Positions 1 to 64,000 of a DNA stretch of 64,000 nucleotides are shown piece after piece. The stretch is from Radicibacter daui. Lineage in GTDB: Bacteria; Pseudomonadota; Alphaproteobacteria; Radicibacterales; Radicibacteraceae. The notes beneath the pieces are model-generated. The model searched no databases. It was not told the DNA's origin and worked only from the letters and a program-made list of their open reading frames with translations. The translations under genes were made by a program, and so were the position numbers. Location: positions 3,368,501 to 3,432,500 of the forward strand of contig CP131056.1 in NCBI GenBank assembly GCA_030657355.1, in the 5' to 3' direction. Each line of letters begins with the position of its first letter. Within the stretch, counting starts at the first letter, position 1.

Positions 1-111
1 CCCGCTCACCTGGACGAGGACCGACCCGATAAGCACGAGCGATGACAGAAGAATGCCGAGGCGGCACAGCCTTTCGGCGACGCTTACCAGGGCGGCAAGG
101 AAGGCACGCAT
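1..111 (-). CDS. TRAP transporter small permease (DctQ-like), 5' part only
   Basis: The first 37 codons are visible, reading from an ATG at 111 down to base 1; the rest lies outside the window. The peptide begins MRAFLAALVSVAERL and runs into a hydrophobic stretch (about residues 19-34) that fits the first membrane helix of the four-helix DctQ subunit of a tripartite ATP-independent periplasmic transporter. The assignment rests mainly on position: it follows dctP on the same strand, which is the usual order dctP-dctQ-dctM. The DctQ subunit associates with the large permease DctM in the inner membrane and helps accept substrate from DctP. Confidence 0.7.
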   Translation of the reverse strand, partial: MRAFLAALVSVAERLCRLGILLSSLVLIGSVLVQVSG

Positions 112-139
112 TGCAAGGACCCCAGGGGTTCTGGCCACC

Positions 140-207
140 GGACAGGGGCCGCTCCCGGCCAATTTACCCCGATTGGGGAAACACCGGCCGAAAGCGGCAA
201 CCTGTCC
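140..207 (-). promoter_or_regulatory. Large intercistronic stem-loop between dctP and dctQ
   Basis: Arms GGACAGG (140-146) and CCTGTCC (201-207) enclose further nested pairings: CCGCT with AGCGG, GGCC with GGCC, and a CCCC-GATT-GGGG tip near 167-178. There is no T-run, so it is not a standard terminator. A structure at this place would be expected to protect the dctP message from 3' decay, so that the binding protein is made in excess over the permease. That role is an inference from how TRAP and ABC operons usually behave. Confidence 0.6.
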
Positions 208-215
208 TGGGAGGA

Positions 216-1211
216 TTACTTCGTGTCGAGGATCTGGTTATAGAGCGGCAGGATTTCCGGCTTAAGCGACTTCAGCACGGCTGCCTTGGCCGCGGCCGCA
301 AAAGCTGCCTGATCGCTGTCGACAAATTCCATGCCGGCAGACTTCAGGTCGACTTCCAGCTGCTTTTCATCGGCCAGGAACAGCGGGCGCTCGTAATCAT
401 GCGCCACCTTGGCTGCTTCGCGCACGGCTTCCTGCTGCTCGGGCGACAGCTTCTTCATCGTCCGTTCGCCGGTCACCAGATAGATCCAGCTGCGCACATG
501 CTCGGTACGGTTCACGTACTTCTGCACTTCGTTGAAGCTGGCCGACTTGATGAGCGCAAGCGGGTTTTCCTGGCCGTCGATGGTATTGCTCTGCAGCGCG
601 GTGAACACTTCGGAGAAGGCCATCGGCACCGGGCTGGCGCCAAGGGCCTGCCACACATCGACGAACAGCGGCACGTTCGGCACGCGCATGCGGAAGCCAT
701 TGAGGTCCGCCGGCGTCTTGATCGGCCGGTTGGAGGTCAGGTTACGCGGGCCGCGCGCGAAGTAGGTCAGCGGAACAAGCTGGGTCTTGTCCTGGATTTC
801 CTTGGCAATGGCCTCGCCCACCGGGCCGCCCACCACATGGTCGAGATGGTCAAGGTCGCGGATGGCATAGGGCACAGCCAGCAGGGCGGCAGACGGCGCC
901 CAGTTCTGCAGCGTCTCACCGGTGATGGTGAAGTCGACGATACCGAGCTGGATGCCTTTGATGAGATCGGTTTCCTTGCCAAGCTGCTCGTTCGGGAAAA
1001 CCTGGACCTCAACCTCGCCATTGGTGCGCTTGGAGACTTCCTCGGCAAACTTGAGCGCGGCCTTGTGCCAGACATTCTGTTCGTTGGCGAGGTGGCCAAG
1101 CTTCAGCACGGTCTTGGCTTCGGCGCTGGCAAAGCCCTGTGCGCCGAGGGCAACGGCAAGGCCAAAACCGGCGGCAAGCAGGCGCCGGGAAAAGCTGCGG
1201 GAAAAGGACAT
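216..1211 (-). CDS. dctP: TRAP transporter substrate-binding protein DctP
   Basis: A 331-residue periplasmic binding protein of the DctP family, the normal length. An N-terminal signal peptide (about residues 1-30, basic start then a hydrophobic run ending near ASAEA) precedes the mature domain. Family features include the early KLGHLANE segment, the conserved arginine in the RMRVPN motif that contacts the substrate carboxylate, and the QENPL segment near residue 215. It captures an organic acid in the periplasm and passes it to DctQ/DctM. The upstream gene on the same strand encodes an RspB-like dehydrogenase, so the substrate may be a sugar acid or related polyol acid; the exact ligand cannot be read from sequence. 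Confidence 0.92.
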   Translation of the reverse strand: MSFSRSFSRRLLAAGFGLAVALGAQGFASAEAKTVLKLGHLANEQNVWHKAALKFAEEVSKRTNGEVEVQVFPNEQLGKETDLIKGIQLGIVDFTITGETLQNWAPSAALLAVPYAIRDLDHLDHVVGGPVGEAIAKEIQDKTQLVPLTYFARGPRNLTSNRPIKTPADLNGFRMRVPNVPLFVDVWQALGASPVPMAFSEVFTALQSNTIDGQENPLALIKSASFNEVQKYVNRTEHVRSWIYLVTGERTMKKLSPEQQEAVREAAKVAHDYERPLFLADEKQLEVDLKSAGMEFVDSDQAAFAAAAKAAVLKSLKPEILPLYNQILDTK

Positions 1212-1282
1212 GATTGTTTGTTTCCTCTGTCTGGCTTGTTATCGAACGGACCCACGACCGGGGCCCTGACCTTCAGGAACAG

Positions 1283-1302
1283 TGAGGGGCCCCCGCCCCT
1301 CA
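1283..1302 (-). promoter_or_regulatory. Stem-loop overlapping the dehydrogenase stop codon
   Basis: TGAGGGGC (1283-1290) and GCCCCTCA (1295-1302) form a perfect 8-bp stem with a CCCC loop. It covers the TGA stop of the RspB-like gene and sits about 70 bases before dctP. No T-run follows, so it is more likely to attenuate or process the transcript between the two genes than to end it. Confidence 0.5.
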
Positions 1303-2322
1303 GCTGGTAAAATCGAGCTGCACCTTCACCGTCCGCTCCGGATGGTTTTCAATCAGCTCGAAAGCTTCGGCCGCATCACTGGCGGCAAAACTCTGGGTAA
1401 TCATCGCCTCCGGCTTCAGCTGGCCGGATGCCAGCCAGCCGATCACCTGCGGCAGCAGGCGGCGATTAAGGCGGGAGCCGACCAGCGTCAGCTCCTTCTT
1501 CACGATCTCCTGCTGGCTGATGTTGCAGGGCGCGGGCGAGAAGCCAAGCAGGCCGATACGGGCGGCCGGGCTCGCCACACGGCAGGCTTCCTCCAGCAGG
1601 GTCGGCACGCCGGCTCCGTCAATCACGAGGCTGGGGCCGAGCCCGTCATGTTCCTTGGCCACCACCTCGGGCACCGACTGCTTGCCCGACTGGATGACTT
1701 CATCCGCGCCAAAGGCGAGCGCCCGCTCCAGCCGCGCCGGATCGAGATCGGCGACGATGCAGCGCGCCCCGTGCAGCTTGGCAACCTGCAAGGCGGTGAG
1801 ACCCACGGTGCCGGCACCATAGATAAGCGCCACATCCTCCGGCCCGACGCCGGTACGCAGCAGCACATTGGCCGCGATGGAGAAGGGTTCGGCCAGCGCG
1901 CCCAGCGCCATCGGCATATCCGCCGGCAGCTTCACCGCGTTGGCGGCGGGCACGTTGACGAGGTCGCGAAAACCACCATCCCGGTGCACGCCAAAAACTT
2001 CCAGCCGGGCGCAAACGTTCGAGCGCCCTACGCGGCAGGCGTAACACTTGCCGCAGGAGACGACGGGATCGACGACCACGGCATCGCCGGTAACAAACCC
2101 CTCCACGCCCTCGCCCACCGACACGACGCGGCCGGCAAATTCATGCCCGATGATCCGCGGATAAACGGCAAACGGGTTGGAGCCGTGAAGGATATGCATG
2201 TCCGAACCGCAGATGCCGGCGCGCTCGACGCGGATCTGCACTTCTCCTGCGCCCGGCAGGCCGGCAGCAGCGCCGCCGGCAACTGAAAGCTCGTGCGGCC
2301 GCAGGACGGTAATGGCGACCAT
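1300..2322 (-). CDS. Zinc-dependent medium-chain dehydrogenase, RspB-like
   Basis: A 340-residue NAD(P)-dependent alcohol/polyol dehydrogenase. Catalytic zinc ligands are Cys38 (in AGICGSD) and His60-Glu61 (in IIGHEFAG). The structural-zinc cysteines lie in the DPVVSCGKCYAC region, followed by a Rossmann motif GAGTVGL. Segments such as GSNPFAVYPR, GVHRDGGF and VALIYGAG match what I remember of E. coli RspB, which partners the RspA sugar-acid dehydratase family. A longer reading frame opens at 2424, but the ATG at 2322 is preferred: it has a ribosome site (AAGGAACG) and the GntR-type operator lies just upstream of it. It likely oxidises the substrate imported by the downstream TRAP system. Confidence 0.85.
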   Translation of the reverse strand: MVAITVLRPHELSVAGGAAAGLPGAGEVQIRVERAGICGSDMHILHGSNPFAVYPRIIGHEFAGRVVSVGEGVEGFVTGDAVVVDPVVSCGKCYACRVGRSNVCARLEVFGVHRDGGFRDLVNVPAANAVKLPADMPMALGALAEPFSIAANVLLRTGVGPEDVALIYGAGTVGLTALQVAKLHGARCIVADLDPARLERALAFGADEVIQSGKQSVPEVVAKEHDGLGPSLVIDGAGVPTLLEEACRVASPAARIGLLGFSPAPCNISQQEIVKKELTLVGSRLNRRLLPQVIGWLASGQLKPEAMITQSFAASDAAEAFELIENHPERTVKVQLDFTS

Positions 2323-2374
2323 ATTCGACGTTCCTTGGTGGGATAGTGACCCTGACGGGATTTTGTTTTTAACA

Positions 2375-2390
2375 TACTTGTATACTAGTA
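2375..2390. promoter_or_regulatory. GntR-type operator candidate
   Basis: TACTTGTATACTAGTA is an imperfect 16-bp palindrome centred on GTATAC. It closely resembles the TTGTATACAA-type sites bound by FadR/UxuR-like GntR regulators of sugar-acid catabolism. It sits 53 bases upstream of the RspB-like start, where an operator for the dehydrogenase-TRAP operon would be expected. No GntR gene is inside the window; it may lie beyond base 1. Confidence 0.65.
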
Positions 2391-2490
2391 CGGCGACGCT
2401 GCCAGAAGGCAAAGACGGCGTCAATGGCCATTACGTTATTGAACATACAACCGGGCCGGATTCGGCCCGCTATCCCGTTGCCCTGAAAGC

Positions 2491-2528
2491 AAAAAGCGGA
2501 AGCAGCATTTGTTGCTGCTCCCGCTTTT
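2491..2528 (-). terminator. Rho-independent terminator after the 2582-3268 gene
   Basis: AAAAGCGG-AGCAGCA pairs with TGCTGCT-CCGCTTTT around a short loop. On the minus strand the stem is followed by TTTTTGCTTTC. It isolates the hypothetical gene from the dehydrogenase operon. Confidence 0.85.
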
Positions 2529-2581
2529 CAAAGGGCTGAACCCGGTGGAGTGCCGGGATTGGCCAGACCGTGAGTCGCGCC

Positions 2582-3268
2582 TCAGGCGCTGGCGAGAAAA
2601 CTGCCAAGCCCGCCGGCAACCGAGCCGGAGGAGGAGCTGTCGTCACTGCCGGAGAGGATATCCAGTGCCGAGAACGGCTTCATCGCGGCAGCGATGCTGG
2701 AGCCGCCATACTGGGCATTGTTGATGAGATTCTCGATCGCACCGGCTTCGGCCGGGCGCTCGGCATCCTCGTCATCCCCCTGGCGGCCGGTCACGATGAC
2801 CTTGCCATCGCTCGACATGCTGAAGGTAAAGGGCGGGTTGGTGTCGTATTCCATCTGCCCCAGCACGCTGTTCAGCACATCGGTGAGTGCGCCGAACTGA
2901 TCGGCCACATCATCCAGCGAGGAGACCGTGTCCGGATCGGGCAACTGCTTGTTGAGCTCGGCGGCGGTGCTCGCAAGGCTGACCGCCTTGGAAGTCACGG
3001 CATCGAACTGGTCATAGACATACTGGTGGCGGGCAATGCGGCTCACATTGTCGAGCGTCAGCCCGTCTGCCCCGGCCTGCCGGGCAGCGGCAGAGAGATA
3101 GACCGCATCGCCTGATTTGCTCTTGGCAAGACTGGCTTCCGGGTCCAGCAGGTTGGCCGCCGTGCTGTCGGTGGTGGCGCTGGTATTGCCGGCCGAACTG
3201 TTGCTGCTGCTCTGCGCATCCATGAACAGCCGGGCCGCGATATTGCGTGCGCTGCTGAGTGCATCCAT
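2582..3268 (-). CDS. Hypothetical protein, Ser/Ala/Asp-rich
   Basis: A 228-residue protein I do not recognise. The start at 3268 (MDALSSARN) is chosen because the longer frame to 3370 has an unlikely N-terminus; a purine-rich stretch (GAGGGAAAGGG) lies upstream. There is no signal peptide or membrane helix. Residues about 20-45 are low-complexity Ser/Thr/Asn, residues 60-130 look helical, and the C-terminus is Asp/Ser/Gly-rich. The segment VYLSAAARQ and the low-complexity spacer recall alphaproteobacterial proteins encoded near flagellar or surface functions, but this is only an impression. It stands alone between two terminators and so is probably a single-gene unit. Confidence 0.7.
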   Translation of the reverse strand: MDALSSARNIAARLFMDAQSSSNSSAGNTSATTDSTAANLLDPEASLAKSKSGDAVYLSAAARQAGADGLTLDNVSRIARHQYVYDQFDAVTSKAVSLASTAAELNKQLPDPDTVSSLDDVADQFGALTDVLNSVLGQMEYDTNPPFTFSMSSDGKVIVTGRQGDDEDAERPAEAGAIENLINNAQYGGSSIAAAMKPFSALDILSGSDDSSSSGSVAGGLGSFLASA

Positions 3269-3451
3269 GACGACGCCCTTTCCCTCGGGAACATGTTCCG
3301 CGGATGCCCGGCACGAATTGCCGACCTGACCGCTCTTTACCCGTGAAAGAAGCAAGGACTGCGCCAGCAAAAGCGGCCCGGCGCATCCTCAACGCCAAGC
3401 TGCGGAAAACGCTGAAAAAGCCGTAACAGGCTCTCTTCCGCCACACCCCGG

Positions 3452-3486
3452 AAAAGCAAAAGGCCGCCCGGATCAGGGGCGGCCTT
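3452..3486 (-). terminator. Rho-independent terminator after greA
   Basis: AAGGCCGCCC (3460-3469) pairs with GGGCGGCCTT (3477-3486). On the minus strand the stem is followed by TTTTGCTTTTCC. It lies about 40 bases past the greA stop. Confidence 0.85.
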
Positions 3487-3527
3487 CGGCAGTTTTCTCC
3501 GGGTCGCAGGGGCCCGGCAGGCGGCCT

Positions 3528-4004
3528 TCAGACGAAGGAGACGCCCAGCACTTCATACATCTTGGAGCCCTTGGGGGTCGCCACCTCGACGGTGTCGCCC
3601 TGGCTCTTGCCGATGAGCGCGCGCGCCAGCGGCGAGGTCACCGACAGGCGGCCGGAGGCGATGTCCGCCTCGTCCACGCCCACGATCTGGAACTTGTGCT
3701 CCTCGTCGGTATCCTCGTCCACCACGGTCACGGTGACACCGAACTTGATGGTCGGCGGGCCGCTCAGCTTGGTCGGATCGATCACTTCGGCGCGGGAGAG
3801 CTTGTCCTCAAGCTCCATGATCCGGCCTTCGATAAAGCTCTGGCGTTCACGCGCGGCGGTATATTCGGCGTTTTCCGAAAGGTCGCCATGCTCGCGTGCC
3901 TCGGCAATCGCCTTGATGACGGCCGGGCGCTCTTCCATTTTCAACAGCTTCAGCTCCGCTTCGAGGCGGGCGAAACCGGTAACGGTCATCGGCACTTTTT
4001 CCAT
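3528..4004 (-). CDS. greA: Transcription elongation factor GreA
   Basis: The 158-residue length is normal for GreA. The N-terminal coiled coil (about 1-75) contains the signature around [11 protein letters not shown], whose acidic tip residues stimulate RNA cleavage by backtracked RNA polymerase. The C-terminal FKBP-like domain follows, with the SPLARALIG motif near residue 125. It rescues stalled polymerase in the cytoplasm. It sits downstream of carB on the same strand, a common alphaproteobacterial order, but with a 403-base gap, so it probably also has its own promoter. Confidence 0.97.
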
Positions 4005-4407
4005 CGTGTCGATTGTCCTTCTTCAAGTTTGGCCCGGTCAGCGTCCTTCCCTTCATCGGGGCAGCGCTGCCGTGAGACAACTCACGCGGGGTTCCGCCTT
4101 CAGGCGGTCCGCCGGGGCTTCAAGGCCGCCCTGGCTCCATGGCAGGAGACCCCGGGCGGTATTGGTTTTACCTCCGGCGGGCCGCCGGAGAGGCTTGTTT
4201 TGCGAGGCTCCCGGGAATTCCTGCCGGAACCCCCAAGGGCCTTAAATACATCTGGCCGGCCCTTCATCAGGGCGCGGCCTGCCAATTCCTTCCTCCCGCG
4301 CCCGGCAAGGCGCGTCGGGTATGAGCGCAGTCTTGATGCGCTGATCGGGCCGGGCCGCCCCGGGGACGCTTCCGGACGAAGGTCCCCTGCCTTAAGGGTG
4401 CGGCCGG
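4005..4407. other. Intergenic region between carB and greA
   Basis: No credible gene is seen in these 403 bases; short frames on both strands lack ribosome sites. A stem GGGGAC (4362-4367) / GTCCCC (4382-4387) with an inner CTTC/GAAG pairing lies just past the carB stop but has no T-run. A greA promoter is expected here; an AT-rich TATTTAA element on the minus strand near 4243-4250 is a possible -10, without a clear -35. Confidence 0.5.
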
Positions 4408-7400
4408 TCAGTAGGTTCCGCTGAGGTAGGACTGGAGCGGGGCAACATCAAGATTCTGCTCCCCACCCTTGCCCTGCCTCAGGGCTTCCAGCGCCCCGAC
4501 CGTAGCCCGGCCGCCGGCGATGGTCGTCACATAAGGAATGTTATGGACGAGCGCGGCGCGCCGCAAGGAGTAGCTGTCGGAAACAGCCATCGCGCCTTCG
4601 CTGGTATTGAGGACGAGATTGACCTCGCCGTCAATCATCGCGTCGACGATGTGCGGCTGGCCCTGGCTTACCTTGTTGATCCGCTTGACCGGAACCCCTG
4701 CTTCTTCCAACGCCTTGGCGGTGCCCTGGGTTGCCAGCAGCGAGAAGCCAAGCGCCGTCAGGCGGCGGCCAAGGGTGATGGCGGTACCCTTGTCGCGGTC
4801 CTTGACCGAGACGAACACGGTACCGCCGGTCGGCAGCTTCACGCCCGCCCCCAGCTGCGCCTTGGCGAAGGCGAGGCCGAAATCGCGGTCGAGGCCCATC
4901 ACCTCGCCGGTCGACTTCATCTCCGGGCCGAGCAACGTGTCGACGCCGGGGAAGCGGTTGAACGGGAACACGGCTTCCTTGACCGCCGTGTGGTTCGGGC
5001 TCGGGCCATTGAGGGTGAAGCCGGAAAGCTTCTCCCCGGCCATCACCCGCGCCGCGATCTTGGCGATGGGCGTGCCGGTGGCCTTGGCAACGAAGGGCAC
5101 GGTGCGGCTTGCTCGCGGGTTCACCTCGAGGATGTAGATATCCTCGCCCTTGATGGCGAACTGCACATTCATGAGGCCGACAACGCCGAGGCCATGCGCC
5201 AGGATCTCGGCCTGACGGCCCAGCTCGTCGACGATGGATTTGGCGAGGCTGTAGGGCGGCAGCGAGCAGGCGCTGTCCCCCGAATGGATGCCGGCTTCCT
5301 CGATATGCTCCATGATGCCGGCGACATAGACCTGGGTCCCGTCGCACAGGGCATCGACGTCCACCTCGATGGCGTCCTGCAGGTAGCTGTCGATCAGCAC
5401 CGGGTTCTTGCCCGATACCTTCACGGCATTGTTGATGTAGCGCTGCAGGCCGGCCATGTCGTGGACGATCTCCATCGCGCGGCCGCCCAGCACGTAGGAC
5501 GGGCGGATGACGATGGGGAAGCCCACCTTCTGCGCTACCGCTTCGGCTTCTTCCAGCGAACGGGCAAGGCCGTTGTTCGGCTGGCGCAGGCCAAGCTTGT
5601 GCAGAAGCTGCTGGAAGCGCTCGCGGTCTTCGGCAAGGTCGATGGCATCCGGGCTGGTGCCCAGAATGGGGATGCCCGCTTCCTGGAGGCCGGCGGAAAG
5701 CTTCAGCGGCGTCTGGCCACCCAGCTGCACGATCACGCCCTTGAGCGTGCCCTTGCGCTGTTCCACGCGGCACAGCTCCACCACATCTTCCGCCGTCAGC
5801 GGCTCGAAATAGAGCCTGTCGGAGGTGTCATAGTCGGTGGAAACCGTCTCCGGGTTGCAGTTGACCATGATGGTCTCATAGCCGGCTTCCTTGAGGGCGT
5901 AGGCGGCGTGGACACAGCAATAGTCAAACTCGATACCCTGACCGATGCGGTTCGGACCGCCGCCGAGGATCACGACCTTCTCGCGCTCGCTCGGGTGGGC
6001 CTCGCACTCGCTGGGGCCGTTCCAGTCATGGTCGTAGCAGGAGTACATATAGGCGGTGGAGCTGTCGAACTCGGCCGCGCAGGTATCGATGCGCTTGAAG
6101 ACCGGGGTCACGCCGAAACCGCGCCGCGCCTCTTCCACCTCGGCAAGGCTCTTGCCGGAAAGCTGGGCAAGGCGCGCATCGGAGAAGCCGCGGGACTTCA
6201 CTTCCCACCAGCCGCGGGCATCCGTCGGCAGGCCGCCGGCGATGAGGCGCGCTTCCTCGGCCACGATCTCCTCGATCTGGCGCAGGTACCACAGGTCGAT
6301 GCGGGTGGCCTGATGGATCGCTTCCAGCGTCAGGCCGACACGGAAGCCCTGCGCCACCAGCAGCAGGCGGTCCGGCACCGGCTTGGAGAGGCGCGCGAGC
6401 ACGCCGTCCGGCGTGGCATCGGCCAGGGTCACCTCGTCAAAACCGGTCAGGCCGGTTTCCATCGAGCGCAGCGCCTTCTGGATCGATTCCTTGAAGTTGC
6501 GGCCGATGGACATCGCCTCACCCACCGACTTCATCGAAGTGGTGAGCAGCGCGTCGGCACCGGGGAACTTCTCGAAGGTGAAGCGCGGCATCTTGGTGAC
6601 GACATAGTCGATGCTCGGCTCGAAGCTGGCCGGCGTCACGCGGGTGATGTCGTTCTTGAGTTCGTCGAGCGTGTAACCCACGGCCAGCTTGGCGGCCACC
6701 TTGGCGATGGGGAAACCCGTCGCCTTGGACGCAAGCGCCGAGGAGCGCGACACACGCGGGTTCATCTCGATGACGACCATGCGGCCGGTCGCCGGATCAA
6801 CGGCGAACTGCACGTTGGAACCACCGGTCTCCACGCCGATCTCACGCAGCACCATGATCGAGGCGTCGCGCATGATCTGGTATTCCTTGTCGGTCAGCGT
6901 CAGGGCCGGAGCCACCGTCACGCTGTCACCGGTGTGAATACCCATCGGATCGATATTTTCGATGGAGCAGATGATGATGGCGTTGTCGGCGCGGTCGCGC
7001 ACGACTTCCATCTCGTATTCCTTCCAGCCGAGCACCGATTCCTCGACCAGCACCTCGTGCACCGGGGAAGCCGCAAGGCCGCCCTCGACGATCTCCTGAA
7101 ACTCGCGCTTGTTGTAGGCGATGCCGCCGCCCGAGCCACCAAGCGTGAAGGACGGGCGGATAATGGCGGGCAGGCCCACCATCTCCAGCGCCACATTGGC
7201 TTCCTTCATGCCGCGCACGACGGCCGATTTCGGGCTTTCAAGGCCGATACGGTCCATCGCCTCGCGGAAGAGCTTGCGGTCTTCGGCCTTGGCGATCGCG
7301 TCGCGGTTGGCGCCGATCAGCTCGATGCCAAGGCGCTCCAGCGTGCCGTTTTCGGCCAGCGCCAGCGCGGTGTTGAGCGCGGTCTGCCCGCCCATAGTCG

Positions 7401-7662
7401 GAAGCAGCGCGTCCGGGCGTTCTTTTTCAAGGATCTTGGCCACCACCGTCGGGGTGATCGGCTCGATATAGGTGGCGTCCGCCATGTCCGGGTCGGTCAT
7501 GATCGTCGCCGGATTGGAATTCACCAGAACGACGCGGTAGCCCTCTTCGCGCAGCGCCTTGCAGGCCTGGGCGCCGGAGTAATCAAACTCGCAGGCTTGG
7601 CCGATAACAATGGGTCCAGCGCCGATGATGGCGATGGTCTTGATGTCTGTGCGCTTGGGCAT
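4408..7662 (-). CDS. carB: Carbamoyl-phosphate synthase large subunit
   Basis: A 1084-residue protein of full family length. It catalyses ATP-dependent synthesis of carbamoyl phosphate from bicarbonate and glutamine-derived ammonia, feeding arginine and pyrimidine synthesis, together with the CarA subunit (not in the window). Two homologous ATP-grasp halves are visible: [17 protein letters not shown] at the N-terminus and [17 protein letters not shown] about 560 residues later. Each half also has [12 protein letters not shown] or [12 protein letters not shown] metal/ATP motifs. The C-terminal MGS-like allosteric domain (from about residue 940) ends the protein. The start [10 protein letters not shown] is the standard one. 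Confidence 0.98.
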
Positions 7663-8100
7663 GGGGCCTTGTCCGATCCGTCCGGTGGTCCAGCCGGCGC
7701 CGGCGGTACTGGCTCGTCAGTTTCGCGGAATACACGAAAAAGCGGCCGTCGCTGGCGCCAGATATGGCAAAGGCCGCCCCGCCGACGGTACCCCGGGGAA
7801 CGGCCCGGGCGGAGGTCATAGCGCAGTGCGGGCAAAGGGGCAACCCGGAAGGCATCATCTGCCTGGATCGGACCCTCACAGCGCCTCTCCTCCTCTCCGG
7901 AAGGTTGGCCACCGTCTATGCCACTGGCGACAGTCATACGCCTAAAGAAGTATATGCTGTAACTTAAATTACTGAAATCAAAACGTAAATTCCCAGGCAC
8001 ATCCTTTTGCACACTTTTCAAATGAGTGAATTCGGCGGAACATCGCGCAACTTCAAGCCAACCGGCGCGGCGCACTCAGCCGGCAAGACAAGAGGCCTTC
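7663..8100. other. Divergent intergenic region between carB and the PilZ chemoreceptor
   Basis: This 438-base region separates two divergent genes and must hold both promoters. The part next to the chemoreceptor (7930-8010) is AT-rich. No gene, tRNA or clear operator is seen. A near-sigma-54 pattern around 7996-8010 has the wrong spacing and is listed among rejected items. Confidence 0.5.
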
Positions 8101-10335
8101 ATGCTCCGTTCGCTCGGAATCGCCCAGAAGCTGGGTCTGATCGTCGCTCTCTTCATCATCCCCATCGGCTACATCATCTTTTCTTTCGTAACAGTGGAAG
8201 AGCAGGTGATCGCCTTTAGCGACAAGGAGCGTGTCGGCACCGCCTATCTGAGCGCGCTTGAGCCTGTAGACAAGGCGCTTGCCGCTGCCGCCATAACCGG
8301 CAAGGCCCCCGATGCTGCCGGCCTTGCAGACAAAATCGCTGCAGCCGAAGCCGCGTTCGGCTCCGACATGAACGCACAGAGCGAGGCTGGAGCCGCCGTC
8401 AAGGCCGTCCGCAGCGCCGGGGGCGGTATGGCTGCCAACGACGCCCGGGCAGCTGTGGGCACCCTGATTGCCCGTGTCGGCGACCAGTCCAACCTTATTC
8501 TCGATCCCGACCTCGACAGTTTCTATGTGATGGACCTGCTGCTCCTGAAGCTGCCGGAAGCCGTCAAGGATACCGTCGACGCCTCCCTCCTCATTGAAGA
8601 TGTCAAGAGCGACAGCAAGATCGAGCAGGACGAACAAGTTTCCCTTATCGTCGCCTATGGCAATCTAGAAAAAATGGCCAGTGCGATGGAGGCCTCCCTG
8701 GCCTCGGCCTATAGCGGCAACGACGACGGCGCCGTCAAGCAGGCGCTGGACAAGATCGCCGGGGATGCAGCCGGCGCCGTGCGGTCCGTCAGCGCGGCCC
8801 TCAAGGCAGGAGAGGCCAGCCAGCAGCAGGTTCTGAGTGAACTGGAAACCCTCTCCAGCTATCGCACGGCCCTTGCCGCCGAGCTTAAGCGCCTGCTGGA
8901 TGCCCGCATCCACTCCTTCAACTCGACGCTCCTCGTACATCTGCTGATTACGACGGCCCTGACGCTCGGCATTCTGCTGACCGTCATCCTCTTCCTGCGC
9001 AAGAGCGTCACCGGGCCAATCCGGCAACTGACCTCCGCCATGGAACACCTTGCCGATGGCAAGCTCGATGAAACCATTCCGGGAACCACCCGCGTTGACG
9101 AGCTTGGTGCGATGGCCAAGGCCACCGAAGTCTTCCAGCTGGCGGCACGCCAGAATGTAAAGCTGGAAGAGGAAAAGCGCGCCGAACAGGAATCCCGCGC
9201 CCGCCGCCAGGCCGGTCTCGAGGCGCTGGCCCGTGACTTCCAGGTCGCCACCGCCGACCAGCTGCGCGGCGTTGCTGCGGCCGCCACCGAGCTGCAGGCA
9301 ACGGCCGCCGGCCTCAGCGAACAGGCCGATGGTGCAGCCACCCGGGCGCAGGAAGCCGCGACCAGTGCCGAAGCGGCAAGCCACAATGCCCGCACCGTCT
9401 CCGGTGCGGCGGGTGAGCTTGCCAATACCAGCCGCGAAATCGATACCCAGCTGGGCCGTGCCCGCACCACCACGCAGGCCGCAGTCGCCGAAGCCGGCAA
9501 TGCCCGCGCCATGGCCGATGAGCTGACGACCGTGGTCGCCGGCGTCGGGCAGATCGTCTCCTTCATCCAGGAGATCGCCAGCCAGACCAACCTCTTGGCC
9601 CTTAACGCCACCATCGAGGCGGCGCGCGCCGGTGAAGCCGGCAAGGGCTTTGCCGTGGTGGCGAACGAGGTCAAGAACCTTGCCGCCCAGACCGCCAAGG
9701 CTACCGAAGAAGTGCAGGCCAAGGTCGGCGCAGTGGGCGAGGCCGGGCGCAAGGTTGCCGATCTCGTCGAGCGGGTAACGGCCACCATCGCCGCCATCGA
9801 CGACAGCTCCAACGCTATCGCCACCGCCGTCAGCGCCCAGAACGAGGCGACTTCCGGCATCACCCGCAACATCTCGGAGGCCGAAAGCCGCACAGGCGAG
9901 GCTTCCGCCAGCATCGCCGGCGTGCAGGAAGCAACCGAGTTCACCAAGGTTGCCTCGACCCAGCTGCTTGCTGCCGCCTCCGAACTTTCCACCCAGGCCG
10001 AAGGCCTGCGCACCGAGATGGAAAGTTTCCTCTCCCACATGTCCCGTGCCGGCGAACGGCGCGAGTATGAGCGCAAGGACATCGATGCCGAAGCCGTGCT
10101 CAAGACCCGCAGCGGCGACGTCAAGCTGCGCGCGGTCAACATTTCCGAGGGCGGCGTTGCCCTTTCCGGCAACGCTCCCTGCCGGTCGGGTGAGGAGGTC
10201 CAGATTTCCCTTGGCGGCGTCAGCATCGTGGGCCGGGTTGTCGAAAAGGACGGCAACGCCTTGCGCATCCAGTTCCACTTCGATGATGCCAGCCAGCAAA
10301 AGGCGGCCAGGCTGTTCCAAACCTATGCGGCCTGA
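8101..10335 (+). CDS. Methyl-accepting chemotaxis protein with C-terminal PilZ domain
   Basis: A 744-residue inner-membrane chemoreceptor. Membrane helix 1 is at about 14-36 and helix 2 at about 278-300, enclosing a largely helical periplasmic sensor domain. A HAMP domain (about 300-355) and a long signalling coiled coil follow, with the conserved hairpin tip ([20 protein letters not shown]) near 500-520. Residues about 650-744 form a PilZ domain with Arg654-x3-Arg658 and Asn680-x-Ser-x2-Gly685, the c-di-GMP-binding motifs. The start at 8101 has an AGAGG ribosome site; a frame opening at 8026 is rejected. It should couple c-di-GMP levels to CheA signalling, as described for Azospirillum Tlp1. 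It appears to be a single-gene unit. Confidence 0.93.
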
Positions 10336-10367
10336 AAAACCACTCACCTTCAGCAGCACCTGAAAAC

Positions 10368-10400
10368 AAAACGGCCTCCCTTTACGGGGAGGCCGTTTTT
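10368..10400. terminator. Bidirectional terminator between the chemoreceptor and lrp
   Basis: ACGGCCTCCC and GGGGAGGCCGT form a long GC-rich stem around a TTTACG loop, with A-run before and T-run after. It can end both the + strand receptor and the convergent minus-strand Lrp gene. Confidence 0.9.
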
Positions 10401-10421
10401 GCTGTGCCCTTGGGGCAGCGC

Positions 10422-10934
10422 TTATTCCTTGTCGTCATCCTCGTCCGGCTCCGGTCCGGACTCGACATCGATCGGCACACCCGCTTCCTGCTTTGAGGCG
10501 CGGATGGCGAGAGAGGATTTGACATGCGCCACGTTCGGCGCCGCCGTCAGCTGGGTGGTGAGGAAACGCTGGTAGGCGTCCCAGTCCTCGGCCACCACCT
10601 TCAGCAGGAAATCGGTCTCACCGGCCAGCATGTGGCACTCACGCACCAGCGGCCAGGCTTCCACCATCTGTTCGAACTTGCGCAGGTCGGTCTCGGCCTG
10701 GCTGTTAAGGCCGACATGGGCAAAGACCGTAACCCCGAAGCCGAGCGCCTCCGGCGCCACATCGGCATGGTAGCCCCGGATATAGCCCGCTTCTTCCAGG
10801 GCACGCACACGCCGCAAACACGGCGGAGCGGAAATTCCGGCGCGGCGCGCCAGTTCCACATTGGTCATGCGCCCGTCGGCCTGCAGGTCACGCAGGATTC
10901 GTCGGTCTATCCGGTCCAGTTTTACCCTGCGCAT
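10422..10934 (-). CDS. Lrp/AsnC family transcriptional regulator
   Basis: A 170-residue regulator with an N-terminal winged helix-turn-helix (LDRIDRRILRDLQADGR through ISAPPCLRRVRALEEAG) and a C-terminal RAM/AsnC ligand domain (about 65-145). An acidic tail ends in DEDDDKE. The ATG at 10934 is chosen because the HTH starts there; the frame is open far upstream through the ELM1-type gene but is not coding. It probably responds to an amino acid. An Lrp gene next to trxB is common in alphaproteobacteria. The tail of about 20 residues beyond the usual end is acidic and lineage-specific in look. Confidence 0.95.
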   Translation of the reverse strand: MRRVKLDRIDRRILRDLQADGRMTNVELARRAGISAPPCLRRVRALEEAGYIRGYHADVAPEALGFGVTVFAHVGLNSQAETDLRKFEQMVEAWPLVRECHMLAGETDFLLKVVAEDWDAYQRFLTTQLTAAPNVAHVKSSLAIRASKQEAGVPIDVESGPEPDEDDDKE

Positions 10935-11126
10935 CGGCTCTCCGCAGATTATCGAAACAGCCCCAAAATCGGGACATAAACAACACCCAGCACCCCTTGG
11001 GCGCAATGATATTACCCGAGCGGCCCGGCTCTGCCAAATGGTTCGCCGGCCCTGCCCGCACCCAAGTCTCTGATCAAGCCAAGAAAACAGCTTTCCCGCA
11101 GGCCGAGGCAGCGCTATGCCACCATC

Positions 11127-12161
11127 ATGACCTCCCGGAATCTGCCTGACAGCTGGCCAAAGGCCCGGCCCACGACATGGATTGTGACCGATGGCAAGGC
11201 CGGAATGGTCAACCAGTGCCTCGGGCTGGCGGAACGTATCGGCCTTGCGCCAGAGGTCAAGCGGATAACGCTGCGCCCGCCCTTCCGGCAGCTGGTTCCC
11301 TATCTGCGTCTCGGCCTTTCCCATGCCTTTGCGCCGGGCAGCGATGCCCTCGCCCCGCCCTGGCCGGATGTCGCCATCGGCTGCGGGCGGGCCGCGATTG
11401 CCGCGCTTCTGGCCATCAAGCGCGGCTCGCGCGGGCGCAGTTTCATTATCTATACGCAGGATCCGCGCATCAGCCCGCGGCACTTCGACCTGCTGGTGGT
11501 ACCCGAGCATGACCGGCTGGTGGGACAAAATGTCATCACCACCAAAGGCGCCTTGCACCGGGTGACGCCCGAGCGGCTGGAGGCGGAAAAGCCCCGCTGG
11601 GCGCAGCAGTTTGTTGCGCTGCCCGGACCGCGTGTCGCCGTCTCCATCGGCGGCACCAGCGCCGCCTATCCCTTCGGCCCGGCGGAAGCAGGCGAACTGG
11701 GCGCCAGCCTCGCCGCGCTGGCTCGCGGACGCAGTGCAGCGGGCGACGGCCAGCCGGTCTCGCTGATGGTCACCTGCTCGCGCCGCACCTCGCCCGAATG
11801 CCGCTCGATCCTTGAGGCGCATCTGGTGGGCCTGCCCAACTGCTATTTCTGGGACGGCAGCGGTGACAATCCCTATTTCGGCATGCTGGCCCATGCCGAT
11901 GCCATCATCGTCACCTGCGACAGCGCCAACATGGTCTCCGAGGCCGCCTCGACCGGAAAGCCCGTGCTGGTGGCCGAACTGGAAGGCGGCAACGCCAAGT
12001 TCCGGCGCTTTCTGGACAGTCTTTATGCAAGCGGTGCCGCCCACCCCTTTTCCGGGGTTCTGGAGCTGTGGGAACCCCGGCCGCTGGATGAGACCGGCAA
12101 GGCCGCGGCAGCGGTGCGCGAGCGGCTGGCCGCCCGGGGGCTTTGGCCACAGCAGGCCTGA
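11127..12161 (+). CDS. ELM1-type protein (mitochondrial fission ELM1 family, DUF1022)
   Basis: A 344-residue protein of the family named after plant ELM1. The N-terminal WIVTDGKAGMVNQC motif, the GRAAI segment, IYTQDPR, and the later TCDSANMVSEAASTGKPV block mark the family and give it a glycosyltransferase-B-like look. The bacterial function is not established; a nucleotide-sugar-binding role is suggested by the fold. It is divergent from lrp and upstream of trxB. No signal peptide is seen, so it is probably cytoplasmic or peripheral. Confidence 0.88.
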   Translation: MTSRNLPDSWPKARPTTWIVTDGKAGMVNQCLGLAERIGLAPEVKRITLRPPFRQLVPYLRLGLSHAFAPGSDALAPPWPDVAIGCGRAAIAALLAIKRGSRGRSFIIYTQDPRISPRHFDLLVVPEHDRLVGQNVITTKGALHRVTPERLEAEKPRWAQQFVALPGPRVAVSIGGTSAAYPFGPAEAGELGASLAALARGRSAAGDGQPVSLMVTCSRRTSPECRSILEAHLVGLPNCYFWDGSGDNPYFGMLAHADAIIVTCDSANMVSEAASTGKPVLVAELEGGNAKFRRFLDSLYASGAAHPFSGVLELWEPRPLDETGKAAAAVRERLAARGLWPQQA

Positions 12162-12457
12162 GCCGGACAAGCCCCGCGATTCGCTGCCATCAGGAGCGGC
12201 CACGCCGCTTGCCCCCTACAGAATGGGGTCGTTGTGCGCACACCCTACTACAAGATGAAGCTGGACTATTATGGCCCGCGCCAAGATTCATGCGGGCCTT
12301 GCCCCGCCCGGCCGGGCGGGGTGCTGTGGCGAGCTTAACAGTCCCTTTACCCCGCCCTGCCCACTTGCTCAGATAGGCCAACCGAGATTTCCAAGACCGC
12401 CTGACCCCCGTGCCCTGACCGGCGCGCGCCGGCGGCAAGCATAGAGCCTGTCAGATC

Positions 12458-13435
12458 ATGTCCAATACGCACCGCAGCAAGGTTCTCATCATCGGCGGCG
12501 GCCCGGCCGGCTACACGGCGGCCATCTATGCCGCACGCGCCAACCTGAAGCCGGTGCTGGTTGAAGGCCTGCAGCCGGGCGGACAGCTGACCATCACCAC
12601 CGATGTCGAGAACTATCCGGGTTTTGCCGAGGTGATCCAGGGCCCCTGGCTGATGGAGCAGATGCGCGCCCAGGCCGAGCATGTCGGCACCCAGATGGTG
12701 GCGGACATGATCACCGAGGTGGATTTCTCGCGCCGCCCCTTCATCGCCAAGGGTGATGGCGGCACCACCTATGTGGCCGATACCGTCATCATCGCCACCG
12801 GCGCCCAGGCCCGCTGGCTCGGCATCGAGAGCGAAAAGACCTTCCAGGGCTTTGGCGTCAGCGCCTGCGCCACCTGTGACGGCTTCTTCTATCGCGGCAA
12901 GCAGGTGATCGTGGTCGGCGGCGGCAACACGGCCGTCGAAGAGGCGCTCTACCTCACCAACCATGCCGAGAAGGTGGTGCTGGTGCATCGCCGCGACAGC
13001 CTGCGCGCCGAACCCATCCTGCAGGACCGCCTCTTCGCTCACCCGAAGATCGAGGTGGTGTGGAATGCGGCACTGGAAGAGATCGTCGGCGAAAGCCAGG
13101 GCATCATGAAGCAGGTGACGGGCGTCAAGCTGCGCGACACCCGCACCGGCGCGGTTACCGAACGCGCGATCGACGGTGTCTTCGTCGCCATCGGCCATGA
13201 CCCGGCGACAAAGGTGTTCCGTGGCCATGTCGATATCGATGCGGACGGCTACATCCTCACCAAGGCGGGCCGTCCGGAAACCAACGTGCCCGGCGTGTTC
13301 GCCGCCGGCGACGTGACCGACCACATCTATCGCCAGGCGGTGACTGCCGCCGGCATGGGCTGCATGGCCGCGCTGGATGCCCAGCGCTTCATCGAGACCC
13401 ATGGCGTGGCGGACGAGGCGGCAGCGGCCGAATAA
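12458..13435 (+). CDS. trxB: Thioredoxin reductase
   Basis: A 325-residue flavoprotein that reduces thioredoxin with NADPH. The FAD motif GGGPAGYTAAIYAARA is at residues 13-28, the redox-active disulfide is Cys137-Ala-Thr-Cys140, and the NADPH motif GGGNTAVEEAL follows. The C-terminal FAD motif lies in GVFAAGDVTD. It keeps the cytosolic thiol pool reduced. It lies between the ELM1-type gene and the ompW terminator; 296 bases upstream hold no recognised gene. Confidence 0.97.
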   Translation: MSNTHRSKVLIIGGGPAGYTAAIYAARANLKPVLVEGLQPGGQLTITTDVENYPGFAEVIQGPWLMEQMRAQAEHVGTQMVADMITEVDFSRRPFIAKGDGGTTYVADTVIIATGAQARWLGIESEKTFQGFGVSACATCDGFFYRGKQVIVVGGGNTAVEEALYLTNHAEKVVLVHRRDSLRAEPILQDRLFAHPKIEVVWNAALEEIVGESQGIMKQVTGVKLRDTRTGAVTERAIDGVFVAIGHDPATKVFRGHVDIDADGYILTKAGRPETNVPGVFAAGDVTDHIYRQAVTAAGMGCMAALDAQRFIETHGVADEAAAAE

Positions 13436-13464
13436 GCCGCAGAAGCCTTACCGCACAAAAGACA

Positions 13465-13502
13465 AAGGGCGCCGGCAGCCCCCACCGCCGGCGCCCTTTT
13501 TG
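13465..13502. terminator. Bidirectional terminator between trxB and ompW
   Basis: AAAGGGCGCCGGC pairs with GCCGGCGCCCTTTTT. It lies 30 bases after trxB and 15 bases after the convergent ompW stop, so it can serve both genes. Confidence 0.9.
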
Positions 13503-13516
13503 TCAGCTACGCCCGA

Positions 13517-14206
13517 TCAGAAGCGGTAGCCGACACCCACGCCCACCAGCCACGGATCGAGATCCACGTCGGCCTTCACCGGTGCGGCAAGGCCGGCATC
13601 GATGGTGGCGGTGGTGCTGAGGAAGAGCTTCTTGACGTCGACATTGAGCGACCAGCGATCGTTGATCGCGTAGTCCATGCCAGCCTGGAACGCATAGCCG
13701 AAGCTGTCGTCATACTTGATGTGCTGCGCATCGCCATGATCGGCGTTGTAGAAGATGGTGTAGTTGATGCCGGCGCCGACATAGGGGCTGAAGGTGCCGT
13801 GCGGATTGAAATGGTACTGCGCCGTCAGCGTCGGCGGCAGCAGCCAGACAGAGCCGAGATCGAGATTGCCGAGCGGCGTGTTCTTGGCCGAGATGTCGTG
13901 CTTGCTGGTGCCGAGGATGAGTTCGGCGGCAAAATTATCGGTAAAGAAGTAGCTGATATCGAGTTCGGGGATGGTGTTGTTATCCGCATCGGCCGACCCG
14001 GAGATGTGCGAGCCGCCATTGCTGAGGCTGCTGTCGACATCCGGCGCCACCAGCACGGCACGGCCGCGCACCAGGATGTCGCCGGCCTGCTTCTCGGCAT
14101 GGGCCGGCGCGGCGGCAAACAGGGCACCGGCAAGGGCAAGCGCGCTCACGGCCAGCAGCGGAGCCGGCAGCCTGCGGGCGTCGGCACGGTTCTTGTTGTT
14201 GTTCAT
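13517..14206 (-). CDS. ompW: OmpW family outer-membrane protein
   Basis: A 229-residue protein with an N-terminal signal peptide (about 1-37, cleaved near AHAEK) and an eight-strand beta-barrel pattern. OmpW hallmarks are the start of the mature protein (DILVRGRAVLVAP), the ELDISYFFTDNFAAEL strand, YVGAGINYT, and the C-terminal Phe (GVGVGYRF) that targets the BAM complex. OmpW proteins are small barrels with a hydrophobic channel thought to pass small hydrophobic compounds. The start has a strong AAGGGGG ribosome site. Confidence 0.93.
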   Translation of the reverse strand: MNNNKNRADARRLPAPLLAVSALALAGALFAAAPAHAEKQAGDILVRGRAVLVAPDVDSSLSNGGSHISGSADADNNTIPELDISYFFTDNFAAELILGTSKHDISAKNTPLGNLDLGSVWLLPPTLTAQYHFNPHGTFSPYVGAGINYTIFYNADHGDAQHIKYDDSFGYAFQAGMDYAINDRWSLNVDVKKLFLSTTATIDAGLAAPVKADVDLDPWLVGVGVGYRF

Positions 14207-14394
14207 GGTAAACTGCCCCCTTCAAGGCAAGTGATCTCCCTGGCCGCAAGGCACCCGCCCGGCGCACCCGGTTCCCGATCTCTGGATCATTGACAGGGGT
14301 AGTTGTGCGCCGCCGGGAAAGCCGGCGGCTCTGATCTGGATCAATTAGTCAGGGGCCTTGGACAAAGCGTCCGGCAGCCTGTGGCCGGCCCGCC

Positions 14395-16431
14395 TCACGG
14401 CAGGAGGCGCAGCAGATCCATCTTGGCGAGCCACAGCAGGCTGCGGTCGACGGCCTCGGGCGCGGCAGCTGCAAACCGTGCCCGTGCCCCGGCCACCTGC
14501 CGCACCTCACCCGCGGCCACGGCGGCCAGCAAGGCGGCCATTTCCACCGGCCTCAGCACCAGCGTCGCAGCCGGGGCGGTCAGCGGCTCGGTCAGCAGCG
14601 CCGGCAGCCAGTTGCCGGTGCCAAGCGCCGATCCGGCTTCGATCCGGCTTTCCGGCAGCAGGTGATGCGTCGGGTAATGGCTGAAGAGCTCGTAGGGCGA
14701 AAGCCGCGTCGGGCTGACGGCAGGGGGAATGTCAGCCGCCGCCTGCCGCCGTACGGCGAGTTCGGCCGTCAGCGCCTCGATCTGCGGAATGACCACCGAC
14801 CAGTCATAGACCTGGCGCGCCCGCGCGACGCCAGCGGCGCCCATCCGCGCGCGCAGCGCCGGATCGCCGGCAAGCTGCAGCAGGGCGGCTGTGGCCCGGT
14901 CGACATCCACGGCTACATGCTGGGTGGTGCGCAGCAAATAGTCGCCATAAGGGTCGATATGGGCTTCCAGCCGGTTGGCGAGAGCCTCACCACTCTGCGC
15001 ACTACCCATCCAGGTCGGGATCAGGAAGCCCTGTTCCCCGTCCTCCACACTTTCGCGGTAACCGTCCCAGTCGCTGACGATCACCGGCAGCCCCGCCGCC
15101 ATCGCCTCGATGGGGGTAAGGCCGAAGGTTTCCTGGATGTTGTCCGGCAGGGAGACGAAGATATCGCCTGCCGCCCAGATGTCGCGCCGCACCTCCGCCT
15201 GCCGCCCGTCGAGCTTGTGCAGGGTTATGTTGGGGCACAGCGCCTGCGCCGCGCGGTCAAAGGCCGCTTCGGTCTGCGGGTCGGGAAACCAGCCGGCCTG
15301 GATCAGATGCCAGCGCCCGCTTCGTCCGGCGGCACGCGCCTCGGCCTCCGCACGCGCCAGCGCACGGTAAAGCGGCCAGGGGTTGGCCTTGTGGCGATGG
15401 CAGAGCCGCCCCAGTGAGAGGACGGCGATGTCGTCCCCGGATATGCCAAGCCGCTGCCGCCACAGCTCCCGGGTGCCGGGCCGCGGCGTGAAAGCCGCAC
15501 AGTCTATACCGAGCGGGATGACCGGCAATTGCGGCAACACCGCCGGATCGGGCCGGCTGCCCAGCCGGTTTGCAAGCTGCCCGGCCCGCGCCTCCAGCAC
15601 ACGTTCCATCATCTGCCTGACCGACTGCGACGGGCAGATCACCGCGTCCCATGGATGCAGCGGCGCGGTCCAGAAATCAGCAATGCCCTCCATCGCGCTT
15701 TCGGTCGAGGTGGTATGCGTCATGCCCACAAGGCTGAAGCGGCTCGCCCCGGTCCGCGCCCGCCGCCAGCCGAGCCAGCCGATATCAGGCGCCGGGTAAA
15801 GCAGCGCCCCCACCCGCTGGAGCGGAGCAAGATCGCCGCCAAACGTCCAGCCGACCGGCAGCTGCGGCCGCTCCGCTGCTGCCAGCGTGGCGACCGCCGT
15901 TGCCGCGGACGGCCCCAGGGTCACCACATGGGCGGCATCGGCCCCGGTATGGCGCAGCCAGCCGCGCAGTAGCCCTTCATTGGCCACCTGCCGCCCCATC
16001 ACGCCGCGCGGGTCCACCTGATAACCTTCGCCGACATAGAAGAAGGCAAGACGCGCCCGGGCCTGACGCTCGGGCGTTGCCCCATGGCCGTCGCTGAAGG
16101 CCGCTTCCGCGCCCGCCACATCGCCAAGGGCATAAAGCGCCAGTGCCGCGCCGGAGGCGGCTTCGCCCGTCCGTGGCGCGGCCGCCAATACCTGCCGCCA
16201 GAAGCCGAGCGCTTCTTCCCAGCGTTTCAGTGCGGCAAGGGCCCGTGCCGCGCCCAGCAAGGCCTCAAGGGCGCCCGGGCGCTGGGCGAGAATTTGCTGG
16301 TGGATGGCAAGTGCCCCTTGCGCATTGCCTGCGGCAAGGCGGTTTGCCGCTTCTGCAAGCGCGGCCTCCAGCGACATGCGCTTTTCTGCCGGCTCCGCTC
16401 CGGCCCCGGCGGCGTTCTGCTCAGCTGTCAT
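14395..16431 (-). CDS. TPR-containing group 1 (GT4-like) glycosyltransferase
   Basis: A 678-residue protein. Residues about 15-135 form TPR-like helical repeats, followed by a GT-B fold glycosyltransferase. The C-terminal nucleotide-sugar site shows the E-x7-E motif in ETFGLTPIEAMAAG, then LPVIVSDWDGYRESV. There is no signal peptide, so it probably acts on the cytoplasmic face of the membrane. The acceptor is unknown: no polysaccharide cluster surrounds it. A run of short tandem repeats sits just upstream of its start and could affect expression. The N-terminal TPR would fit a protein partner or protein acceptor. Confidence 0.85.
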   Translation of the reverse strand: MTAEQNAAGAGAEPAEKRMSLEAALAEAANRLAAGNAQGALAIHQQILAQRPGALEALLGAARALAALKRWEEALGFWRQVLAAAPRTGEAASGAALALYALGDVAGAEAAFSDGHGATPERQARARLAFFYVGEGYQVDPRGVMGRQVANEGLLRGWLRHTGADAAHVVTLGPSAATAVATLAAAERPQLPVGWTFGGDLAPLQRVGALLYPAPDIGWLGWRRARTGASRFSLVGMTHTTSTESAMEGIADFWTAPLHPWDAVICPSQSVRQMMERVLEARAGQLANRLGSRPDPAVLPQLPVIPLGIDCAAFTPRPGTRELWRQRLGISGDDIAVLSLGRLCHRHKANPWPLYRALARAEAEARAAGRSGRWHLIQAGWFPDPQTEAAFDRAAQALCPNITLHKLDGRQAEVRRDIWAAGDIFVSLPDNIQETFGLTPIEAMAAGLPVIVSDWDGYRESVEDGEQGFLIPTWMGSAQSGEALANRLEAHIDPYGDYLLRTTQHVAVDVDRATAALLQLAGDPALRARMGAAGVARARQVYDWSVVIPQIEALTAELAVRRQAAADIPPAVSPTRLSPYELFSHYPTHHLLPESRIEAGSALGTGNWLPALLTEPLTAPAATLVLRPVEMAALLAAVAAGEVRQVAGARARFAAAAPEAVDRSLLWLAKMDLLRLLP

Positions 16432-16971
16432 CTGCAGGCGGCCCTTCCATCCCCGTTACACTCTGGCCCGTTCCACTCTGGCCCGTCCAACTCTGGCCCC
16501 GTCCAATTCTGGCCCCGTCCAATTCTTGTCTTTGTATCGTTCTACCCGTCCCCAGGGTGCCACCATGCCGGTCAGCGCGGCGATTAGGCAACACCGGGTG
16601 CCCGATTTGTCACTTTATGCCGCAAATTCCGCACGCCGCCTTCGCTCTGGATTGGACAACCCGGCTGTGGTCGCTATCATGGCATGCGCAGGACGCATAG
16701 CCGTCATGCAAAGGTTAATCGCACAGGACGGGCTGCCTTGGTTGGCGGCGTCATGTGTGGGCTATATCAAGGGCCTGCCTGAATGCGCTGGGGGGCTTGC
16801 GCATAAGGTAGTAGGAAACCGGAACTTCCGGGCGGGCCGGCATGGCCAGCGCCGGCAGATATCCGGTAACAGGGCGGCTGATATTCATGCCGCGATGCAG
16901 CATGCCGGCACCGGGCCGGCAGGTGACAAACCCGTCCGGGGGGCGGGAACAGATAATGAAAGGTCGGGGCC
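16432..16971. other. Divergent intergenic region between the glycosyltransferase and lysR
   Basis: These 540 bases contain the short tandem repeat at 16454-16528 and otherwise no gene I can support. A frame of 136 codons from 16565 to 16975 has no ribosome site, no recognisable protein, and overlaps the lysR start, so it is not called. Promoters for both flanking genes are expected here. Confidence 0.5.
16454..16528. repeat. Short tandem repeat, about five 15-16-base units
   Basis: Units run CGTTACACTCTGGCC, CGTTCCACTCTGGCC, CGTCCAACTCTGGCCC, CGTCCAATTCTGGCCC and a final partial CGTCCAATTCTTG. The copies differ at one to three positions. The array begins 22 bases upstream of the glycosyltransferase start, inside its likely leader or promoter. 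Confidence 0.85.
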
Positions 16972-17874
16972 ATGATGGACTGGGACAAGCTGCGGGTTTT
17001 TCATGCGGTGGCAGAAGCGGGCAGCTTCACCCATGCGGGAGACCGGCTCAATCTCAGCCAGTCAGCCGTCAGCCGGCAGATCAGTTCGCTGGAAGACAGC
17101 CTTAACGTCCCGCTCTTCCACCGTCATGCCCGCGGCCTCATCCTCACCGAGCAGGGCGAGCTGCTGCACCGCACTGCCACCGAGGTCTTCGCCAAACTGT
17201 CGCTGACCGAGGCGATGCTGACGGAATCGAAGGACAAGGCCAAGGGCCCGCTCACCGTCAACTGCACGCTCGCCTTCGGCACCACCTGGCTTGCCCCGCG
17301 CGTGAAGGAATTCCGCGAGATGTATCCGGAGGTCGAGCTCAGCATCGTGCTCTCCGATACCGAGCTTGACCTTGCGATGCGCGAGGCGGATGTCGCCATC
17401 CGCATGACGCCGCCCAAGCAGCCGGAACTCATCCAGCGCCACCTGATGACGGTGCATTTCCACCTCTATGCTTCGCGCGACTATATCGAGCGCCGCGGCA
17501 TGCCGAAAAATGCGGCCGAGCTCAAGGACCACGACATCATCGCCTATAGCGGCGATCACCGTGCCCCCATCCCTTATGTCAACTGGGCGATGGAAGTGGG
17601 CAGCCCGGCCCCGGGCGAGCGTCGTCCGGCGCTGCGAATCAACAACCTTTATGCCATGTCGGTGGCCGTGCAGAGCGGCCTCGGCATCGCTTCCATCCCC
17701 GACTACATGATCACCGATCCCAATGTGGTCCGGGTGGCGACGGAAGATGAAAGCCCCAAGCTGGAAGCCTTCTTCGTCTATGCCGAGGAACTGCGCCAGA
17801 GCAAGCGCATCGCTGCCTTCCGCGACTTCCTGGTGCAGAAGCTGGCCGAGGCGGAAGACTTCCGCCAGCAATGA
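16972..17874 (+). CDS. LysR family transcriptional regulator
   Basis: A 300-residue regulator. The N-terminal winged HTH (about 4-62) contains FHAVAEAGSFTHAGDRLNLS and the recognition helix QSAVSRQISSLE. The periplasmic-binding-like effector domain follows (about 90-295). Two in-frame ATGs lie at 16972 and 16975; both are served by the purine-rich AAAGGTCGGGG. A LysR gene near trxB is a recurrent alphaproteobacterial arrangement, here separated by the ompW and glycosyltransferase genes. The target and inducer are not evident. Confidence 0.93.
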   Translation: MMDWDKLRVFHAVAEAGSFTHAGDRLNLSQSAVSRQISSLEDSLNVPLFHRHARGLILTEQGELLHRTATEVFAKLSLTEAMLTESKDKAKGPLTVNCTLAFGTTWLAPRVKEFREMYPEVELSIVLSDTELDLAMREADVAIRMTPPKQPELIQRHLMTVHFHLYASRDYIERRGMPKNAAELKDHDIIAYSGDHRAPIPYVNWAMEVGSPAPGERRPALRINNLYAMSVAVQSGLGIASIPDYMITDPNVVRVATEDESPKLEAFFVYAEELRQSKRIAAFRDFLVQKLAEAEDFRQQ

Positions 17875-18070
17875 CAGTTGCGTGACCATCTCATAGCCAC
17901 GTAGTGACTAAGAGATAGGCACAAGCGCGCATTGCAGTTTCCCGAGGCAGAAATGGCGGTTTTTGTGGGGTTTTGCCCCAGAAAAGCCACCAGCCATGCG
18001 GCGCCTGCACGGCTGGGTCACGAAATCATGCCTTCAAATCGGGCACCATCACCGATACATATGTTTGTGA

Positions 18071-18201
18071 CTGCTGCGGCGCAGCAGCCTTGTCGCCGGC
18101 GCCTGGCGCCCGCGACACAGGTTCCTTCGGGGACCTGGCGTCTCCCAGACGTGAAGCCTCCCTGTTCAACTCGCCGGACCTTTTGGTCCGGCGTTTTTTT
18201 T
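18071..18201 (+). ncRNA. Candidate structured small RNA with anti-Shine-Dalgarno stretch
   Basis: Four strong hairpins follow one another: CTGCTGC/GCAGCAG (18071-18087), TGTCGC/GCGACA with an inner GGCG/CGCC (18091-18117), CAGGTTCC-TTCG-GGGACCTG with a stable UUCG loop (18118-18137), and CGTCT/AGACG (18139-18151). An unpaired GTGAAGCCTCCCTGTTCAAC segment comes next, then a perfect terminator. No + strand gene follows, so it is not a leader. The unpaired CCTCCC could pair with ribosome sites, as in alphaproteobacterial CUCC-motif small RNAs. The 5' end is uncertain; it may start upstream near 18040 or be the lysR 3' UTR. Confidence 0.55.
18172..18201 (+). terminator. Strong Rho-independent terminator
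   Basis: CGCCGGACC (18172-18180), loop TTTT, GGTCCGGCG (18185-18193), then eight T. A near-ideal intrinsic terminator on the + strand, ending the candidate small RNA and/or lysR transcription. Confidence 0.93.
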
Positions 18202-18244
18202 GCGCGCAATGGAGTTGGGAGCCACTCCGAATTTCGGCAGGCTT

Positions 18245-19345
18245 TTATTGGCCGTCGGCATACACTGACGCTGTTGCCCTGAGACGGTCGGCATAAAGAT
18301 AAATGTCGTCAAGGACATCGATCTTTATTCTCTCTTCCGTACGCTCCGCATCAAATACCGAAAGGTACTTGACGCTCTTGCTGTTGAAATGCAGGCGTGC
18401 AAGAGGCCGCCTATTGTTATCGTCGATCAGAATGGCGCAATAGCTTTTTGCATCGCGCATGACGATGCGGCTCGACTTGATGTGACTGCGCACAATGGCT
18501 TTCACAATATGAAAGCCCTCTATCTCTTCCTCGGTAGTTACAATTTCGTCTGCGCCATCAGCACCGGCGGGGACGGCCGGGCTTTCGGCCGGCGGGAGGG
18601 TTGTAGCTGCAGCCACAACATTCCCGCCTCCGGTCACCTCAAGTGCCGATGTAAGCCGCTGGCTAACCATATCCCGGATAGCATCACGGAAAGCGCTGAC
18701 GACAAGCGGCGCGAAATCTTCACGAACTTTCTGCGTATAACGACCGTCAAAGACCCGGCCAACCAGCAAACGCACTATATCGTCAGACGGCTCATCGAAT
18801 TCCTTGAGCAATTCCGCCTTGATAGCATTGCTGTATTTTAGATTGTTAGCTGTAGAAAGAATAATGTCTACATTGAAAGCATCAAACGTGAACTTCTGCA
18901 ATTCGACAAGATCACTAGGCCTGTAATCAAATATATTAAATCTGAAAAATGGCCTCTGGTCCATTTTGTTTGGAGCATCTAAATCTGTATAGAACCAATA
19001 CTCAATACCATTTGTAAGCAGAGCGAACCGAGACTCTGTGACCGAAAAATATCTGTAAAGCTGCGACATATGGGCGGAAGCCAACGAGGCCCCACATCCT
19101 TTGCATTCAACCAGAATGCTAATTTTGCCATTCATCTTGATGGCGTAATCAACCTTCTCGCCCTTCTTGATTCCAACATCGGCCGTAAATTCCGGAACGA
19201 CGATGCTCGGGTCGAAGACGTCGTAACCGAGGGCATTGAGAAACGGCATCACGAACGCATTCTTGCAGGCCTCTTCGGTGACCACGTTCTCGCGCTGTTT
19301 CTCCAAGCGGGAAGCCAGAGTTTTAATCTTGTCCGCAATATCCAT
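18245..19345 (-). CDS. Orphan HsdR N-terminal (PD-(D/E)XK) nuclease-domain protein
   Basis: A 366-residue protein whose N-terminal half matches the type I restriction HSDR_N nuclease fold. An early acidic region (residues 24-25), Asp66 (in KVDYAI) and Glu80-x-Lys82 (in ILVECKG) form the catalytic PD-(D/E)XK set. There is no helicase part and no HsdM or HsdS gene nearby. After a Pro/Ala/Gly linker (about 245-265), a second domain (about 268-360) holds GFHIVKAIVRSHI and ARLHFNSKSVKYL. The gene is visibly AT-richer than its neighbours, with several clusters of A/T codons, suggesting transfer. Such stand-alone proteins occur scattered in bacteria; a defence role is plausible but unproven. Confidence 0.82.
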   Translation of the reverse strand: MDIADKIKTLASRLEKQRENVVTEEACKNAFVMPFLNALGYDVFDPSIVVPEFTADVGIKKGEKVDYAIKMNGKISILVECKGCGASLASAHMSQLYRYFSVTESRFALLTNGIEYWFYTDLDAPNKMDQRPFFRFNIFDYRPSDLVELQKFTFDAFNVDIILSTANNLKYSNAIKAELLKEFDEPSDDIVRLLVGRVFDGRYTQKVREDFAPLVVSAFRDAIRDMVSQRLTSALEVTGGGNVVAAATTLPPAESPAVPAGADGADEIVTTEEEIEGFHIVKAIVRSHIKSSRIVMRDAKSYCAILIDDNNRRPLARLHFNSKSVKYLSVFDAERTEERIKIDVLDDIYLYADRLRATASVYADGQ

Positions 19346-19649
19346 TTTCCTCTCGCCCCCATCGATTGTTACCCGACGTCAGCGCGACAAGTTGAATCCG
19401 TTACTAATGACCGGGCTGCGTCAGGATTGAATCAATCTAGAGAACAAGTTATCTGCATATGCAACTATGATTCTTTCATAAATTAATGACACCCGTTCCA
19501 ATCGTGTACAGCATACACCAAACGGAATAATCGTAGCAGACGATCGCAAAACTGCTCAATCTTCTGGCAAAAATCGCTCCTGCCCCCTTTACGCTCAGTT
19601 AACCAGTTCTATCCTATTATCCCATCGCTACTGGCGGGGAGCGCGTGCG
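19346..19649. other. AT-rich intergenic region upstream of the nuclease
   Basis: No gene seen. Base composition stays AT-rich to about 19570, then returns to the local GC level near the next gene, so it appears to belong to the same imported segment as the nuclease. It should contain the nuclease promoter (minus strand). No flanking direct repeats, tRNA end or integrase were found. Confidence 0.5.
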
Positions 19650-20192
19650 ATGCGGGGAGCATGGCGGATAGCTTTTCTCGCGGGCATGGCATCGGCCTTC
19701 TGGTTCGTGCCCGCGATCGCTTATGCGGATATCAATTTTATCCGGCAACAGATCGGCAATGCCGAACTGGTGGGCACCAGTCGACTGCACTATATGCTGT
19801 GGGACATCTATGACGCCGAGCTTTATGCCCCCGGCGGCAAATGGGATGACCGCGGGCCCTTTGCCCTGACCCTCACCTATCTGCACGACTTCAAGGGCAA
19901 GACGCTGGCCGAGTATTGCGTCAAGGAAATGCGCAAGGTCGGCTATGACGATGAAACCCGGCTGACGCGCTGGGAGACGAAGCTGGAGAGCTTCTTTCCC
20001 GACGTTCAAAAATATGACGAGCTGACCGGCGTGCGGGAAGCCAATGGCTGGACCCGCTTCTACAGCAACGGCAGGCCTATCGGCGCCATTGAGGATGCCG
20101 AATTCACCCGGCACTTCTTCGACATCTGGCTGTCGCCGCAAACTTCGGCGCCGCATTCGCGGGCCAAGCTGCTGGGGCTGGCATCGCAATAA
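19650..20192 (+). CDS. Chalcone isomerase-like family protein, exported
   Basis: A 180-residue protein with an N-terminal signal peptide (about 1-27, ending AIAYA). The body matches the bacterial chalcone-isomerase-like family: LVGTSRLHYMLWDIYDAELYAPGG followed by ALTLTYLHDFKGKTLAE and a C-terminal FFDIWLSP. Bacterial members lack a known flavonoid role and are usually periplasmic proteins of unknown function. A GGGGAG ribosome site supports the start. Probably its own transcription unit ahead of the porin. Confidence 0.85.
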   Translation: MRGAWRIAFLAGMASAFWFVPAIAYADINFIRQQIGNAELVGTSRLHYMLWDIYDAELYAPGGKWDDRGPFALTLTYLHDFKGKTLAEYCVKEMRKVGYDDETRLTRWETKLESFFPDVQKYDELTGVREANGWTRFYSNGRPIGAIEDAEFTRHFFDIWLSPQTSAPHSRAKLLGLASQ

Positions 20193-20406
20193 AGGCCCCG
20201 CTCAGCCCCATCCGGATTGTCGCACCCGCTGCGCCACGGCATTTGCAGCGTAATCGGCGCATGCCGGTACAAACCCGCCCGCCGTCGTTTCTCTAGAATA
20301 ACCCCCTCGGGATTCAACCGGCTGCGCGCCGCCTCGTGCGGCATGCTATGTTAGGCGCTCAAGGCCCGAAAGCAGGTACGAACGGTATTTGGCGAAGGGG
20401 GACAGG

Positions 20407-21471
20407 ATGGAACTCAAGAAGGTGCTGCTCGGCAGCTCCGCGCTGGTTGCGGGCTCGCTGGGAGCGTTTCACGCTGAAGCGCAGCAGGTCACGACCAAAG
20501 CCACGTCGCTCTCCATCTCCGGCACGGCGGAAGCCTATGGCGCCTATGTCGACAGCGACGACCCGGATGCCACCCGCCATTTCGACATGATCAGCGTCGG
20601 CGACTTTACCTTCACGCCGCAATACAAGACCGATAATGGCCTGACGGTCACCGGCCGGCTGGACTTCAAGATTTCCGACACGCTCGGCACCGACGAGCTT
20701 TCCATCACCTTCGCCAGCGCCAGCTTCGGCACCATCCTGCTGGGGAATGATGACGGGCCGTCGGACGACTGGCAGCAATTCGCCCCCTTGTCCGGCGACG
20801 GCGCCTGGGATGGCGACGCCCCGGACTTTGCCTCCGGCATCGCGCCGGACGACCTGCTGAATGGCGGCGATACCAGCGATGCCACCAAGGTCTCCTACAC
20901 CACCAAGGGGCTCGACCTTGCCGGCTTCGGCTTTGGTGTTTCCTATGCTCCCGATGGCCATGTGAATGATTTCGACAGCGGCGATCTGGCCAAGACCACC
21001 GGCGATAACGGGCTGGAGCTTGCCGGCGGGTGGAAGGGCAGCATCGGCGATGTCGGGGTCAAGACCGGTGCCGTCTATTATTCCGCCAGCGGCGGACCGG
21101 GCGGCGATGGCAGCCCGCGCAACGTCAATATCGGCGGCACCCTCACCCTGGCCGGCGTCTCCGTCGGCGGCGGCTATAACTGGATGAGCGATGTCGGCGG
21201 CACCAATGGCGACGGCTCCACCTGGAGTGCCGGCATCACCTACGAAAAGGACAACTGGTCCATCGGCACCGGCTATCTCAATGTGCGCTATGACGATGCG
21301 GTGCTGAGCGCCCCCTCCAATACGAGGGTGGAGGGCGACAATTATTATGTCGGCGGGAGCTACGACATTGTGCCCGGCGTCACGGCGCTTGCCGAAGTGA
21401 ACCAGTATCGCAATGCAGAGAACAAGCTTGATGCCACCGTGGTGTTCTTCGGCACCAAGGTCGCGTTCTGA
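20407..21471 (+). CDS. General porin (Gram-negative porin family)
   Basis: A 354-residue outer-membrane protein. The start at 20407 follows a strong GAAGGGGGACAGG ribosome site; an in-frame ATG six codons earlier is less likely. The signal peptide covers about residues 1-25 (LLGSSALVAGSLGAFHAEA). The mature part is rich in Gly, Asp and aromatic residues in alternating beta-strand patterns and ends in Phe (FFGTKVAF). An acidic loop (DDGPSDDWQQF region) would line the pore. It probably admits small hydrophilic solutes; trimeric 16-strand architecture is inferred from the family. Confidence 0.88.
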   Translation: MELKKVLLGSSALVAGSLGAFHAEAQQVTTKATSLSISGTAEAYGAYVDSDDPDATRHFDMISVGDFTFTPQYKTDNGLTVTGRLDFKISDTLGTDELSITFASASFGTILLGNDDGPSDDWQQFAPLSGDGAWDGDAPDFASGIAPDDLLNGGDTSDATKVSYTTKGLDLAGFGFGVSYAPDGHVNDFDSGDLAKTTGDNGLELAGGWKGSIGDVGVKTGAVYYSASGGPGGDGSPRNVNIGGTLTLAGVSVGGGYNWMSDVGGTNGDGSTWSAGITYEKDNWSIGTGYLNVRYDDAVLSAPSNTRVEGDNYYVGGSYDIVPGVTALAEVNQYRNAENKLDATVVFFGTKVAF

Positions 21472-21490
21472 GGCAACCTCGCCCTAAAAA

Positions 21491-21627
21491 GCCTCCCTAA
21501 TCCGGGGAGGCGGGCCCGGAGGGCCGGTGGGGGTAATGAGCGCGCGCCTGGCACCAGCCATCGACCGCTTCACCTCATTACCCCCATCCGCCGCTCGCGC
21601 GGCACCTTCCCCACAAGGCGGGGAAGG
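21491..21627. repeat. Palindromic intergenic element cluster (REP/BIME-like)
   Basis: Three inverted repeats are packed here: GCCTCCC/GGGGAGGC (21491-21511), TGGGGGTAATGAG (21528-21540) with its exact complement CTCATTACCCCCA (21573-21585), and CCTTCCCC/GGGGAAGG (21605-21627). The cluster fills the gap between the convergent porin and msrP genes and may end both transcripts. The long GGGGGTAATGAG arms look like a dispersed palindromic repeat rather than a simple terminator. Confidence 0.7.
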
Positions 21628-21632
21628 AAAGC

Positions 21633-22625
21633 TCAGCGGAAAAGCACCGTATCCGGCAGATTGAGCCCGCTATAGAGCGAAGCGACAGTATCGCCATAGC
21701 CGTTATAGATCCGGGTCGGGATGCTATCGCCGGTCTGCAGGTCGCGCTCCTGCGCCTGGCTCCAGCGCGGATGGGGCACATCGGGGTTCACATTGGCCCA
21801 GAAGCCATATTCCTGCGCCTGCAGCTCCTGCCAGAAATTCATCGGCTGCTTGCTGACGAACTCGAACTTCACGATCGACTTGATGGATTTGAAGCCATAT
21901 TTCCACGGCGTGGCGAGGCGCAGCGGCGCGCCGTTCTGGGCCGGCAGCGGCTTGCCGTAGAGGCCGGTCACCATGAAGGTCAGCTCGTTGGTGGCCTCCG
22001 CCATCGTCAACCCCTCGACATAGGGCCACGGGTACCAGAACTGCCGCAGGCCCGGCCCCATTTCCGGGTCATTGAAGGTCGTCATCTTGACGAATTTGGC
22101 CGAGGAGAGCGGTTTGGCGAGTTCTACCAGATGGCTCAGCTGAAAACCCGTCCACGGCACGCACATCGACCAGGCTTCGACGCAGCGATGGCGATAGACG
22201 CGCTCTTCCAGCGGCATCTTCTTCAAAAGATCGTCGATATCGAGGGTAAGGGGCTTGTCGACCTCACCGGCAATCTCGACCTGCCACGGCCGGGTCTTCA
22301 GCCCCTTCTGCGCATCGCGCCAGATGCTCTTGTCGGTGCCGAATTCGTAGAAATTATTGTAGCGCGTCGCCTTGTCGAAATCGGTGAGCGTGCGGCCATC
22401 GCCCGGCGTATAGGCATCGTTATGCTGCGCCGGATAAAGCGCTGCACTGGGATCCTCCATTGTATCGGCGCCGGCAATTCCGGGATGGCCGAGCGAGGCG
22501 CCCGCCATCAGCGCGCCGCCGCCCAGCCCCATCGCCTTCAGCAGCGACCGGCGGGCAAGATAGGTAGCCTCGGAGGTTACGGCCGATTGCGGCAGCTCCC
22601 AGCTGCGTTTGCGTCTGATCACCAT
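21633..22625 (-). CDS. msrP: Protein-methionine-sulfoxide reductase catalytic subunit MsrP
   Basis: A 330-residue molybdenum enzyme (formerly YedY) that reduces methionine sulfoxide in periplasmic proteins. A Tat signal is present (Ala-Arg25?-Arg-Ser-Leu-Leu-Lys, with RR at 25-26). Cys148 in YRHRCVEAWSM is the molybdenum ligand of the sulfite-oxidase fold, and the C-terminal part holds the RLATPWKYGFKSIKSI block. The start at 22625 is preferred over 22724 because of an AGGA ribosome site and Tat position. The haem partner msrQ is not adjacent, which is unusual. It depends on molybdate, which the mod operon in this window supplies. Confidence 0.94.
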   Translation of the reverse strand: MVIRRKRSWELPQSAVTSEATYLARRSLLKAMGLGGGALMAGASLGHPGIAGADTMEDPSAALYPAQHNDAYTPGDGRTLTDFDKATRYNNFYEFGTDKSIWRDAQKGLKTRPWQVEIAGEVDKPLTLDIDDLLKKMPLEERVYRHRCVEAWSMCVPWTGFQLSHLVELAKPLSSAKFVKMTTFNDPEMGPGLRQFWYPWPYVEGLTMAEATNELTFMVTGLYGKPLPAQNGAPLRLATPWKYGFKSIKSIVKFEFVSKQPMNFWQELQAQEYGFWANVNPDVPHPRWSQAQERDLQTGDSIPTRIYNGYGDTVASLYSGLNLPDTVLFR

Positions 22626-22888
22626 CTCGTCCTCGCTTGCCTTCTGCTCCGATGGCCGCCGGCGGCCGGTTGCTTTCCCATTCATGCGGCGGAACGGCGC
22701 CGGATGCATCACACCGCCAAACACCTTTTCGTGAACGGCAATCGCCAGCCGGGAGCATCATACGCTCCGGCGGATAAAAATGGATGGCCCGCGACGATAG
22801 GGCGAAGGGCAGGCATGCCAACAGGGCACGCAAAAGCGCCCCGTCGCTCAAGCGAAAGGTCAGCGAATTCTGGCACTGCCCCTTGTGT

Positions 22889-23092
22889 TCAGGCCTCGAG
22901 GTCGATCTCGTGCTCTTCAGCCGGCACCCAGTCCTCGACATGGTGACCCTGCTGCTGGCGCCGGCGACGGCGCTCTTCGTCCTTCTTGTCACGGATCGCC
23001 GTCGGGCCGCCGGGCACGCGTTCGGACTTCAGAGGTCTGCCGGCCATATCGGCGCCGGATACCGGTGGAGCCTGAGGGTTCCAGAATGCCAT
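22889..23092 (-). CDS. Small charged hypothetical protein
   Basis: A 67-residue protein starting MAFWNPQAPPVSG, with a GGGAG ribosome site eight bases upstream. A strongly basic run (KKDEERRRRRQQQ) near residues 39-51 is followed by an acidic C-terminus. No membrane helix or known domain is recognised. It stands alone between msrP and the large chemoreceptor. Coding status is supported by the ribosome site and composition, not by a family match. Confidence 0.55.
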   Translation of the reverse strand: MAFWNPQAPPVSGADMAGRPLKSERVPGGPTAIRDKKDEERRRRRQQQGHHVEDWVPAEEHEIDLEA

Positions 23093-23226
23093 CGAAAATC
23101 TCCCTACCTGGATCAATACGCCCCACGCCTGGAGCACATCAGGACTGCTTGTCCGATTCAAATATTATGGGAAAGATGTTAAAAAAGCGATAGCGGACAT
23201 AATATTTCTTTGGCGGCGCAATAAAA

Positions 23227-23259
23227 AAGCGGGGAGCGGCCATTCTCCGCTCCCCGCCC
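23227..23259 (-). terminator. Rho-independent terminator after the large chemoreceptor
   Basis: GCGGGGAGCGG (23229-23239) pairs with CCGCTCCCCGC (23247-23257); on the minus strand a TTTTTTATTG tract follows. It lies about 30 bases past the receptor stop. Confidence 0.9.
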
Positions 23260-23286
23260 CGTCCTGCATCGCCGGAAAACCCGGTG

Positions 23287-26112
23287 TTATGCGGTGCTGC
23301 GCACCGTCTCGCCAAAGCGCTCCACATCATCGCTCATGCCGCGCGAGAGTTCCGCGAGGCGCCGCGCCGCTGCCAGCACATCGCTGGCCTTGCGCTGCGC
23401 ACCGCCAGCCAGCGTGCCCATCTGGTCAAGCACGGTGACGATCTCGCCCGAGTTCTGCGCCGCCTCGTTGACGCTGCGGGCAATCTCGGAGGTCACCGCC
23501 CCCTGCTCCTCGATGGCGGCGGCAATCGCGGTCACGTTGTCGTCCACGCGTTCGATGATATCGACGATGCCCGCCACGGCCTGCTGGGCCGCACCGGTGC
23601 CGCCAACGATCGCACTGATGCGCTCGGCAATGCTGTCGGTCGCCCGGCCGGTCTGGCCGGCAAGGCTCTTCACTTCTTCCGCCACCACGGCAAAGCCCTT
23701 GCCCGCCTCGCCAGCCCGCGCCGCCTCGATGGTGGCGTTAAGGGCCAGCAGGTTGGTCTGCTCGGCGATATCGTTGATGAGAGTGACGATCTGGCTGATC
23801 TCGTCGCTCATGCTCTTCAGCGCATCGATCTTGCTGCGCGACAGCTGGGTAGCCTGCACGGCATCCCGCACCAGCGTGCGGCTGTCATCGACGCGGGCCG
23901 CCACTTCACGGATGCCGGCATCCAGCTCCTCGGTCGCACCGGCAATGCTCTGGGCATTCTGCTCGGCCACACGGGCCGAACCGGTAGCGTGCCCGGCCTG
24001 ATTGCCGGTTTCATCCGCTGTGTGGTTCAGATCCTCGGCATTGCCGCGCAGCTGGTCGGCGGCGCTTGCCACCTCCGCCACCGCACTGCCGATACGCTCC
24101 TGGATATCGTCGGCCAGCTGCTCCAGCATCTGCCGGCGCATCTCCGCCGCCTCGACATCCTTGAGGCGCTGCGCCTCCTCAAGCCGCGCCCGCTCGGAGG
24201 CATTGGTCTTGAAGATGGCAAGCGCCGCCGCCATGGCACCGATCTCGTCCCGGCGGTTGCTGCCCGGCACTTCGGTCTCCAGCGAACCTTCGGCCAGAGA
24301 CTTCATGGCGCCGGTGATCTTCAAAACCGGCAGGCTGACGCTGCGGCCGATGATCCAGGCCGCCGCCGCACCCAGCAGCAGGGAAAGGGCGATACCAGCC
24401 ATCAGGCCATTGCGGGCATTGGTGGAAACCTCGCCGCCCTTGTCGCGGTTGATGTCACGCACCTGATCGGCGGCGATGGTCGCCCGGCCCAGCGCTTCGG
24501 TTGCCTGGGAAGCCGCCGCATATCGCGCCGCTTCAGCCGCAATCTGCTCTTCCATGCGGGCACGGAAATCGCCGAGCGCGTCGGAGGCCGCCTGGGCCGC
24601 CGCCGCCACGGAGCTGCCATTGGCTGCTTTCACCAGCGTGGCAGCAGCATCGCTGCTGCGCTTGAAGTCATCATCCAGCGGCGCGGCCTGGCCCATGGTG
24701 CGGGCCTGAAGCACCGCGCTGGAAGCCGCAAACACGGTCGCGTCCACGGAGGAGGCATAGGCTGCTGCCGCCCGCAACAGGTCCACGGCCTGCGTGGCCG
24801 TCTGCTGGCGGGTCTTGGCAATCTCGATCACGCCGTCGCGGCGCTTGCCGACACGGGTCGCCACATCCTGAATCTGCTCCAGCACACTGGAGGAGATCTC
24901 GGCCAGCTTGTTTTCGAGGTCGGGGATCTGCGGCTCCAGTTCCTGGCGCTCGGCTTCCAGCTTGGCGACGTCGCCGACACCGGTCTGCAGGGTTGCCGCG
25001 GCCTCCTCGAACAGCTTGGCAAGCTGCAGCGACGCCTTGTCGAAACCGCCTTCCAGCTGCTTCATCTGATCGACAACCTGGCCCAGAAGATCGACCGTCT
25101 TCGACACGCTGTCCGGGTCGGCCAGTGTCGCTGCATCGCCGGAGCGGAACAGCACGACCATCTGTTCGGCCTTGGAGCCCGTGCGGCTGATGGCGTTGAT
25201 CCGGGCAAGGTCGGCCAGCAGACCGTCGATTGGCTGGCCATTCTGGCGCGCCGCTTCGACCCGCATCGCCGTATAGCTGATCAGGCCAAACATCGCGTTA
25301 CGAAAGCCGGTGAAGGCACCGGAAAGAGCGGTCTGGGCATCCGCCCGGGTCCGCTCGTTAAGGCGCAGCGCACGCGAGGCATTGGCAAGGGCGTCAAAGC
25401 TCTCGCGATAGGTGGTCATCGAGTCCTTGATGTCGTCGATTTCCCACGCGCCGGTCAGCTCCTGCACCTTGGGCAGCAGGGCATCGAGCTCGTCGAGCTT
25501 CGCCTTCACGGCATTCTGGTCGCTGCGCTTGCCGGTGATGCGGTAGGTCGCCTCGGCAAGGCGGGTTTCCAGCGTGGTGCGCAGCACGTCATTGGCAGCC
25601 TGGGCGCCGGCATCGGCCTGCGAGCGCTGGTCGGCGGCCTGGGCAAGATCAGCGGAGGCAACCATATAGTCGCGCTGCTGGCGGCTCTCGAGATCGGCCA
25701 CGGCATCCTGCAGCTTGGAGACAGCTTCCTGCTGCGCCTTGCCGGCCGTTTGCGAGGTTTCGGCAGCCGTGCGCAGCGCATCCAGCGCCTTGCGGGCATT
25801 ATCGAGCCCGGCATTGGCCCGTTGCGCCACCTTCGCCACATCGCCGCCGGCCGCCAGGAACGAGGCCAGCCCCGCCGAGGCGGAGTCGATGGCCGTCTGG
25901 CCCTGCTGGATCAGCTCGGGGCGGGAAGATACGCGGAACTCAAGCTCGTTGAGGCGCGCATTGGCGGCGGTACGGGCGGCCTGCGTTGCCTGCAGTGCCG
26001 CGTCCGAGCCGCTGCGCAGGGATCGCAGTGCCCACAGGCCGACGGTGCCTACAATCACCGTCAGCACGAGCACGACGACGAACCCGCTCCACAGGCGAAG
26101 CCGAATGGTCAT
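23287..26112 (-). CDS. Methyl-accepting chemotaxis protein with a very long periplasmic domain
   Basis: A 941-residue chemoreceptor. Helix 1 lies at about 8-30 and helix 2 at about 570-592, so the periplasmic part is roughly 540 residues. That part is almost wholly helical and Ala/Gln/Asp-rich, much longer than the usual 150-300. A HAMP domain (about 593-650), a coiled coil and the conserved tip ([20 protein letters not shown]) near 785-805 follow; the end is [14 protein letters not shown], without an obvious CheR-binding pentapeptide. It is preceded by a secreted sensor-like gene 39 bases upstream on the same strand, so the two are probably co-transcribed and may work together. Confidence 0.93.
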
Positions 26113-26151
26113 CTTTTCAGTAACTCCAGTCCTGAAGGCCCTCTGTGGGCC

Positions 26152-26754
26152 TTAAAGCAAATTCTCGATATTGAAGGTGGCGGTCAGCACCCCCAGCAAC
26201 GCGCCGCTCGCCGGATCGACCACCGGAGCAGAGACGTTGGCGGTGAAAATGCGGCGAGCACTGTCATAGACGACATCCTGCACAGCCGGGTCGGTCGAAC
26301 CGGCCCGCACCGGGGACAGGGCGTCTTCGTCGCCGCGCCAGTAATCAGAATCGAGTTTGGTGGTGGCTAGTACCTCACCCGGGGGGCCGAGCACAACCAG
26401 CCTGTCGAGCTTGACGCCCGCGCCGTCAGCCAGCGCCTTCAGCCGCTCGGCCAGCGCTCCGGTCGTGGCGGCCGTCGTCATGGGTCCGGACCCGGCCTCA
26501 AGCTCCGCCTGCCACACGCCCTCGCGGGCAGACAGGCCGGAGGGATCGTCCGGCGCGGGGATCGCCTTGAGCGCGGCGACAAGATCGCCATCCGTCAGCA
26601 TTGGCTGCACCAGCGCGGAAAAATCGCGCTCCAGCTGCGGCCTGAATTCGTTGGCATCAGCGGCGCTGGCCATTCCGGCAGCGCCCAGAACGAGGCCCGC
26701 AGCCAGCACCACCGGGAGTGCCTGCCGGCACATCCCCGTTATCTGTCTTCTCAT
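26152..26754 (-). CDS. Secreted cache/PAS-like sensor protein paired with the chemoreceptor
   Basis: A 200-residue exported protein. A signal peptide covers about 1-32 (hydrophobic run ending GMASA). The remainder resembles a single extracellular sensor domain as found in receptors: RLVVLGPPGEVLATTK, then SDYWRGDEDAL and the VSAPVVDPASGALLGVLTATFNIE segment typical of the second strand pair of cache domains. It has no membrane anchor or output domain, so it is a free periplasmic ligand-binder candidate. Its gene lies directly upstream of the large receptor (39-base gap), suggesting it presents a ligand to it. A GGAGGG ribosome site supports the start; a second ATG seven codons in is possible. 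Confidence 0.75.
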   Translation of the reverse strand: MRRQITGMCRQALPVVLAAGLVLGAAGMASAADANEFRPQLERDFSALVQPMLTDGDLVAALKAIPAPDDPSGLSAREGVWQAELEAGSGPMTTAATTGALAERLKALADGAGVKLDRLVVLGPPGEVLATTKLDSDYWRGDEDALSPVRAGSTDPAVQDVVYDSARRIFTANVSAPVVDPASGALLGVLTATFNIENLL

Positions 26755-27078
26755 TCGCCCTCCAACCTGTCCATGGCGGCGGCAGAACCGAAAAAGCCCC
26801 TCTGCCGGGCTATCGGTCCTCCTGCTGGCAAAGTTTGATCATGCTTTAGGCAAAAAGCCAGTGCCGCCTTTTTTGCTTATGTTTTGTCCATCAGGCGAAC
26901 TTTATGGTTATTCCGCTATTCCCGATGGCATCAGAAATTTTGCCACAAAAGGGGACAGCATCCACGGCAGAAGAAACCTTTTGGGCGCCTTTGTTGAAGT
27001 TTAATTATCAAGCTCCGTGGAAAATTCGGTATCGAAGCATCTGCGCAATATTTTATACGGAAACTCAGCCGGATGACT

Positions 27079-27118
27079 CCGACCGGCCAGTCGGGCGCGA
27101 CACCGACCGGCCGGTCGG
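27079..27118. promoter_or_regulatory. Two tandem 16-base palindromes (operator-like)
   Basis: CCGACCGGCCAGTCGG (27079-27094) and CCGACCGGCCGGTCGG (27103-27118) are near-identical palindromes; the second is perfect. They repeat with a 24-base period. The form (ACCGACCGGYCGGT-like) is typical of TetR-family operators. They lie about 325 bases upstream of the secreted-sensor start and just past the terminator of the DUF4170 gene. Confidence 0.6.
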
Positions 27119-27144
27119 CAACGACCAGAATCACCACAAACGGG

Positions 27145-27172
27145 AAAAAAGAGGGGGAGCAGACGCTCCCCC
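27145..27172 (-). terminator. Rho-independent terminator after the DUF4170 gene
   Basis: GGGGGAGC (27153-27160), AGAC loop, GCTCCCCC (27165-27172); on the minus strand the stem is followed by TCTTTTTT. It ends the aceA-DUF4170 transcript. Confidence 0.9.
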
Positions 27173-27209
27173 AGTCTCCGATTCTCCCTGCCGCAGGGAC
27201 GATGGGCCT

Positions 27210-27515
27210 TCAGCCCCGTCCGCGCCCGCCCTCCTCGGCGATGGTGTAGCGCAGGCAGGCATCGCCGCCCGCTTCCGCCATCAGCCGGGTCCAGACCGCA
27301 CGCGCCGCCTCGTAGCTGAAGAATGGCCCCTCGGCCGCCGGACCGGCGGATTCCAGCCGGGTAAAGCCGGTATCCTCATAACGCCCGCCAATTACCCAGA
27401 AGCGGCGCCCTTCAGCCATCAGTGCCGGAGCCGCCACGGCAGCCGGGCCAACCAGGCGCGGCGTGCGGATCGCCGGTTCTTCCATCAGCCGCTCGGCCGT
27501 CATTCCATCGAACAT
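27210..27515 (-). CDS. DUF4170 family protein
   Basis: A 101-residue protein. The family core is clear: RRFWVIGGRYEDTGFTRL, then EGPFFSYEAARAVWTRL and the C-terminal CLRYTIAEE. The start at 27515 is fixed by an excellent GGAGGAAAT ribosome site; a longer frame to 27686 runs into aceA. It follows aceA by 64 bases on the same strand, so both are probably one transcript. The molecular role of DUF4170 is unknown; members are small cytosolic alphaproteobacterial proteins. Confidence 0.85.
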   Translation of the reverse strand: MFDGMTAERLMEEPAIRTPRLVGPAAVAAPALMAEGRRFWVIGGRYEDTGFTRLESAGPAAEGPFFSYEAARAVWTRLMAEAGGDACLRYTIAEEGGRGRG

Positions 27516-27579
27516 GATTTCCTCCAGTTCCCGGCAATCGCCGGGCTTCTCGTCGTTTGATCGAAAAAGCGGGGGCCGC

Positions 27580-28932
27580 TCAGTGGAACTGGTCGGCTTC
27601 GGTGGAGCGATCCAGCGCCGTCGTCTCCGACTGGCCGGCACTGATCGCGAGCGAAACAGCGTCGAAATAGCCGGTGCCCACTTCACGCTGGTGCTTCACG
27701 GCGGTGAAGCCCTCGCCTGCTGCCGCGAATTCCAGCTGCTGCAGCTCGCTATAGGCCGCCATGCCGCGCTCCTTGTAGGCACGCGCCAGCTCGAAGGTCC
27801 GGTAGTTGGTATTGTGGAAGCTCGCCAGCGTCACGAACTGGAAGCGATAGCCCATCGCCCCCAGCTCACGCTGGAACTGCGCAATGGTCGCCTTGTCGAG
27901 CTTGGCCTGCCAGTTGAAGGAGGGCGAGCAGTTATAGGCCAGCAGCTTGCCCGGGAACTGGCGGTGGATCGCCTCGGCGAAACGACGGGCATCGGCCAGA
28001 TCGGGCGTCGAGGTCTCCCACCACAGAAGGTCGGCATAAGGCGCATAGGCAAGGCCGCGGGCAATGCAGCGGTCGACGCCGCGCTCGTCGCTGTCCTTCA
28101 GGCGATAGAACCCCTCCGCCGTGCGGCCGGCGGCATGGTCGATAAAAGGCCGGTCGCGTTCGTCATGATCCGACGTGATGAGCTGGGCCGACTGCGCGTC
28201 GGTGCGAGCCACCACCAGGGTGGAGGTACCGCACACATCGGCGGCCAGACGCGCCGCATTCAGCGTGCGGATGAAGGTGCCCGTGGGCACCAGCACCTTG
28301 CCCCCCAGATGGCCGCACTTCTTCTCCGACGCCAGCTGGTCCTCGAAATGGACGCCGGCCGCCCCCGCCTCGATCATCGATTTCATCAGCTCGAAGGCAT
28401 TGAGCGGGCCGCCGAAGCCGGCTTCGGCATCCGCCACGATGGGCGCCAGCCACCAGCTGCGCTGGTCGGTCTTGCCGTCCATGCGCTCCATCTGCTCGAC
28501 CTGGTCGCAGCGGCGCAGCGTCTCGTTGATGCGCTTCACCACCGCCGGCACGGAATTGGCGGGATAAAGGCTCTGGTCCGGATACATCTGCCCGGCAAGG
28601 TTGGCATCGGCCGCCACCTGCCAGCCGGAGAGATAGATCGCCTCCAGCCCGGCCTTGACCATCTGCATGGCCTGGTTGCCGGTAAAGGTGCCCAGCGAAT
28701 GCACATAGGGCCGTTTGTGCAGCAGCTCCCACAGGCGGCGCGCCGTCAGCTCGGCAATGCTGTGCTGCACAGGGATGGAGCCGCTGAGCCGTTCCACATC
28801 GCGGGGGCTGTAGTCGCGGCGGATACCGTCAAAGCGGCGCGCATGCAAGGCGCGGCTTTCCGCCTCGCCCAGACCTTCGAGCGCGGGCATCGCAGTGGGG
28901 GGCGGGGTGAAATGGGTATCGAGAGGGGCCAT
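27580..28932 (-). CDS. aceA: Isocitrate lyase
   Basis: A 450-residue glyoxylate-bypass enzyme that cleaves isocitrate to glyoxylate and succinate, allowing growth on acetate and fatty acids. The catalytic Cys206 sits in KKCGHLGGK, preceded by VHFEDQ with metal-binding acids; the NCSPSFNW substrate motif is near residue 325. The start at 28932 has a GGAAGG ribosome site; the longer frame to 29241 is non-coding promoter. It is divergent from an ScfR/RamB-type regulator, the usual controller of this pathway. Malate synthase is not in the window. Confidence 0.97.
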
Positions 28933-29108
28933 GGTGGTTTCCTTCCTTTTCATCCGGGCGGCCTTTTTGACCGTCCCGTTTGCGGCAGCGCAGTTATTGC
29001 GCCGCACCATGAAAGAAAGGATGGTTGACAATACTTGGAGCTGGCAACAACCATCTGAATGTATTGAAGTTATCATGTAAATCTTGAAACGCCTGAACTT
29101 GGAAAATC

Positions 29109-29123
29109 TGTAAAGTTTGTAAA
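29109..29123. promoter_or_regulatory. Candidate regulator site in the aceA divergent promoter
   Basis: TGTAAA occurs twice, nine bases apart (29109-29114 and 29118-29123), in the AT-rich 211-base gap between aceA and its likely regulator. It lies 20 bases before the regulator ATG, where an autoregulatory site would sit. It is loosely like the TTTGCAAA-type sites of RamB/ScfR proteins, but the match is weak. Confidence 0.35.
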
Positions 29124-29143
29124 TATCCGCCCGGGAGGAAACC

Positions 29144-30577
29144 ATGGCGCGCGACCAGAAGGCCATGCTGGGACACAGGATGCGGCGGCTCAGGCGCGAG
29201 CTGGGGCTGACGCAGGCGCAGATGGCGGAGGAGCTGGGCATCTCGGCCAGCTATCTCAATCTCGTCGAGCACAACCAGCGCCCGCTCACCGTGCCGCTGC
29301 TGCTGAAGCTCGGCCAGACCTACGATATCGACCTCACCAGCTTTGCCGAGGATGACGAGGCCCAGCTGGTGACAGGCCTGCGCGAGGTGTTCGGCGATCC
29401 GCTGCTGGCCGGGGCCGATATCAAGGCGCAGGATCTGCGCGACCTTGCCGCCGCCAGCCCGCAGGCCGCCCAGGCCATCCAGATTCTCTACCGTCATTAC
29501 CGCGAGGGGCAGGACACGCTGCGCGCCCTGGGCGAAAAGCTGGAAGGGACCGGCGGGCAGGATGCCGTGGAGATGGAGGGTTTCCCCGTCGAGGCAGTGC
29601 GCGACTTCTTTGCCGCCGCCGGTAATCATTTCCCCGAGCTGGAAACGGCGGCCGAAGCGCTGTGGGCCGATGCCACGCTGGCAAGCGACAACCTGATGGC
29701 CGGCCTTACCGAGCATCTTGCCCGCGCCCACGGGCTCAAGGTGCAGGTCATGCCGCTGGAGGTGATGACACCGGCCCTGCGCCGGCTTGACCGCCACTCG
29801 CGCCGCGTGCTGCTGAGCGAAGTGCTGCCGCCACAGGCCCGCGCCTTCCATCTGGCAAGCCAGATCGCCCAGCTCGCACTGCCCGATGCGATGACGGAAC
29901 TGGCACGAGCCGGAGGGCTGGCCGCCGAGCCGGCGCTGCGCCTTGCCCGGCTCAACCTCGCGGCCTATTTCGCCGCCGCCGTGCTGATGCCCTATGACCG
30001 GTTTGCCGCCGCCGCGCGCGCCTGCCGCCACGATCTTGATCTGCTGGCCGCCCGCTTCGGCACCAGCATCGAGCAGGTCAGCCATCGCCTCACCACCCTG
30101 CAGCGGCCCGGCAACAAGGGCGTGCCCTTTTTCATGCTGAGGCTGGACCGCGCCGGTAACGTGACCAAGCGCTTTGCCGCCGCCGGATTTCAGTTCGCCC
30201 GCTTCGGCGGCGCCTGCCCGCGCTGGCATGTGCATGACAGCTTCATGAGCCCCGGCGCCCCGCTGAGGCAGGTGGTGGCGATGCCGGACGGCACGCTCTA
30301 CCTCTCCCTTGCCCGCGCCGCCAGCCGGCCGGGCGGCGCCCTGCCGCAAGCCATCGCCCTTGGCTGCGATATCCGCCATGCGGGCCAGGTGGCCTATGCC
30401 GACGGGCTCGATCTTGCCCGCGCGGCCGAATGGGCAACCGCTATCGGCCCGGGCTGTCGCCTGTGCGAGCGCACCGACTGCCCGGACCGCGCGCATCCGC
30501 CGCTCGGCCAGCGCATCGAGATTTACGAACACCATCGCGGCACCGTGCCCTTCAATGTCGAAGGGCCGGGCCTTTAA
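29144..30577 (+). CDS. Short-chain fatty acyl regulator (ScfR/RamB-type XRE family)
   Basis: A 477-residue regulator. An XRE helix-turn-helix occupies about 8-65 ([18 protein letters not shown]). The middle part resembles the ImmA/IrrE fold but without HExxH ([12 protein letters not shown] instead), followed by [15 protein letters not shown]. The C-terminal DUF2083-type region carries a cysteine cluster, [17 protein letters not shown]. This architecture is that of RamB/ScfR regulators, which sense acyl-CoA state and control isocitrate lyase and related genes. Its divergent position next to aceA supports this. A GGGAGG ribosome site precedes the ATG. Confidence 0.92.
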
Positions 30578-30588
30578 CGGGTACAGCC

Positions 30589-30813
30589 TCAGGGGGACGC
30601 CGGATTATCCACCCTGCCGACCACGGCGCCATTATTATCCGTCACCACGCCGCCCCCGGTCGGGGTCAGGGTCATGGTGCCGGCCTCATCGCCATTTTCG
30701 TCGGTGAGGGTGTAGCTGTGATTCATGTTTTTCGGATCGTCCGAGCAGCCGGCAAGGCCGCCGGCGAGCAGGACCATCAGCGCCGAAGCACCCAGAACAC
30801 AGGTTCGCATCAT
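30589..30813 (-). CDS. Small lipoprotein of unknown function
   Basis: A 74-residue protein with a lipoprotein signal (hydrophobic run, then lipobox LAG-Cys23). The mature part is about 50 residues, polar, with the pattern YTLTDENGDEAGTMTLTP and a GGGVVTDNNGAVVG repeat-like segment suggesting a small beta structure. It is convergent with the ScfR-type gene, 11 bases away. No family is recognised. Confidence 0.75.
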   Translation of the reverse strand: MMRTCVLGASALMVLLAGGLAGCSDDPKNMNHSYTLTDENGDEAGTMTLTPTGGGVVTDNNGAVVGRVDNPASP

Positions 30814-30962
30814 CTTCCTCCTGCAAGCCCTTCAAGGATTTGAAGACCTTCAGGAAAGAAACCCGGCCGGCGGCGCCGGTGTTGCGGACACAGCTGGGGC
30901 AATTTGCAGGCAAGGGCAGCACAGGCAGCCCGCGAAAGCTGCTCGCCCCCGGAGCGGCAGGA

Positions 30963-31289
30963 TCAGCGCTGCTCGCCCCGGCGCATCAGCGCGCCCTCCA
31001 GCGTCTCGAAGGCATCATTGGTCAGGCTGGTAAAGCGCAGCACCGTCCCCCGCCCTTCGGATTCCAGGATTTCCGCCATGGCCATGCCGGAGCGGCCGGC
31101 CGCGCTGATCTCCACGCTCAGGCTGTCTCCGGGCTTGAGGCCCAGCAGCGAAGCATCCAGCCGCACGCCGCCCAGGCTCCAGTCAACGGCAGCAACCTCG
31201 ACCCCGTCGATCAGCACTTCCAGCGGCCGGTGGCTGCGCTGGTTGCGGCGGCGGTTCGGTCGCTCCATCCGGATGATCTGGCCAAGCAT
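30963..31289 (-). CDS. PilZ domain protein
   Basis: A 108-residue single-domain protein. The c-di-GMP motifs are Arg14-x3-Arg18 (within RRRNQRSHR) and Asp36-x-Ser38-x2-Gly41 (DWSLGG). It probably acts as a c-di-GMP receiver for motility or envelope functions. It begins three bases after the creatininase stop, so the two form an operon. A start at Met8 is an alternative. It complements the PilZ-tailed chemoreceptor elsewhere in the window. Confidence 0.88.
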   Translation of the reverse strand: MLGQIIRMERPNRRRNQRSHRPLEVLIDGVEVAAVDWSLGGVRLDASLLGLKPGDSLSVEISAAGRSGMAMAEILESEGRGTVLRFTSLTNDAFETLEGALMRRGEQR

Positions 31290-31292
31290 CGG

Positions 31293-32039
31293 TTACTCCT
31301 CGCTAACAAAGGCATTATAGGCGGTTGCCATGCCTTGCGCAGCCAGTTCGATGAGGTCGGCGCCATGTTCCGGCCGGGCAAGGCTGGGGTCGGAGCCCAT
31401 GCGCCCGTCGGGATGGCGGCGGCGGTAATCCCGCCAGTCGTGAAAGGCGCTGAAATCCGCCACCTGCGGATCGAGTACACGATGGTCGGCAGTCTCGGGG
31501 AACAGGGCCTGCGTCAGCGCTATCTCGCTTGGCGTGGCGTGCTGGCCCTCGCTGCGCCCGTAATGGCTGGCGGAGAACTCGCGTACCCGGCGCATGTCGT
31601 ACCAGTTGAGCTGCTTGAGCCGCAGATCGGGCGCCTCCTTGCCCCATGCGAGACGCCCGGTGGCAAAGCATTCGGCAAAGGCCGCGCCCAGCGTGGCGAC
31701 ATTGCCGCCATGGCCGTTGACGAAGAGAATGCGGCGAAAGCCGTGCTCCACCAGCGAAGAGACCACATCGTCCACCAGTGCGATCAGGGTGGAGGGTCTG
31801 AGTGTGATGGTACCGGCAAAACCCATATGATGCTGGGCCATGCCGATATTAAGCGTCGGGGCCACCAGCGCCCCGGCGATTTCGCCAGCACGGAAAGCCA
31901 CCGCCTCGGCGCAGAGGGCATCGGTGCCGATAAGGCCGGTAGGCCCATGCTGCTCGGTAGAGCCGATGGGCACCATGATCCCGGTGGAGGTCTGGAGATA
32001 GTCGGCCACAGCGGGCCAGGTCATGAGATCGAGACGCAT
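31293..32039 (-). CDS. Creatininase family protein (first copy)
   Basis: A 248-residue metal-dependent amidohydrolase of the creatininase/MftE-like family. Metal-site motifs are GSTEQHGP (Glu, His), GTDAL (Asp) and VNGHGGN (His), with a C-terminal Glu/Asp set. Family substrates include creatinine, formamidopyrimidines and peptide precursors, so the reaction cannot be named. It is followed directly by the PilZ gene. A second family member is at 45584-46390. Confidence 0.9.
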   Translation of the reverse strand: MRLDLMTWPAVADYLQTSTGIMVPIGSTEQHGPTGLIGTDALCAEAVAFRAGEIAGALVAPTLNIGMAQHHMGFAGTITLRPSTLIALVDDVVSSLVEHGFRRILFVNGHGGNVATLGAAFAECFATGRLAWGKEAPDLRLKQLNWYDMRRVREFSASHYGRSEGQHATPSEIALTQALFPETADHRVLDPQVADFSAFHDWRDYRRRHPDGRMGSDPSLARPEHGADLIELAAQGMATAYNAFVSEE

Positions 32040-32187
32040 GGGGCGAAGGATAGCCGTCGGCAGTTCAGGTCAGGAAATCTTGCAGGGCGGCACCATATCA
32101 CCGCCGCCCCACCTGTCGCGCCGGATAATACGGCAGCGGGGGCCAATGCCGGTCGGCTGAAATCGCGAGAGCTGGGGGGCGCGGCAT

Positions 32188-32853
32188 TCAGCCGCCGGGA
32201 ATGCTCGCCACCGTCTGCATGCCTTCGTAGGACCAGCCCTGGTTTTTGAAATAGCCCTGCAATTGCCCGTCGATGCGATAACTCGTCTCGCCGATGCGTG
32301 CAGCCAGATCCTGATTGATGCCCAAGGCGATGCCGCCGCCGGTGGTCGCAAGATCAAAGGCGGCATTGACCGGGAACATCAGCCCGGCCACCGCCCCCGG
32401 CATGCTGCCGGTGGTACTGCGAGTCTGGAACCCCAGCAGTTGCCGGCCGGTGGCATCGTTCAGCGCAACGTCCACCTGCACCTGCGCCATACCGGCGTCA
32501 TAACCGATCAGCAGCCGGAGTGCCTTGTTGCCGCTCTGCGCCGCAAGGATGCGGCAGTTCAGCACGAGGTCACTGACCTCCCCGGCCGGCACGACGGTAA
32601 AATCACGGCTCGCCAACATCTGCGAAAGCTGTCTGGCAAGCGCCGCCTGGGTACGGGCCACATCGCGGGAAGCGCCGCGCGGCGCGGTCACGACCACCGC
32701 AATACTGTGGGGTGGAGCGGCAAGGGTCGCCGGAGCCGGAGCAGTGCTGACAAGATTGTCGACCTTTGTGCCAGCACAGGCCGCAAGCAGGAGCGCGCCG
32801 CCCAAAGCGACGGCCCGCAGCACTCCCCCGATACACATTCGAGCAGTAAACAA
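32188..32853 (-). CDS. DUF4410-like lipoprotein
   Basis: A 221-residue lipoprotein. The signal ends in the lipobox LLAA-Cys26. The mature protein has a domain with IAVVVTAPRG, an ARQLSQMLASRDFTVVPAGE helix-strand, and the Gly-rich helical segment GSMPGAVAGLMFPVNAAFDL. This is the pattern of DUF4410-type outer-membrane lipoproteins related to TolB/YajG-type folds. The function is unknown. Its upstream region to 33040 is AT-rich and probably contains its promoter. Confidence 0.75.
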   Translation of the reverse strand: MFTARMCIGGVLRAVALGGALLLAACAGTKVDNLVSTAPAPATLAAPPHSIAVVVTAPRGASRDVARTQAALARQLSQMLASRDFTVVPAGEVSDLVLNCRILAAQSGNKALRLLIGYDAGMAQVQVDVALNDATGRQLLGFQTRSTTGSMPGAVAGLMFPVNAAFDLATTGGGIALGINQDLAARIGETSYRIDGQLQGYFKNQGWSYEGMQTVASIPGG

Positions 32854-33040
32854 AGCCGCCTCCGAACTGTGACCTTGTTCACTGATATCTCATATCACGG
32901 GTATGAATCCATTATTTTCATGCGGTTACAATAAATTCCTGAGTCCATTTTTCAGGAAAGGCGGCCAACCATCAATATGTAGTAGCGAAGTCGCCTGCCT
33001 GCCACATTCTGGCCGCCCTGCCTGCCGCAAGGGTCGAGGA

Positions 33041-34204
33041 TCAGTTCAGCACTTCGAAGGCGAGGAACTGCGTGACCTCGTGCTTGTTGAAATTGTCGTC
33101 GGACACGAACACCAGCGTGTCATGCCCATTGGCAAGCTTCGGCCCGAAGGTTACCCCCTCGACATTGTCGAGCGGTTTGAGGCCGAGCGTATCGAGATTG
33201 AAGACCAGCTTCTTGGTCAGCGCCGTGTAGCTCTGGCCCTGAAGCCCGTTGATCCCGGAAACATCGCTGGCACCGGCAAGGTCCACCGCATAAAGCCGGA
33301 TATGATCCGTCCAGGCGCCGCTGTCGTCCTCGATACCCGAGCGCTCCAGTGCCAGCAGTTGGCCCTCATTGACCGCCAGCACCTCCGGCATGCCGTTATC
33401 AGCGCTCTTGCCCTTGCCCGGTGTGCCGGGGATGGCGTCGAGCGGATAGGCAAACTGCGCCAGCATCTTGCCATCGAGCGCCAGATGGCTGATGCGCGTC
33501 ACCGCCCCCGCCTCGGGCGTGGCTATCGGCCCGTCCTGATAGCGCGGCGCCTCCAGTCCGAGCCACAGGCTCTTGCCATCGGCAGCAAAGCTGAGGCCTT
33601 CGAAGGTCAGGTTGTCGCGCGGGCCGATCTCCTCATCCTTGTGGAAGGCGAACATCGGGTTCAGCGGCAGCTCACCCAGCATCGCTCCGTCCGGCGAGGC
33701 GTGGCGGATGAAAGGGTTGAAACCCAGCTTGCGATCCCCCTCGCTCGTGTACCAGATCGACCCGTCCGCGGGGTCGAAGCGGATCGATTCCGGGTCGGGT
33801 ACCACCCCGCCTTTCTCGGCCACGTCCTTCTTGTTCGGATAGGCGGTGCCATCGGCCTGCAGCAGCGTAACCACCGACTTGACCGTCACGGCCTTGAAGC
33901 CATCCGCATCATACTCAAGCGCCAGCGTGTAGAAGCGGGCCGGCGACTGGTCCGACTTGTCGTCACTGATGGCGATCCACTCGCCGCTCCTGGGCGACCA
34001 GTCGATGCCGGAGAGCCCCCCGACGACGGTGCCCTTGAAGTCCATCTTGTGCTCAAGGCGCTGCTCGCCAATGAAGCGCAGCCCGGTAACCGGAGCATGC
34101 GTATCGGCGAGGGCCGGCAGGGCGCTGCCGGCCAGCAGGCTGAACACAAGGGCGGCCGGCACGGCAGCACGCAGGGCAGAACGGGAAGATGCGGGTTTCG
34201 ACAT
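33041..34204 (-). CDS. Exported esterase-like phytase family protein
   Basis: A 387-residue protein with a signal peptide (about 1-34, ending LPALA). The body shows the esterase-like phytase propeller signature: DFKGTVVGGLSGIDWSPR, WIAISDD, and the later NLTFEGLSFAADGKSLWLGLE and DNVEGVTFGPKLANGHDTLV blocks. It is probably periplasmic or secreted. Members are annotated as phytase-like but activity on phytate is rarely shown. No phosphate-regulation box was recognised upstream. Confidence 0.88.
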   Translation of the reverse strand: MSKPASSRSALRAAVPAALVFSLLAGSALPALADTHAPVTGLRFIGEQRLEHKMDFKGTVVGGLSGIDWSPRSGEWIAISDDKSDQSPARFYTLALEYDADGFKAVTVKSVVTLLQADGTAYPNKKDVAEKGGVVPDPESIRFDPADGSIWYTSEGDRKLGFNPFIRHASPDGAMLGELPLNPMFAFHKDEEIGPRDNLTFEGLSFAADGKSLWLGLEAPRYQDGPIATPEAGAVTRISHLALDGKMLAQFAYPLDAIPGTPGKGKSADNGMPEVLAVNEGQLLALERSGIEDDSGAWTDHIRLYAVDLAGASDVSGINGLQGQSYTALTKKLVFNLDTLGLKPLDNVEGVTFGPKLANGHDTLVFVSDDNFNKHEVTQFLAFEVLN

Positions 34205-34298
34205 CGGGCTGGCACTCCATTGGCGGGCCGCCCGGTATCCGTTAGGGGCGGCGTGGTGTCAGAGGATCACTCGACACCATGCCAGCTGGCCATTGCCG

Positions 34299-36185
34299 TC
34301 AAGTGACAGCGACCTCGCGGATCTGCGACACCTCGCCCTCCACCGTCTCCCGCACCGGCTTTTTCTCATGCAGGCTGAGCGCCGAGCGCACGAGCGACAG
34401 GTGGGAGAAGGCCTGCGGAAAGTTGCCAAGCTGCTGGCGCCCGGCCGTGTCATATTCCTCGCTGAGCAGCCCCAGGTCGTTAGAAAGGGCAAGCAGCCTG
34501 TCGATCAGGGCATTGGCCTTTTCCATGCGCCCCTGACGCAACCACGCATCCGCCAGCCAGAAGCTGCAGGCCAGGAAAACGCCCTCGCCCGGCTTGAGGC
34601 CGTCATTCGCCCCTTCCGTGCGATAGCGCAGCACGAAACCATCCACAAGCAGCCGGCGCTCGATGGCGGCTATGGTGCCTGCCACACGCGGATCCTCGAT
34701 GGGCAGGAAACCCACATCCGCGATCAGCAGCAAACTGGCATCGAGCGCCTTGTCGCCATAACTCTGGGTAAAGCTGCCAAGCTCCGGGTCAAAGCCGTGC
34801 TGGCACACCTCGGCGTGAATCTCGCGGCGGATGGCGCGCCAGCGTGCGAGCGGTGCCTTGAGTCCGAATTTCTCCGCATCGCGGATGGAACGGTCAAAGG
34901 CAACCCAGGCCATGACCTTGGAGTGGGTGAAGTGGCGCGGCGGCCCCCGCATCTCCCACATGCCGGCATCCGGCTGCGGCCACAGCTCCTCCAGATGATC
35001 CATCAGCGCCAGTTGCAGGTCCCAGGCGGCAGGGGTCGGGGCAAGGCCGCTCTCGCGCGCCAGATGCATGGCATCCATCAACTCGCCCCAGATATCGAGC
35101 TGGTGCTGGCCGGAAGCAGCATTGCCGATACGCACCGGATGCGAGCCGCGATAACCGGCAAGCCAGGGCAGCTCCCACTCACTGAGGCGGCGCTCCCCGC
35201 CCGGCCCGTACATGATCTGCAGATCGGCCGGGTTGCCGGCGGCGGAGCGATGCAGCCAGGCCCGCCAGGCCCTGGCCTCGTCATAATAGCCCGCCCCCAT
35301 CAGCGCGATCAGCGCCAGCGTGGCATCGCGTATCCAGCAATAACGATAGTCCCAGTTGCGCTCGCCGCCGATGAACTCGGGCAGGGAGGCTGTGGGCGCC
35401 GCCACCATGCCGCCGGTTTCCTCCAGCGTCAGCGCCTTGAGCGTCAGCAGGGAGCGCACCACCGCAGCGCGCCGGTGGCCGCGATAACTGCAGCGCCCGG
35501 CCCAGTCCTGCCAGTAGGCCTCGTTTTCCGCCAGAAGCCTGTCGGCATCCACCGGCGGCGGCGGCGGGCGATGCGACGGGCCCCAGCTCAGGGTAAAGGC
35601 AACCCGCTCCCCGTCAGCAACGTGGAAGCTGGCGCGCGTCGCCATATCCTTGCCCTTCACCGGCACCCCGGCTCGAAGCACGGCGAGGTTAGGCCCCGCC
35701 ACGGCACACACACCCTGCCAACGGCCCTTCTCCTCCTCCGGCAGGCGGGTGACCCAGGGCACGGAGAGCCCGTAATCGAACCGCAGGCGAAGGCACATCT
35801 CGACCGAAGGCGAACCGCCGCGCCCTTCCACGATCCGGATCAGTGTCGGCGCTTCCGGGCCACGCGCCATGAAATCGATGACGGCAAAGCTGCCCTCTTC
35901 GGTCTCGAACAGCGTCTCCAGCACCATGGTATCGCCACGGTAGCGCCGGCTGGCGCGGCGGTGCGGCCCGTCTTCGCCGCCCGCCGGCCCGATGAACCAG
36001 GCGCCATTGCTCTCATCGCCCAGCAGCGCGGCAAAACAGGCATCGCTGTCAAAACGCGGCCAGCACAGCCAGTCGATCGCGCCATTACGCCCGACAAGCG
36101 CCGCACTGCGGCAATCGCCGATCAGGCCGTAATCGGCAATGGCAAGCGGCTTGCGCAGGTCATTCTCCCGCCCTGCGCCGCTCAC
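34299..36185 (-). CDS. Glycoside hydrolase family 15 protein (glucoamylase/trehalase-like)
   Basis: A 628-residue enzyme without signal peptide. The N-terminal super-sandwich begins IADYGLIGDCRSAALVG and DWLCWPRFDSDACFAALL, typical of GH15. The (alpha/alpha)6 barrel follows, with NWDYRYCWIRDATLALIAL near residue 275 and GEGVFLACSFWLADAWLRQGR near 540 holding the catalytic acids. It releases glucose from alpha-glucans or, in some branches, trehalose. The start overlaps the zwf stop by four bases, so its glucose product may be channelled toward glucose-6-phosphate oxidation. Confidence 0.92.
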   Translation of the reverse strand: MSGAGRENDLRKPLAIADYGLIGDCRSAALVGRNGAIDWLCWPRFDSDACFAALLGDESNGAWFIGPAGGEDGPHRRASRRYRGDTMVLETLFETEEGSFAVIDFMARGPEAPTLIRIVEGRGGSPSVEMCLRLRFDYGLSVPWVTRLPEEEKGRWQGVCAVAGPNLAVLRAGVPVKGKDMATRASFHVADGERVAFTLSWGPSHRPPPPPVDADRLLAENEAYWQDWAGRCSYRGHRRAAVVRSLLTLKALTLEETGGMVAAPTASLPEFIGGERNWDYRYCWIRDATLALIALMGAGYYDEARAWRAWLHRSAAGNPADLQIMYGPGGERRLSEWELPWLAGYRGSHPVRIGNAASGQHQLDIWGELMDAMHLARESGLAPTPAAWDLQLALMDHLEELWPQPDAGMWEMRGPPRHFTHSKVMAWVAFDRSIRDAEKFGLKAPLARWRAIRREIHAEVCQHGFDPELGSFTQSYGDKALDASLLLIADVGFLPIEDPRVAGTIAAIERRLLVDGFVLRYRTEGANDGLKPGEGVFLACSFWLADAWLRQGRMEKANALIDRLLALSNDLGLLSEEYDTAGRQQLGNFPQAFSHLSLVRSALSLHEKKPVRETVEGEVSQIREVAVT

Positions 36186-37738
36186 GCTGCCAGCTCCAGC
36201 CAGTTCCTGCCGGTCTGCCGGATCAGCCGGTCCGCTCCCGCCGGTCCGGCGCTGCCCGCCGGATAGATTTCCGGCTCGCCGTCGCTCCAGGCCTGTAGCA
36301 GCGGTTCCACCGCCGCCCAGCCGGCCTCGATACCGCCAGCGCTCTGGAACAAGGCGGCGTCGCCGACAAGCGCGTCGTAGATCAGCGTCTCGTATCCGAC
36401 ATTGGCCGGCTCATGGAAAAAGTCGTCATAGTCAAAACCGGTCGCCACCGTCCCCGGGCGCATGCCCGGCCCAGGCCGTTTGACGGCAAAGTCCGTACGA
36501 ACGCCCCGTACGGGGTCGAGCAGCAGCCGAAGCCTGTCGGGCTGGAGCGCCTGACCGGCCGCGCCGCGAAAGAGCTTTGCCTCCGGTAGCTTGAAACACA
36601 CGGTTATCTCGGTGTGGCGGGCGGCAAGGCGCTTGCCGGTGCGCAGGAAAAACGGCACGCCCGCCCAGCGCGGATTATCGATCTCCAGCTCCAGCGCCGC
36701 GAAGGTCTCCGTACGGCTGGTTGCCGCCACGCCCTTTTCCTGCCGGTAGGCCGGCTTGCCCATGCCGGCGCCATATTGTCCGCGCACGGCCTTTTCAGGC
36801 TGCACCGGACGCAGCGCCTTCAGCAGGTTTTCTTTTTCCTTACGCACCGAGGCCGCGTCAAAGGTCGCCGGCGGCTCCATCGCCGTCATGCAAAAGAGCT
36901 GGAAGAGATGATTGGGCACCATGTCGCGCAGCGCGCCGGTGCCCTCGTAAAAGCGCCCGCGCGCTTCCACCCCCACCGTTTCGGCAGCGGTAATCTGCAC
37001 ATGGTCGATGTGGCGGCGGCTCCAGACGGATTCATAAAGGCGGTTGGCAAAACGCAGCGCCAGGATGCTCTGCACCGTGTCCTTGCCAAGGAAATGATCG
37101 ATGCGGAAAAACTGCCCGTCCCGCCCTGCTGCGAGCAGTTGCCGGTTCAGCGCCCGGGAGGAGGCGAGGTCATGGCCGAAAGGTTTTTCGATCACCACCC
37201 GGCGAAAGGCCCCTTCCTGCTCCTGCAGCAGCCCGGCGGCAGCCAGTCTTTCAACAATGCCGGCAAAAAACCGCTCGCCGGTCGCCAGATAGAACAGGAC
37301 ACTACCCTTCAACCGGCGCTCCAGCCCCTCATAGAGGGCCGGGCTTTCAAAATCGCCCTGAAGATAGTCGAGCCGCTGCTCGACCCAGCGCCAGGCACGC
37401 GCATCGATACGCTCCGCATGGAACTCCGCCGCCGGATCGCGCGTGAAGGACTGCATGGCCGCGCCCAGATCGCGGCGCCAGCGCTCGGTCGAGCTCATGG
37501 AATGGTCGACGCCGATCACCGCAAATCCGGGATCGAGCAGACCGCTGCCGGCAAGATTATAGAGCGAGGGCACCAGCAGCCGGCGCGTCAGGTCGCCGCC
37601 GGCGCCAAAAATCACCAGGGTGGCAGCCGGCGCCGGGGCCGTGCCGCTTGCCGAGCGGCCATCGACGGTGATGGGCATGGCGTCGGCGCTCCCGGCCACA
37701 TCGCCCTCGCAGGCTGGATCGAGCAGGGCGTCGGACAT
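36182..37738 (-). CDS. zwf: Glucose-6-phosphate dehydrogenase
   Basis: A 518-residue enzyme making 6-phosphogluconolactone and NADPH. The Rossmann motif reads FGAGGDLTRRLLVPSLYNL, with Gly in place of the usual Ser of GASGDL. The substrate motif RIDHFLGKDTVQSI holds the catalytic His/Lys region. The start at 37738 (ATG preceded by AGGGAG) gives an unusual 40-residue Ala/Asp-rich N-terminal extension; the frame to 37822 is less likely. It is translationally coupled to the GH15 gene. The pgl and edd genes are not nearby. Confidence 0.95.
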   Translation of the reverse strand: MSDALLDPACEGDVAGSADAMPITVDGRSASGTAPAPAATLVIFGAGGDLTRRLLVPSLYNLAGSGLLDPGFAVIGVDHSMSSTERWRRDLGAAMQSFTRDPAAEFHAERIDARAWRWVEQRLDYLQGDFESPALYEGLERRLKGSVLFYLATGERFFAGIVERLAAAGLLQEQEGAFRRVVIEKPFGHDLASSRALNRQLLAAGRDGQFFRIDHFLGKDTVQSILALRFANRLYESVWSRRHIDHVQITAAETVGVEARGRFYEGTGALRDMVPNHLFQLFCMTAMEPPATFDAASVRKEKENLLKALRPVQPEKAVRGQYGAGMGKPAYRQEKGVAATSRTETFAALELEIDNPRWAGVPFFLRTGKRLAARHTEITVCFKLPEAKLFRGAAGQALQPDRLRLLLDPVRGVRTDFAVKRPGPGMRPGTVATGFDYDDFFHEPANVGYETLIYDALVGDAALFQSAGGIEAGWAAVEPLLQAWSDGEPEIYPAGSAGPAGADRLIRQTGRNWLELAA

Positions 37739-37858
37739 GGCTTGATGCTCCCTACCTTCGCATACTCCGGTAGAGAGAGAACGGACGGGGGCGGCCCGCC
37801 GTTCCATGCCAGATTGCCGCAATTTGCACTTCGGGCCGGCCCTGGCCGGCTTCCGGGT

Positions 37859-39022
37859 CTAAAGCCGGTGCTTCCTTACCCACTCATGGATGCGGCGGGC
37901 CGCCTCGGTGATGTCGGCCGTTGGCCCGGCAAAGGAGAAGCGCACCTTGTGCCGGCCGTTCTTCGGGTCGAAATCGAGCCCCGGGGTTGCGGCGATACCG
38001 GTATCGGCCAGCAGGCGCCGGCAGAAGGAGCCGCTGTCGTCATCGAGCCCGGCCAGATCGGCATAAAGGTAGAAGGCACCGTCGCAGGGCGCGATCTCGC
38101 GAAAACCGCAATGCACCAGCGCATCGCGCAGGATGCCGCGGTTGACGGCATAACGCTTCACATGCCCGTCCAGCTCGCCCGTCGCGTCGAAGGCGGCCAC
38201 GGCGGCGATCTGCGAGAGCGTGGGCGGGGAGATGAAGAAGTTCTGCGCCAGCCGCTCCACCGGCTCCAGCAAATCATCCGGCACGACCATCCAGCCAAGC
38301 CGCCAGCCGGTCATCGAGAAGTATTTGGAGAAGCTGTTGATGACGACGGCATCGGGCGTGAAGGCCCTGGCCGTCACCTCGCTCACGTCGCCATAGGTGA
38401 CGCCATGATAAATCTCGTCGGAGATCAGGCGCACATCATGGCGGCGGCACCAGCCGGCAAGCCCGACCATCGCCTCGGGCGAGAGCATGGTGCCGGCAGG
38501 GTTGGAGGGGCTGGCGACAATCAGGCCATGGATCGGCCCGTCCAGCTTGTCCAGAAGCTCCGGCGTCGGCTGATAGCGCTCGTCCGCGCCGGCCGGCACC
38601 TCCACCACCTCAACGCCCAGCGCGGTCAGGATATTGCGATAGGCCGGGTAACAGGGTAGCGCCATCGCCACCCGGTCGCCGGCATCGAAGGCAGCCAGGA
38701 AGGACAGCAGGAAACCACCCGATGATCCGGTAGTGACCACGATGTTGGCAGCCGGCACTTCCAGCCCGTAATGGCGCTGATAGTGACCGGCAATCGCCTG
38801 CCTGAGCTCGGGAATGCCAAGCGCCGTGGTGTAGCCGATGCGGTCGCCATGCAGCGCCTTTTCCGCCGCCGCGATCACTGTCGACGGCGCGCCGCTGCCG
38901 GGCTGGCCGACTTCAAGATGCAGGATCGCTTCGCCCGCAGCCTCACGTGCCTGCGCGGCGGACATCACCTGCATGACGATAAAGGGGTCGACATCTCCCC
39001 TGAGGGCACGCTTCAGAGCCAT
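37859..39022 (-). CDS. Class I/II pyridoxal-phosphate aminotransferase
   Basis: A 387-residue fold-type I aminotransferase. The PLP lysine is in NSFSKYFSMTGWRLGW. The SPSNPAGT motif and the preceding segment near residue 170 hold the cofactor-contacting Asn, and YHGVTYGD the Asp/Tyr pair. The substrate is unresolved; the sequence resembles general aspartate/alanine-type enzymes. It ends 37 bases before the zwf-side gap and starts just before the gamma-glutamyltransferase-like gene on the same strand. Confidence 0.93.
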   Translation of the reverse strand: MALKRALRGDVDPFIVMQVMSAAQAREAAGEAILHLEVGQPGSGAPSTVIAAAEKALHGDRIGYTTALGIPELRQAIAGHYQRHYGLEVPAANIVVTTGSSGGFLLSFLAAFDAGDRVAMALPCYPAYRNILTALGVEVVEVPAGADERYQPTPELLDKLDGPIHGLIVASPSNPAGTMLSPEAMVGLAGWCRRHDVRLISDEIYHGVTYGDVSEVTARAFTPDAVVINSFSKYFSMTGWRLGWMVVPDDLLEPVERLAQNFFISPPTLSQIAAVAAFDATGELDGHVKRYAVNRGILRDALVHCGFREIAPCDGAFYLYADLAGLDDDSGSFCRRLLADTGIAATPGLDFDPKNGRHKVRFSFAGPTADITEAARRIHEWVRKHRL

Positions 39023-39046
39023 GATCTGCCGTCCTGCCTGCCGCCG

Positions 39047-40273
39047 TCAGCGTACAAACTGCTGGGCAAGCCCGTTGCCGGCCGGATCGGCGACCGCGGT
39101 GCAGCTGTCGATACCGGCAGGGCACAGCATCAGGTCGGTGAGCGACGGCGCCTTGGGCACCGAAGCCAGCAGGGCCGCCGGATCGCTGACGGTGCTCGCA
39201 CGCAGGCTCTGGTCGAGCGCGGAGAGCGTGGCAGGCCCGCCCGTCGATGCCATGCCGGCAAGGAACCCTTCCCGGGAATTACGCACCGCCACGAGGCCGG
39301 CGACATCGCTGTCGGCAAAAGGCGCCGCGGCAAGAATACCCTGATCGGCAAGGCCGCGCCGGGCGCCGAACAGCTGCCCCATCGACAGGCGGCAGGCAAC
39401 GGCACTGCCGCCGCCGTCACGCACCACGAACCCGGCCGAAGCCTCGCTGTCGCGCGCCGAAGCATCCATGCCATAGCTGCGCATCGCGTCGTCACTATAG
39501 GCAAGGCGCGCCGGCGTGAAAGCCGGGGCCGTACTGCTGATGCCGGCTTCCGTTTCGCCGGAAAGCGCCGCCAGCTTGGTGAGCGGACCGTTGAGATAGA
39601 AGAAACCGCCGCCACGCGCCCGGATCTGGCCCAGGAGGGTTGCCAGCTCAAGCTGCTGGACCACCGCCCCCTCATCCTTGGCCGTCTTGCCCTTCCAGCC
39701 GGAAAGCGGGAAGCCATTGGGGCCGAGGATGGAAAGATCCTGCGCTTCGGCGCGGGTCAGCCGGTGGCCGAAACGGGCAAGCCGCTCGGCCGGGGAGACG
39801 GTCGCCTCCCAGCGCAGCTGGCCACTTTCCTGCAAGAGGGTAAGGCCGCGCAGCAAGGCCGGCCGGCCGACACGGCCGGAGGCCGAGGCTTCGGCGGGGA
39901 AGGAAATCTGGCGCGCCGTACCGGCCTTGCCATCATAGATGAGGCAGGCGCCGCCGCCGGCAAGGCCAACACGCGAGGGCATGGTGACCGCCATGGTCAG
40001 CGCCATCGCCGTTGCCGCATCCGCCGCGTTGCCGCCATTGCGGATCACGTCGGTGCCAACCTGCGCCGCATAGGGGTCATCCGCCACCGCAACACCGCCA
40101 AGCTTGACGGTATTGGCGTAATCCTCCTGCCCTGCAATCGAGGTACAGCCGGAAAGGGCGCCGGCAGTGACAAGTCCGAGCCCCACAATCGCCACAAGAC
40201 GTTGCCAGCTTGCGGCGGTTTGCCTGTAGACTGCGGAGCCTTGGGTCGGGAAAGAGGATACCGTGCGCGTCAT
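39047..40273 (-). CDS. Gamma-glutamyltransferase-like lipoprotein, catalytic Thr apparently lost
   Basis: A roughly 408-residue protein with GGT family blocks: GGVAVADDPYAAQVGTDVIRNGG near the N-terminus, then AADAATAMAL and PSRVGLAGGG. In real GGTs autocleavage exposes a Thr in a TTHFSVVD-type motif. Here the aligned segment reads EASAGFVVRDGGGSAV, with no Thr, and the protein is shorter than usual (about 550-580). A lipobox (AGALSG-Cys) follows a hydrophobic stretch, so it is probably anchored in the outer membrane. The start is uncertain: ATG at 40273 or 40297, or a GTG nearer the lipobox. It is divergent from the M48 gene. Confidence 0.8.
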   Translation of the reverse strand: MTRTVSSFPTQGSAVYRQTAASWQRLVAIVGLGLVTAGALSGCTSIAGQEDYANTVKLGGVAVADDPYAAQVGTDVIRNGGNAADAATAMALTMAVTMPSRVGLAGGGACLIYDGKAGTARQISFPAEASASGRVGRPALLRGLTLLQESGQLRWEATVSPAERLARFGHRLTRAEAQDLSILGPNGFPLSGWKGKTAKDEGAVVQQLELATLLGQIRARGGGFFYLNGPLTKLAALSGETEAGISSTAPAFTPARLAYSDDAMRSYGMDASARDSEASAGFVVRDGGGSAVACRLSMGQLFGARRGLADQGILAAAPFADSDVAGLVAVRNSREGFLAGMASTGGPATLSALDQSLRASTVSDPAALLASVPKAPSLTDLMLCPAGIDSCTAVADPAGNGLAQQFVR

Positions 40274-41615
40274 TGCCTTGATCTTGTCGTTCGTCATGAT
40301 GGCCGCGCCGGTGTTGCCGGCATTGGCACAGGGCCGTTCCAAAGGGCCATCAGTCATCCGGGATGCCGAAATCGAGCACACCCTGAGGACCTATGCCGAG
40401 CCCTTGCTGGATGCGGCAGGGCTTTCTTCGCAGGCGGTTCGCATCATCATCATTGATGACCGGGTTATCAATGCTTTCGTGTCTGGTGGGCAGAACCTTT
40501 TCTTCTATACCGGTCTCCTGAGAGCAACCGACACCGCCGGCCAGCTCTACGGCGTCATGGCACATGAAATTGGGCATATTGCGGGCGGACATCTGATTGC
40601 TGGCCAGGCGGCCATGGCCAACGCCTCGCGCCTTGCCATGATCACCGGCATCCTTGGCCTTGCCGCCGGTGTGGCAAGTGGTCACGCCGATGCCGGCATC
40701 GCCGCCACGCTGGGCGGCATGAGTTCGGCGCAAAGCAGCCTGATGGCCTTCACCCGCGAGCAGGAAGCCTCGGCCGATACCGCCGCGCTCAAATTCCTCG
40801 ACGCCAACGGCCTTTCCGCCCAGGGCATGGCCGACTTCCTGGACAAGCTCCTGAAGATGGAAGGCACCTCCAGCGCTGACGATGCCTTCTGGCGCTCGCA
40901 CCCGCTGACCTCCCAGCGCGTCAACCAAGTGCGCAGCCATGTATCCGACAGCCCCTATGCCAAGGTGCCGGATCCGCCCGAATGGGCCGAAAGCCATGCC
41001 CGCATGGTGGCCAAGCTCGACGGTTTCATCGATCCGGACCGGGCGCTCGTCAAATATACGGCGGCCGACAAGAGCTTTGCCGGCCGCTATGGCCGTGCCA
41101 TCGCGCTCTACCGCACCGGCAAGATCGAGGATGCGCTGACCCTGCTGGACAGCCTCATCAAGCTGGAGCCGGACAATCCTTTCCTCTACGAGCTGCGCGG
41201 CCAGATCCTGTTCGAGAACGGGCGCGGCAAGGAAGCGCTCGCCCCTTACGCCAAAAGCGTGAGCCTGATGCCGGATTCGGACCTGTTGCAGCAGGGCTAT
41301 GCCCATGCGCTGGTGGAAGATGGCGACCCGGCCAACCTGACCAGGGCGGTGGATGCGCTCAACCGGGCCGTCGCCATCGATGGCACCGAGCCCTTCACCT
41401 GGCACCTGATGGCGATTGCCGAAGGCCGCCTTGGCCATGATGGCCTCGCCGTGGTGGCGCTTGCCGAAGAATCCCTGCTCAATGGCAACCTCAAGGACGC
41501 CGAAGGGCAGGCCAAACGCGGCCTCGACCTGCTGCCGGCCGGCTCGCAGGGCGCGCTTCGCGCCGAGGACGTGCTGGCCGATGTCAGCCGCCAGAAGGCG
41601 CTCAAGAAGAATTGA
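40263..41615 (+). CDS. Periplasmic M48 metalloprotease with TPR repeats (BepA-like)
   Basis: A 450-residue protein with a signal peptide (about 1-23, ending PALAQ). Zinc ligands are in HEIGHIAGGH (His about residue 100) and the downstream Glu in REQEASADTAALK. TPR-like repeats fill about 270-430 (AIALYRTGKIEDALTLLDSL, and following). This is the BepA/YfgC layout, a periplasmic protease and chaperone acting on outer-membrane proteins such as LptD. It is followed by a DsbA-family gene (62-base gap), consistent with disulfide-containing client proteins. Confidence 0.94.
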   Translation: MRVIALILSFVMMAAPVLPALAQGRSKGPSVIRDAEIEHTLRTYAEPLLDAAGLSSQAVRIIIIDDRVINAFVSGGQNLFFYTGLLRATDTAGQLYGVMAHEIGHIAGGHLIAGQAAMANASRLAMITGILGLAAGVASGHADAGIAATLGGMSSAQSSLMAFTREQEASADTAALKFLDANGLSAQGMADFLDKLLKMEGTSSADDAFWRSHPLTSQRVNQVRSHVSDSPYAKVPDPPEWAESHARMVAKLDGFIDPDRALVKYTAADKSFAGRYGRAIALYRTGKIEDALTLLDSLIKLEPDNPFLYELRGQILFENGRGKEALAPYAKSVSLMPDSDLLQQGYAHALVEDGDPANLTRAVDALNRAVAIDGTEPFTWHLMAIAEGRLGHDGLAVVALAEESLLNGNLKDAEGQAKRGLDLLPAGSQGALRAEDVLADVSRQKALKKN

Positions 41616-41677
41616 CCGCGACAAGCCCCGCAAATTCGTTACAGGGTCTTGTCCGCACCGCTCCGGGAGATCGATCG

Positions 41678-42448
41678 ATGTTTACCCCCCGCCGCCGCCC
41701 GCTGCTCTCCGCAGCCCTGGCCATGGCGCTTGTTGCCGGCCCGCTGATGGCGCCCGTCGCCCGCGCCGATGATGCCGCCCCGCTCAGCCCCGCCCAGCAG
41801 GACGCCGTGCGTGCCCTGGTGCGCGAAACGCTGGTCAAGAACCCGGAAATCATCATGGAGGCGCTGCAGGAGCTGAAGAAGCAGCAGGTCGCCCAACAGG
41901 AAGCCAGCCAGAAGGGCATGATGGCCTCCAAGCAGCAGGCGCTCTATGGCGACGAGCGCGACCTTTCCGTGGGTAACCTCAAGGGCGACGTCACGCTGGT
42001 CGAGTTCATGGATTACCAGTGCGGCTACTGCAAGGCCGTCTACCAGGACCTGCAGGATGTGGTGAAGGCCGACGGCAATACCCGCCTCGTCTACAAGGAA
42101 TATCCCATCCTCGGCCCCGGCTCGGTGCTGGCGGCGCAAGCGGCCCTCGCCTCAAAAAAGCAGGGCAAGTACGAGGAATTTCATGATGTGCTGATGCGCT
42201 ATCGCGGCCGGATGGACGAGGAGACGGTGATGCGCCTCGCCAAATCCATCGACCTCGACACCGACCGGCTCAAGACCGACATGAAGAGCGCGGAAGTGAC
42301 CGGCCAGTTGCAGGCCACCATGGATCTCGGCCGGGCGCTCGGCGTGGACGGCACCCCCGGCTTCGTCATCGGCGACAAGCTGGTGCCGGGCGCCATCAGC
42401 TCGGAAGAGCTGAAGGACCTCATCGACAAGAAGCGTGCGGAAGGCTGA
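41678..42448 (+). CDS. Periplasmic DsbA-family thiol-disulfide oxidoreductase
   Basis: A 256-residue protein. The signal peptide covers about 1-30 (VARA cleavage). An N-terminal helical extension (about 38-90, acidic-basic heptads) precedes the thioredoxin fold, as in ScsC or DsbA-like proteins that oligomerise. The active site is Cys115-Gly-Tyr-Cys118, and the cis-proline loop is GTPGF. The start at 41678 has a GGGAGA ribosome site; the frame from 41612 is rejected. It is five bases before the HAD gene, so they form one operon with the M48 gene. Confidence 0.92.
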   Translation: MFTPRRRPLLSAALAMALVAGPLMAPVARADDAAPLSPAQQDAVRALVRETLVKNPEIIMEALQELKKQQVAQQEASQKGMMASKQQALYGDERDLSVGNLKGDVTLVEFMDYQCGYCKAVYQDLQDVVKADGNTRLVYKEYPILGPGSVLAAQAALASKKQGKYEEFHDVLMRYRGRMDEETVMRLAKSIDLDTDRLKTDMKSAEVTGQLQATMDLGRALGVDGTPGFVIGDKLVPGAISSEELKDLIDKKRAEG

Positions 42449-42453
42449 GACAA

Positions 42454-43110
42454 GTGGACAAGGTTTTGACTGAAGGCACCGGCGGCATCCTGCACGGCGA
42501 AGGCACCCCGGACATCGTCGTCTTCGATATCGGCGGCGTGCTGCTGGACTGGGACCCGCGTTACCTCTATCGCCAGCTCATCCATGACGAGGACGAGCGC
42601 GAGCAGTTTCTCTCCACGGTCTGCACCATGGCCTGGAACGAGGAGCAGGATCGCGGCCGCAGCTTCGACCAGGCGGTGACCGACCTTGTGCTGGTGCACC
42701 CGGACAAGGCGGACCTTATCCACGCCTACAACACCCGTTGGCCGGAGATGATCAGCGGCCCCATCCTGCGCACGGTGGAACTGCTGGAGCAGCTGGACGA
42801 GGCGGGCGTGCCCATCTACGCGCTCACCAACTTCAACGACATCAAGTTCCAGCTTGCCCGCTCGCTCTTCCCCTTCCTCAACCGCTTCAAGGGCGTGGTG
42901 GTTTCGGCGGAAGAAAAGCTGATCAAGCCGGACCCGGCGATCTGGAAGGTGCTGTTCGAGCGCTACGAACTCGACCCGGCGCGCTGCCTCTATACCGACG
43001 ACCGGCTGGATAACTGCCAGGTCGCGGCCAGCCTTGGCATGCATGCCGTGCATTTCACCGGCCCGGCGGCGCTGGAAAAGGCGCTGAAACAGTTCGGCCT
43101 GATGAAATAA
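42454..43110 (+). CDS. HAD-family hydrolase (IA subfamily)
   Basis: A 218-residue phosphatase-like protein. Motif I is DIGGVLLDWD with the nucleophile at Asp25; the second acid is replaced by Gly, as in YihX-type members. Motif II Thr lies in ALTNFND, Lys in KLIKPDP, and motif IV in YTDDRLDN. It starts with GTG five bases after the DsbA-type gene. The substrate is unknown; sugar phosphates or organic halides are typical of the family. Confidence 0.88.
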   Translation: MDKVLTEGTGGILHGEGTPDIVVFDIGGVLLDWDPRYLYRQLIHDEDEREQFLSTVCTMAWNEEQDRGRSFDQAVTDLVLVHPDKADLIHAYNTRWPEMISGPILRTVELLEQLDEAGVPIYALTNFNDIKFQLARSLFPFLNRFKGVVVSAEEKLIKPDPAIWKVLFERYELDPARCLYTDDRLDNCQVAASLGMHAVHFTGPAALEKALKQFGLMK

Positions 43111-43137
43111 AAACCGGGGCCCGCATGCGGGCCCCGG
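43111..43137. terminator. Bidirectional terminator between HAD gene and the sigma operon
   Basis: A perfect 24-base palindrome with arms CCGGGGCCCGC and GCGGGCCCCGG at 43114-43137. On the minus strand it is followed by TTTTTATTT, so it ends the heavy-metal-sensor operon; on the + strand it follows the HAD stop directly. Confidence 0.85.
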
Positions 43138-43174
43138 CCTCTTGCCTGTCGATGAGCGCAAAACAAGGGCGGCC

Positions 43175-43705
43175 TCAGCCGCCCTCGGGCCTTTCCGGCG
43201 GCGGACCGCGATCATCCATCGGGCCGCCCGGCATGTCCGGCGGTCCGGGGGGGCCATGTTCGGCGCGCCGTGCCATCAATTCGCGGCCTTCCGGCCCCAC
43301 CTTGCCCGCCGTCTCCAGAATGCCGTCCTGGAACGAGGCACGGATTTTGGTATCGGATGCCGAGAGTTCATCCAGCGCCGCCTTGAGCGCCGCCGGATCG
43401 AAGGGATCGGCCCGCAGCGCCGCCGATACCTTTTGCCGTGCCGCCTTCATGTCCTGAAACAGCGGCCGGGCCTCATCGAAATTCTGTTTCCAGATATCCT
43501 TGACCTGATCGAAGATCTCGGGCGTCACCGCCCGCTCCGACAGGCCCAGCATTGCCATGGGCATCGGCATTCCCGGTCCGCCCATCGGGCCGGGCCCACG
43601 CCGGAAGTTGCCGTTCATCGCCCACGCGGTGAGAAACCCCACCAGAAACACATTGACCAGCACCGAAGTGCCGAGGGCGACTGCCGCCCATCTGCCCCGT
43701 GTCAT
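43175..43705 (-). CDS. Periplasmic heavy-metal-sensor-like protein (CpxP/CnrX-type), last gene of the sigma operon
   Basis: A 176-residue protein with one N-terminal membrane helix (about 6-29) that anchors a periplasmic helical domain. The domain contains a LTxxQ-like helical hairpin region (RPLFQDMKAARQKVSAALRA and following), then a Pro/Gly-rich tail ending PPPERPEGG. This layout matches the periplasmic heavy-metal sensor family. The start at 43705 overlaps the anti-sigma stop in an ATGA, so it is preferred over 43714. It probably senses metal or misfolded protein and signals to the anti-sigma factor encoded upstream. Confidence 0.85.
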   Translation of the reverse strand: MTRGRWAAVALGTSVLVNVFLVGFLTAWAMNGNFRRGPGPMGGPGMPMPMAMLGLSERAVTPEIFDQVKDIWKQNFDEARPLFQDMKAARQKVSAALRADPFDPAALKAALDELSASDTKIRASFQDGILETAGKVGPEGRELMARRAEHGPPGPPDMPGGPMDDRGPPPERPEGG

Positions 43706-44220
43706 TGACCCCATCCTTCCTGGCCGGTTGCCACCAGCCCGTAGCCGCTGCTGCCATAGGCAATGCTGGCGACGTCAACCGGCCGGTAGAGATCATCCTG
43801 ATCATTATAAGCCGTACCGCCCGTTGCCCCGGTTGAAGGGGGTGGCACCAGGGTGCCGGCGACAAGGCCGATGACGGCGGCGGTGCAAAGCCCCGCAGCC
43901 GGTCTCAAGATGGCAGGACGCATCGCCTGGCGTAGCCAGACGGCAAGTCGCACCGCCATAAAGGGTTTGCGGGCTTCCGCCGCCCGCTGCTGCGGCCGGC
44001 TGTTCGTGAGCACGGCATTGAGGCGCTGCAGGTAACCCTGTGGCAAAGGCTCGTTCGCCACGGCCGCCAGCAGGCTGTCAAGCCCACGCTCATTTTCCAG
44101 CACGCCGGCAGGCGCGCTGCTTTCCAGCAGGGCAAGGGCATCGTCGCGTTCGGCGGCGGGCCAGCGCGCAGCATCGCTGCCATAGGCGGCAATGATTTCC
44201 AAAAGGCGCTTGTTATCCAT
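43702..44220 (-). CDS. Anti-sigma factor (membrane-anchored)
   Basis: A 172-residue protein. The cytoplasmic part (about 1-100) is a helical anti-sigma-like region beginning DNKRLLEIIAAYGSDAARWPAAER. One membrane helix lies at about 105-125 (PAAGLCTAAVIGLVAG), and the periplasmic tail of about 45 residues is polar. No ZAS cysteine-histidine motif is seen. The start at 44220 overlaps the sigma gene stop by eight bases, giving translational coupling with the ECF sigma factor it most likely inhibits. Confidence 0.85.
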   Translation of the reverse strand: MDNKRLLEIIAAYGSDAARWPAAERDDALALLESSAPAGVLENERGLDSLLAAVANEPLPQGYLQRLNAVLTNSRPQQRAAEARKPFMAVRLAVWLRQAMRPAILRPAAGLCTAAVIGLVAGTLVPPPSTGATGGTAYNDQDDLYRPVDVASIAYGSSGYGLVATGQEGWGQ

Positions 44221-44842
44221 CGTCGCGCTCCAGCAATTCCGCCCGCCTGTCTTCCAGCGTGGTGCGCAGCGTGCGCCGCGCCCGTGCCAGCAGGGATTCA
44301 AGGGCCTCGATGCTGACGTCCAGCACCGAGGCGGCTTCTGCCCCGCTCAACCCCTGAAAGTGGGTGAGCTGGACTGCCGTGCGTTGCCGCTCCGGCAAGG
44401 TTTGTAGTGCCTCGTTCACCACCGCCCGCCGCTGGACGGCGGCAAAGGCAGCCTCCGGCCCTGGGGACGGGTCCGGCATCGCCTCTGCCGCCTCCAGCCC
44501 CTCTTCCCGGCGGCGGCGCAGCCGGTCGAGGGCAAGGCGATAGATCACCTTGTGCAGCCAGGTGGAGATGCGGGCGAGCGGGCGCCAGTCCGGCGCCTGC
44601 TTCCACAACCGCACCATCGCCTCCTGGGCAATGTCCTCCGCCTCCTCGCTGTCGCGCAGCAACCGGAAGGCGAAGCGGTAGGCGGCAGGCCCCTGTTGTT
44701 CCACGACCACACGGCAAGCCTCCGGCTCCCCGCGCGCGACACCAAGCATCAGCGCGGCTTCGACGGCCAGCTCATCGGATCGTGTCAAAGGGGTTACCGC
44801 CTCCGGCTCATAGGCATTTCCACGTGTTGCTATACTCTTCAC
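44213..44842 (-). CDS. ECF-type RNA polymerase sigma factor
   Basis: A 209-residue sigma factor with only regions 2 and 4. Region 2 (about 45-110) holds AYRFAFRLLRDSEEAEDIAQEAMVRLW and the -10-recognising WLHKVIYRLALDRLRRRRE. Region 4 (about 140-200) holds TLPERQRTAVQLTHFQGLSG and the -35 HTH. An approximately 40-residue N-terminal lead is longer than usual. It overlaps the EF-hand gene stop by four bases (ATGA). It is expected to drive its own operon and a small stress regulon. Confidence 0.94.
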   Translation of the reverse strand: MKSIATRGNAYEPEAVTPLTRSDELAVEAALMLGVARGEPEACRVVVEQQGPAAYRFAFRLLRDSEEAEDIAQEAMVRLWKQAPDWRPLARISTWLHKVIYRLALDRLRRRREEGLEAAEAMPDPSPGPEAAFAAVQRRAVVNEALQTLPERQRTAVQLTHFQGLSGAEAASVLDVSIEALESLLARARRTLRTTLEDRRAELLERDDG

Positions 44843-45444
44843 GGAGCCGAACCGGCATCATCACCCTCCGGTGCAGCATCCGGCGTTGCCGGGTCCATGA
44901 CCGGCCCGGGAGCCGCCATCATGCCTGCAGGGCCATGATGCATCATCCCCGGACCGCCAAAACCACCCATGCCGAAACCGCCCGCATGGTGCATCGGCTC
45001 GCGATTGGCCGCCGCCAGCTCATCGCCGCTCAGCTGCCCGTCGCCATTGGTGTCGAACCGTGCGAGCAACATCGTCGCCTCGCGCGATCCGGCAATCTGG
45101 AAGTCGGCCGCATCCACAACACCGTCATGGTTGCGGTCCATCCGCTTCAGCATGAACTCGGCGCGGCGCTGCTGCTGCCAGGCAACCAGCTCGTCCGCAC
45201 TCACCTTGCCGTCGCCATTGGCATCCATGGCCTTCAACTGGTCCGCCTGCGCTGCCTTGATCTCCTCGGCGGAAATGATGCCGTCGGCGTTGGTATCGAA
45301 ACGCTGCAGCAACATCATGGCGCGGTTGGGCGCCTCACCCCCGACCGGCGGTTTGGCGGCTTCGGCCACGGCGCTGGCCAGCACTGCGATGGTACCCACG
45401 CTGCCGGCGAGGCCGGCGACCATCAGGAAAGAACGAAGTTTCAT
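44839..45444 (-). CDS. Periplasmic four-EF-hand protein, first gene of the sigma operon
   Basis: A 201-residue protein with a signal peptide (about 1-29). Four canonical calcium loops are present: Asp50-Glu61 (DTNADGIISAEE), Asp74-Glu85 (DANGDGKVSADE), Asp103-Asp114 (DRNHDGVVDAAD) and Asp131-Glu142 (DTNGDGQLSGDE). The C-terminal 50 residues are rich in Gly, Met, His and Pro, which could bind metals such as copper. It is translationally coupled to the ECF sigma gene. A calcium- or metal-responsive input to the sigma system is inferred from the operon. Confidence 0.92.
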   Translation of the reverse strand: MKLRSFLMVAGLAGSVGTIAVLASAVAEAAKPPVGGEAPNRAMMLLQRFDTNADGIISAEEIKAAQADQLKAMDANGDGKVSADELVAWQQQRRAEFMLKRMDRNHDGVVDAADFQIAGSREATMLLARFDTNGDGQLSGDELAAANREPMHHAGGFGMGGFGGPGMMHHGPAGMMAAPGPVMDPATPDAAPEGDDAGSAP

Positions 45445-45583
45445 CTTGAGTAACCCTATGCGGGGGGCGGACCCGAGCGATGCGAGACCACCCGCTGTTA
45501 CCCCTGCACAGGATCAAACGCCGCACCTGCGGCAATTCCGTCGCCGCTGGCGATAATATATTGGCAAGGCAATGGGTCGCCGG

Positions 45584-46390
45584 TCAGCCGGCGGGCGGCA
45601 GTGGCCAGGGCGCACGGGAAAGTTCGCCGATGAGCCCGGCAAGGCCGGCAGCGGCATGGTCGAGGATCGCCCGGCCAATATCGGCGCTGGCCAGCCGGGC
45701 ATCGCCCGTCACCCCCTCCGGATTCAGATCTTCCGCTGCCCAGGCAAACCCCGCCGGCCCCTGCGGCGAGAAATGCTGCCAGCCCTCGGCCTTCAGCGCC
45801 GCGGTGCGCGAGGGGAAATCGCGTACCTCCCCCTGCCGCACCAACTCCGGCGCCAGATGCAGCAGCAGCGACGTTTCCACCGCCCCGCCATGGATGCCGA
45901 GCTTCATCTCCTGCGGCGGCAACACCCCTTCCGGCAGGCCGAAGCCAAACCAGTTGAGCGGAACGGCGCACATGCCCTCTTCCATGCGCAAGCGCCGGCA
46001 GACGATTTCGCTGACCTCCGGCTGGCCGCCATGACCGTTGAGGATCAGCAGCTTTTTAAAGCCCTGCCGGGCCAGCGGACGCACGATACCGCCCCAGAGA
46101 TTTGCCAGTAAATCGGGCTCGGCGCTGAGCGTGCCGGCGAAATTCGCGTGCTCCGCGCTCCAGCCCACGGCCTGTGCCGGCAACACCACGGCCGGCACGT
46201 CGGCAGCAAGCCGGGTGAGCGCTGCCTCCACCACCGCCTCGGCAATGCGGGTATCGGTATCGAGCGGCAGATGCGGCCCGTGCTGCTCGGTCGCCCCTAC
46301 CGGCAACACCAGCACGGTGCGCTCGCGGTCGAGAGCACCCGTTTCCGGCCCCGTCATCTGGCCCCAGCGCCGGATCTGGCTGATCGTCAT
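45584..46390 (-). CDS. Creatininase family protein (second copy)
   Basis: A 268-residue member of the same metal-amidohydrolase family as 31293-32039. Motifs are GATEQHGPHLPLDTDT (Glu, His, Asp), LNGHGGQ (His) and HGGAVETSLLL (Glu). It is closer to the classic creatininase pattern than the first copy. It stands upstream of the EF-hand operon on the same strand, but 139 bases separate them, so it is likely an independent unit. Confidence 0.9.
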   Translation of the reverse strand: MTISQIRRWGQMTGPETGALDRERTVLVLPVGATEQHGPHLPLDTDTRIAEAVVEAALTRLAADVPAVVLPAQAVGWSAEHANFAGTLSAEPDLLANLWGGIVRPLARQGFKKLLILNGHGGQPEVSEIVCRRLRMEEGMCAVPLNWFGFGLPEGVLPPQEMKLGIHGGAVETSLLLHLAPELVRQGEVRDFPSRTAALKAEGWQHFSPQGPAGFAWAAEDLNPEGVTGDARLASADIGRAILDHAAAGLAGLIGELSRAPWPLPPAG

Positions 46391-46498
46391 TATGGTCTTC
46401 TCCGCCCCTGCCGGCTGCTTGACGTTCGCCCTCTGGCGAGGCGCACCAATAGTGGTTATGACCTCGAAGCCCCATTACGCAAGAGAGAGCGTCAGAGC

Positions 46499-47560
46499 AT
46501 GCCCGCCCCCCTTCGCGACCATCGTGCCCCTGCCGGCGCCGAGCTGCCGCCTGCACAGGCCGCAGCGGCCCCCGGCAAATGGCCGGTTGTGGGCGAAAAG
46601 GAACCCGGCCCCGGCCCTGCCGACTGGACGCTGACGCTCGCCGGCCTTGCGGGCGGAGAGAAATGCTGGAGCCTTGCCGAGCTTCAGGCGCGCCCGCAGT
46701 CGACGCTGCTGACCGATATCCACTGCGTCACCCGCTGGTCGATGGTGGACCAGCGCTTTACCGGCATTTTCCTCGCCGATCTCATCGCCGAAGGCGGCGG
46801 GGTGGCCGAGGGCACGCGCTTTGCTGACTTCATCGCCCGTTCCCCGCGCCGGCACAGCACCTCGCTGCCGCTCGACGTGGCGCTGGCGGCAGACGCCCTC
46901 ATCGCCTTTGCCCGCAATGGCGAGCCGCTGGAGCCCATCCATGGCGGGCCGGTACGCATGATTGTCCCGGGGCGCTATTTCTACAAAAGCGTCAAATGGA
47001 TCGAGCGCATCGACTTTCTGGCCGAGGACCGGCTGGGATACTGGGAGGCGGAGGCTGGTTATCACAACGGCGCCGACCCGGCGCTGGAGGAACGTTACAT
47101 CGCCGCCAATCTCGACCGCCGCACGGTGATGGCGCTGGTGGCGGCGCGCGACTTCTCCGGCCGCGACCTGCTGAGCCTTGTCGCCGAGGGAATGGAGCTG
47201 GCAAACCTCAAGGCTGAGGGCGCGCTGCTGCGCAATGCCGATTTCCGCCGCGCCATTCTCACGGGGGCCGATTTCACCCGCGCCAACCTGTCCAACGCCC
47301 GCCTTGCCGGGGCTGACCTTTCCGGCGCGGTTTTTACCGATGGCGATGTTGAAGGCGCTGACTTTTCCGCCGCCAACCTCGACGGGGCGGATTTTTCCGG
47401 TGCCAGCCTGTTCGGCGCCACCTTCTTTGCCGAGGCCGGCCCCGCCCGCGTCACCCGCGCCACACGCTTTACAGCCCTGCAACTGGAGGCACTGACGCCC
47501 TGCGAGCGCGAGGCTATCATCAAGGCCGGAGCCACAATCATATCCGCCACCAGCCGCTGA
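46499..47560 (+). CDS. Molybdopterin oxidoreductase fused to pentapeptide repeats
   Basis: A 353-residue cytoplasmic protein. Residues about 40-205 match the sulfite-oxidase-fold molybdenum domain: Cys76 (in LTDIHCVTRW) is the Mo ligand, followed by HGGPVRMIVPGRYFYKSVKWI and YWEAEAGYHNGADPALEERY. From about 214 to 308 there is a series of pentapeptide repeats of the A(D/N)LxG type (NADFR, GADFT, ANLSN, GADLS, GADFS, ANLDG). A short helical tail ends the protein. There is no Tat signal. The start is at an ATG at 46499 within a long open frame. Such a fusion is unusual; the repeat could be a protein-docking surface. Confidence 0.85.
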   Translation: MPAPLRDHRAPAGAELPPAQAAAAPGKWPVVGEKEPGPGPADWTLTLAGLAGGEKCWSLAELQARPQSTLLTDIHCVTRWSMVDQRFTGIFLADLIAEGGGVAEGTRFADFIARSPRRHSTSLPLDVALAADALIAFARNGEPLEPIHGGPVRMIVPGRYFYKSVKWIERIDFLAEDRLGYWEAEAGYHNGADPALEERYIAANLDRRTVMALVAARDFSGRDLLSLVAEGMELANLKAEGALLRNADFRRAILTGADFTRANLSNARLAGADLSGAVFTDGDVEGADFSAANLDGADFSGASLFGATFFAEAGPARVTRATRFTALQLEALTPCEREAIIKAGATIISATSR

Positions 47561-47619
47561 CGGCCCGCCGGAAAGCTCCGCCTGCGTGAGCCCAGCCCCT
47601 CGGTATTGATCAGGCCATC

Positions 47620-48384
47620 ATGCTGCTCTGTCAGATCTCCGATTTCCATTCCCGCGTTCCCGGCGAAAAGCTGCGTGACGGCACCGACCCCGTCGCCCGG
47701 CTGGAAGAGCTGGTTGCCTTCCTGCCCCGCCTGCCGGCGCGGCCCGATGCCATCCTCATCACCGGTGACCTTGCCGACGATGCCCGGCCCGAGCAGTACG
47801 AACCCGTACGCGCTGCCCTGGAGCGCATCGATATCCCCGTCTATGCCATCCCCGGCAACCATGACGACCGGGCGAGCCTGCGCCACCTCTTCCCGGAAGC
47901 CCCGTGGATGCCGGGTGCCGGCTATATCCAGTTCGGCGTCGATATCGGCGATGTACGGGTCATCGGGCTCGACAGCCTCGACGACGGCAAGGTTGACGGT
48001 GTGCTGTGCGGGGAGCGTCTGGCCTGGCTCAAGGACGAACTGGCCGACTGCGCCGGCCGCCCGGTGCTGATTGCCCTGCATCACCCGCCCATCGCCCTTG
48101 GCGGCAACAGCCTTGCCGTGCCGCTCGCCACCGGCGCCGACGCCCTTGCCGGGCTGGTCGCCGCCCATGACGGGCCCACGCTCGTGGTGGCCGGCCATGT
48201 GCACCGGCAGATCCACAGCCTGTTTGCCGGTGTGCCCTGCGTCACCGCGCCGGCCAGCAGCTCGCAATTCTCCCTGCCGCTCGATGGCAGCAACCCCGGG
48301 CCGCTTGCCGAGGCCAGTGCCCTGCTGCTGCATCTCTGGCAACCGGCGCTCGGTTTCACCACCCACCGCGTGCAAATCACCTGA
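47620..48384 (+). CDS. Calcineurin-like metallophosphoesterase (CpdA-type)
   Basis: A 254-residue phosphodiesterase. Metal ligands are in QISDFH (Asp, His), LITGDLADD (Asp), IPGNHDDR (Asn, His), ALHHPP (His) and VVAGHVHRQI (His). Class III cyclic-nucleotide phosphodiesterases share this set. The first motif reads SDFH where SDTH or SDLH is usual. It could hydrolyse cAMP or a related phosphodiester; the substrate is not certain. It follows the fusion gene by 59 bases on the same strand and may be co-transcribed. Confidence 0.9.
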   Translation: MLLCQISDFHSRVPGEKLRDGTDPVARLEELVAFLPRLPARPDAILITGDLADDARPEQYEPVRAALERIDIPVYAIPGNHDDRASLRHLFPEAPWMPGAGYIQFGVDIGDVRVIGLDSLDDGKVDGVLCGERLAWLKDELADCAGRPVLIALHHPPIALGGNSLAVPLATGADALAGLVAAHDGPTLVVAGHVHRQIHSLFAGVPCVTAPASSSQFSLPLDGSNPGPLAEASALLLHLWQPALGFTTHRVQIT

Positions 48385-48462
48385 GGCTGGCGCAGTATCG
48401 GCCCGGAGCGCAAAAAGCGCCCGACAAGAACAGTCCGGACAAGAACACCCGAGGAGGCGTTG

Positions 48463-49977
48463 ATGACTTACAGCCGCGATTTCTGGCTCGACCGGGCCGA
48501 AACCTTGTCCCCCCGGACCGGCATGTTCATCAACGGCCGCCTCGCTCACGCCGCCGATGGCGATGTGTTCGAGGATTTAAGCCCGGTCGACGGGCGCGTG
48601 CTCGGGGCTGTCGCCTCCGGCAAGAGCGAGGATATCGACCGCGCGGTCAAGGCTGCGCGCAAGGCCTTTGACGGCGGCCACTGGTCGCGCCGGCATCCGC
48701 GCGAGCGCAAGAAGGTGATGCTCGCCTGGGCGGCTCTTATCGAGAAGCACGCCGAGGAACTGGCCCTGCTCGAGACGCTCGACATGGGCAAGCCCATCAG
48801 CGATGCGCTCGCCGTCGATGTGCCGGCCACTGTCGGCTGCATCCGCTGGTACGCCGAAGCCATCGACAAGGTTTACGGCGAGGTGGCGCCGACCGATCCG
48901 GAAAAATCGCTCGCGCTCATCCTGCGCGAGCCGATGGGCGTCATCGGCGTTGTGGTGCCGTGGAACTTCCCGATGATCATGTCGGCCTGGAAACTTGGCC
49001 CCGCCCTTGCCACCGGTAACAGCGTGGTGCTCAAGCCGGCCGAACAATCACCGCTGACCGCCATCCGTCTTGCCGAGCTTGCGGTCGAGGCCGGCATTCC
49101 GGAAGGCGTCTTCAACGTCGTGACCGGTTATGGCGAGACGGCGGGCCGCGCGCTTGGCCTGCACCCTGACGTGGACGCCATCGGCTTCACCGGCTCGACG
49201 GAGGTGGGAAAGCTCTTCCTCCAGTATAGCGGCCAGTCGAACATGAAGCGCGTCTATCTGGAGTGCGGCGGCAAGTCCCCCAACATCGTGCTGGCGGACT
49301 GCCCGGATGTGAAGGCCGCCGCGCGGGCTTCTGCCGGCAGCATGTTCTTCAATGGCGGCGAGATGTGCACCGCCCCCTCGCGCCTGCTGGTCCAGAAAGG
49401 CATCGAGGACGAGCTGATGGAGGAGGTGGCGAAGGTCGCGGCCGCGACCCGCCCCGGCCATCCGCTCGACCCCTCCACCAGCCTCGGCGCTCTCGTCTCC
49501 CCCGAGCATGCCGAACGGGTGATGAGCTATATCGAGATCGGCCGGCAGGACGGGGCGAAACTGATCGCCGGCGGCAAGCGCGTCGTGCCGGAAGGTATCG
49601 GCGCCAATGAGAGCCCCTGTTATGTCGAGCCCACCGTCTTTGCCGGCGCCACCAACTCCATGCGCATCGCGCAGGAGGAGATTTTTGGCCCGGTGCTGAC
49701 GGCCATCCCCTTCAATGATGTCGATGACGCCATCCGGATCGCCAACGATACCCAGTACGGGCTTGCCGGTGCGGTGTGGACCCGCGACATCGACAAGGCG
49801 ATCCGCGTCTCCCGCGCCGTGCGGTCGGGCATGGTGTACGTCAATAGTTACGATGCCGACGACATCACTGTACCCTTCGGGGGCTACAAGCAATCCGGCT
49901 TCGGACGCGACAAGTCCTTGCATGCGCTGGAAAAATACACCGACCTCAAGACGGTGTGGATTGCACTCGGCAGCTGA
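48463..49977 (+). CDS. NAD(P)-dependent aldehyde dehydrogenase (PuuC-like)
   Basis: A 504-residue enzyme. The catalytic Cys is in GEMCTAPSR and the general-base Glu in YLECGGKSPN; the NAD motif GFTGSTEVG is present. The VVPWNFPMIMSAWKLGPALATGN block and the C-terminal PFGGYKQSGFGRD identify a PuuC/gamma-glutamyl-gamma-aminobutyraldehyde type. The ATG at 48463 has GAGGAGG five bases upstream; a TTG one codon earlier is rejected. It is probably co-transcribed with or downstream of the phosphodiesterase. Confidence 0.95.
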   Translation: MTYSRDFWLDRAETLSPRTGMFINGRLAHAADGDVFEDLSPVDGRVLGAVASGKSEDIDRAVKAARKAFDGGHWSRRHPRERKKVMLAWAALIEKHAEELALLETLDMGKPISDALAVDVPATVGCIRWYAEAIDKVYGEVAPTDPEKSLALILREPMGVIGVVVPWNFPMIMSAWKLGPALATGNSVVLKPAEQSPLTAIRLAELAVEAGIPEGVFNVVTGYGETAGRALGLHPDVDAIGFTGSTEVGKLFLQYSGQSNMKRVYLECGGKSPNIVLADCPDVKAAARASAGSMFFNGGEMCTAPSRLLVQKGIEDELMEEVAKVAAATRPGHPLDPSTSLGALVSPEHAERVMSYIEIGRQDGAKLIAGGKRVVPEGIGANESPCYVEPTVFAGATNSMRIAQEEIFGPVLTAIPFNDVDDAIRIANDTQYGLAGAVWTRDIDKAIRVSRAVRSGMVYVNSYDADDITVPFGGYKQSGFGRDKSLHALEKYTDLKTVWIALGS

Positions 49978-50103
49978 CCGGCATCATGTCACCCTGACCG
50001 GGAGCACAGCTTGCGGCAGTTTGCCGCCTGACTGACACTTGCAGGGTTCGTTCTCGAGGGGCGCTGGCAGCCGTCAAGGCCGTCATTTCCCTTTACCTCA
50101 CGC

Positions 50104-51306
50104 ATGTCGGTGGCTCATCCAGGCATGGCAATACGCCGCTCCCTGCAACTCGTCCTGTGTCTTGCGCTTGGCCTTGCCGTTACCGCCGGCTGTTGGGGCG
50201 CCATTGTCTTTGAAGAGCGCGCCCATGTGCTGGGCGCCGCCCAGGAAAGGGTCAATGGCCTTGCCAGACTGCTTGAACAGCAGCTGGCCCGGGCAGCGCT
50301 GCCGCTCTCGGCCCTGCGGGCCCTCATCGTCATGCGCAACGGCTGGGTCAGCGAAGAGATCTTCGTCAGCTACATCCGCGCTCTTGCCATCACCAACCCT
50401 GCCGTTGAAGGGCTGGAGCTGGCGCCGGACGCCTTCCTTGATTTTGCCACCGCCCGGGATGGTTCGCCGGCCGACGGCAGCGGAGACCTGCTGGCCCAGA
50501 CACCCAATCGAGGCCTGCTGCTTGAGGCCATCCGCAACCGCCAGTTTCTGGTCAGCGACACCACGGAGCTGGATGGCACCCGACGGCTGACACTGCGTGA
50601 AGCGGTGTTCCTGCCGGGTCGCGCCTCCCGCCTCGACATTCCGGATTTTTACGGCCTCGTCGGCGTCAGGCTGTCTTTCCAGGGCCTGATGCAACACAGC
50701 GGCATCGACCCCGCGCGCCATCTGCTGGCGCAGCCCGGTGCGGGCGACACGCTCTATCGGCTTTATGGCGACAGCGGCATTCCGGCAGGAACGACCGTCC
50801 AGAGCGATCTGGTTTTCCACGGGCATGCATGGCGGCTTTATGAGCGGGTCGATCCCACCCTCTGGTGGTTTTCCGCCGAAGCCCTTCTGGCAACCGTTGC
50901 CGGCTTTGTCGGAACGGCGGCGCTGGCTGTCGGATTTTGGCTGACCCAGCGCAGCGGGCGCCGGGCGCAATACATGGCAAACGAGATGGAAACGGTGCTC
51001 GGCCTCACCGGAACCGGCTGGATGCTGCTGTTTCCCTCCGGCACGCTCAGCCTTTCCAGCGCGGCGGCGCAGTTTCTCTCCCTGCCCTCCCACAGCTCGG
51101 CACAAGGGCTGCTGGCCGCCGTGGACGGGACAGAGGTAATGATGCTGCAACGTTTCCTGCTGGAGACCGGCAGCGGCGGCACTTCGCAGCTCACTGTCTC
51201 CCTGCGCCCCGACAAACAGGGGGTTGTCCGCCGCTTCCGGCTTCTTGCCGGCCCGCAGGATGCCGACCGCCGCACCCTCATCGTCTTGCAGCGGATGGAA
51301 GACTAA
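50104..51306 (+). CDS. CHASE-domain membrane sensor without an output domain
   Basis: A 400-residue protein. Helix 1 lies at about 11-33; the periplasmic CHASE domain (about 40-240) contains ALIVMRNGWVSEEIFVSYIRAL and FYGLVGVRLSFQGLM. Helix 2 is at about 255-280. The cytoplasmic tail (about 281-400) is PAS-like (GLTGTGWMLLFPSGTLSLSSAAAQFLSLP), but ends LIVLQRMED with no kinase, GGDEF, HAMP or cyclase domain. Most CHASE proteins carry an output domain. The terminating stop is clean, so it does not look like a frameshift. It is convergent with the binding-protein gene, 17 bases apart. Confidence 0.85.
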   Translation: MSVAHPGMAIRRSLQLVLCLALGLAVTAGCWGAIVFEERAHVLGAAQERVNGLARLLEQQLARAALPLSALRALIVMRNGWVSEEIFVSYIRALAITNPAVEGLELAPDAFLDFATARDGSPADGSGDLLAQTPNRGLLLEAIRNRQFLVSDTTELDGTRRLTLREAVFLPGRASRLDIPDFYGLVGVRLSFQGLMQHSGIDPARHLLAQPGAGDTLYRLYGDSGIPAGTTVQSDLVFHGHAWRLYERVDPTLWWFSAEALLATVAGFVGTAALAVGFWLTQRSGRRAQYMANEMETVLGLTGTGWMLLFPSGTLSLSSAAAQFLSLPSHSSAQGLLAAVDGTEVMMLQRFLLETGSGGTSQLTVSLRPDKQGVVRRFRLLAGPQDADRRTLIVLQRMED

Positions 51307-51323
51307 CCTCCCGCAAATCCCCG

Positions 51324-52130
51324 TCAGCGCGGAGAAAACTCCATTCTCAGCTGGCCATAGCTCATGCCAAGTTGCTGCTCATAGATGGCGTCGATGGTGC
51401 CGTCGCTCATCATGGCGGCCAGCTCGGTATCGAGCGCACGCTGGCGCTCGGCATCATGGATTTCGAAGGCGGGATAGCCGTTCCATACCTGCACTGCCGG
51501 GCGCAGCGCGCGTAGCGGCAGGTGATTGCCCCGCACGATATAGGTCATGGCCGCATAGTCGGTGATCGCCGCGTCCACCCGCCCCAGTTCCAGCATGCGG
51601 GCAAGACTGAAGTCGCTCGGCGCCTGTTCGAAATGCACCGCCGGATTATCGGCCACAAGACTGTCGGTGATATAGCCGGCAACGATGCCGACGCTGTGGC
51701 CAGCGAGCATGGCATATCCGGTAGACCTGCCCGGAAATCTCCCGTCATCCCTGCGCACGAAGATGGTGCCAAGCAGCAGGGTCGGACTTGTCGGCCCCAT
51801 CAGGAAACCCGGACGCGGCGCGCTATCAATGGCGACATCCATGCCGCTTTCCTGCACCTGTTGCAGGCAGCGCGCCCAGGGCAGTTCAGCGAAACTGGCG
51901 GCAAAGCCGGCCCGGCGCGAGGCTTCGGCGAGAATGCTGATGGAGATGCCCTCGGCCTGCCCGTTTACCGTGTCGGTATAAGGCGGAAAAATCGAATAAC
52001 AGAAGGCGAGAGGGCCGCGATAGGGCTTGGCCGGAGCCGGAATACCGGTCTGGGCCCGGCTTCCGGCCGGCAGCAGCACCGCCAGAAAGCCTGCGAGAAA
52101 AAATAGAAAAAAAGACTTAGCGGCGCGCAT
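51324..52130 (-). CDS. Extracellular solute-binding protein (SBP_bac_3-like)
   Basis: A 268-residue protein with a signal peptide (about 1-26, ending GSRAQ). The mature protein has the family 3 shape: FCYSIFPPYTDTVNGQAEGISISILAEA at the start, MDVAIDSAPR in the middle and the VDAAITDYAAMTYIV segment late. No permease genes adjoin it, so it is either an orphan ABC-type binding protein or a periplasmic sensor. It is convergent with the CHASE sensor, and a joint ligand-sensing role is conceivable. Confidence 0.85.
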   Translation of the reverse strand: MRAAKSFFLFFLAGFLAVLLPAGSRAQTGIPAPAKPYRGPLAFCYSIFPPYTDTVNGQAEGISISILAEASRRAGFAASFAELPWARCLQQVQESGMDVAIDSAPRPGFLMGPTSPTLLLGTIFVRRDDGRFPGRSTGYAMLAGHSVGIVAGYITDSLVADNPAVHFEQAPSDFSLARMLELGRVDAAITDYAAMTYIVRGNHLPLRALRPAVQVWNGYPAFEIHDAERQRALDTELAAMMSDGTIDAIYEQQLGMSYGQLRMEFSPR

Positions 52131-52316
52131 TCCGTCACTGTGACGGCAGCGCCGGTTCGGGTCAATAAGGCTCCATACAATATTATGAGCCGCTTTTCAG
52201 GTCTCCGCCCTGCCCGAAAGAAAGTCCGCTTCATCCGGGCCAGGCCCGGGTCGTCTTCAGCTCGGCAGCATCGGCCGTCACGCCCGCACTGCCAGTGCGG
52301 CAGGAGACAGACAAAA

Positions 52317-52356
52317 CAAAAGCGGCGCTTCCCGGTCAAGGAAGCGCCGCTTTTTG
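52317..52356 (-). terminator. Rho-independent terminator after the ferredoxin gene
   Basis: AAAAGCGGCGCTTCC pairs with GGAAGCGCCGCTTTTT across a short CGGTCAA loop. On the minus strand the stem is followed by TTTTGTTTTG. It ends the ferredoxin transcript. Confidence 0.88.
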
Positions 52357-52384
52357 TCAGCGATGCCGAAGCTCGTATGCCCGA

Positions 52385-52729
52385 TCAGGGCTCCGTGCCC
52401 GGCGCCAGCGTCACACGCAGGCCATCGAGCCCGTCATTGAAGATGATCTGGCAGGAAAGACGCGAGTTTTCCTCGACGTCGAACGCATCGTCGAGACGCT
52501 CGATTTCCTCGTCCGTCGGGTCGGGGATCTTCGCCAGCCAGTCCTGATCGACATAGACATGGCAGGTCGCGCACGCGCAGGCACCGCCGCACTCCGCCTT
52601 GATGGGCAGGCCATAGTCACGGATGATTTCCATCACGCGCCAGCCTTCCAGCGCCATCAGCTCATGCTCGTTGCCCTGCTGATCCGTCACATGGATCTTC
52701 GGCGCATTCTCTTCGTCGATATCGCTCAT
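52385..52729 (-). CDS. 2Fe-2S ferredoxin, adrenodoxin type
   Basis: A 114-residue electron carrier. Cluster ligands are Cys47, Cys53 and Cys56 (AECGGACACATC) and Cys93 (SRLSCQI), the C-x5-C-x2-C plus C pattern of adrenodoxin/FdxB proteins. The acidic DPTDEEIERLDDAFDVEE stretch is the partner-docking surface. It serves P450 and Fe-S maturation roles in related bacteria. It follows the ferredoxin reductase gene on the same strand by 75 bases, so the two form an electron-transfer pair. Confidence 0.95.
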   Translation of the reverse strand: MSDIDEENAPKIHVTDQQGNEHELMALEGWRVMEIIRDYGLPIKAECGGACACATCHVYVDQDWLAKIPDPTDEEIERLDDAFDVEENSRLSCQIIFNDGLDGLRVTLAPGTEP

Positions 52730-52804
52730 CTTGTCCTGTCGTCGAGGTCCGGTGCCGGCTTGTCATGGGCCGCGAAAGGCGCGGCCCATGAAAGGGGCCG
52801 GTCT

Positions 52805-53860
<1,056 letters not shown>

Positions 53861-53952
53861 TTACCGCGCAAAGCTGCGGTGATTTAACGTGATTATGGTG
53901 AGCATTCAAGCCTGAAACAGGGGCGGACGGGAGATTCCGGCCGCCTTTTGCC

Positions 53953-55923
53953 TCAGGCCAGATTCTCCACCGCTACCGGTTCGAAGTCCCCTGCCGGGGT
54001 AAAGCCGAAGATTTGACCGAAGAAGCTGAGCTCAGCCTCGAAGGCCCGTTTTATCGCCTCGGCGCCGCGGAAACCATGGCCTTCGCCCGCGAAGGTGACA
54101 TGCGCCACAGGCAACCCTTTGGCCCTCAGCGCCGCCACCATGGCCTCGGCCTGGTTGGGCGGCACTACCTTGTCATCGAGCCCCTGCAGGAAGATGGCCG
54201 GGCAGGCCAGCTTCTCGACATGATGAATTGGCGAACGCGCCTTGTAGATTGCCTCACCCGCCGGCCAGGGGGCGACGAGGCTGTCGAGATAGCGCCCCTC
54301 GAACTTGTGGGTATCGCGTGCCAGCGCCTCAAGGTCACCGATACCGTAGCGGCTGGAGCCGGCACGGAAGGTGCGGGTGAAGGTGAGTGCGCACAGCGTT
54401 GTGTACCCTCCGGCACTGCCGCCGGTGATGATGAGGCGTCTGGGATCGGCAAGGCCCTTGGCGGCCATCGCCTCCGCCCCGGCCACACAATCCTGCACGT
54501 CCACAAGGCCCCACTCGCCCTTCAGCGCATCGCGATAGGCGCGGCCATAACCGGTGCTGCCACCGTAATTCACATCCAGCACGGCAAAACCGCGGCTGGT
54601 CCAGAACTGCACCTTGAGCGATAGCGCCCCCGATGTCGCGCTGGTCGGCCCGCCATGGGACATGACGATGAGCGGCGGTTTTTCGTCCGCCGGGCCCACG
54701 AAGCGCGCACTGGTAGGCGCGTAATAATAGGCATGAGCCACCCGCCCCTCCGCGGACGCGAAGGAGACCGGTTCGGCCCGGGCGATATCCTCCACGGCCA
54801 ACTGGCTTTGCGAGGCACGGCGCACCACCTCGCTCTTGCCGCTCACCGGATCGAGCAGCAGCAGCGCCCCGGCAGCATCGGCAAAGCCGGCCAGCAGGGC
54901 AAGGCGGTTGCCGATGGCCTCGATACGGCTTGCCTGCGCCACCTCGAAGGCGAGGGGAGACAGGCTGCCCTTCGCAATGTCGATCAGGCCGAGCCTGCGC
55001 TCGCCCGCCTCGCCCCAGCTCACCGCCACCTGCCCGCCGGGAAGCGGGGCCAGCGTACGCACGCCGAACTGCCACAGCGGCAGGCCGAACTCGCCGCCGA
55101 CCGGCAGCGCTTCGTCCTTCAGCAGCGGGCGGGAGATGCCGCCGCGCCACAGGCAAGGCTGCCACCAGAGCCCGCCATCGCGGCCCGGCAGCTCGTCGAT
55201 ATAAAGCAGGGAGCCATCGGGCAGCCATACCGGCTGCTGGGCGCTGCGCCCGTCGCCGCCGGCCACCCGCTTTGCCGGGCCAAGGCGGCCGCCGGGCAGC
55301 ACCTCGGCCACCTGGAGCGCGCTGGCATCCCACGGCATGTCCGGATGGCTCCAGCTGCAGAAGGCAAGCAGGCGCCCGTCGGGGCTAAGGCGCGGCTCGG
55401 CATAGAAATCCGCCCCTTCGGCCAGCACCGTTACGCTGCCATCGGCAAGCGAGATGGCGGCGAGAGCGTTTTTGGGCTCATGCCGGTCCGGCCCGGTGAC
55501 GGAATGATCTTCCAGCACGGCATAAAGGCGGGATCCGTCCGGCGCCACCGCCAGATCGCCAAAGCGCCAGCCCTGCCCGTCCGCCGTCAGCGGGCGAATG
55601 CCGCCGGGGCCGATCTCGTAAATGCGCTGGTCCTTGAAGTTGACGAACCATATGCGTCCGCCGCGCGCCGCCAGCTCACCGCCGCCATATTCATGCACGC
55701 GCGAGGTCGCGCTGTAGGGCGCCGGCAGCAGCTCTTCCACCTCGCCATCCGCGCGCCGGCGCAGGATGACGGAGCGGCCGGCCTCGCTCGGCCGGCCTTC
55801 GGTCCAGATCAGGTCACCGCCATCCACCACGAAGGTGGAGAGCGACACCGCCTTGCCCGTCATCATCTCGGTGGTAACGGGGCTTTCCCAGGTGCCATAC
55901 GGCCAGCTCAGGCGGGCGGACAT
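53953..55923 (-). CDS. S9 family serine peptidase (prolyl oligopeptidase-like)
   Basis: A 656-residue protein without a signal peptide. The N-terminal beta-propeller (about 1-390) ends in the alpha/beta hydrolase domain. The nucleophile is Ser in GGSAGGYTT, with Asp in QGLDDKVVPPNQAE and His in EGHGFRG completing the triad. It resembles dipeptidyl-peptidase/acylaminoacyl-peptidase members and probably degrades oligopeptides in the cytosol. It sits upstream of the ferredoxin-reductase gene on the same strand but at a distance (119 bases). Confidence 0.93.
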   Translation of the reverse strand: MSARLSWPYGTWESPVTTEMMTGKAVSLSTFVVDGGDLIWTEGRPSEAGRSVILRRRADGEVEELLPAPYSATSRVHEYGGGELAARGGRIWFVNFKDQRIYEIGPGGIRPLTADGQGWRFGDLAVAPDGSRLYAVLEDHSVTGPDRHEPKNALAAISLADGSVTVLAEGADFYAEPRLSPDGRLLAFCSWSHPDMPWDASALQVAEVLPGGRLGPAKRVAGGDGRSAQQPVWLPDGSLLYIDELPGRDGGLWWQPCLWRGGISRPLLKDEALPVGGEFGLPLWQFGVRTLAPLPGGQVAVSWGEAGERRLGLIDIAKGSLSPLAFEVAQASRIEAIGNRLALLAGFADAAGALLLLDPVSGKSEVVRRASQSQLAVEDIARAEPVSFASAEGRVAHAYYYAPTSARFVGPADEKPPLIVMSHGGPTSATSGALSLKVQFWTSRGFAVLDVNYGGSTGYGRAYRDALKGEWGLVDVQDCVAGAEAMAAKGLADPRRLIITGGSAGGYTTLCALTFTRTFRAGSSRYGIGDLEALARDTHKFEGRYLDSLVAPWPAGEAIYKARSPIHHVEKLACPAIFLQGLDDKVVPPNQAEAMVAALRAKGLPVAHVTFAGEGHGFRGAEAIKRAFEAELSFFGQIFGFTPAGDFEPVAVENLA

Positions 55924-56078
55924 GCAGCGCGACTTCCTTGCGAGATATTCTCAAATCAGGTCGCGGATCATAGAGGGCAAGTGCGCCCGGCGCAAAGCTT
56001 GAGGGTGATCAGCACGCTTCAAAACTCCGTGCCCGGCGCGTGAAGCCGGGCACGGGCCGCCCTGACCGGCTTGCCGCT

Positions 56079-56918
56079 TCAACCTTTCGCCTTCACCGGA
56101 AACCAGATTTCAAAGCCGCCAAGCCCGGTGCGGCCGTCAAATTCCGGCCCGTAGCGCTCGAACAGCGGCGCGTCGTCCACCTCGTAGCCCGATTGCGGCA
56201 GCCAGCTGTTCCAGATGGAGTGGAAGGTTTGCGGCGTTCCCGACACATGCCCTGAGTGGCGGAAGACGGCATAGCGGTTGGCCGGCACGCGCAGGCGCGC
56301 GAATTCGGCCGGCAGATCGTCGAAACTGCTGACCTCGACCCCGGCCATGTAGTCGAACGAGCCCGTATCATCGCCATTATAACAAGTGCCGTAGGCAACC
56401 GGCCCCATCGCACCGGTAATGCTGCCCTCCCAGGCATTGAAGCGTTGCCACAGCAGCGGAATGCCCGGGATGGTCGCCTCCTCAAACCGGCTGGCAAGGC
56501 CTGCCAGCAGCATCGGCCGGCCATCCTCGAAACGCGGCGGCTCCAGCACCGCCATGGGGTTCATGCTCACCTTGAAGGGCTCCATCAGGCTGAGGGGCGC
56601 AGTCGCACCGGCGGCACGTGCCTCTTCCGGCGTCAGGCCGAACTGGTCGCGAAAGGCCCGGGTAAACGCCTCGTGGGAGCCATAACCTGCCTCCAGCGCC
56701 ACGCTCAGGATATCGGGCGCCCCGCCCATGAGCTGAAGCGCCGCCTCGGTAAGGCGCCGTCCGCGCAGGTAACGCATCACCGACAGGCCGGTAACGAGGT
56801 TGAAGGCCCGGGCAAGATGAAACCGGCTGACCCCGCTGTGGCGGGCAATCTCTTCCAGCGAAAGCTCGCGGGCGAGATGGCTTTCAATATACCAGATCGA
56901 TCGGGCGACCGGGGTCAT
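56079..56918 (-). CDS. AraC-family regulator with GyrI-like effector domain
   Basis: A 279-residue regulator. Two HTH motifs form the AraC DNA-binding domain at about 5-105 (SLEEIARHSGVSRFHLARAFN and ILSVALEAGYGSHEAFTRAF). A GyrI-like small-molecule-binding domain follows (about 125-279), starting FKVSMNPMAVLEPP. This N-terminal-HTH order (Rob/SoxS-like with effector) is seen in multidrug-type regulators. The start at 56918 with AGGGGA upstream is chosen over 57035, whose added 39 residues look non-conserved. The target is unknown. Confidence 0.9.
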   Translation of the reverse strand: MTPVARSIWYIESHLARELSLEEIARHSGVSRFHLARAFNLVTGLSVMRYLRGRRLTEAALQLMGGAPDILSVALEAGYGSHEAFTRAFRDQFGLTPEEARAAGATAPLSLMEPFKVSMNPMAVLEPPRFEDGRPMLLAGLASRFEEATIPGIPLLWQRFNAWEGSITGAMGPVAYGTCYNGDDTGSFDYMAGVEVSSFDDLPAEFARLRVPANRYAVFRHSGHVSGTPQTFHSIWNSWLPQSGYEVDDAPLFERYGPEFDGRTGLGGFEIWFPVKAKG

Positions 56919-57080
56919 GGTGTTTCCCCTGAAGGCTTGCGGGCGAGGCTTGCCGGCGACAGCCGGCATCATGGCTCCCGCGGGGTCACTGGCAAGGGGC
57001 GGCGTATCCCCTTCCCTCCCGCTGGAGAGCTTCATGCCTGCTTTTGCGCAGGGCCATTTGATCGCGCTTGCTGGTCGCCC

Positions 57081-58208
57081 CTAACGGTCGAAAGAAACGC
57101 TCTTGATAAGGGCAAAGACCGGTTTGCCGACGGCAAGGCCAAGCTCGCCCAGCGCCTCACGGGTAATGCGGGCGCGCAAATGGGCGGCCGGCTCGCCCTC
57201 CCCCGGCGCAAGAGCCAGCAGCAGCTCGGCATAGGGGCCCGGCTCCTCCGCCACTTCCAGCACCGTTGCCGGCAGGATGTTGCGGATGGAAATCCCCTCG
57301 GGCGCGGCAAGCGCGAGAGAGACATCGCGCGCCAGTACGCGCAGGCGCACCTCTTCCCCCGGCCTCGGGCCGGTACCGGCAAAGCCGGCTGCCGGCAGGC
57401 GCAGCCGGTGGCCGCCGGCAAGGCGCAGCGTCAGCATGGCAAGCGCCCTGTCCTCGGCCTCCACCACCCCTTCCAGCAGGCTGCCCGCCTCGAAACGGCC
57501 GGTCAGCGGCTGCAAATCCAGCCGCTCCAGCATGCCGGCGGTCGGGCCGACAGCGGCAATGCGCCCCTCCCCCATCACCACCATCTGCCGGGCAAGGTGC
57601 GCCACCTCATCCAGCGCATGCGTCACATACAGCACCGGTACGCCGAAGCGGCGCGGCAGGGCGGCGATATAGGGCAGGATGGCGGACTTGCGGGCGAGGT
57701 CGAGCGCGGAGACCGGCTCGTCCATCAGCAGCAGCGACGGCCGTGCCAGCAGGGCACGGGCAATCGCCACCCGCTGGCGCTCGCCGCCGGAAAGTGTCAC
57801 GACCCGGCGCGGCAGCAGCGGCGCAAGATCAAAGGCGGCGATGACATCGTCCCAGCGGATTTCCGGCGCCTCGCCGCCAGCCGGTGCGCGCCTTGCCGCA
57901 TAACGCAGATTGCCCTCCACCCCGAGATGGTCGAAGAGCCGCGCTTCCTGAAACACAAGGCCGACGCCGCGCCGGTGCGGCGCGATGAAGGTGCCGGCGG
58001 CACTCTCCTGCCAGACGGCCCCGTTGAAGGCGATGCGCCCGGCCCCGCCAGCTTCCAGCCCGGCAACGAGGCGCAGCAGGCTGGTCTTGCCGCTGCCGCT
58101 GGGGCCGAACAGGGCGGTGATACCATCAAGCGCCAGGCTGGTCCGGACACACAGATCGAGCGCGCCACGCTTCAGCGTAAGGTCAAGATCAAGCCGCGCG
58201 GCGCTCAT
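57081..58208 (-). CDS. modC: Molybdate ABC transporter ATP-binding protein
   Basis: A 375-residue ATPase. Walker A is GPSGSGKTSLL, the signature LSGGERQRVAIARALL, Walker B LLLMDEPVSALD. A C-terminal MOBE/TOBE domain (about 290-360) may bind molybdate to regulate uptake. It is the last gene of modABC and overlaps modB by four bases. Confidence 0.96.
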   Translation of the reverse strand: MSAARLDLDLTLKRGALDLCVRTSLALDGITALFGPSGSGKTSLLRLVAGLEAGGAGRIAFNGAVWQESAAGTFIAPHRRGVGLVFQEARLFDHLGVEGNLRYAARRAPAGGEAPEIRWDDVIAAFDLAPLLPRRVVTLSGGERQRVAIARALLARPSLLLMDEPVSALDLARKSAILPYIAALPRRFGVPVLYVTHALDEVAHLARQMVVMGEGRIAAVGPTAGMLERLDLQPLTGRFEAGSLLEGVVEAEDRALAMLTLRLAGGHRLRLPAAGFAGTGPRPGEEVRLRVLARDVSLALAAPEGISIRNILPATVLEVAEEPGPYAELLLALAPGEGEPAAHLRARITREALGELGLAVGKPVFALIKSVSFDR

Positions 58209-58888
58209 CTTTTTGCTCCCGGAAAACGCCGGTTGAGCAGGAAGACGGCGGCCAGCACGGCAAAACTCAGCACCAGCAGCAAGGCGGAGAGCAGATGCGC
58301 CCCGGCATAATCCAGCGTCTCCACATGCTCATAGATAGCGATGGAGACGAGGCGCGTGGCGCCGGGAATATTGCCGCCCACCATCAGCACCACGCCGAAC
58401 TCGCCCATGGTGTGGGCAAAGGCGAGCACGATGCCGGTTACGTAACCGCGCAGGGCCAGCGGCAGGGCAACGGTAAAGAAACGGTCGAGCGGGCCAGCGC
58501 GCAGCATGGCCGCCGCCTCAAGGCTCGCCTTGCCCAGTGTCTCGAACGCGCCCTGCAGCGGCTGCACCATGAAGGGCAGCGAATAGAGCGCGGAGGAAAC
58601 CAGCAGGCCGGTGAAGGAGAAGGTCAGCGTCGAGCCGGTAATATCGACCCAGAGCCCTCCGAGCCAGCCCTTCGGGCTCATGAGCAGCAGCAGATAAAAG
58701 CCGAGCACGGTGGGCGGCAGCACCAGCGGCAGCGCCACCACAGCCTCCACCAGCGCGCGGGCCCGCAGCCTTGTATGCGCCAGCCACCAGGCAAAAGGCG
58801 TGGCGATCACCACCAGCACGAGGGTGGTGAGCGCCGCCAGCTTCAATGTCAGCCAGAACGGGGCAAGCAGGCCCGGAAGGTCGCTCAT
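58205..58888 (-). CDS. modB: Molybdate ABC transporter permease
   Basis: A 227-residue inner-membrane protein with about five to six helices. The EAA-like motif contacting ModC lies in the segment EAAAMLRAGPLDRFFTVALPLALRG near residue 150. It forms the channel for molybdate import. It overlaps modC by four bases and follows modA closely (37 bases). Confidence 0.95.
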   Translation of the reverse strand: MSDLPGLLAPFWLTLKLAALTTLVLVVIATPFAWWLAHTRLRARALVEAVVALPLVLPPTVLGFYLLLLMSPKGWLGGLWVDITGSTLTFSFTGLLVSSALYSLPFMVQPLQGAFETLGKASLEAAAMLRAGPLDRFFTVALPLALRGYVTGIVLAFAHTMGEFGVVLMVGGNIPGATRLVSIAIYEHVETLDYAGAHLLSALLLVLSFAVLAAVFLLNRRFPGAKR

Positions 58889-58925
58889 GCCGCCCCGCGC
58901 CGGGTCATGTCAGCAACGCCAGGGA

Positions 58926-59699
58926 TCAATCCCCGTCCCCATAACCGTAGGAGCGGATGACCTTGCGGGCCTCATCCCCCTTGAGCCAGGTGAGGAAGGC
59001 CCTGGCACCGGCATTATCTTTTGCACGGGTCAGCAGGATAGCATCCTGCTTGATCGGATCATAAAGATCGGCCGGCGGATCCCAGCGGCTGCCTTTGGAA
59101 GCCGCCCCCGGGCTCATCACCGAGGAGAGCGCCACGAAGCCCAGCTCGGCATTGCCGGTGGAAACCGTGGTGAAGGTCTGGCCGATATTCTCGGTCGTCA
59201 CGATCTTGTCCTTGAGCGCCTCGGCCACGCCGAGCTTGGCCATCACCTGGCTTGCCGCCAGACCATAAGGGGCGAGTTTGGGGTTGGCGATGGCGATATG
59301 AAGGAATTTTCCGTCTTTCAGCGTCGCCGCACCATCGCTGCCTATCAGACCGGCATCGGCGCTCCACAGCGTCAGCGTGCCCAGCGCATAGGTAAAGCGT
59401 GTTCCTTTAACCCCGCCATCGGTCTCTTCCAGCTTCTGCGGACGTTCCTGGTCAGCGGAAAGGAAAACATCGAACGGCGCCCCCTGGCCGATCTGCGTCA
59501 CCAGCTGGCCGGAGGAACCGGAAACGATGGTGATGTGATGGCCCTCGGCCTTCTCGAACAGCGGCGCCAGCGCCTTCAACGGCTCATTGAAATTGGCGGC
59601 AACGGCCACGGTAATGTCGTCGGCCTGCGCCGGATTGGATCCGGCGGAAAAAGCGAGCGTAGCGGCCGCGATCAGCAGCAGGCGCCTGGGTGTGAACAT
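58926..59699 (-). CDS. modA: Molybdate-binding periplasmic protein
   Basis: A 257-residue binding protein. The signal peptide is about 1-26 (SNPAQA). Anion-binding motifs are VAVAANFNEPLKALAPLFEK, VSGSSGQLVTQI and FDVFLSADQERPQKL. The start at 59699 is chosen because the signal peptide begins there; upstream the ModE-box candidate falls in the longer frame. It is the first gene of modABC. Confidence 0.95.
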   Translation of the reverse strand: MFTPRRLLLIAAATLAFSAGSNPAQADDITVAVAANFNEPLKALAPLFEKAEGHHITIVSGSSGQLVTQIGQGAPFDVFLSADQERPQKLEETDGGVKGTRFTYALGTLTLWSADAGLIGSDGAATLKDGKFLHIAIANPKLAPYGLAASQVMAKLGVAEALKDKIVTTENIGQTFTTVSTGNAELGFVALSSVMSPGAASKGSRWDPPADLYDPIKQDAILLTRAKDNAGARAFLTWLKGDEARKVIRSYGYGDGD

Positions 59700-59747
59700 G
59701 GGCTTTGCCTCTGTCGGAAAGGAAGCAGGGCGCCGGCACCGGCCGGC

Positions 59748-59779
59748 ACATCGAAATGCACCATGGTATATTTCGATGT
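59748..59779. promoter_or_regulatory. ModE-box candidate upstream of modA
   Basis: ACATCGAAAT (59748-59757) and its exact complement ATTTCGATGT (59770-59779) are 10-bp arms with a 12-base spacer, 49 bases upstream of modA. The TCGAAAT...ATTTCGA layout fits the inverted-repeat ModE sites of mod promoters. It lies between modE and modA, so it may allow modABC to be repressed independently of modE. Confidence 0.65.
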
Positions 59780-59823
59780 GGTGAAGCAAGGGGCAAAGGC
59801 CCGGTTCTCATCAGCCCACTGTC

Positions 59824-60201
59824 TCAGCCGTCCGTGGGAGTATGCGCCTGCATCCAGGCCAGATCGGCAGCCACTGCCGCCTCGGCGGCCTGCTGCATGC
59901 GCCGGTACCGCTCCAGCACCTCGCGCCCCAGCGGCGTCAGTTCTGCGCTGCCGCCGCCGCCCTGCCCGCCCTTGCGGGTTTCCACCAGCGGGCCGTCGAA
60001 AAGGGTGTTGAGGTCATTGAGCAATGCCCAGCCGCGCCGATAGCTGAGCCCCATGGCTTTTGCCGCCGCCGTCAGCGAACGCTCGGTCGCGATATGCTCC
60101 AGAAGGTTCGCCTTGCCGGGGCCGAGAAAGCGCTCCGGCCCGAACACCACCCGAAGGCGCAGGCCCGGCCCGCTATGGCCGGGTTTGGGGGCGCTTGCCA
60201 T
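59824..60201 (-). CDS. modE: ModE-like regulator lacking the molybdate-binding domain
   Basis: A 125-residue winged-HTH protein matching only the N-terminal half of ModE: RVVFGPERFLGPGKANLLEHIATERSLTAAAKAMGLSYRRGW, with the glycine-rich wing GGQGGGGSAELT. Full ModE is about 260 residues with a C-terminal di-mop molybdate domain, absent here. It is still most likely the repressor of the adjacent modABC. How it senses molybdate is open; a separate mop protein may be needed. The ATG at 60201 has a GGGAGAG ribosome site. Confidence 0.9.
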   Translation of the reverse strand: MASAPKPGHSGPGLRLRVVFGPERFLGPGKANLLEHIATERSLTAAAKAMGLSYRRGWALLNDLNTLFDGPLVETRKGGQGGGGSAELTPLGREVLERYRRMQQAAEAAVAADLAWMQAHTPTDG

Positions 60202-60384
60202 CAAACTCTCCCTGTTTTCCCGAGGATTGGCCGCCGCCCCTGCCACTGCCCGGCGGCGGTTGACGTTATGTTTCAGAGTTGGTCCAAGCATAACAACAGC
60301 GTGGCCGGGCAGGCGAGCCTTCGCGAGAGGCGCAGGGCAGCGCGCCGGCAACCGTGCCGCAAGAACTGGGGAAGACGGGAAACC

Positions 60385-61596
60385 ATGGCCGCAACCAATC
60401 TGGTGCTCATTCTCGGCACCGTGCTGCTGGCAGGCCTGTTCTTCCGGCCCCGGTTTCTCGCGAGCCGGCTGTGGCGGGCGACGGTCACGCCGCTCGCCTC
60501 CATCATCGGGTCCGGCTTTCTGGTGGCGGCCCCCATTCTGGCGCACAGCGCCGGCACTCTTGCCTGGGCCGCCATGGCCGGGCTCTGCGCCGTCGCCTGG
60601 CTGTTCGGCGCCGCCATTCGCTTCAATATAAGACAGGTGGAACCCCGGCTCACCAGCAGCCCGCCGCGCAGCATGCTGGTGCTGGAACGGCTGAGCGACG
60701 TCACCCTTTCCCTCGCCTACTTCGTCTCCGTTTCCTACTACCTCAACCTCTTTGCCGCCTTTGGCCTGCGCCTCGGTGCACTGACCGATCCGTTCTGGAT
60801 CCGCATTGCCGCCACGAGCATCATTGCCGCCGTCGGCATCGTCGGCGGCATGGGCGGGCTCAAGGGACTGGAGCGGCTGGAGGTGGTGGCCGTGGGGCTG
60901 AAGCTCAGCCTCATCGGTGCGCTTTTTGCCGCACTTGCCCTTGCCCTGCTCTTCTCGCTCAAGGCGGGCAGCTTCACCTGGCAGGCACCTGTGCATGTGC
61001 GCGGCTGGCATGAGGCAAGCGTGCTGCTCGGCCTTGTCATTCTCGTGCAGGGCTTCGAGACCTCGCGATACCTCGGCGCCGAATACAGCGCCGAGGAGCG
61101 CGTGCGCACCATGCGCTGGGCCCAGCTGGGGGCAAGCGCCATCTATCTTGTCTTCATCCTGCTGGTGACGCCGTATTTCCTGGGGGCCGGCGCCCCGGGC
61201 GGGGAAGAGACAGCCATTCTCGACATGCTGGCACCGCTCGGCGCCGCCACCGGGCCGCTCATCATCATGGCGGCCCTTGCCTCCCAGCTTTCCGCCGCCG
61301 TTGCCGATATGAACGGCTCAGGCGGCCTTATCAGCGAAAGCACCCGCCGCAAGCTGCCGGTCAGGGCCGGCAACGTGGTCACCGCCCTTGCCGCCATCGC
61401 CATCACCTGGTCCGCCAATATCTACGAGATCATCACCTGGGCCTCGAAGATGTTCGTGGCCTATTACGCACTGCAATCGGCGCAGGCCACGCTGGCGGCC
61501 TGGCGCGGCGGGCAACGCGCCCTTGCCGTGCTTTTTGCCGCCGCCGTCCTGCTGGGGGTGATCATCGTGCTGTTTGCGGTGCCGGCCGGTGCCTGA
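60385..61596 (+). CDS. APC-superfamily-like integral membrane protein
   Basis: A 403-residue very hydrophobic protein with about 11-12 predicted helices. The [14 protein letters not shown] segment near residue 35-48 recalls the substrate-binding loop of APC amino-acid permeases, and [25 protein letters not shown] near 160 an inner helix pair. I do not recognise a specific transport family. It is divergent from modE, with 183 bases between, so molybdate control is possible but not shown. Confidence 0.7.
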
Positions 61597-61709
61597 GACG
61601 GGCGGGCCTTTCACCGGGCGGGGCTTGCCTGCCCGGCGAGAATGGGCAAGGGTGGCACCGGGCCTTAAGCCAAGAAACTGCAAAACATAAGGGAGGCAAC
61701 CGGGGCCAG

Positions 61710-62159
61710 ATGCAGGACGACACCACTGTACTCATCCTCAACGGACCAAACCTCAACATGCTGGGCGTGCGCGAACCCGCCATCTATGGCAGCGACACAC
61801 TGGCCGATATCGAGGCGGCCTGCGCCGACCGCGCCGCCGATCACGGCCTTTCGGTCGATTTTCGCCAGTCCAACATCGAGGGCGAGCTCGTTACCTGGAT
61901 TCAGCAGGCCCGCGCCCAGCATGATGGCATCATCATCAATCCCGGCGCCTACTCGCATACTTCCGTGGCCATCCTCGATGCGCTGCAGATCGCAGAACTG
62001 CCTGTAATCGAAGTACATTTAACGAATATCCACAAGCGCGAAGCCTTCCGTCACCACTCCTATGTCTCGAAGGTGGCAACCGGCGTGATCGCGGGTCTGG
62101 GCGCTCACGGATATCTTCTGGCGCTAGATGCTATGGCAAGACTGATCGATAAGGATTAA
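61710..62159 (+). CDS. aroQ: Type II 3-dehydroquinate dehydratase
   Basis: A 149-residue shikimate-pathway enzyme. Motifs are [20 protein letters not shown] (with catalytic Tyr), [34 protein letters not shown] and the GLGAHGY end. It forms a dodecamer in relatives and works in the cytosol. It lies upstream of accB on the same strand, a common alphaproteobacterial order. Confidence 0.97.
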
Positions 62160-62268
62160 AAAGGCCCCGGAACGGCCCGGCGCCGGCAGTCAGAACCGGC
62201 TGCCCGGCAAAGGGTCCCTTTTAGTTTCACCCGTCCTTTTGACGAACAACGAAAGAACGCGGAACCCC

Positions 62269-62724
62269 ATGTCCGACTTCGACATCAACGGCGAAATCAT
62301 TCGCAAGCTTGCCGACCTGCTCTCCGAAAAGGATTTGACGGAGATCGAGTTCCAGTCCGGTGAGAAGCGCCTGCGCATCGCCCGTCAGGTGACGGTTGCA
62401 GCCCCCGCCTACGCCGCAGCCCCGGTTGCCGCCGTAGCGGCTGCTCCTGTTGCCGCTGCCGCCCCGGCCGTGGAAGATCTGAGCAAGCACCCCGGCGCCA
62501 TCACCTCCCCGATGGTCGGTACCGCCTACCTGTCGCCGGAACCCGGTGCGGCTTCGTTCGCGCCCGTCGGTTCCGCGGTCAAGGCCGGCGATACCGTCTG
62601 CATCATCGAGGCCATGAAGGTCTTCAACCCGATCAAGGCGACCAAGGGCGGCACGGTTACCCGTGTGCTCGTCGAACCGGGCCAGCCGGTCGAATTCGGC
62701 CAGCCGCTGCTCATCATTGAGTGA
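62269..62724 (+). CDS. accB: Biotin carboxyl carrier protein of acetyl-CoA carboxylase
   Basis: A 151-residue protein. The biotinylated lysine is Lys117 in EAMKV. An N-terminal helical region (1-40) and an Ala/Pro-rich flexible linker (about 43-70) precede the biotinyl domain. The start at 62269 has a GCGGAA ribosome site. It overlaps functionally with accC, four bases downstream, and carries CO2 between the carboxylase subunits for fatty-acid synthesis. Confidence 0.97.
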
Positions 62725-62728
62725 CCGG

Positions 62729-64000
62729 ATGTTTGAAAAGATCCTGATCGCCAATCGCGGCGAAATCGCGCTGCGCATCCATCGCGCCTGCCGCGAGATG
62801 GGCATCAAGACTGTCGCCGTGCACTCCACGATCGACGCCGATGCCATGCATGTGCGCCTGGCTGACGAAAGCGTCTGCATCGGCCCCGCGCCGGCGCGCG
62901 ACAGCTATCTCAACATCCATGCGCTGCTCTCCGCCGCGACGATCACCGGCGCGGATGCCATCCATCCCGGCATCGGCTTTCTCTCCGAGAACGCCAATTT
63001 CGCCGAGATGGTGGAAGAGCATGGCTTCGCCTTCATCGGCCCGACCGCGGATCATATCCGCGTCATGGGCGACAAGGTGGCTGCCAAGCGTGCGGTGACC
63101 GGCGCGGGCCTGCCCGTGGTGCCCGGCTCCGACGGCGCGGTGGCGACGGTCGAGGAAGCCCGGGCGCTTGTGCAGCGCATCGGCTGCCCGGTGCTGATCA
63201 AGGCCACCGCCGGCGGCGGCGGCAAGGGTATGAAGGTCGTCAACCATATCGACGAGGTTGACGAGCAGTACCGTCTTGCCCGCTCCGAGGCCAAGGCCGC
63301 CTTCGGCAATGACGAAGTCTATATGGAGAAGTACCTCGCCCGTCCGCGGCATATCGAGGTGCAGCTCCTGGCCGATACCCACGGCAATGTGGTGCATTTC
63401 GGCGAGCGTGACTGCTCGATCCAGCGCCGCCACCAGAAGGTGGTGGAAGAGGCCCCCTCCCCCGCGCTCAACAAGCAGGAGCGCGAGAAGGTGGGCATGC
63501 TGGCCTCGCGCACTGCCAAGCTGCTGGGCTATCGCGGCGTCGGCACCATGGAGTTCCTCTATGAAGACGGGAACTTCTACTTCATCGAGATGAACACCCG
63601 CCTGCAGGTGGAGCATCCGATCACCGAAGCCATCACCGGCATCGACCTCGTGCGTGAGCAGATCCGCGTCGCCACCGGCGCCCCGCTCGGCTACACGCAG
63701 GAAGACATCACCTTCGAAGGCCATGCCATCGAATGCCGCGTGAATGCCGAGGACCCGGATACCTTCGCCCCGTCGCCGGGCAAGGTCGTGGCCTACCATC
63801 CGGCCGGCGGTCTGGGTGTGCGTGTCGATACCGCGCTTTATGCCGGTTATTCGGTGCCGCCGACCTATGACAGCCTCGTGGCCAAGCTCATCGTCTACGG
63901 GGCAACCCGTAACGAGTGCCTGATGCGTCTGCGCCGCTCGATCGAAGAGTTCGTCATCGACGGCATCAAGACGACGCTGCCGCTGCATCAGCGCATCATC
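62729..64000 (+). CDS. accC: Biotin carboxylase of acetyl-CoA carboxylase, 3' end cut
   Basis: The first 424 codons of an enzyme of normally about 447 residues; the window ends inside the gene. The ATP-grasp features are visible: [14 protein letters not shown] at the N-terminus, [16 protein letters not shown] (usual Tyr of HPGYGF replaced by Ile), the glycine-rich loop [24 protein letters not shown] and ECRVNAEDP. It carboxylates the biotin of AccB and forms an operon with it. Confidence 0.97.

Follow-up and report, generated by a model that had tools for sequence, protein, structure and literature searches.

The window, a 64,000-nucleotide stretch of the Radicibacter daui genome, contains four minus-strand genes that constitute one operon, with a promoter on its 5' side and a strong terminator on its 3' side. 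The first gene (45444-44839) encodes a secreted, CaBP-like EF-hand protein of 201 aa (Pfam EF-hand_5, E 7e-22, four stretches) and holds a conserved position. It is followed by genes for a SigV-like ECF sigma factor (44842-44213; Sigma70_r2, 7e-18, and r4_2, 5e-13), a putative anti-sigma factor of 172 aa with a single membrane helix (44220-43702; no Pfam match) and a membrane-anchored sensor of 176 aa (43705-43175) with a Metal_resist domain (PF13801, E 7e-23) of predicted CnrX/CpxP-type fold. A sequence-only reading of this DNA had proposed the same four genes; they proved to be real, and the conservation counts given below speak against chance. The ECF-type promoter (45544-45514, minus strand) comprises a -35 element, GCGACGGAA (45544-45536), a 17-nt spacer counted from GACGG, and a -10 element, CGTTTGA (45520-45514). 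At the other end, a 15-bp hairpin followed by TTTTTATTT (43142-43105, minus strand; -29.5 kcal/mol in ViennaRNA) forms an intrinsic terminator, which was absent from the terminator scan list and visible on direct folding. The operon is flanked by a creatininase-family gene on the same strand (45584-46390) and by a convergent HAD hydrolase gene (42454-43110). Two genes off the operon, on the opposite strand, lies a gene for a DsbA-like thioredoxin with an ScsC N-terminal domain of the copper-tolerance type (41612-42448).

The four genes had been described as overlapping by 4, 8 and 4 bases. The 8-base overlap between the sigma and anti-sigma genes and the 4-base overlap between the anti-sigma and sensor genes hold, and a plausible ribosome-binding site accompanies each. 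The first 4-base overlap is doubtful: it requires a GTG start (44842) that lacks a good ribosome-binding site, and the start is more likely a TTG at 44788, which has GGAGG about 10 nt before it. The gap between the EF-hand and sigma genes is then 50 nt, the type of spacing seen in most relatives.

The EF-hand protein begins with a clear Sec-type signal sequence (...AVAEA-A), and a signal-like N-terminus was found in 74 of the 76 family members examined. All four EF loops had initially been taken as intact; four are present and three are fully canonical, the third loop (DRNHDGVVDAAD) ending in Asp instead of Glu. Across 286 loops of the family, position 12 was Glu in 276 and Asp in 10, with the search pattern itself requiring E, D or Q at that position. 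This loop pattern fits Ca2+. The His/Met-rich tail that had also been pointed out (59 residues with 4 His and 7 Met) is real, and it is a lineage-specific feature particular to the window protein, the median tail in the family being 18.5 residues. An identity with lanmodulin was rejected, the NCBIfam score reaching 35.1 bits of the 135 needed and loop position 2 being T, A, R and T, with no Pro.

The sigma factor scored 210.5 bits against NCBIfam PRK05602 (cut-off 208) and is up to 43-50% identical to its relatives, with 45-50% identity to Caulobacter sigma factors. In a FastTree phylogeny, whose deep branches are weak and which gives no exact branching order inside the ECF type, the window and Caulobacter sigma factors fell together within this type and apart from eight other ECFs, with 96% local support. 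CnrH was not the nearest solved sigma factor in a phmmer search of the PDB (46.8 bits, against 67.9 for SigE and 62.0 for SigW). The nearest paralogue in the window genome (39% identity; G000:C2:674997-675506, L158:2429-3049) adjoins flagellin-like and FliD-like genes, as does RpoE6 of Azospirillum brasilense (PMC12826043); neither an EF-hand gene, an anti-sigma homologue nor a sensor was found beside this paralogue.

The 172-aa protein consists of an N-terminal helical domain with a conserved Trp20-Pro21 and one membrane helix with a near-invariant G118xxxG122. Its structural model is confident in the N-terminal part only (pLDDT ~80-97 over residues 1-70). The protein matched no Pfam family, showed no detectable similarity to CnrY and found no counterpart in the PDB by sequence or fold; its putative assignment as an anti-sigma factor comes from position and topology. 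A profile match to PDB 9sdc ('RelI', E 0.002) was judged spurious because the aligned region is a linker plus membrane helix and the partner is a short, differently built protein.

The sensor matched PF13801 with 81.6 bits (curated cut-off 29.2), as did 18 of 18 aligned members. AlphaFold2 models the sensor (pLDDT 83) as a long helix at the N terminus plus a helical-hairpin domain. Foldseek placed CnrX at the top (TM by target 0.64-0.72, probability 1.00, E only 0.013-0.08), with ZraP, CpxP and Spy next. VIA-align gave Z of 9.5-11.3 for ZraP and CnrX, which is supportive only, since unrelated helical proteins reach about 10. The sequence profile of the sensor family reached CpxP at 8e-6, Spy at 2e-5, ZraP at 6e-4, NccX at 0.02 and CnrX at ~0.2 or worse. 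As modelled, the sensor thus has the CnrX/ZraP/CpxP fold, which bears out the earlier description of a membrane-anchored protein of CpxP/CnrX type.

Its further description as a metal sensor fared less well. The window sensor has a single His (150) and no Cys, and in the alignment of 130 sensors no column is Cys and none is a well-conserved His, the best His column reaching 28% and being Gln in the window. The CnrX metal site uses His/Glu ligands besides Met123 and is not conserved in these sensors. CnrX signalling depends on its metal site, Met123 included (review PMC7689651). A Met-rich segment does follow the sensor helix in the window genome. The metal-sensor reading is weak because no His or Cys is conserved at the level of the CnrX ligands and the His/Met-rich tail of the EF-hand protein is lineage-specific; in addition, CnrH stands no nearer to the sigma factor than other ECFs do. 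Among the 130 sensors, the membrane helix keeps Ser14, Asn18 (98%) and Gly23; Asp103 and Arg141 (96%) are conserved as well. Because Asn18 and G118xxxG122 are near-invariant and both lie in membrane helices, their conservation suggests a helix-helix contact between sensor and anti-sigma candidate.

Conservation was measured across the class Alphaproteobacteria, the closest rank that the window genome shares with any sampled relative. The class sample comprised 387 genomes, in 145 of which the sigma factor found a match with E of 1e-25 or lower. In 69 of the 126 loci read, and in 32 of 57 families, the gene immediately 5' of this ECF type encodes an EF-hand protein (at least two EF loops, same strand); among 60 other ECF genes one has such a neighbour (Fisher p 1e-14), and that one (L023), a fragment at a contig end, may belong to the module too. 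Presence of the EF-hand gene is nearly uniform within families, and the sigma tree needs 16 changes to account for it, against 48 in shuffles. A homologue of the anti-sigma candidate follows the sigma gene in 146 of 165 loci and a sensor homologue is found in 155, with or without an EF-hand gene. The core circuit stands without the EF-hand gene in 62 of the 165; with about half of the sampled loci lacking that gene, the core circuit therefore works without the EF-hand protein. The module is widespread in alphaproteobacteria, and the window holds one member. The sequence-only reading had raised a separation of the two genes in most relatives as a point against itself; the counts above, and the conserved ECF promoter behind which the pair stands, show adjacency instead.

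Scattered homologous cores, partial or whole, also occur outside the class: in Burkholderiales (L165, L169, L179; Burkholderiaceae) and in MAGs labelled Lysobacteraceae, Acidobacteria (L183) and Myxococcales (L177), labels that may be wrong. The Myxococcales-labelled locus has a six-loop EF-hand gene directly 5'. Published ECF surveys of Bradyrhizobium and S. meliloti gave no EF-hand lead.

Unsupervised spaced-word counting returned GCGACGGA-N15-CGTT as the top motif 5' of the EF-hand genes, present in 18 families against 6-7 in shuffles. Under a fixed rule, the promoter GCGACGGAA-N14-CGTT was found at 70 of 103 EF loci (38 among the 69 class-sample loci, the remainder mostly Caulobacter), with a shuffled mean of 0.55 and 3 on the reverse strand. 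Of the 62 loci that lack the EF-hand gene, 15 have the promoter ahead of the sigma gene. The conserved promoter thus serves the EF-hand gene, and in other families it drives the sigma gene itself. The spacer is 17 nt in the window and 16 in most relatives. For C. vibrioides, the cabp promoter was mapped by 5'RACE as GGAAA-13-CGTTCA, and the 3' end of the primer cabpForw is GCGCGACGGA (PMC13171946). The window promoter shares the form of the mapped one (GGAA-type -35, CGTT -10), with a spacer one base longer. Given this match and the promoter's place before the EF-hand gene, that gene heads an apparently autoregulated operon, and the conservation pattern suggests that the sigma factor itself would recognise GCGACGGAA-N14-CGTT. 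The notion of a self-contained envelope sigma circuit, with the EF-hand gene as its genuine and conserved first gene, was in this respect upheld.

The periplasmic protein CaBP, with three EF-hands, and SigV of C. vibrioides (CCNA_02838 and CCNA_02837) were published in 2026 (PMC13171946). CaBP showed a Ca2+-dependent mobility shift, cabp and sigV were induced by EGTA and acid and regulated each other, EGTA induction required CaBP, and CaBP increased sigV expression; the component linking CaBP to SigV was drawn as a question mark (PMC13171946). An exact primer search for C. vibrioides itself in 75 genomes of the genus found nothing; the primers then served to match its relatives: procabp5 was exact in three loci (L252, L258, L272), sigV-5 had one mismatch in several, and sigV-3 had one in L272. 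Of 30 Caulobacter loci read (L250-L279), 29 show the EF-hand gene 5' of the sigma gene and the remaining one begins at a contig end; the 26-nt gap between the two genes equals the published start-site distances. We identified these loci as the cabp-sigV locus. The novelty of an EF-hand partner, which had been thought absent from described systems, accordingly does not stand, as the EF-hand/ECF pair is already published, though without an anti-sigma factor or sensor, both of which that paper leaves out (PMC13171946).

Like the window, the cabp-sigV locus places a secreted multi-EF-hand protein directly 5' of the same ECF type under the same promoter form, and in genomes of the genus the anti-sigma candidate and the PF13801 sensor lie downstream as well. 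In L250, for example, the sigma gene is followed by a 157-residue homologue of the anti-sigma candidate and then by a PF13801 protein (3.7e-16). These two proteins are the obvious candidates for the question mark between CaBP and SigV. The locus differs from the window in that CaBP has 133 residues and three loops (position 6 of one being Arg), the gap is 26 nt, and an internal sigV promoter is reported. Since cabp and sigV were reported as separately transcribed in C. vibrioides (PMC13171946), the single-operon reading may not hold everywhere. Known before was the cabp-sigV gene pair; new here are the full four-gene composition, the conserved promoter, the anti-sigma and sensor candidates and a link to DUF1800.

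Other described systems share parts of the module. CnrYXH/NccYXH of Cupriavidus metallidurans likewise combine an ECF sigma factor, a single-helix anti-sigma factor and a sensor of common fold anchored by its N-terminal helix, but the described system has no EF-hand gene, the CnrX ligands are not conserved in the window module, the window sigma factor is not especially close to CnrH and no similarity to CnrY was detected. CpxP, Spy and ZraP share the sensor domain fold and a weak sequence-profile match, but are soluble chaperones or adaptors rather than membrane-anchored ECF partners. In A. brasilense, an operon of rpoE8, a hypothetical gene and a periplasmic heavy metal sensor was raised on RpoE6 overexpression (PMC12826043); judged by description rather than sequence it is probably the same three-gene core, with no EF-hand gene mentioned in that description.

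We favor, with a probability of roughly 0.6, the reading that the four genes form an autoregulated circuit responding to envelope stress, akin to the Caulobacter cabp-sigV locus, with the EF-hand product feeding back. The sensor, through its membrane helix, would hold the single-helix anti-sigma factor on the ECF sigma factor until a periplasmic change (in Caulobacter, Ca2+ loss or acid) releases the latter. The freed sigma factor would then transcribe its own operon from the conserved promoter, whose first product, a secreted and presumably Ca2+-binding EF-hand protein, could feed back by binding Ca2+ or by touching the sensor. The sequence-only reading had the EF-hand protein possibly competing for the sensed ion or buffering it. 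We infer both the pairing of anti-sigma candidate and sensor in the membrane and the mode of feedback.

A serious competitor, which we place somewhat short of even odds, treats the EF-hand protein as an output only: a secreted protein that binds Ca2+ or stabilises the envelope, produced while the sigma factor is active and with no sensing role, the sensor reading misfolded protein, acid or membrane damage as its CpxP/Spy relatives do. The loci in which the core circuit lacks the EF-hand gene are consistent with this, an abundant output would hold the first position of an autoregulated operon, and CpxP and Spy are the nearest matches of the sensor profile. It is harder to reconcile with C. vibrioides, where EGTA induction needed CaBP and CaBP raised sigV expression (PMC13171946), and with an EF-hand gene that remains beside the sigma gene across dozens of families. 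We consider improbable a transition-metal circuit of the CnrYXH type, in which Ni, Co, Cu or Zn bound by the sensor would set the sigma factor free to drive metal efflux. The CnrX-like gene content and sensor fold, the Met-rich segment and His/Met-rich tail of the window genome, and a relative (G007) with the promoter 16 nt ahead of an RND efflux adaptor-like frame would agree with it; CnrX, however, needs its metal site (PMC7689651), whereas the aligned sensors conserve no His or Cys and the window sensor has His150 alone, the sensor profile barely reaches CnrX, and CnrH is not the nearest solved sigma factor. A chance neighbourhood, with the EF-hand gene merely in front of an unrelated sigma operon, can be dismissed: such genomes commonly encode short secreted EF-hand proteins, but the adjacency kept in 32 families, the clustering of the trait on the tree and the conserved promoter before the EF-hand gene already refute it.

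A bolder form of the feedback circuit, which we regard as tentative and rather unlikely as it stands, would make the EF-hand protein a Ca2+-dependent ligand of the CnrX-fold sensor, the two forming a periplasmic Ca2+ switch that gates the membrane anti-sigma factor, with DUF1800/DUF1501 proteins among the output. If true, it would amount to a dedicated bacterial Ca2+-to-transcription pathway across dozens of alphaproteobacterial families, in a field short of well-understood receptor-to-promoter pathways. With two proteins named by conserved neighbours for the CaBP-SigV question mark, a promoter consensus kept over about 20 families and DUF1800/DUF1501 proteins, whose function is unknown, proposed as a concrete output, the question of such a Ca2+ pathway becomes open to test in a laboratory strain.

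In the window's own genome, the promoter pattern gave 11 matches against 13 in the reversed control, so that a regulon beyond the operon itself is not supported there, and the DUF1800 gene of this genome and its DUF1501-like partner have no recognisable promoter site. Among twelve related genomes, exact promoter sites exceeded the reversed control in most, clearly in Caulobacter. All five Caulobacter-genus genomes tested carry such sites 5' of DUF1800 genes, with differing spacers, and so do families f84 and f5 (weakly f96); in nine genomes outside the sigma-positive set, no DUF1800 gene had one. In six loci from families f117, f80, f49 and f38 (L097, L118, L120, L126, L133, L138), a DUF1800 gene stands directly 3' of the sensor gene, and two of these (L120, L138) are five-gene operons with both DUF1800 and EF-hand genes. 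In several cases DUF1800 is followed by a gene that we take to be DUF1501-like from the usual DUF1800/DUF1501 pairing. Because the same promoter or direct operon linkage accompanies it, DUF1800 is a likely output in those families.

Promoter-like sites were also seen at other genes. One (L297, G007:C38:7348-7374) lies 16 nt ahead of a frame resembling an RND efflux membrane-fusion protein. Another (L302, G417:C2:56391; near-identical in G424 and G471) stands 63 nt ahead of a threonyl-tRNA synthetase-like gene in the Caulobacter genus, where the nearly constant spacer suggests another cause of conservation. In two Caulobacter-genus genomes (L293, L305), such sites precede genes for alpha/beta-hydrolase-like secreted proteins by 37 and 8 nt.
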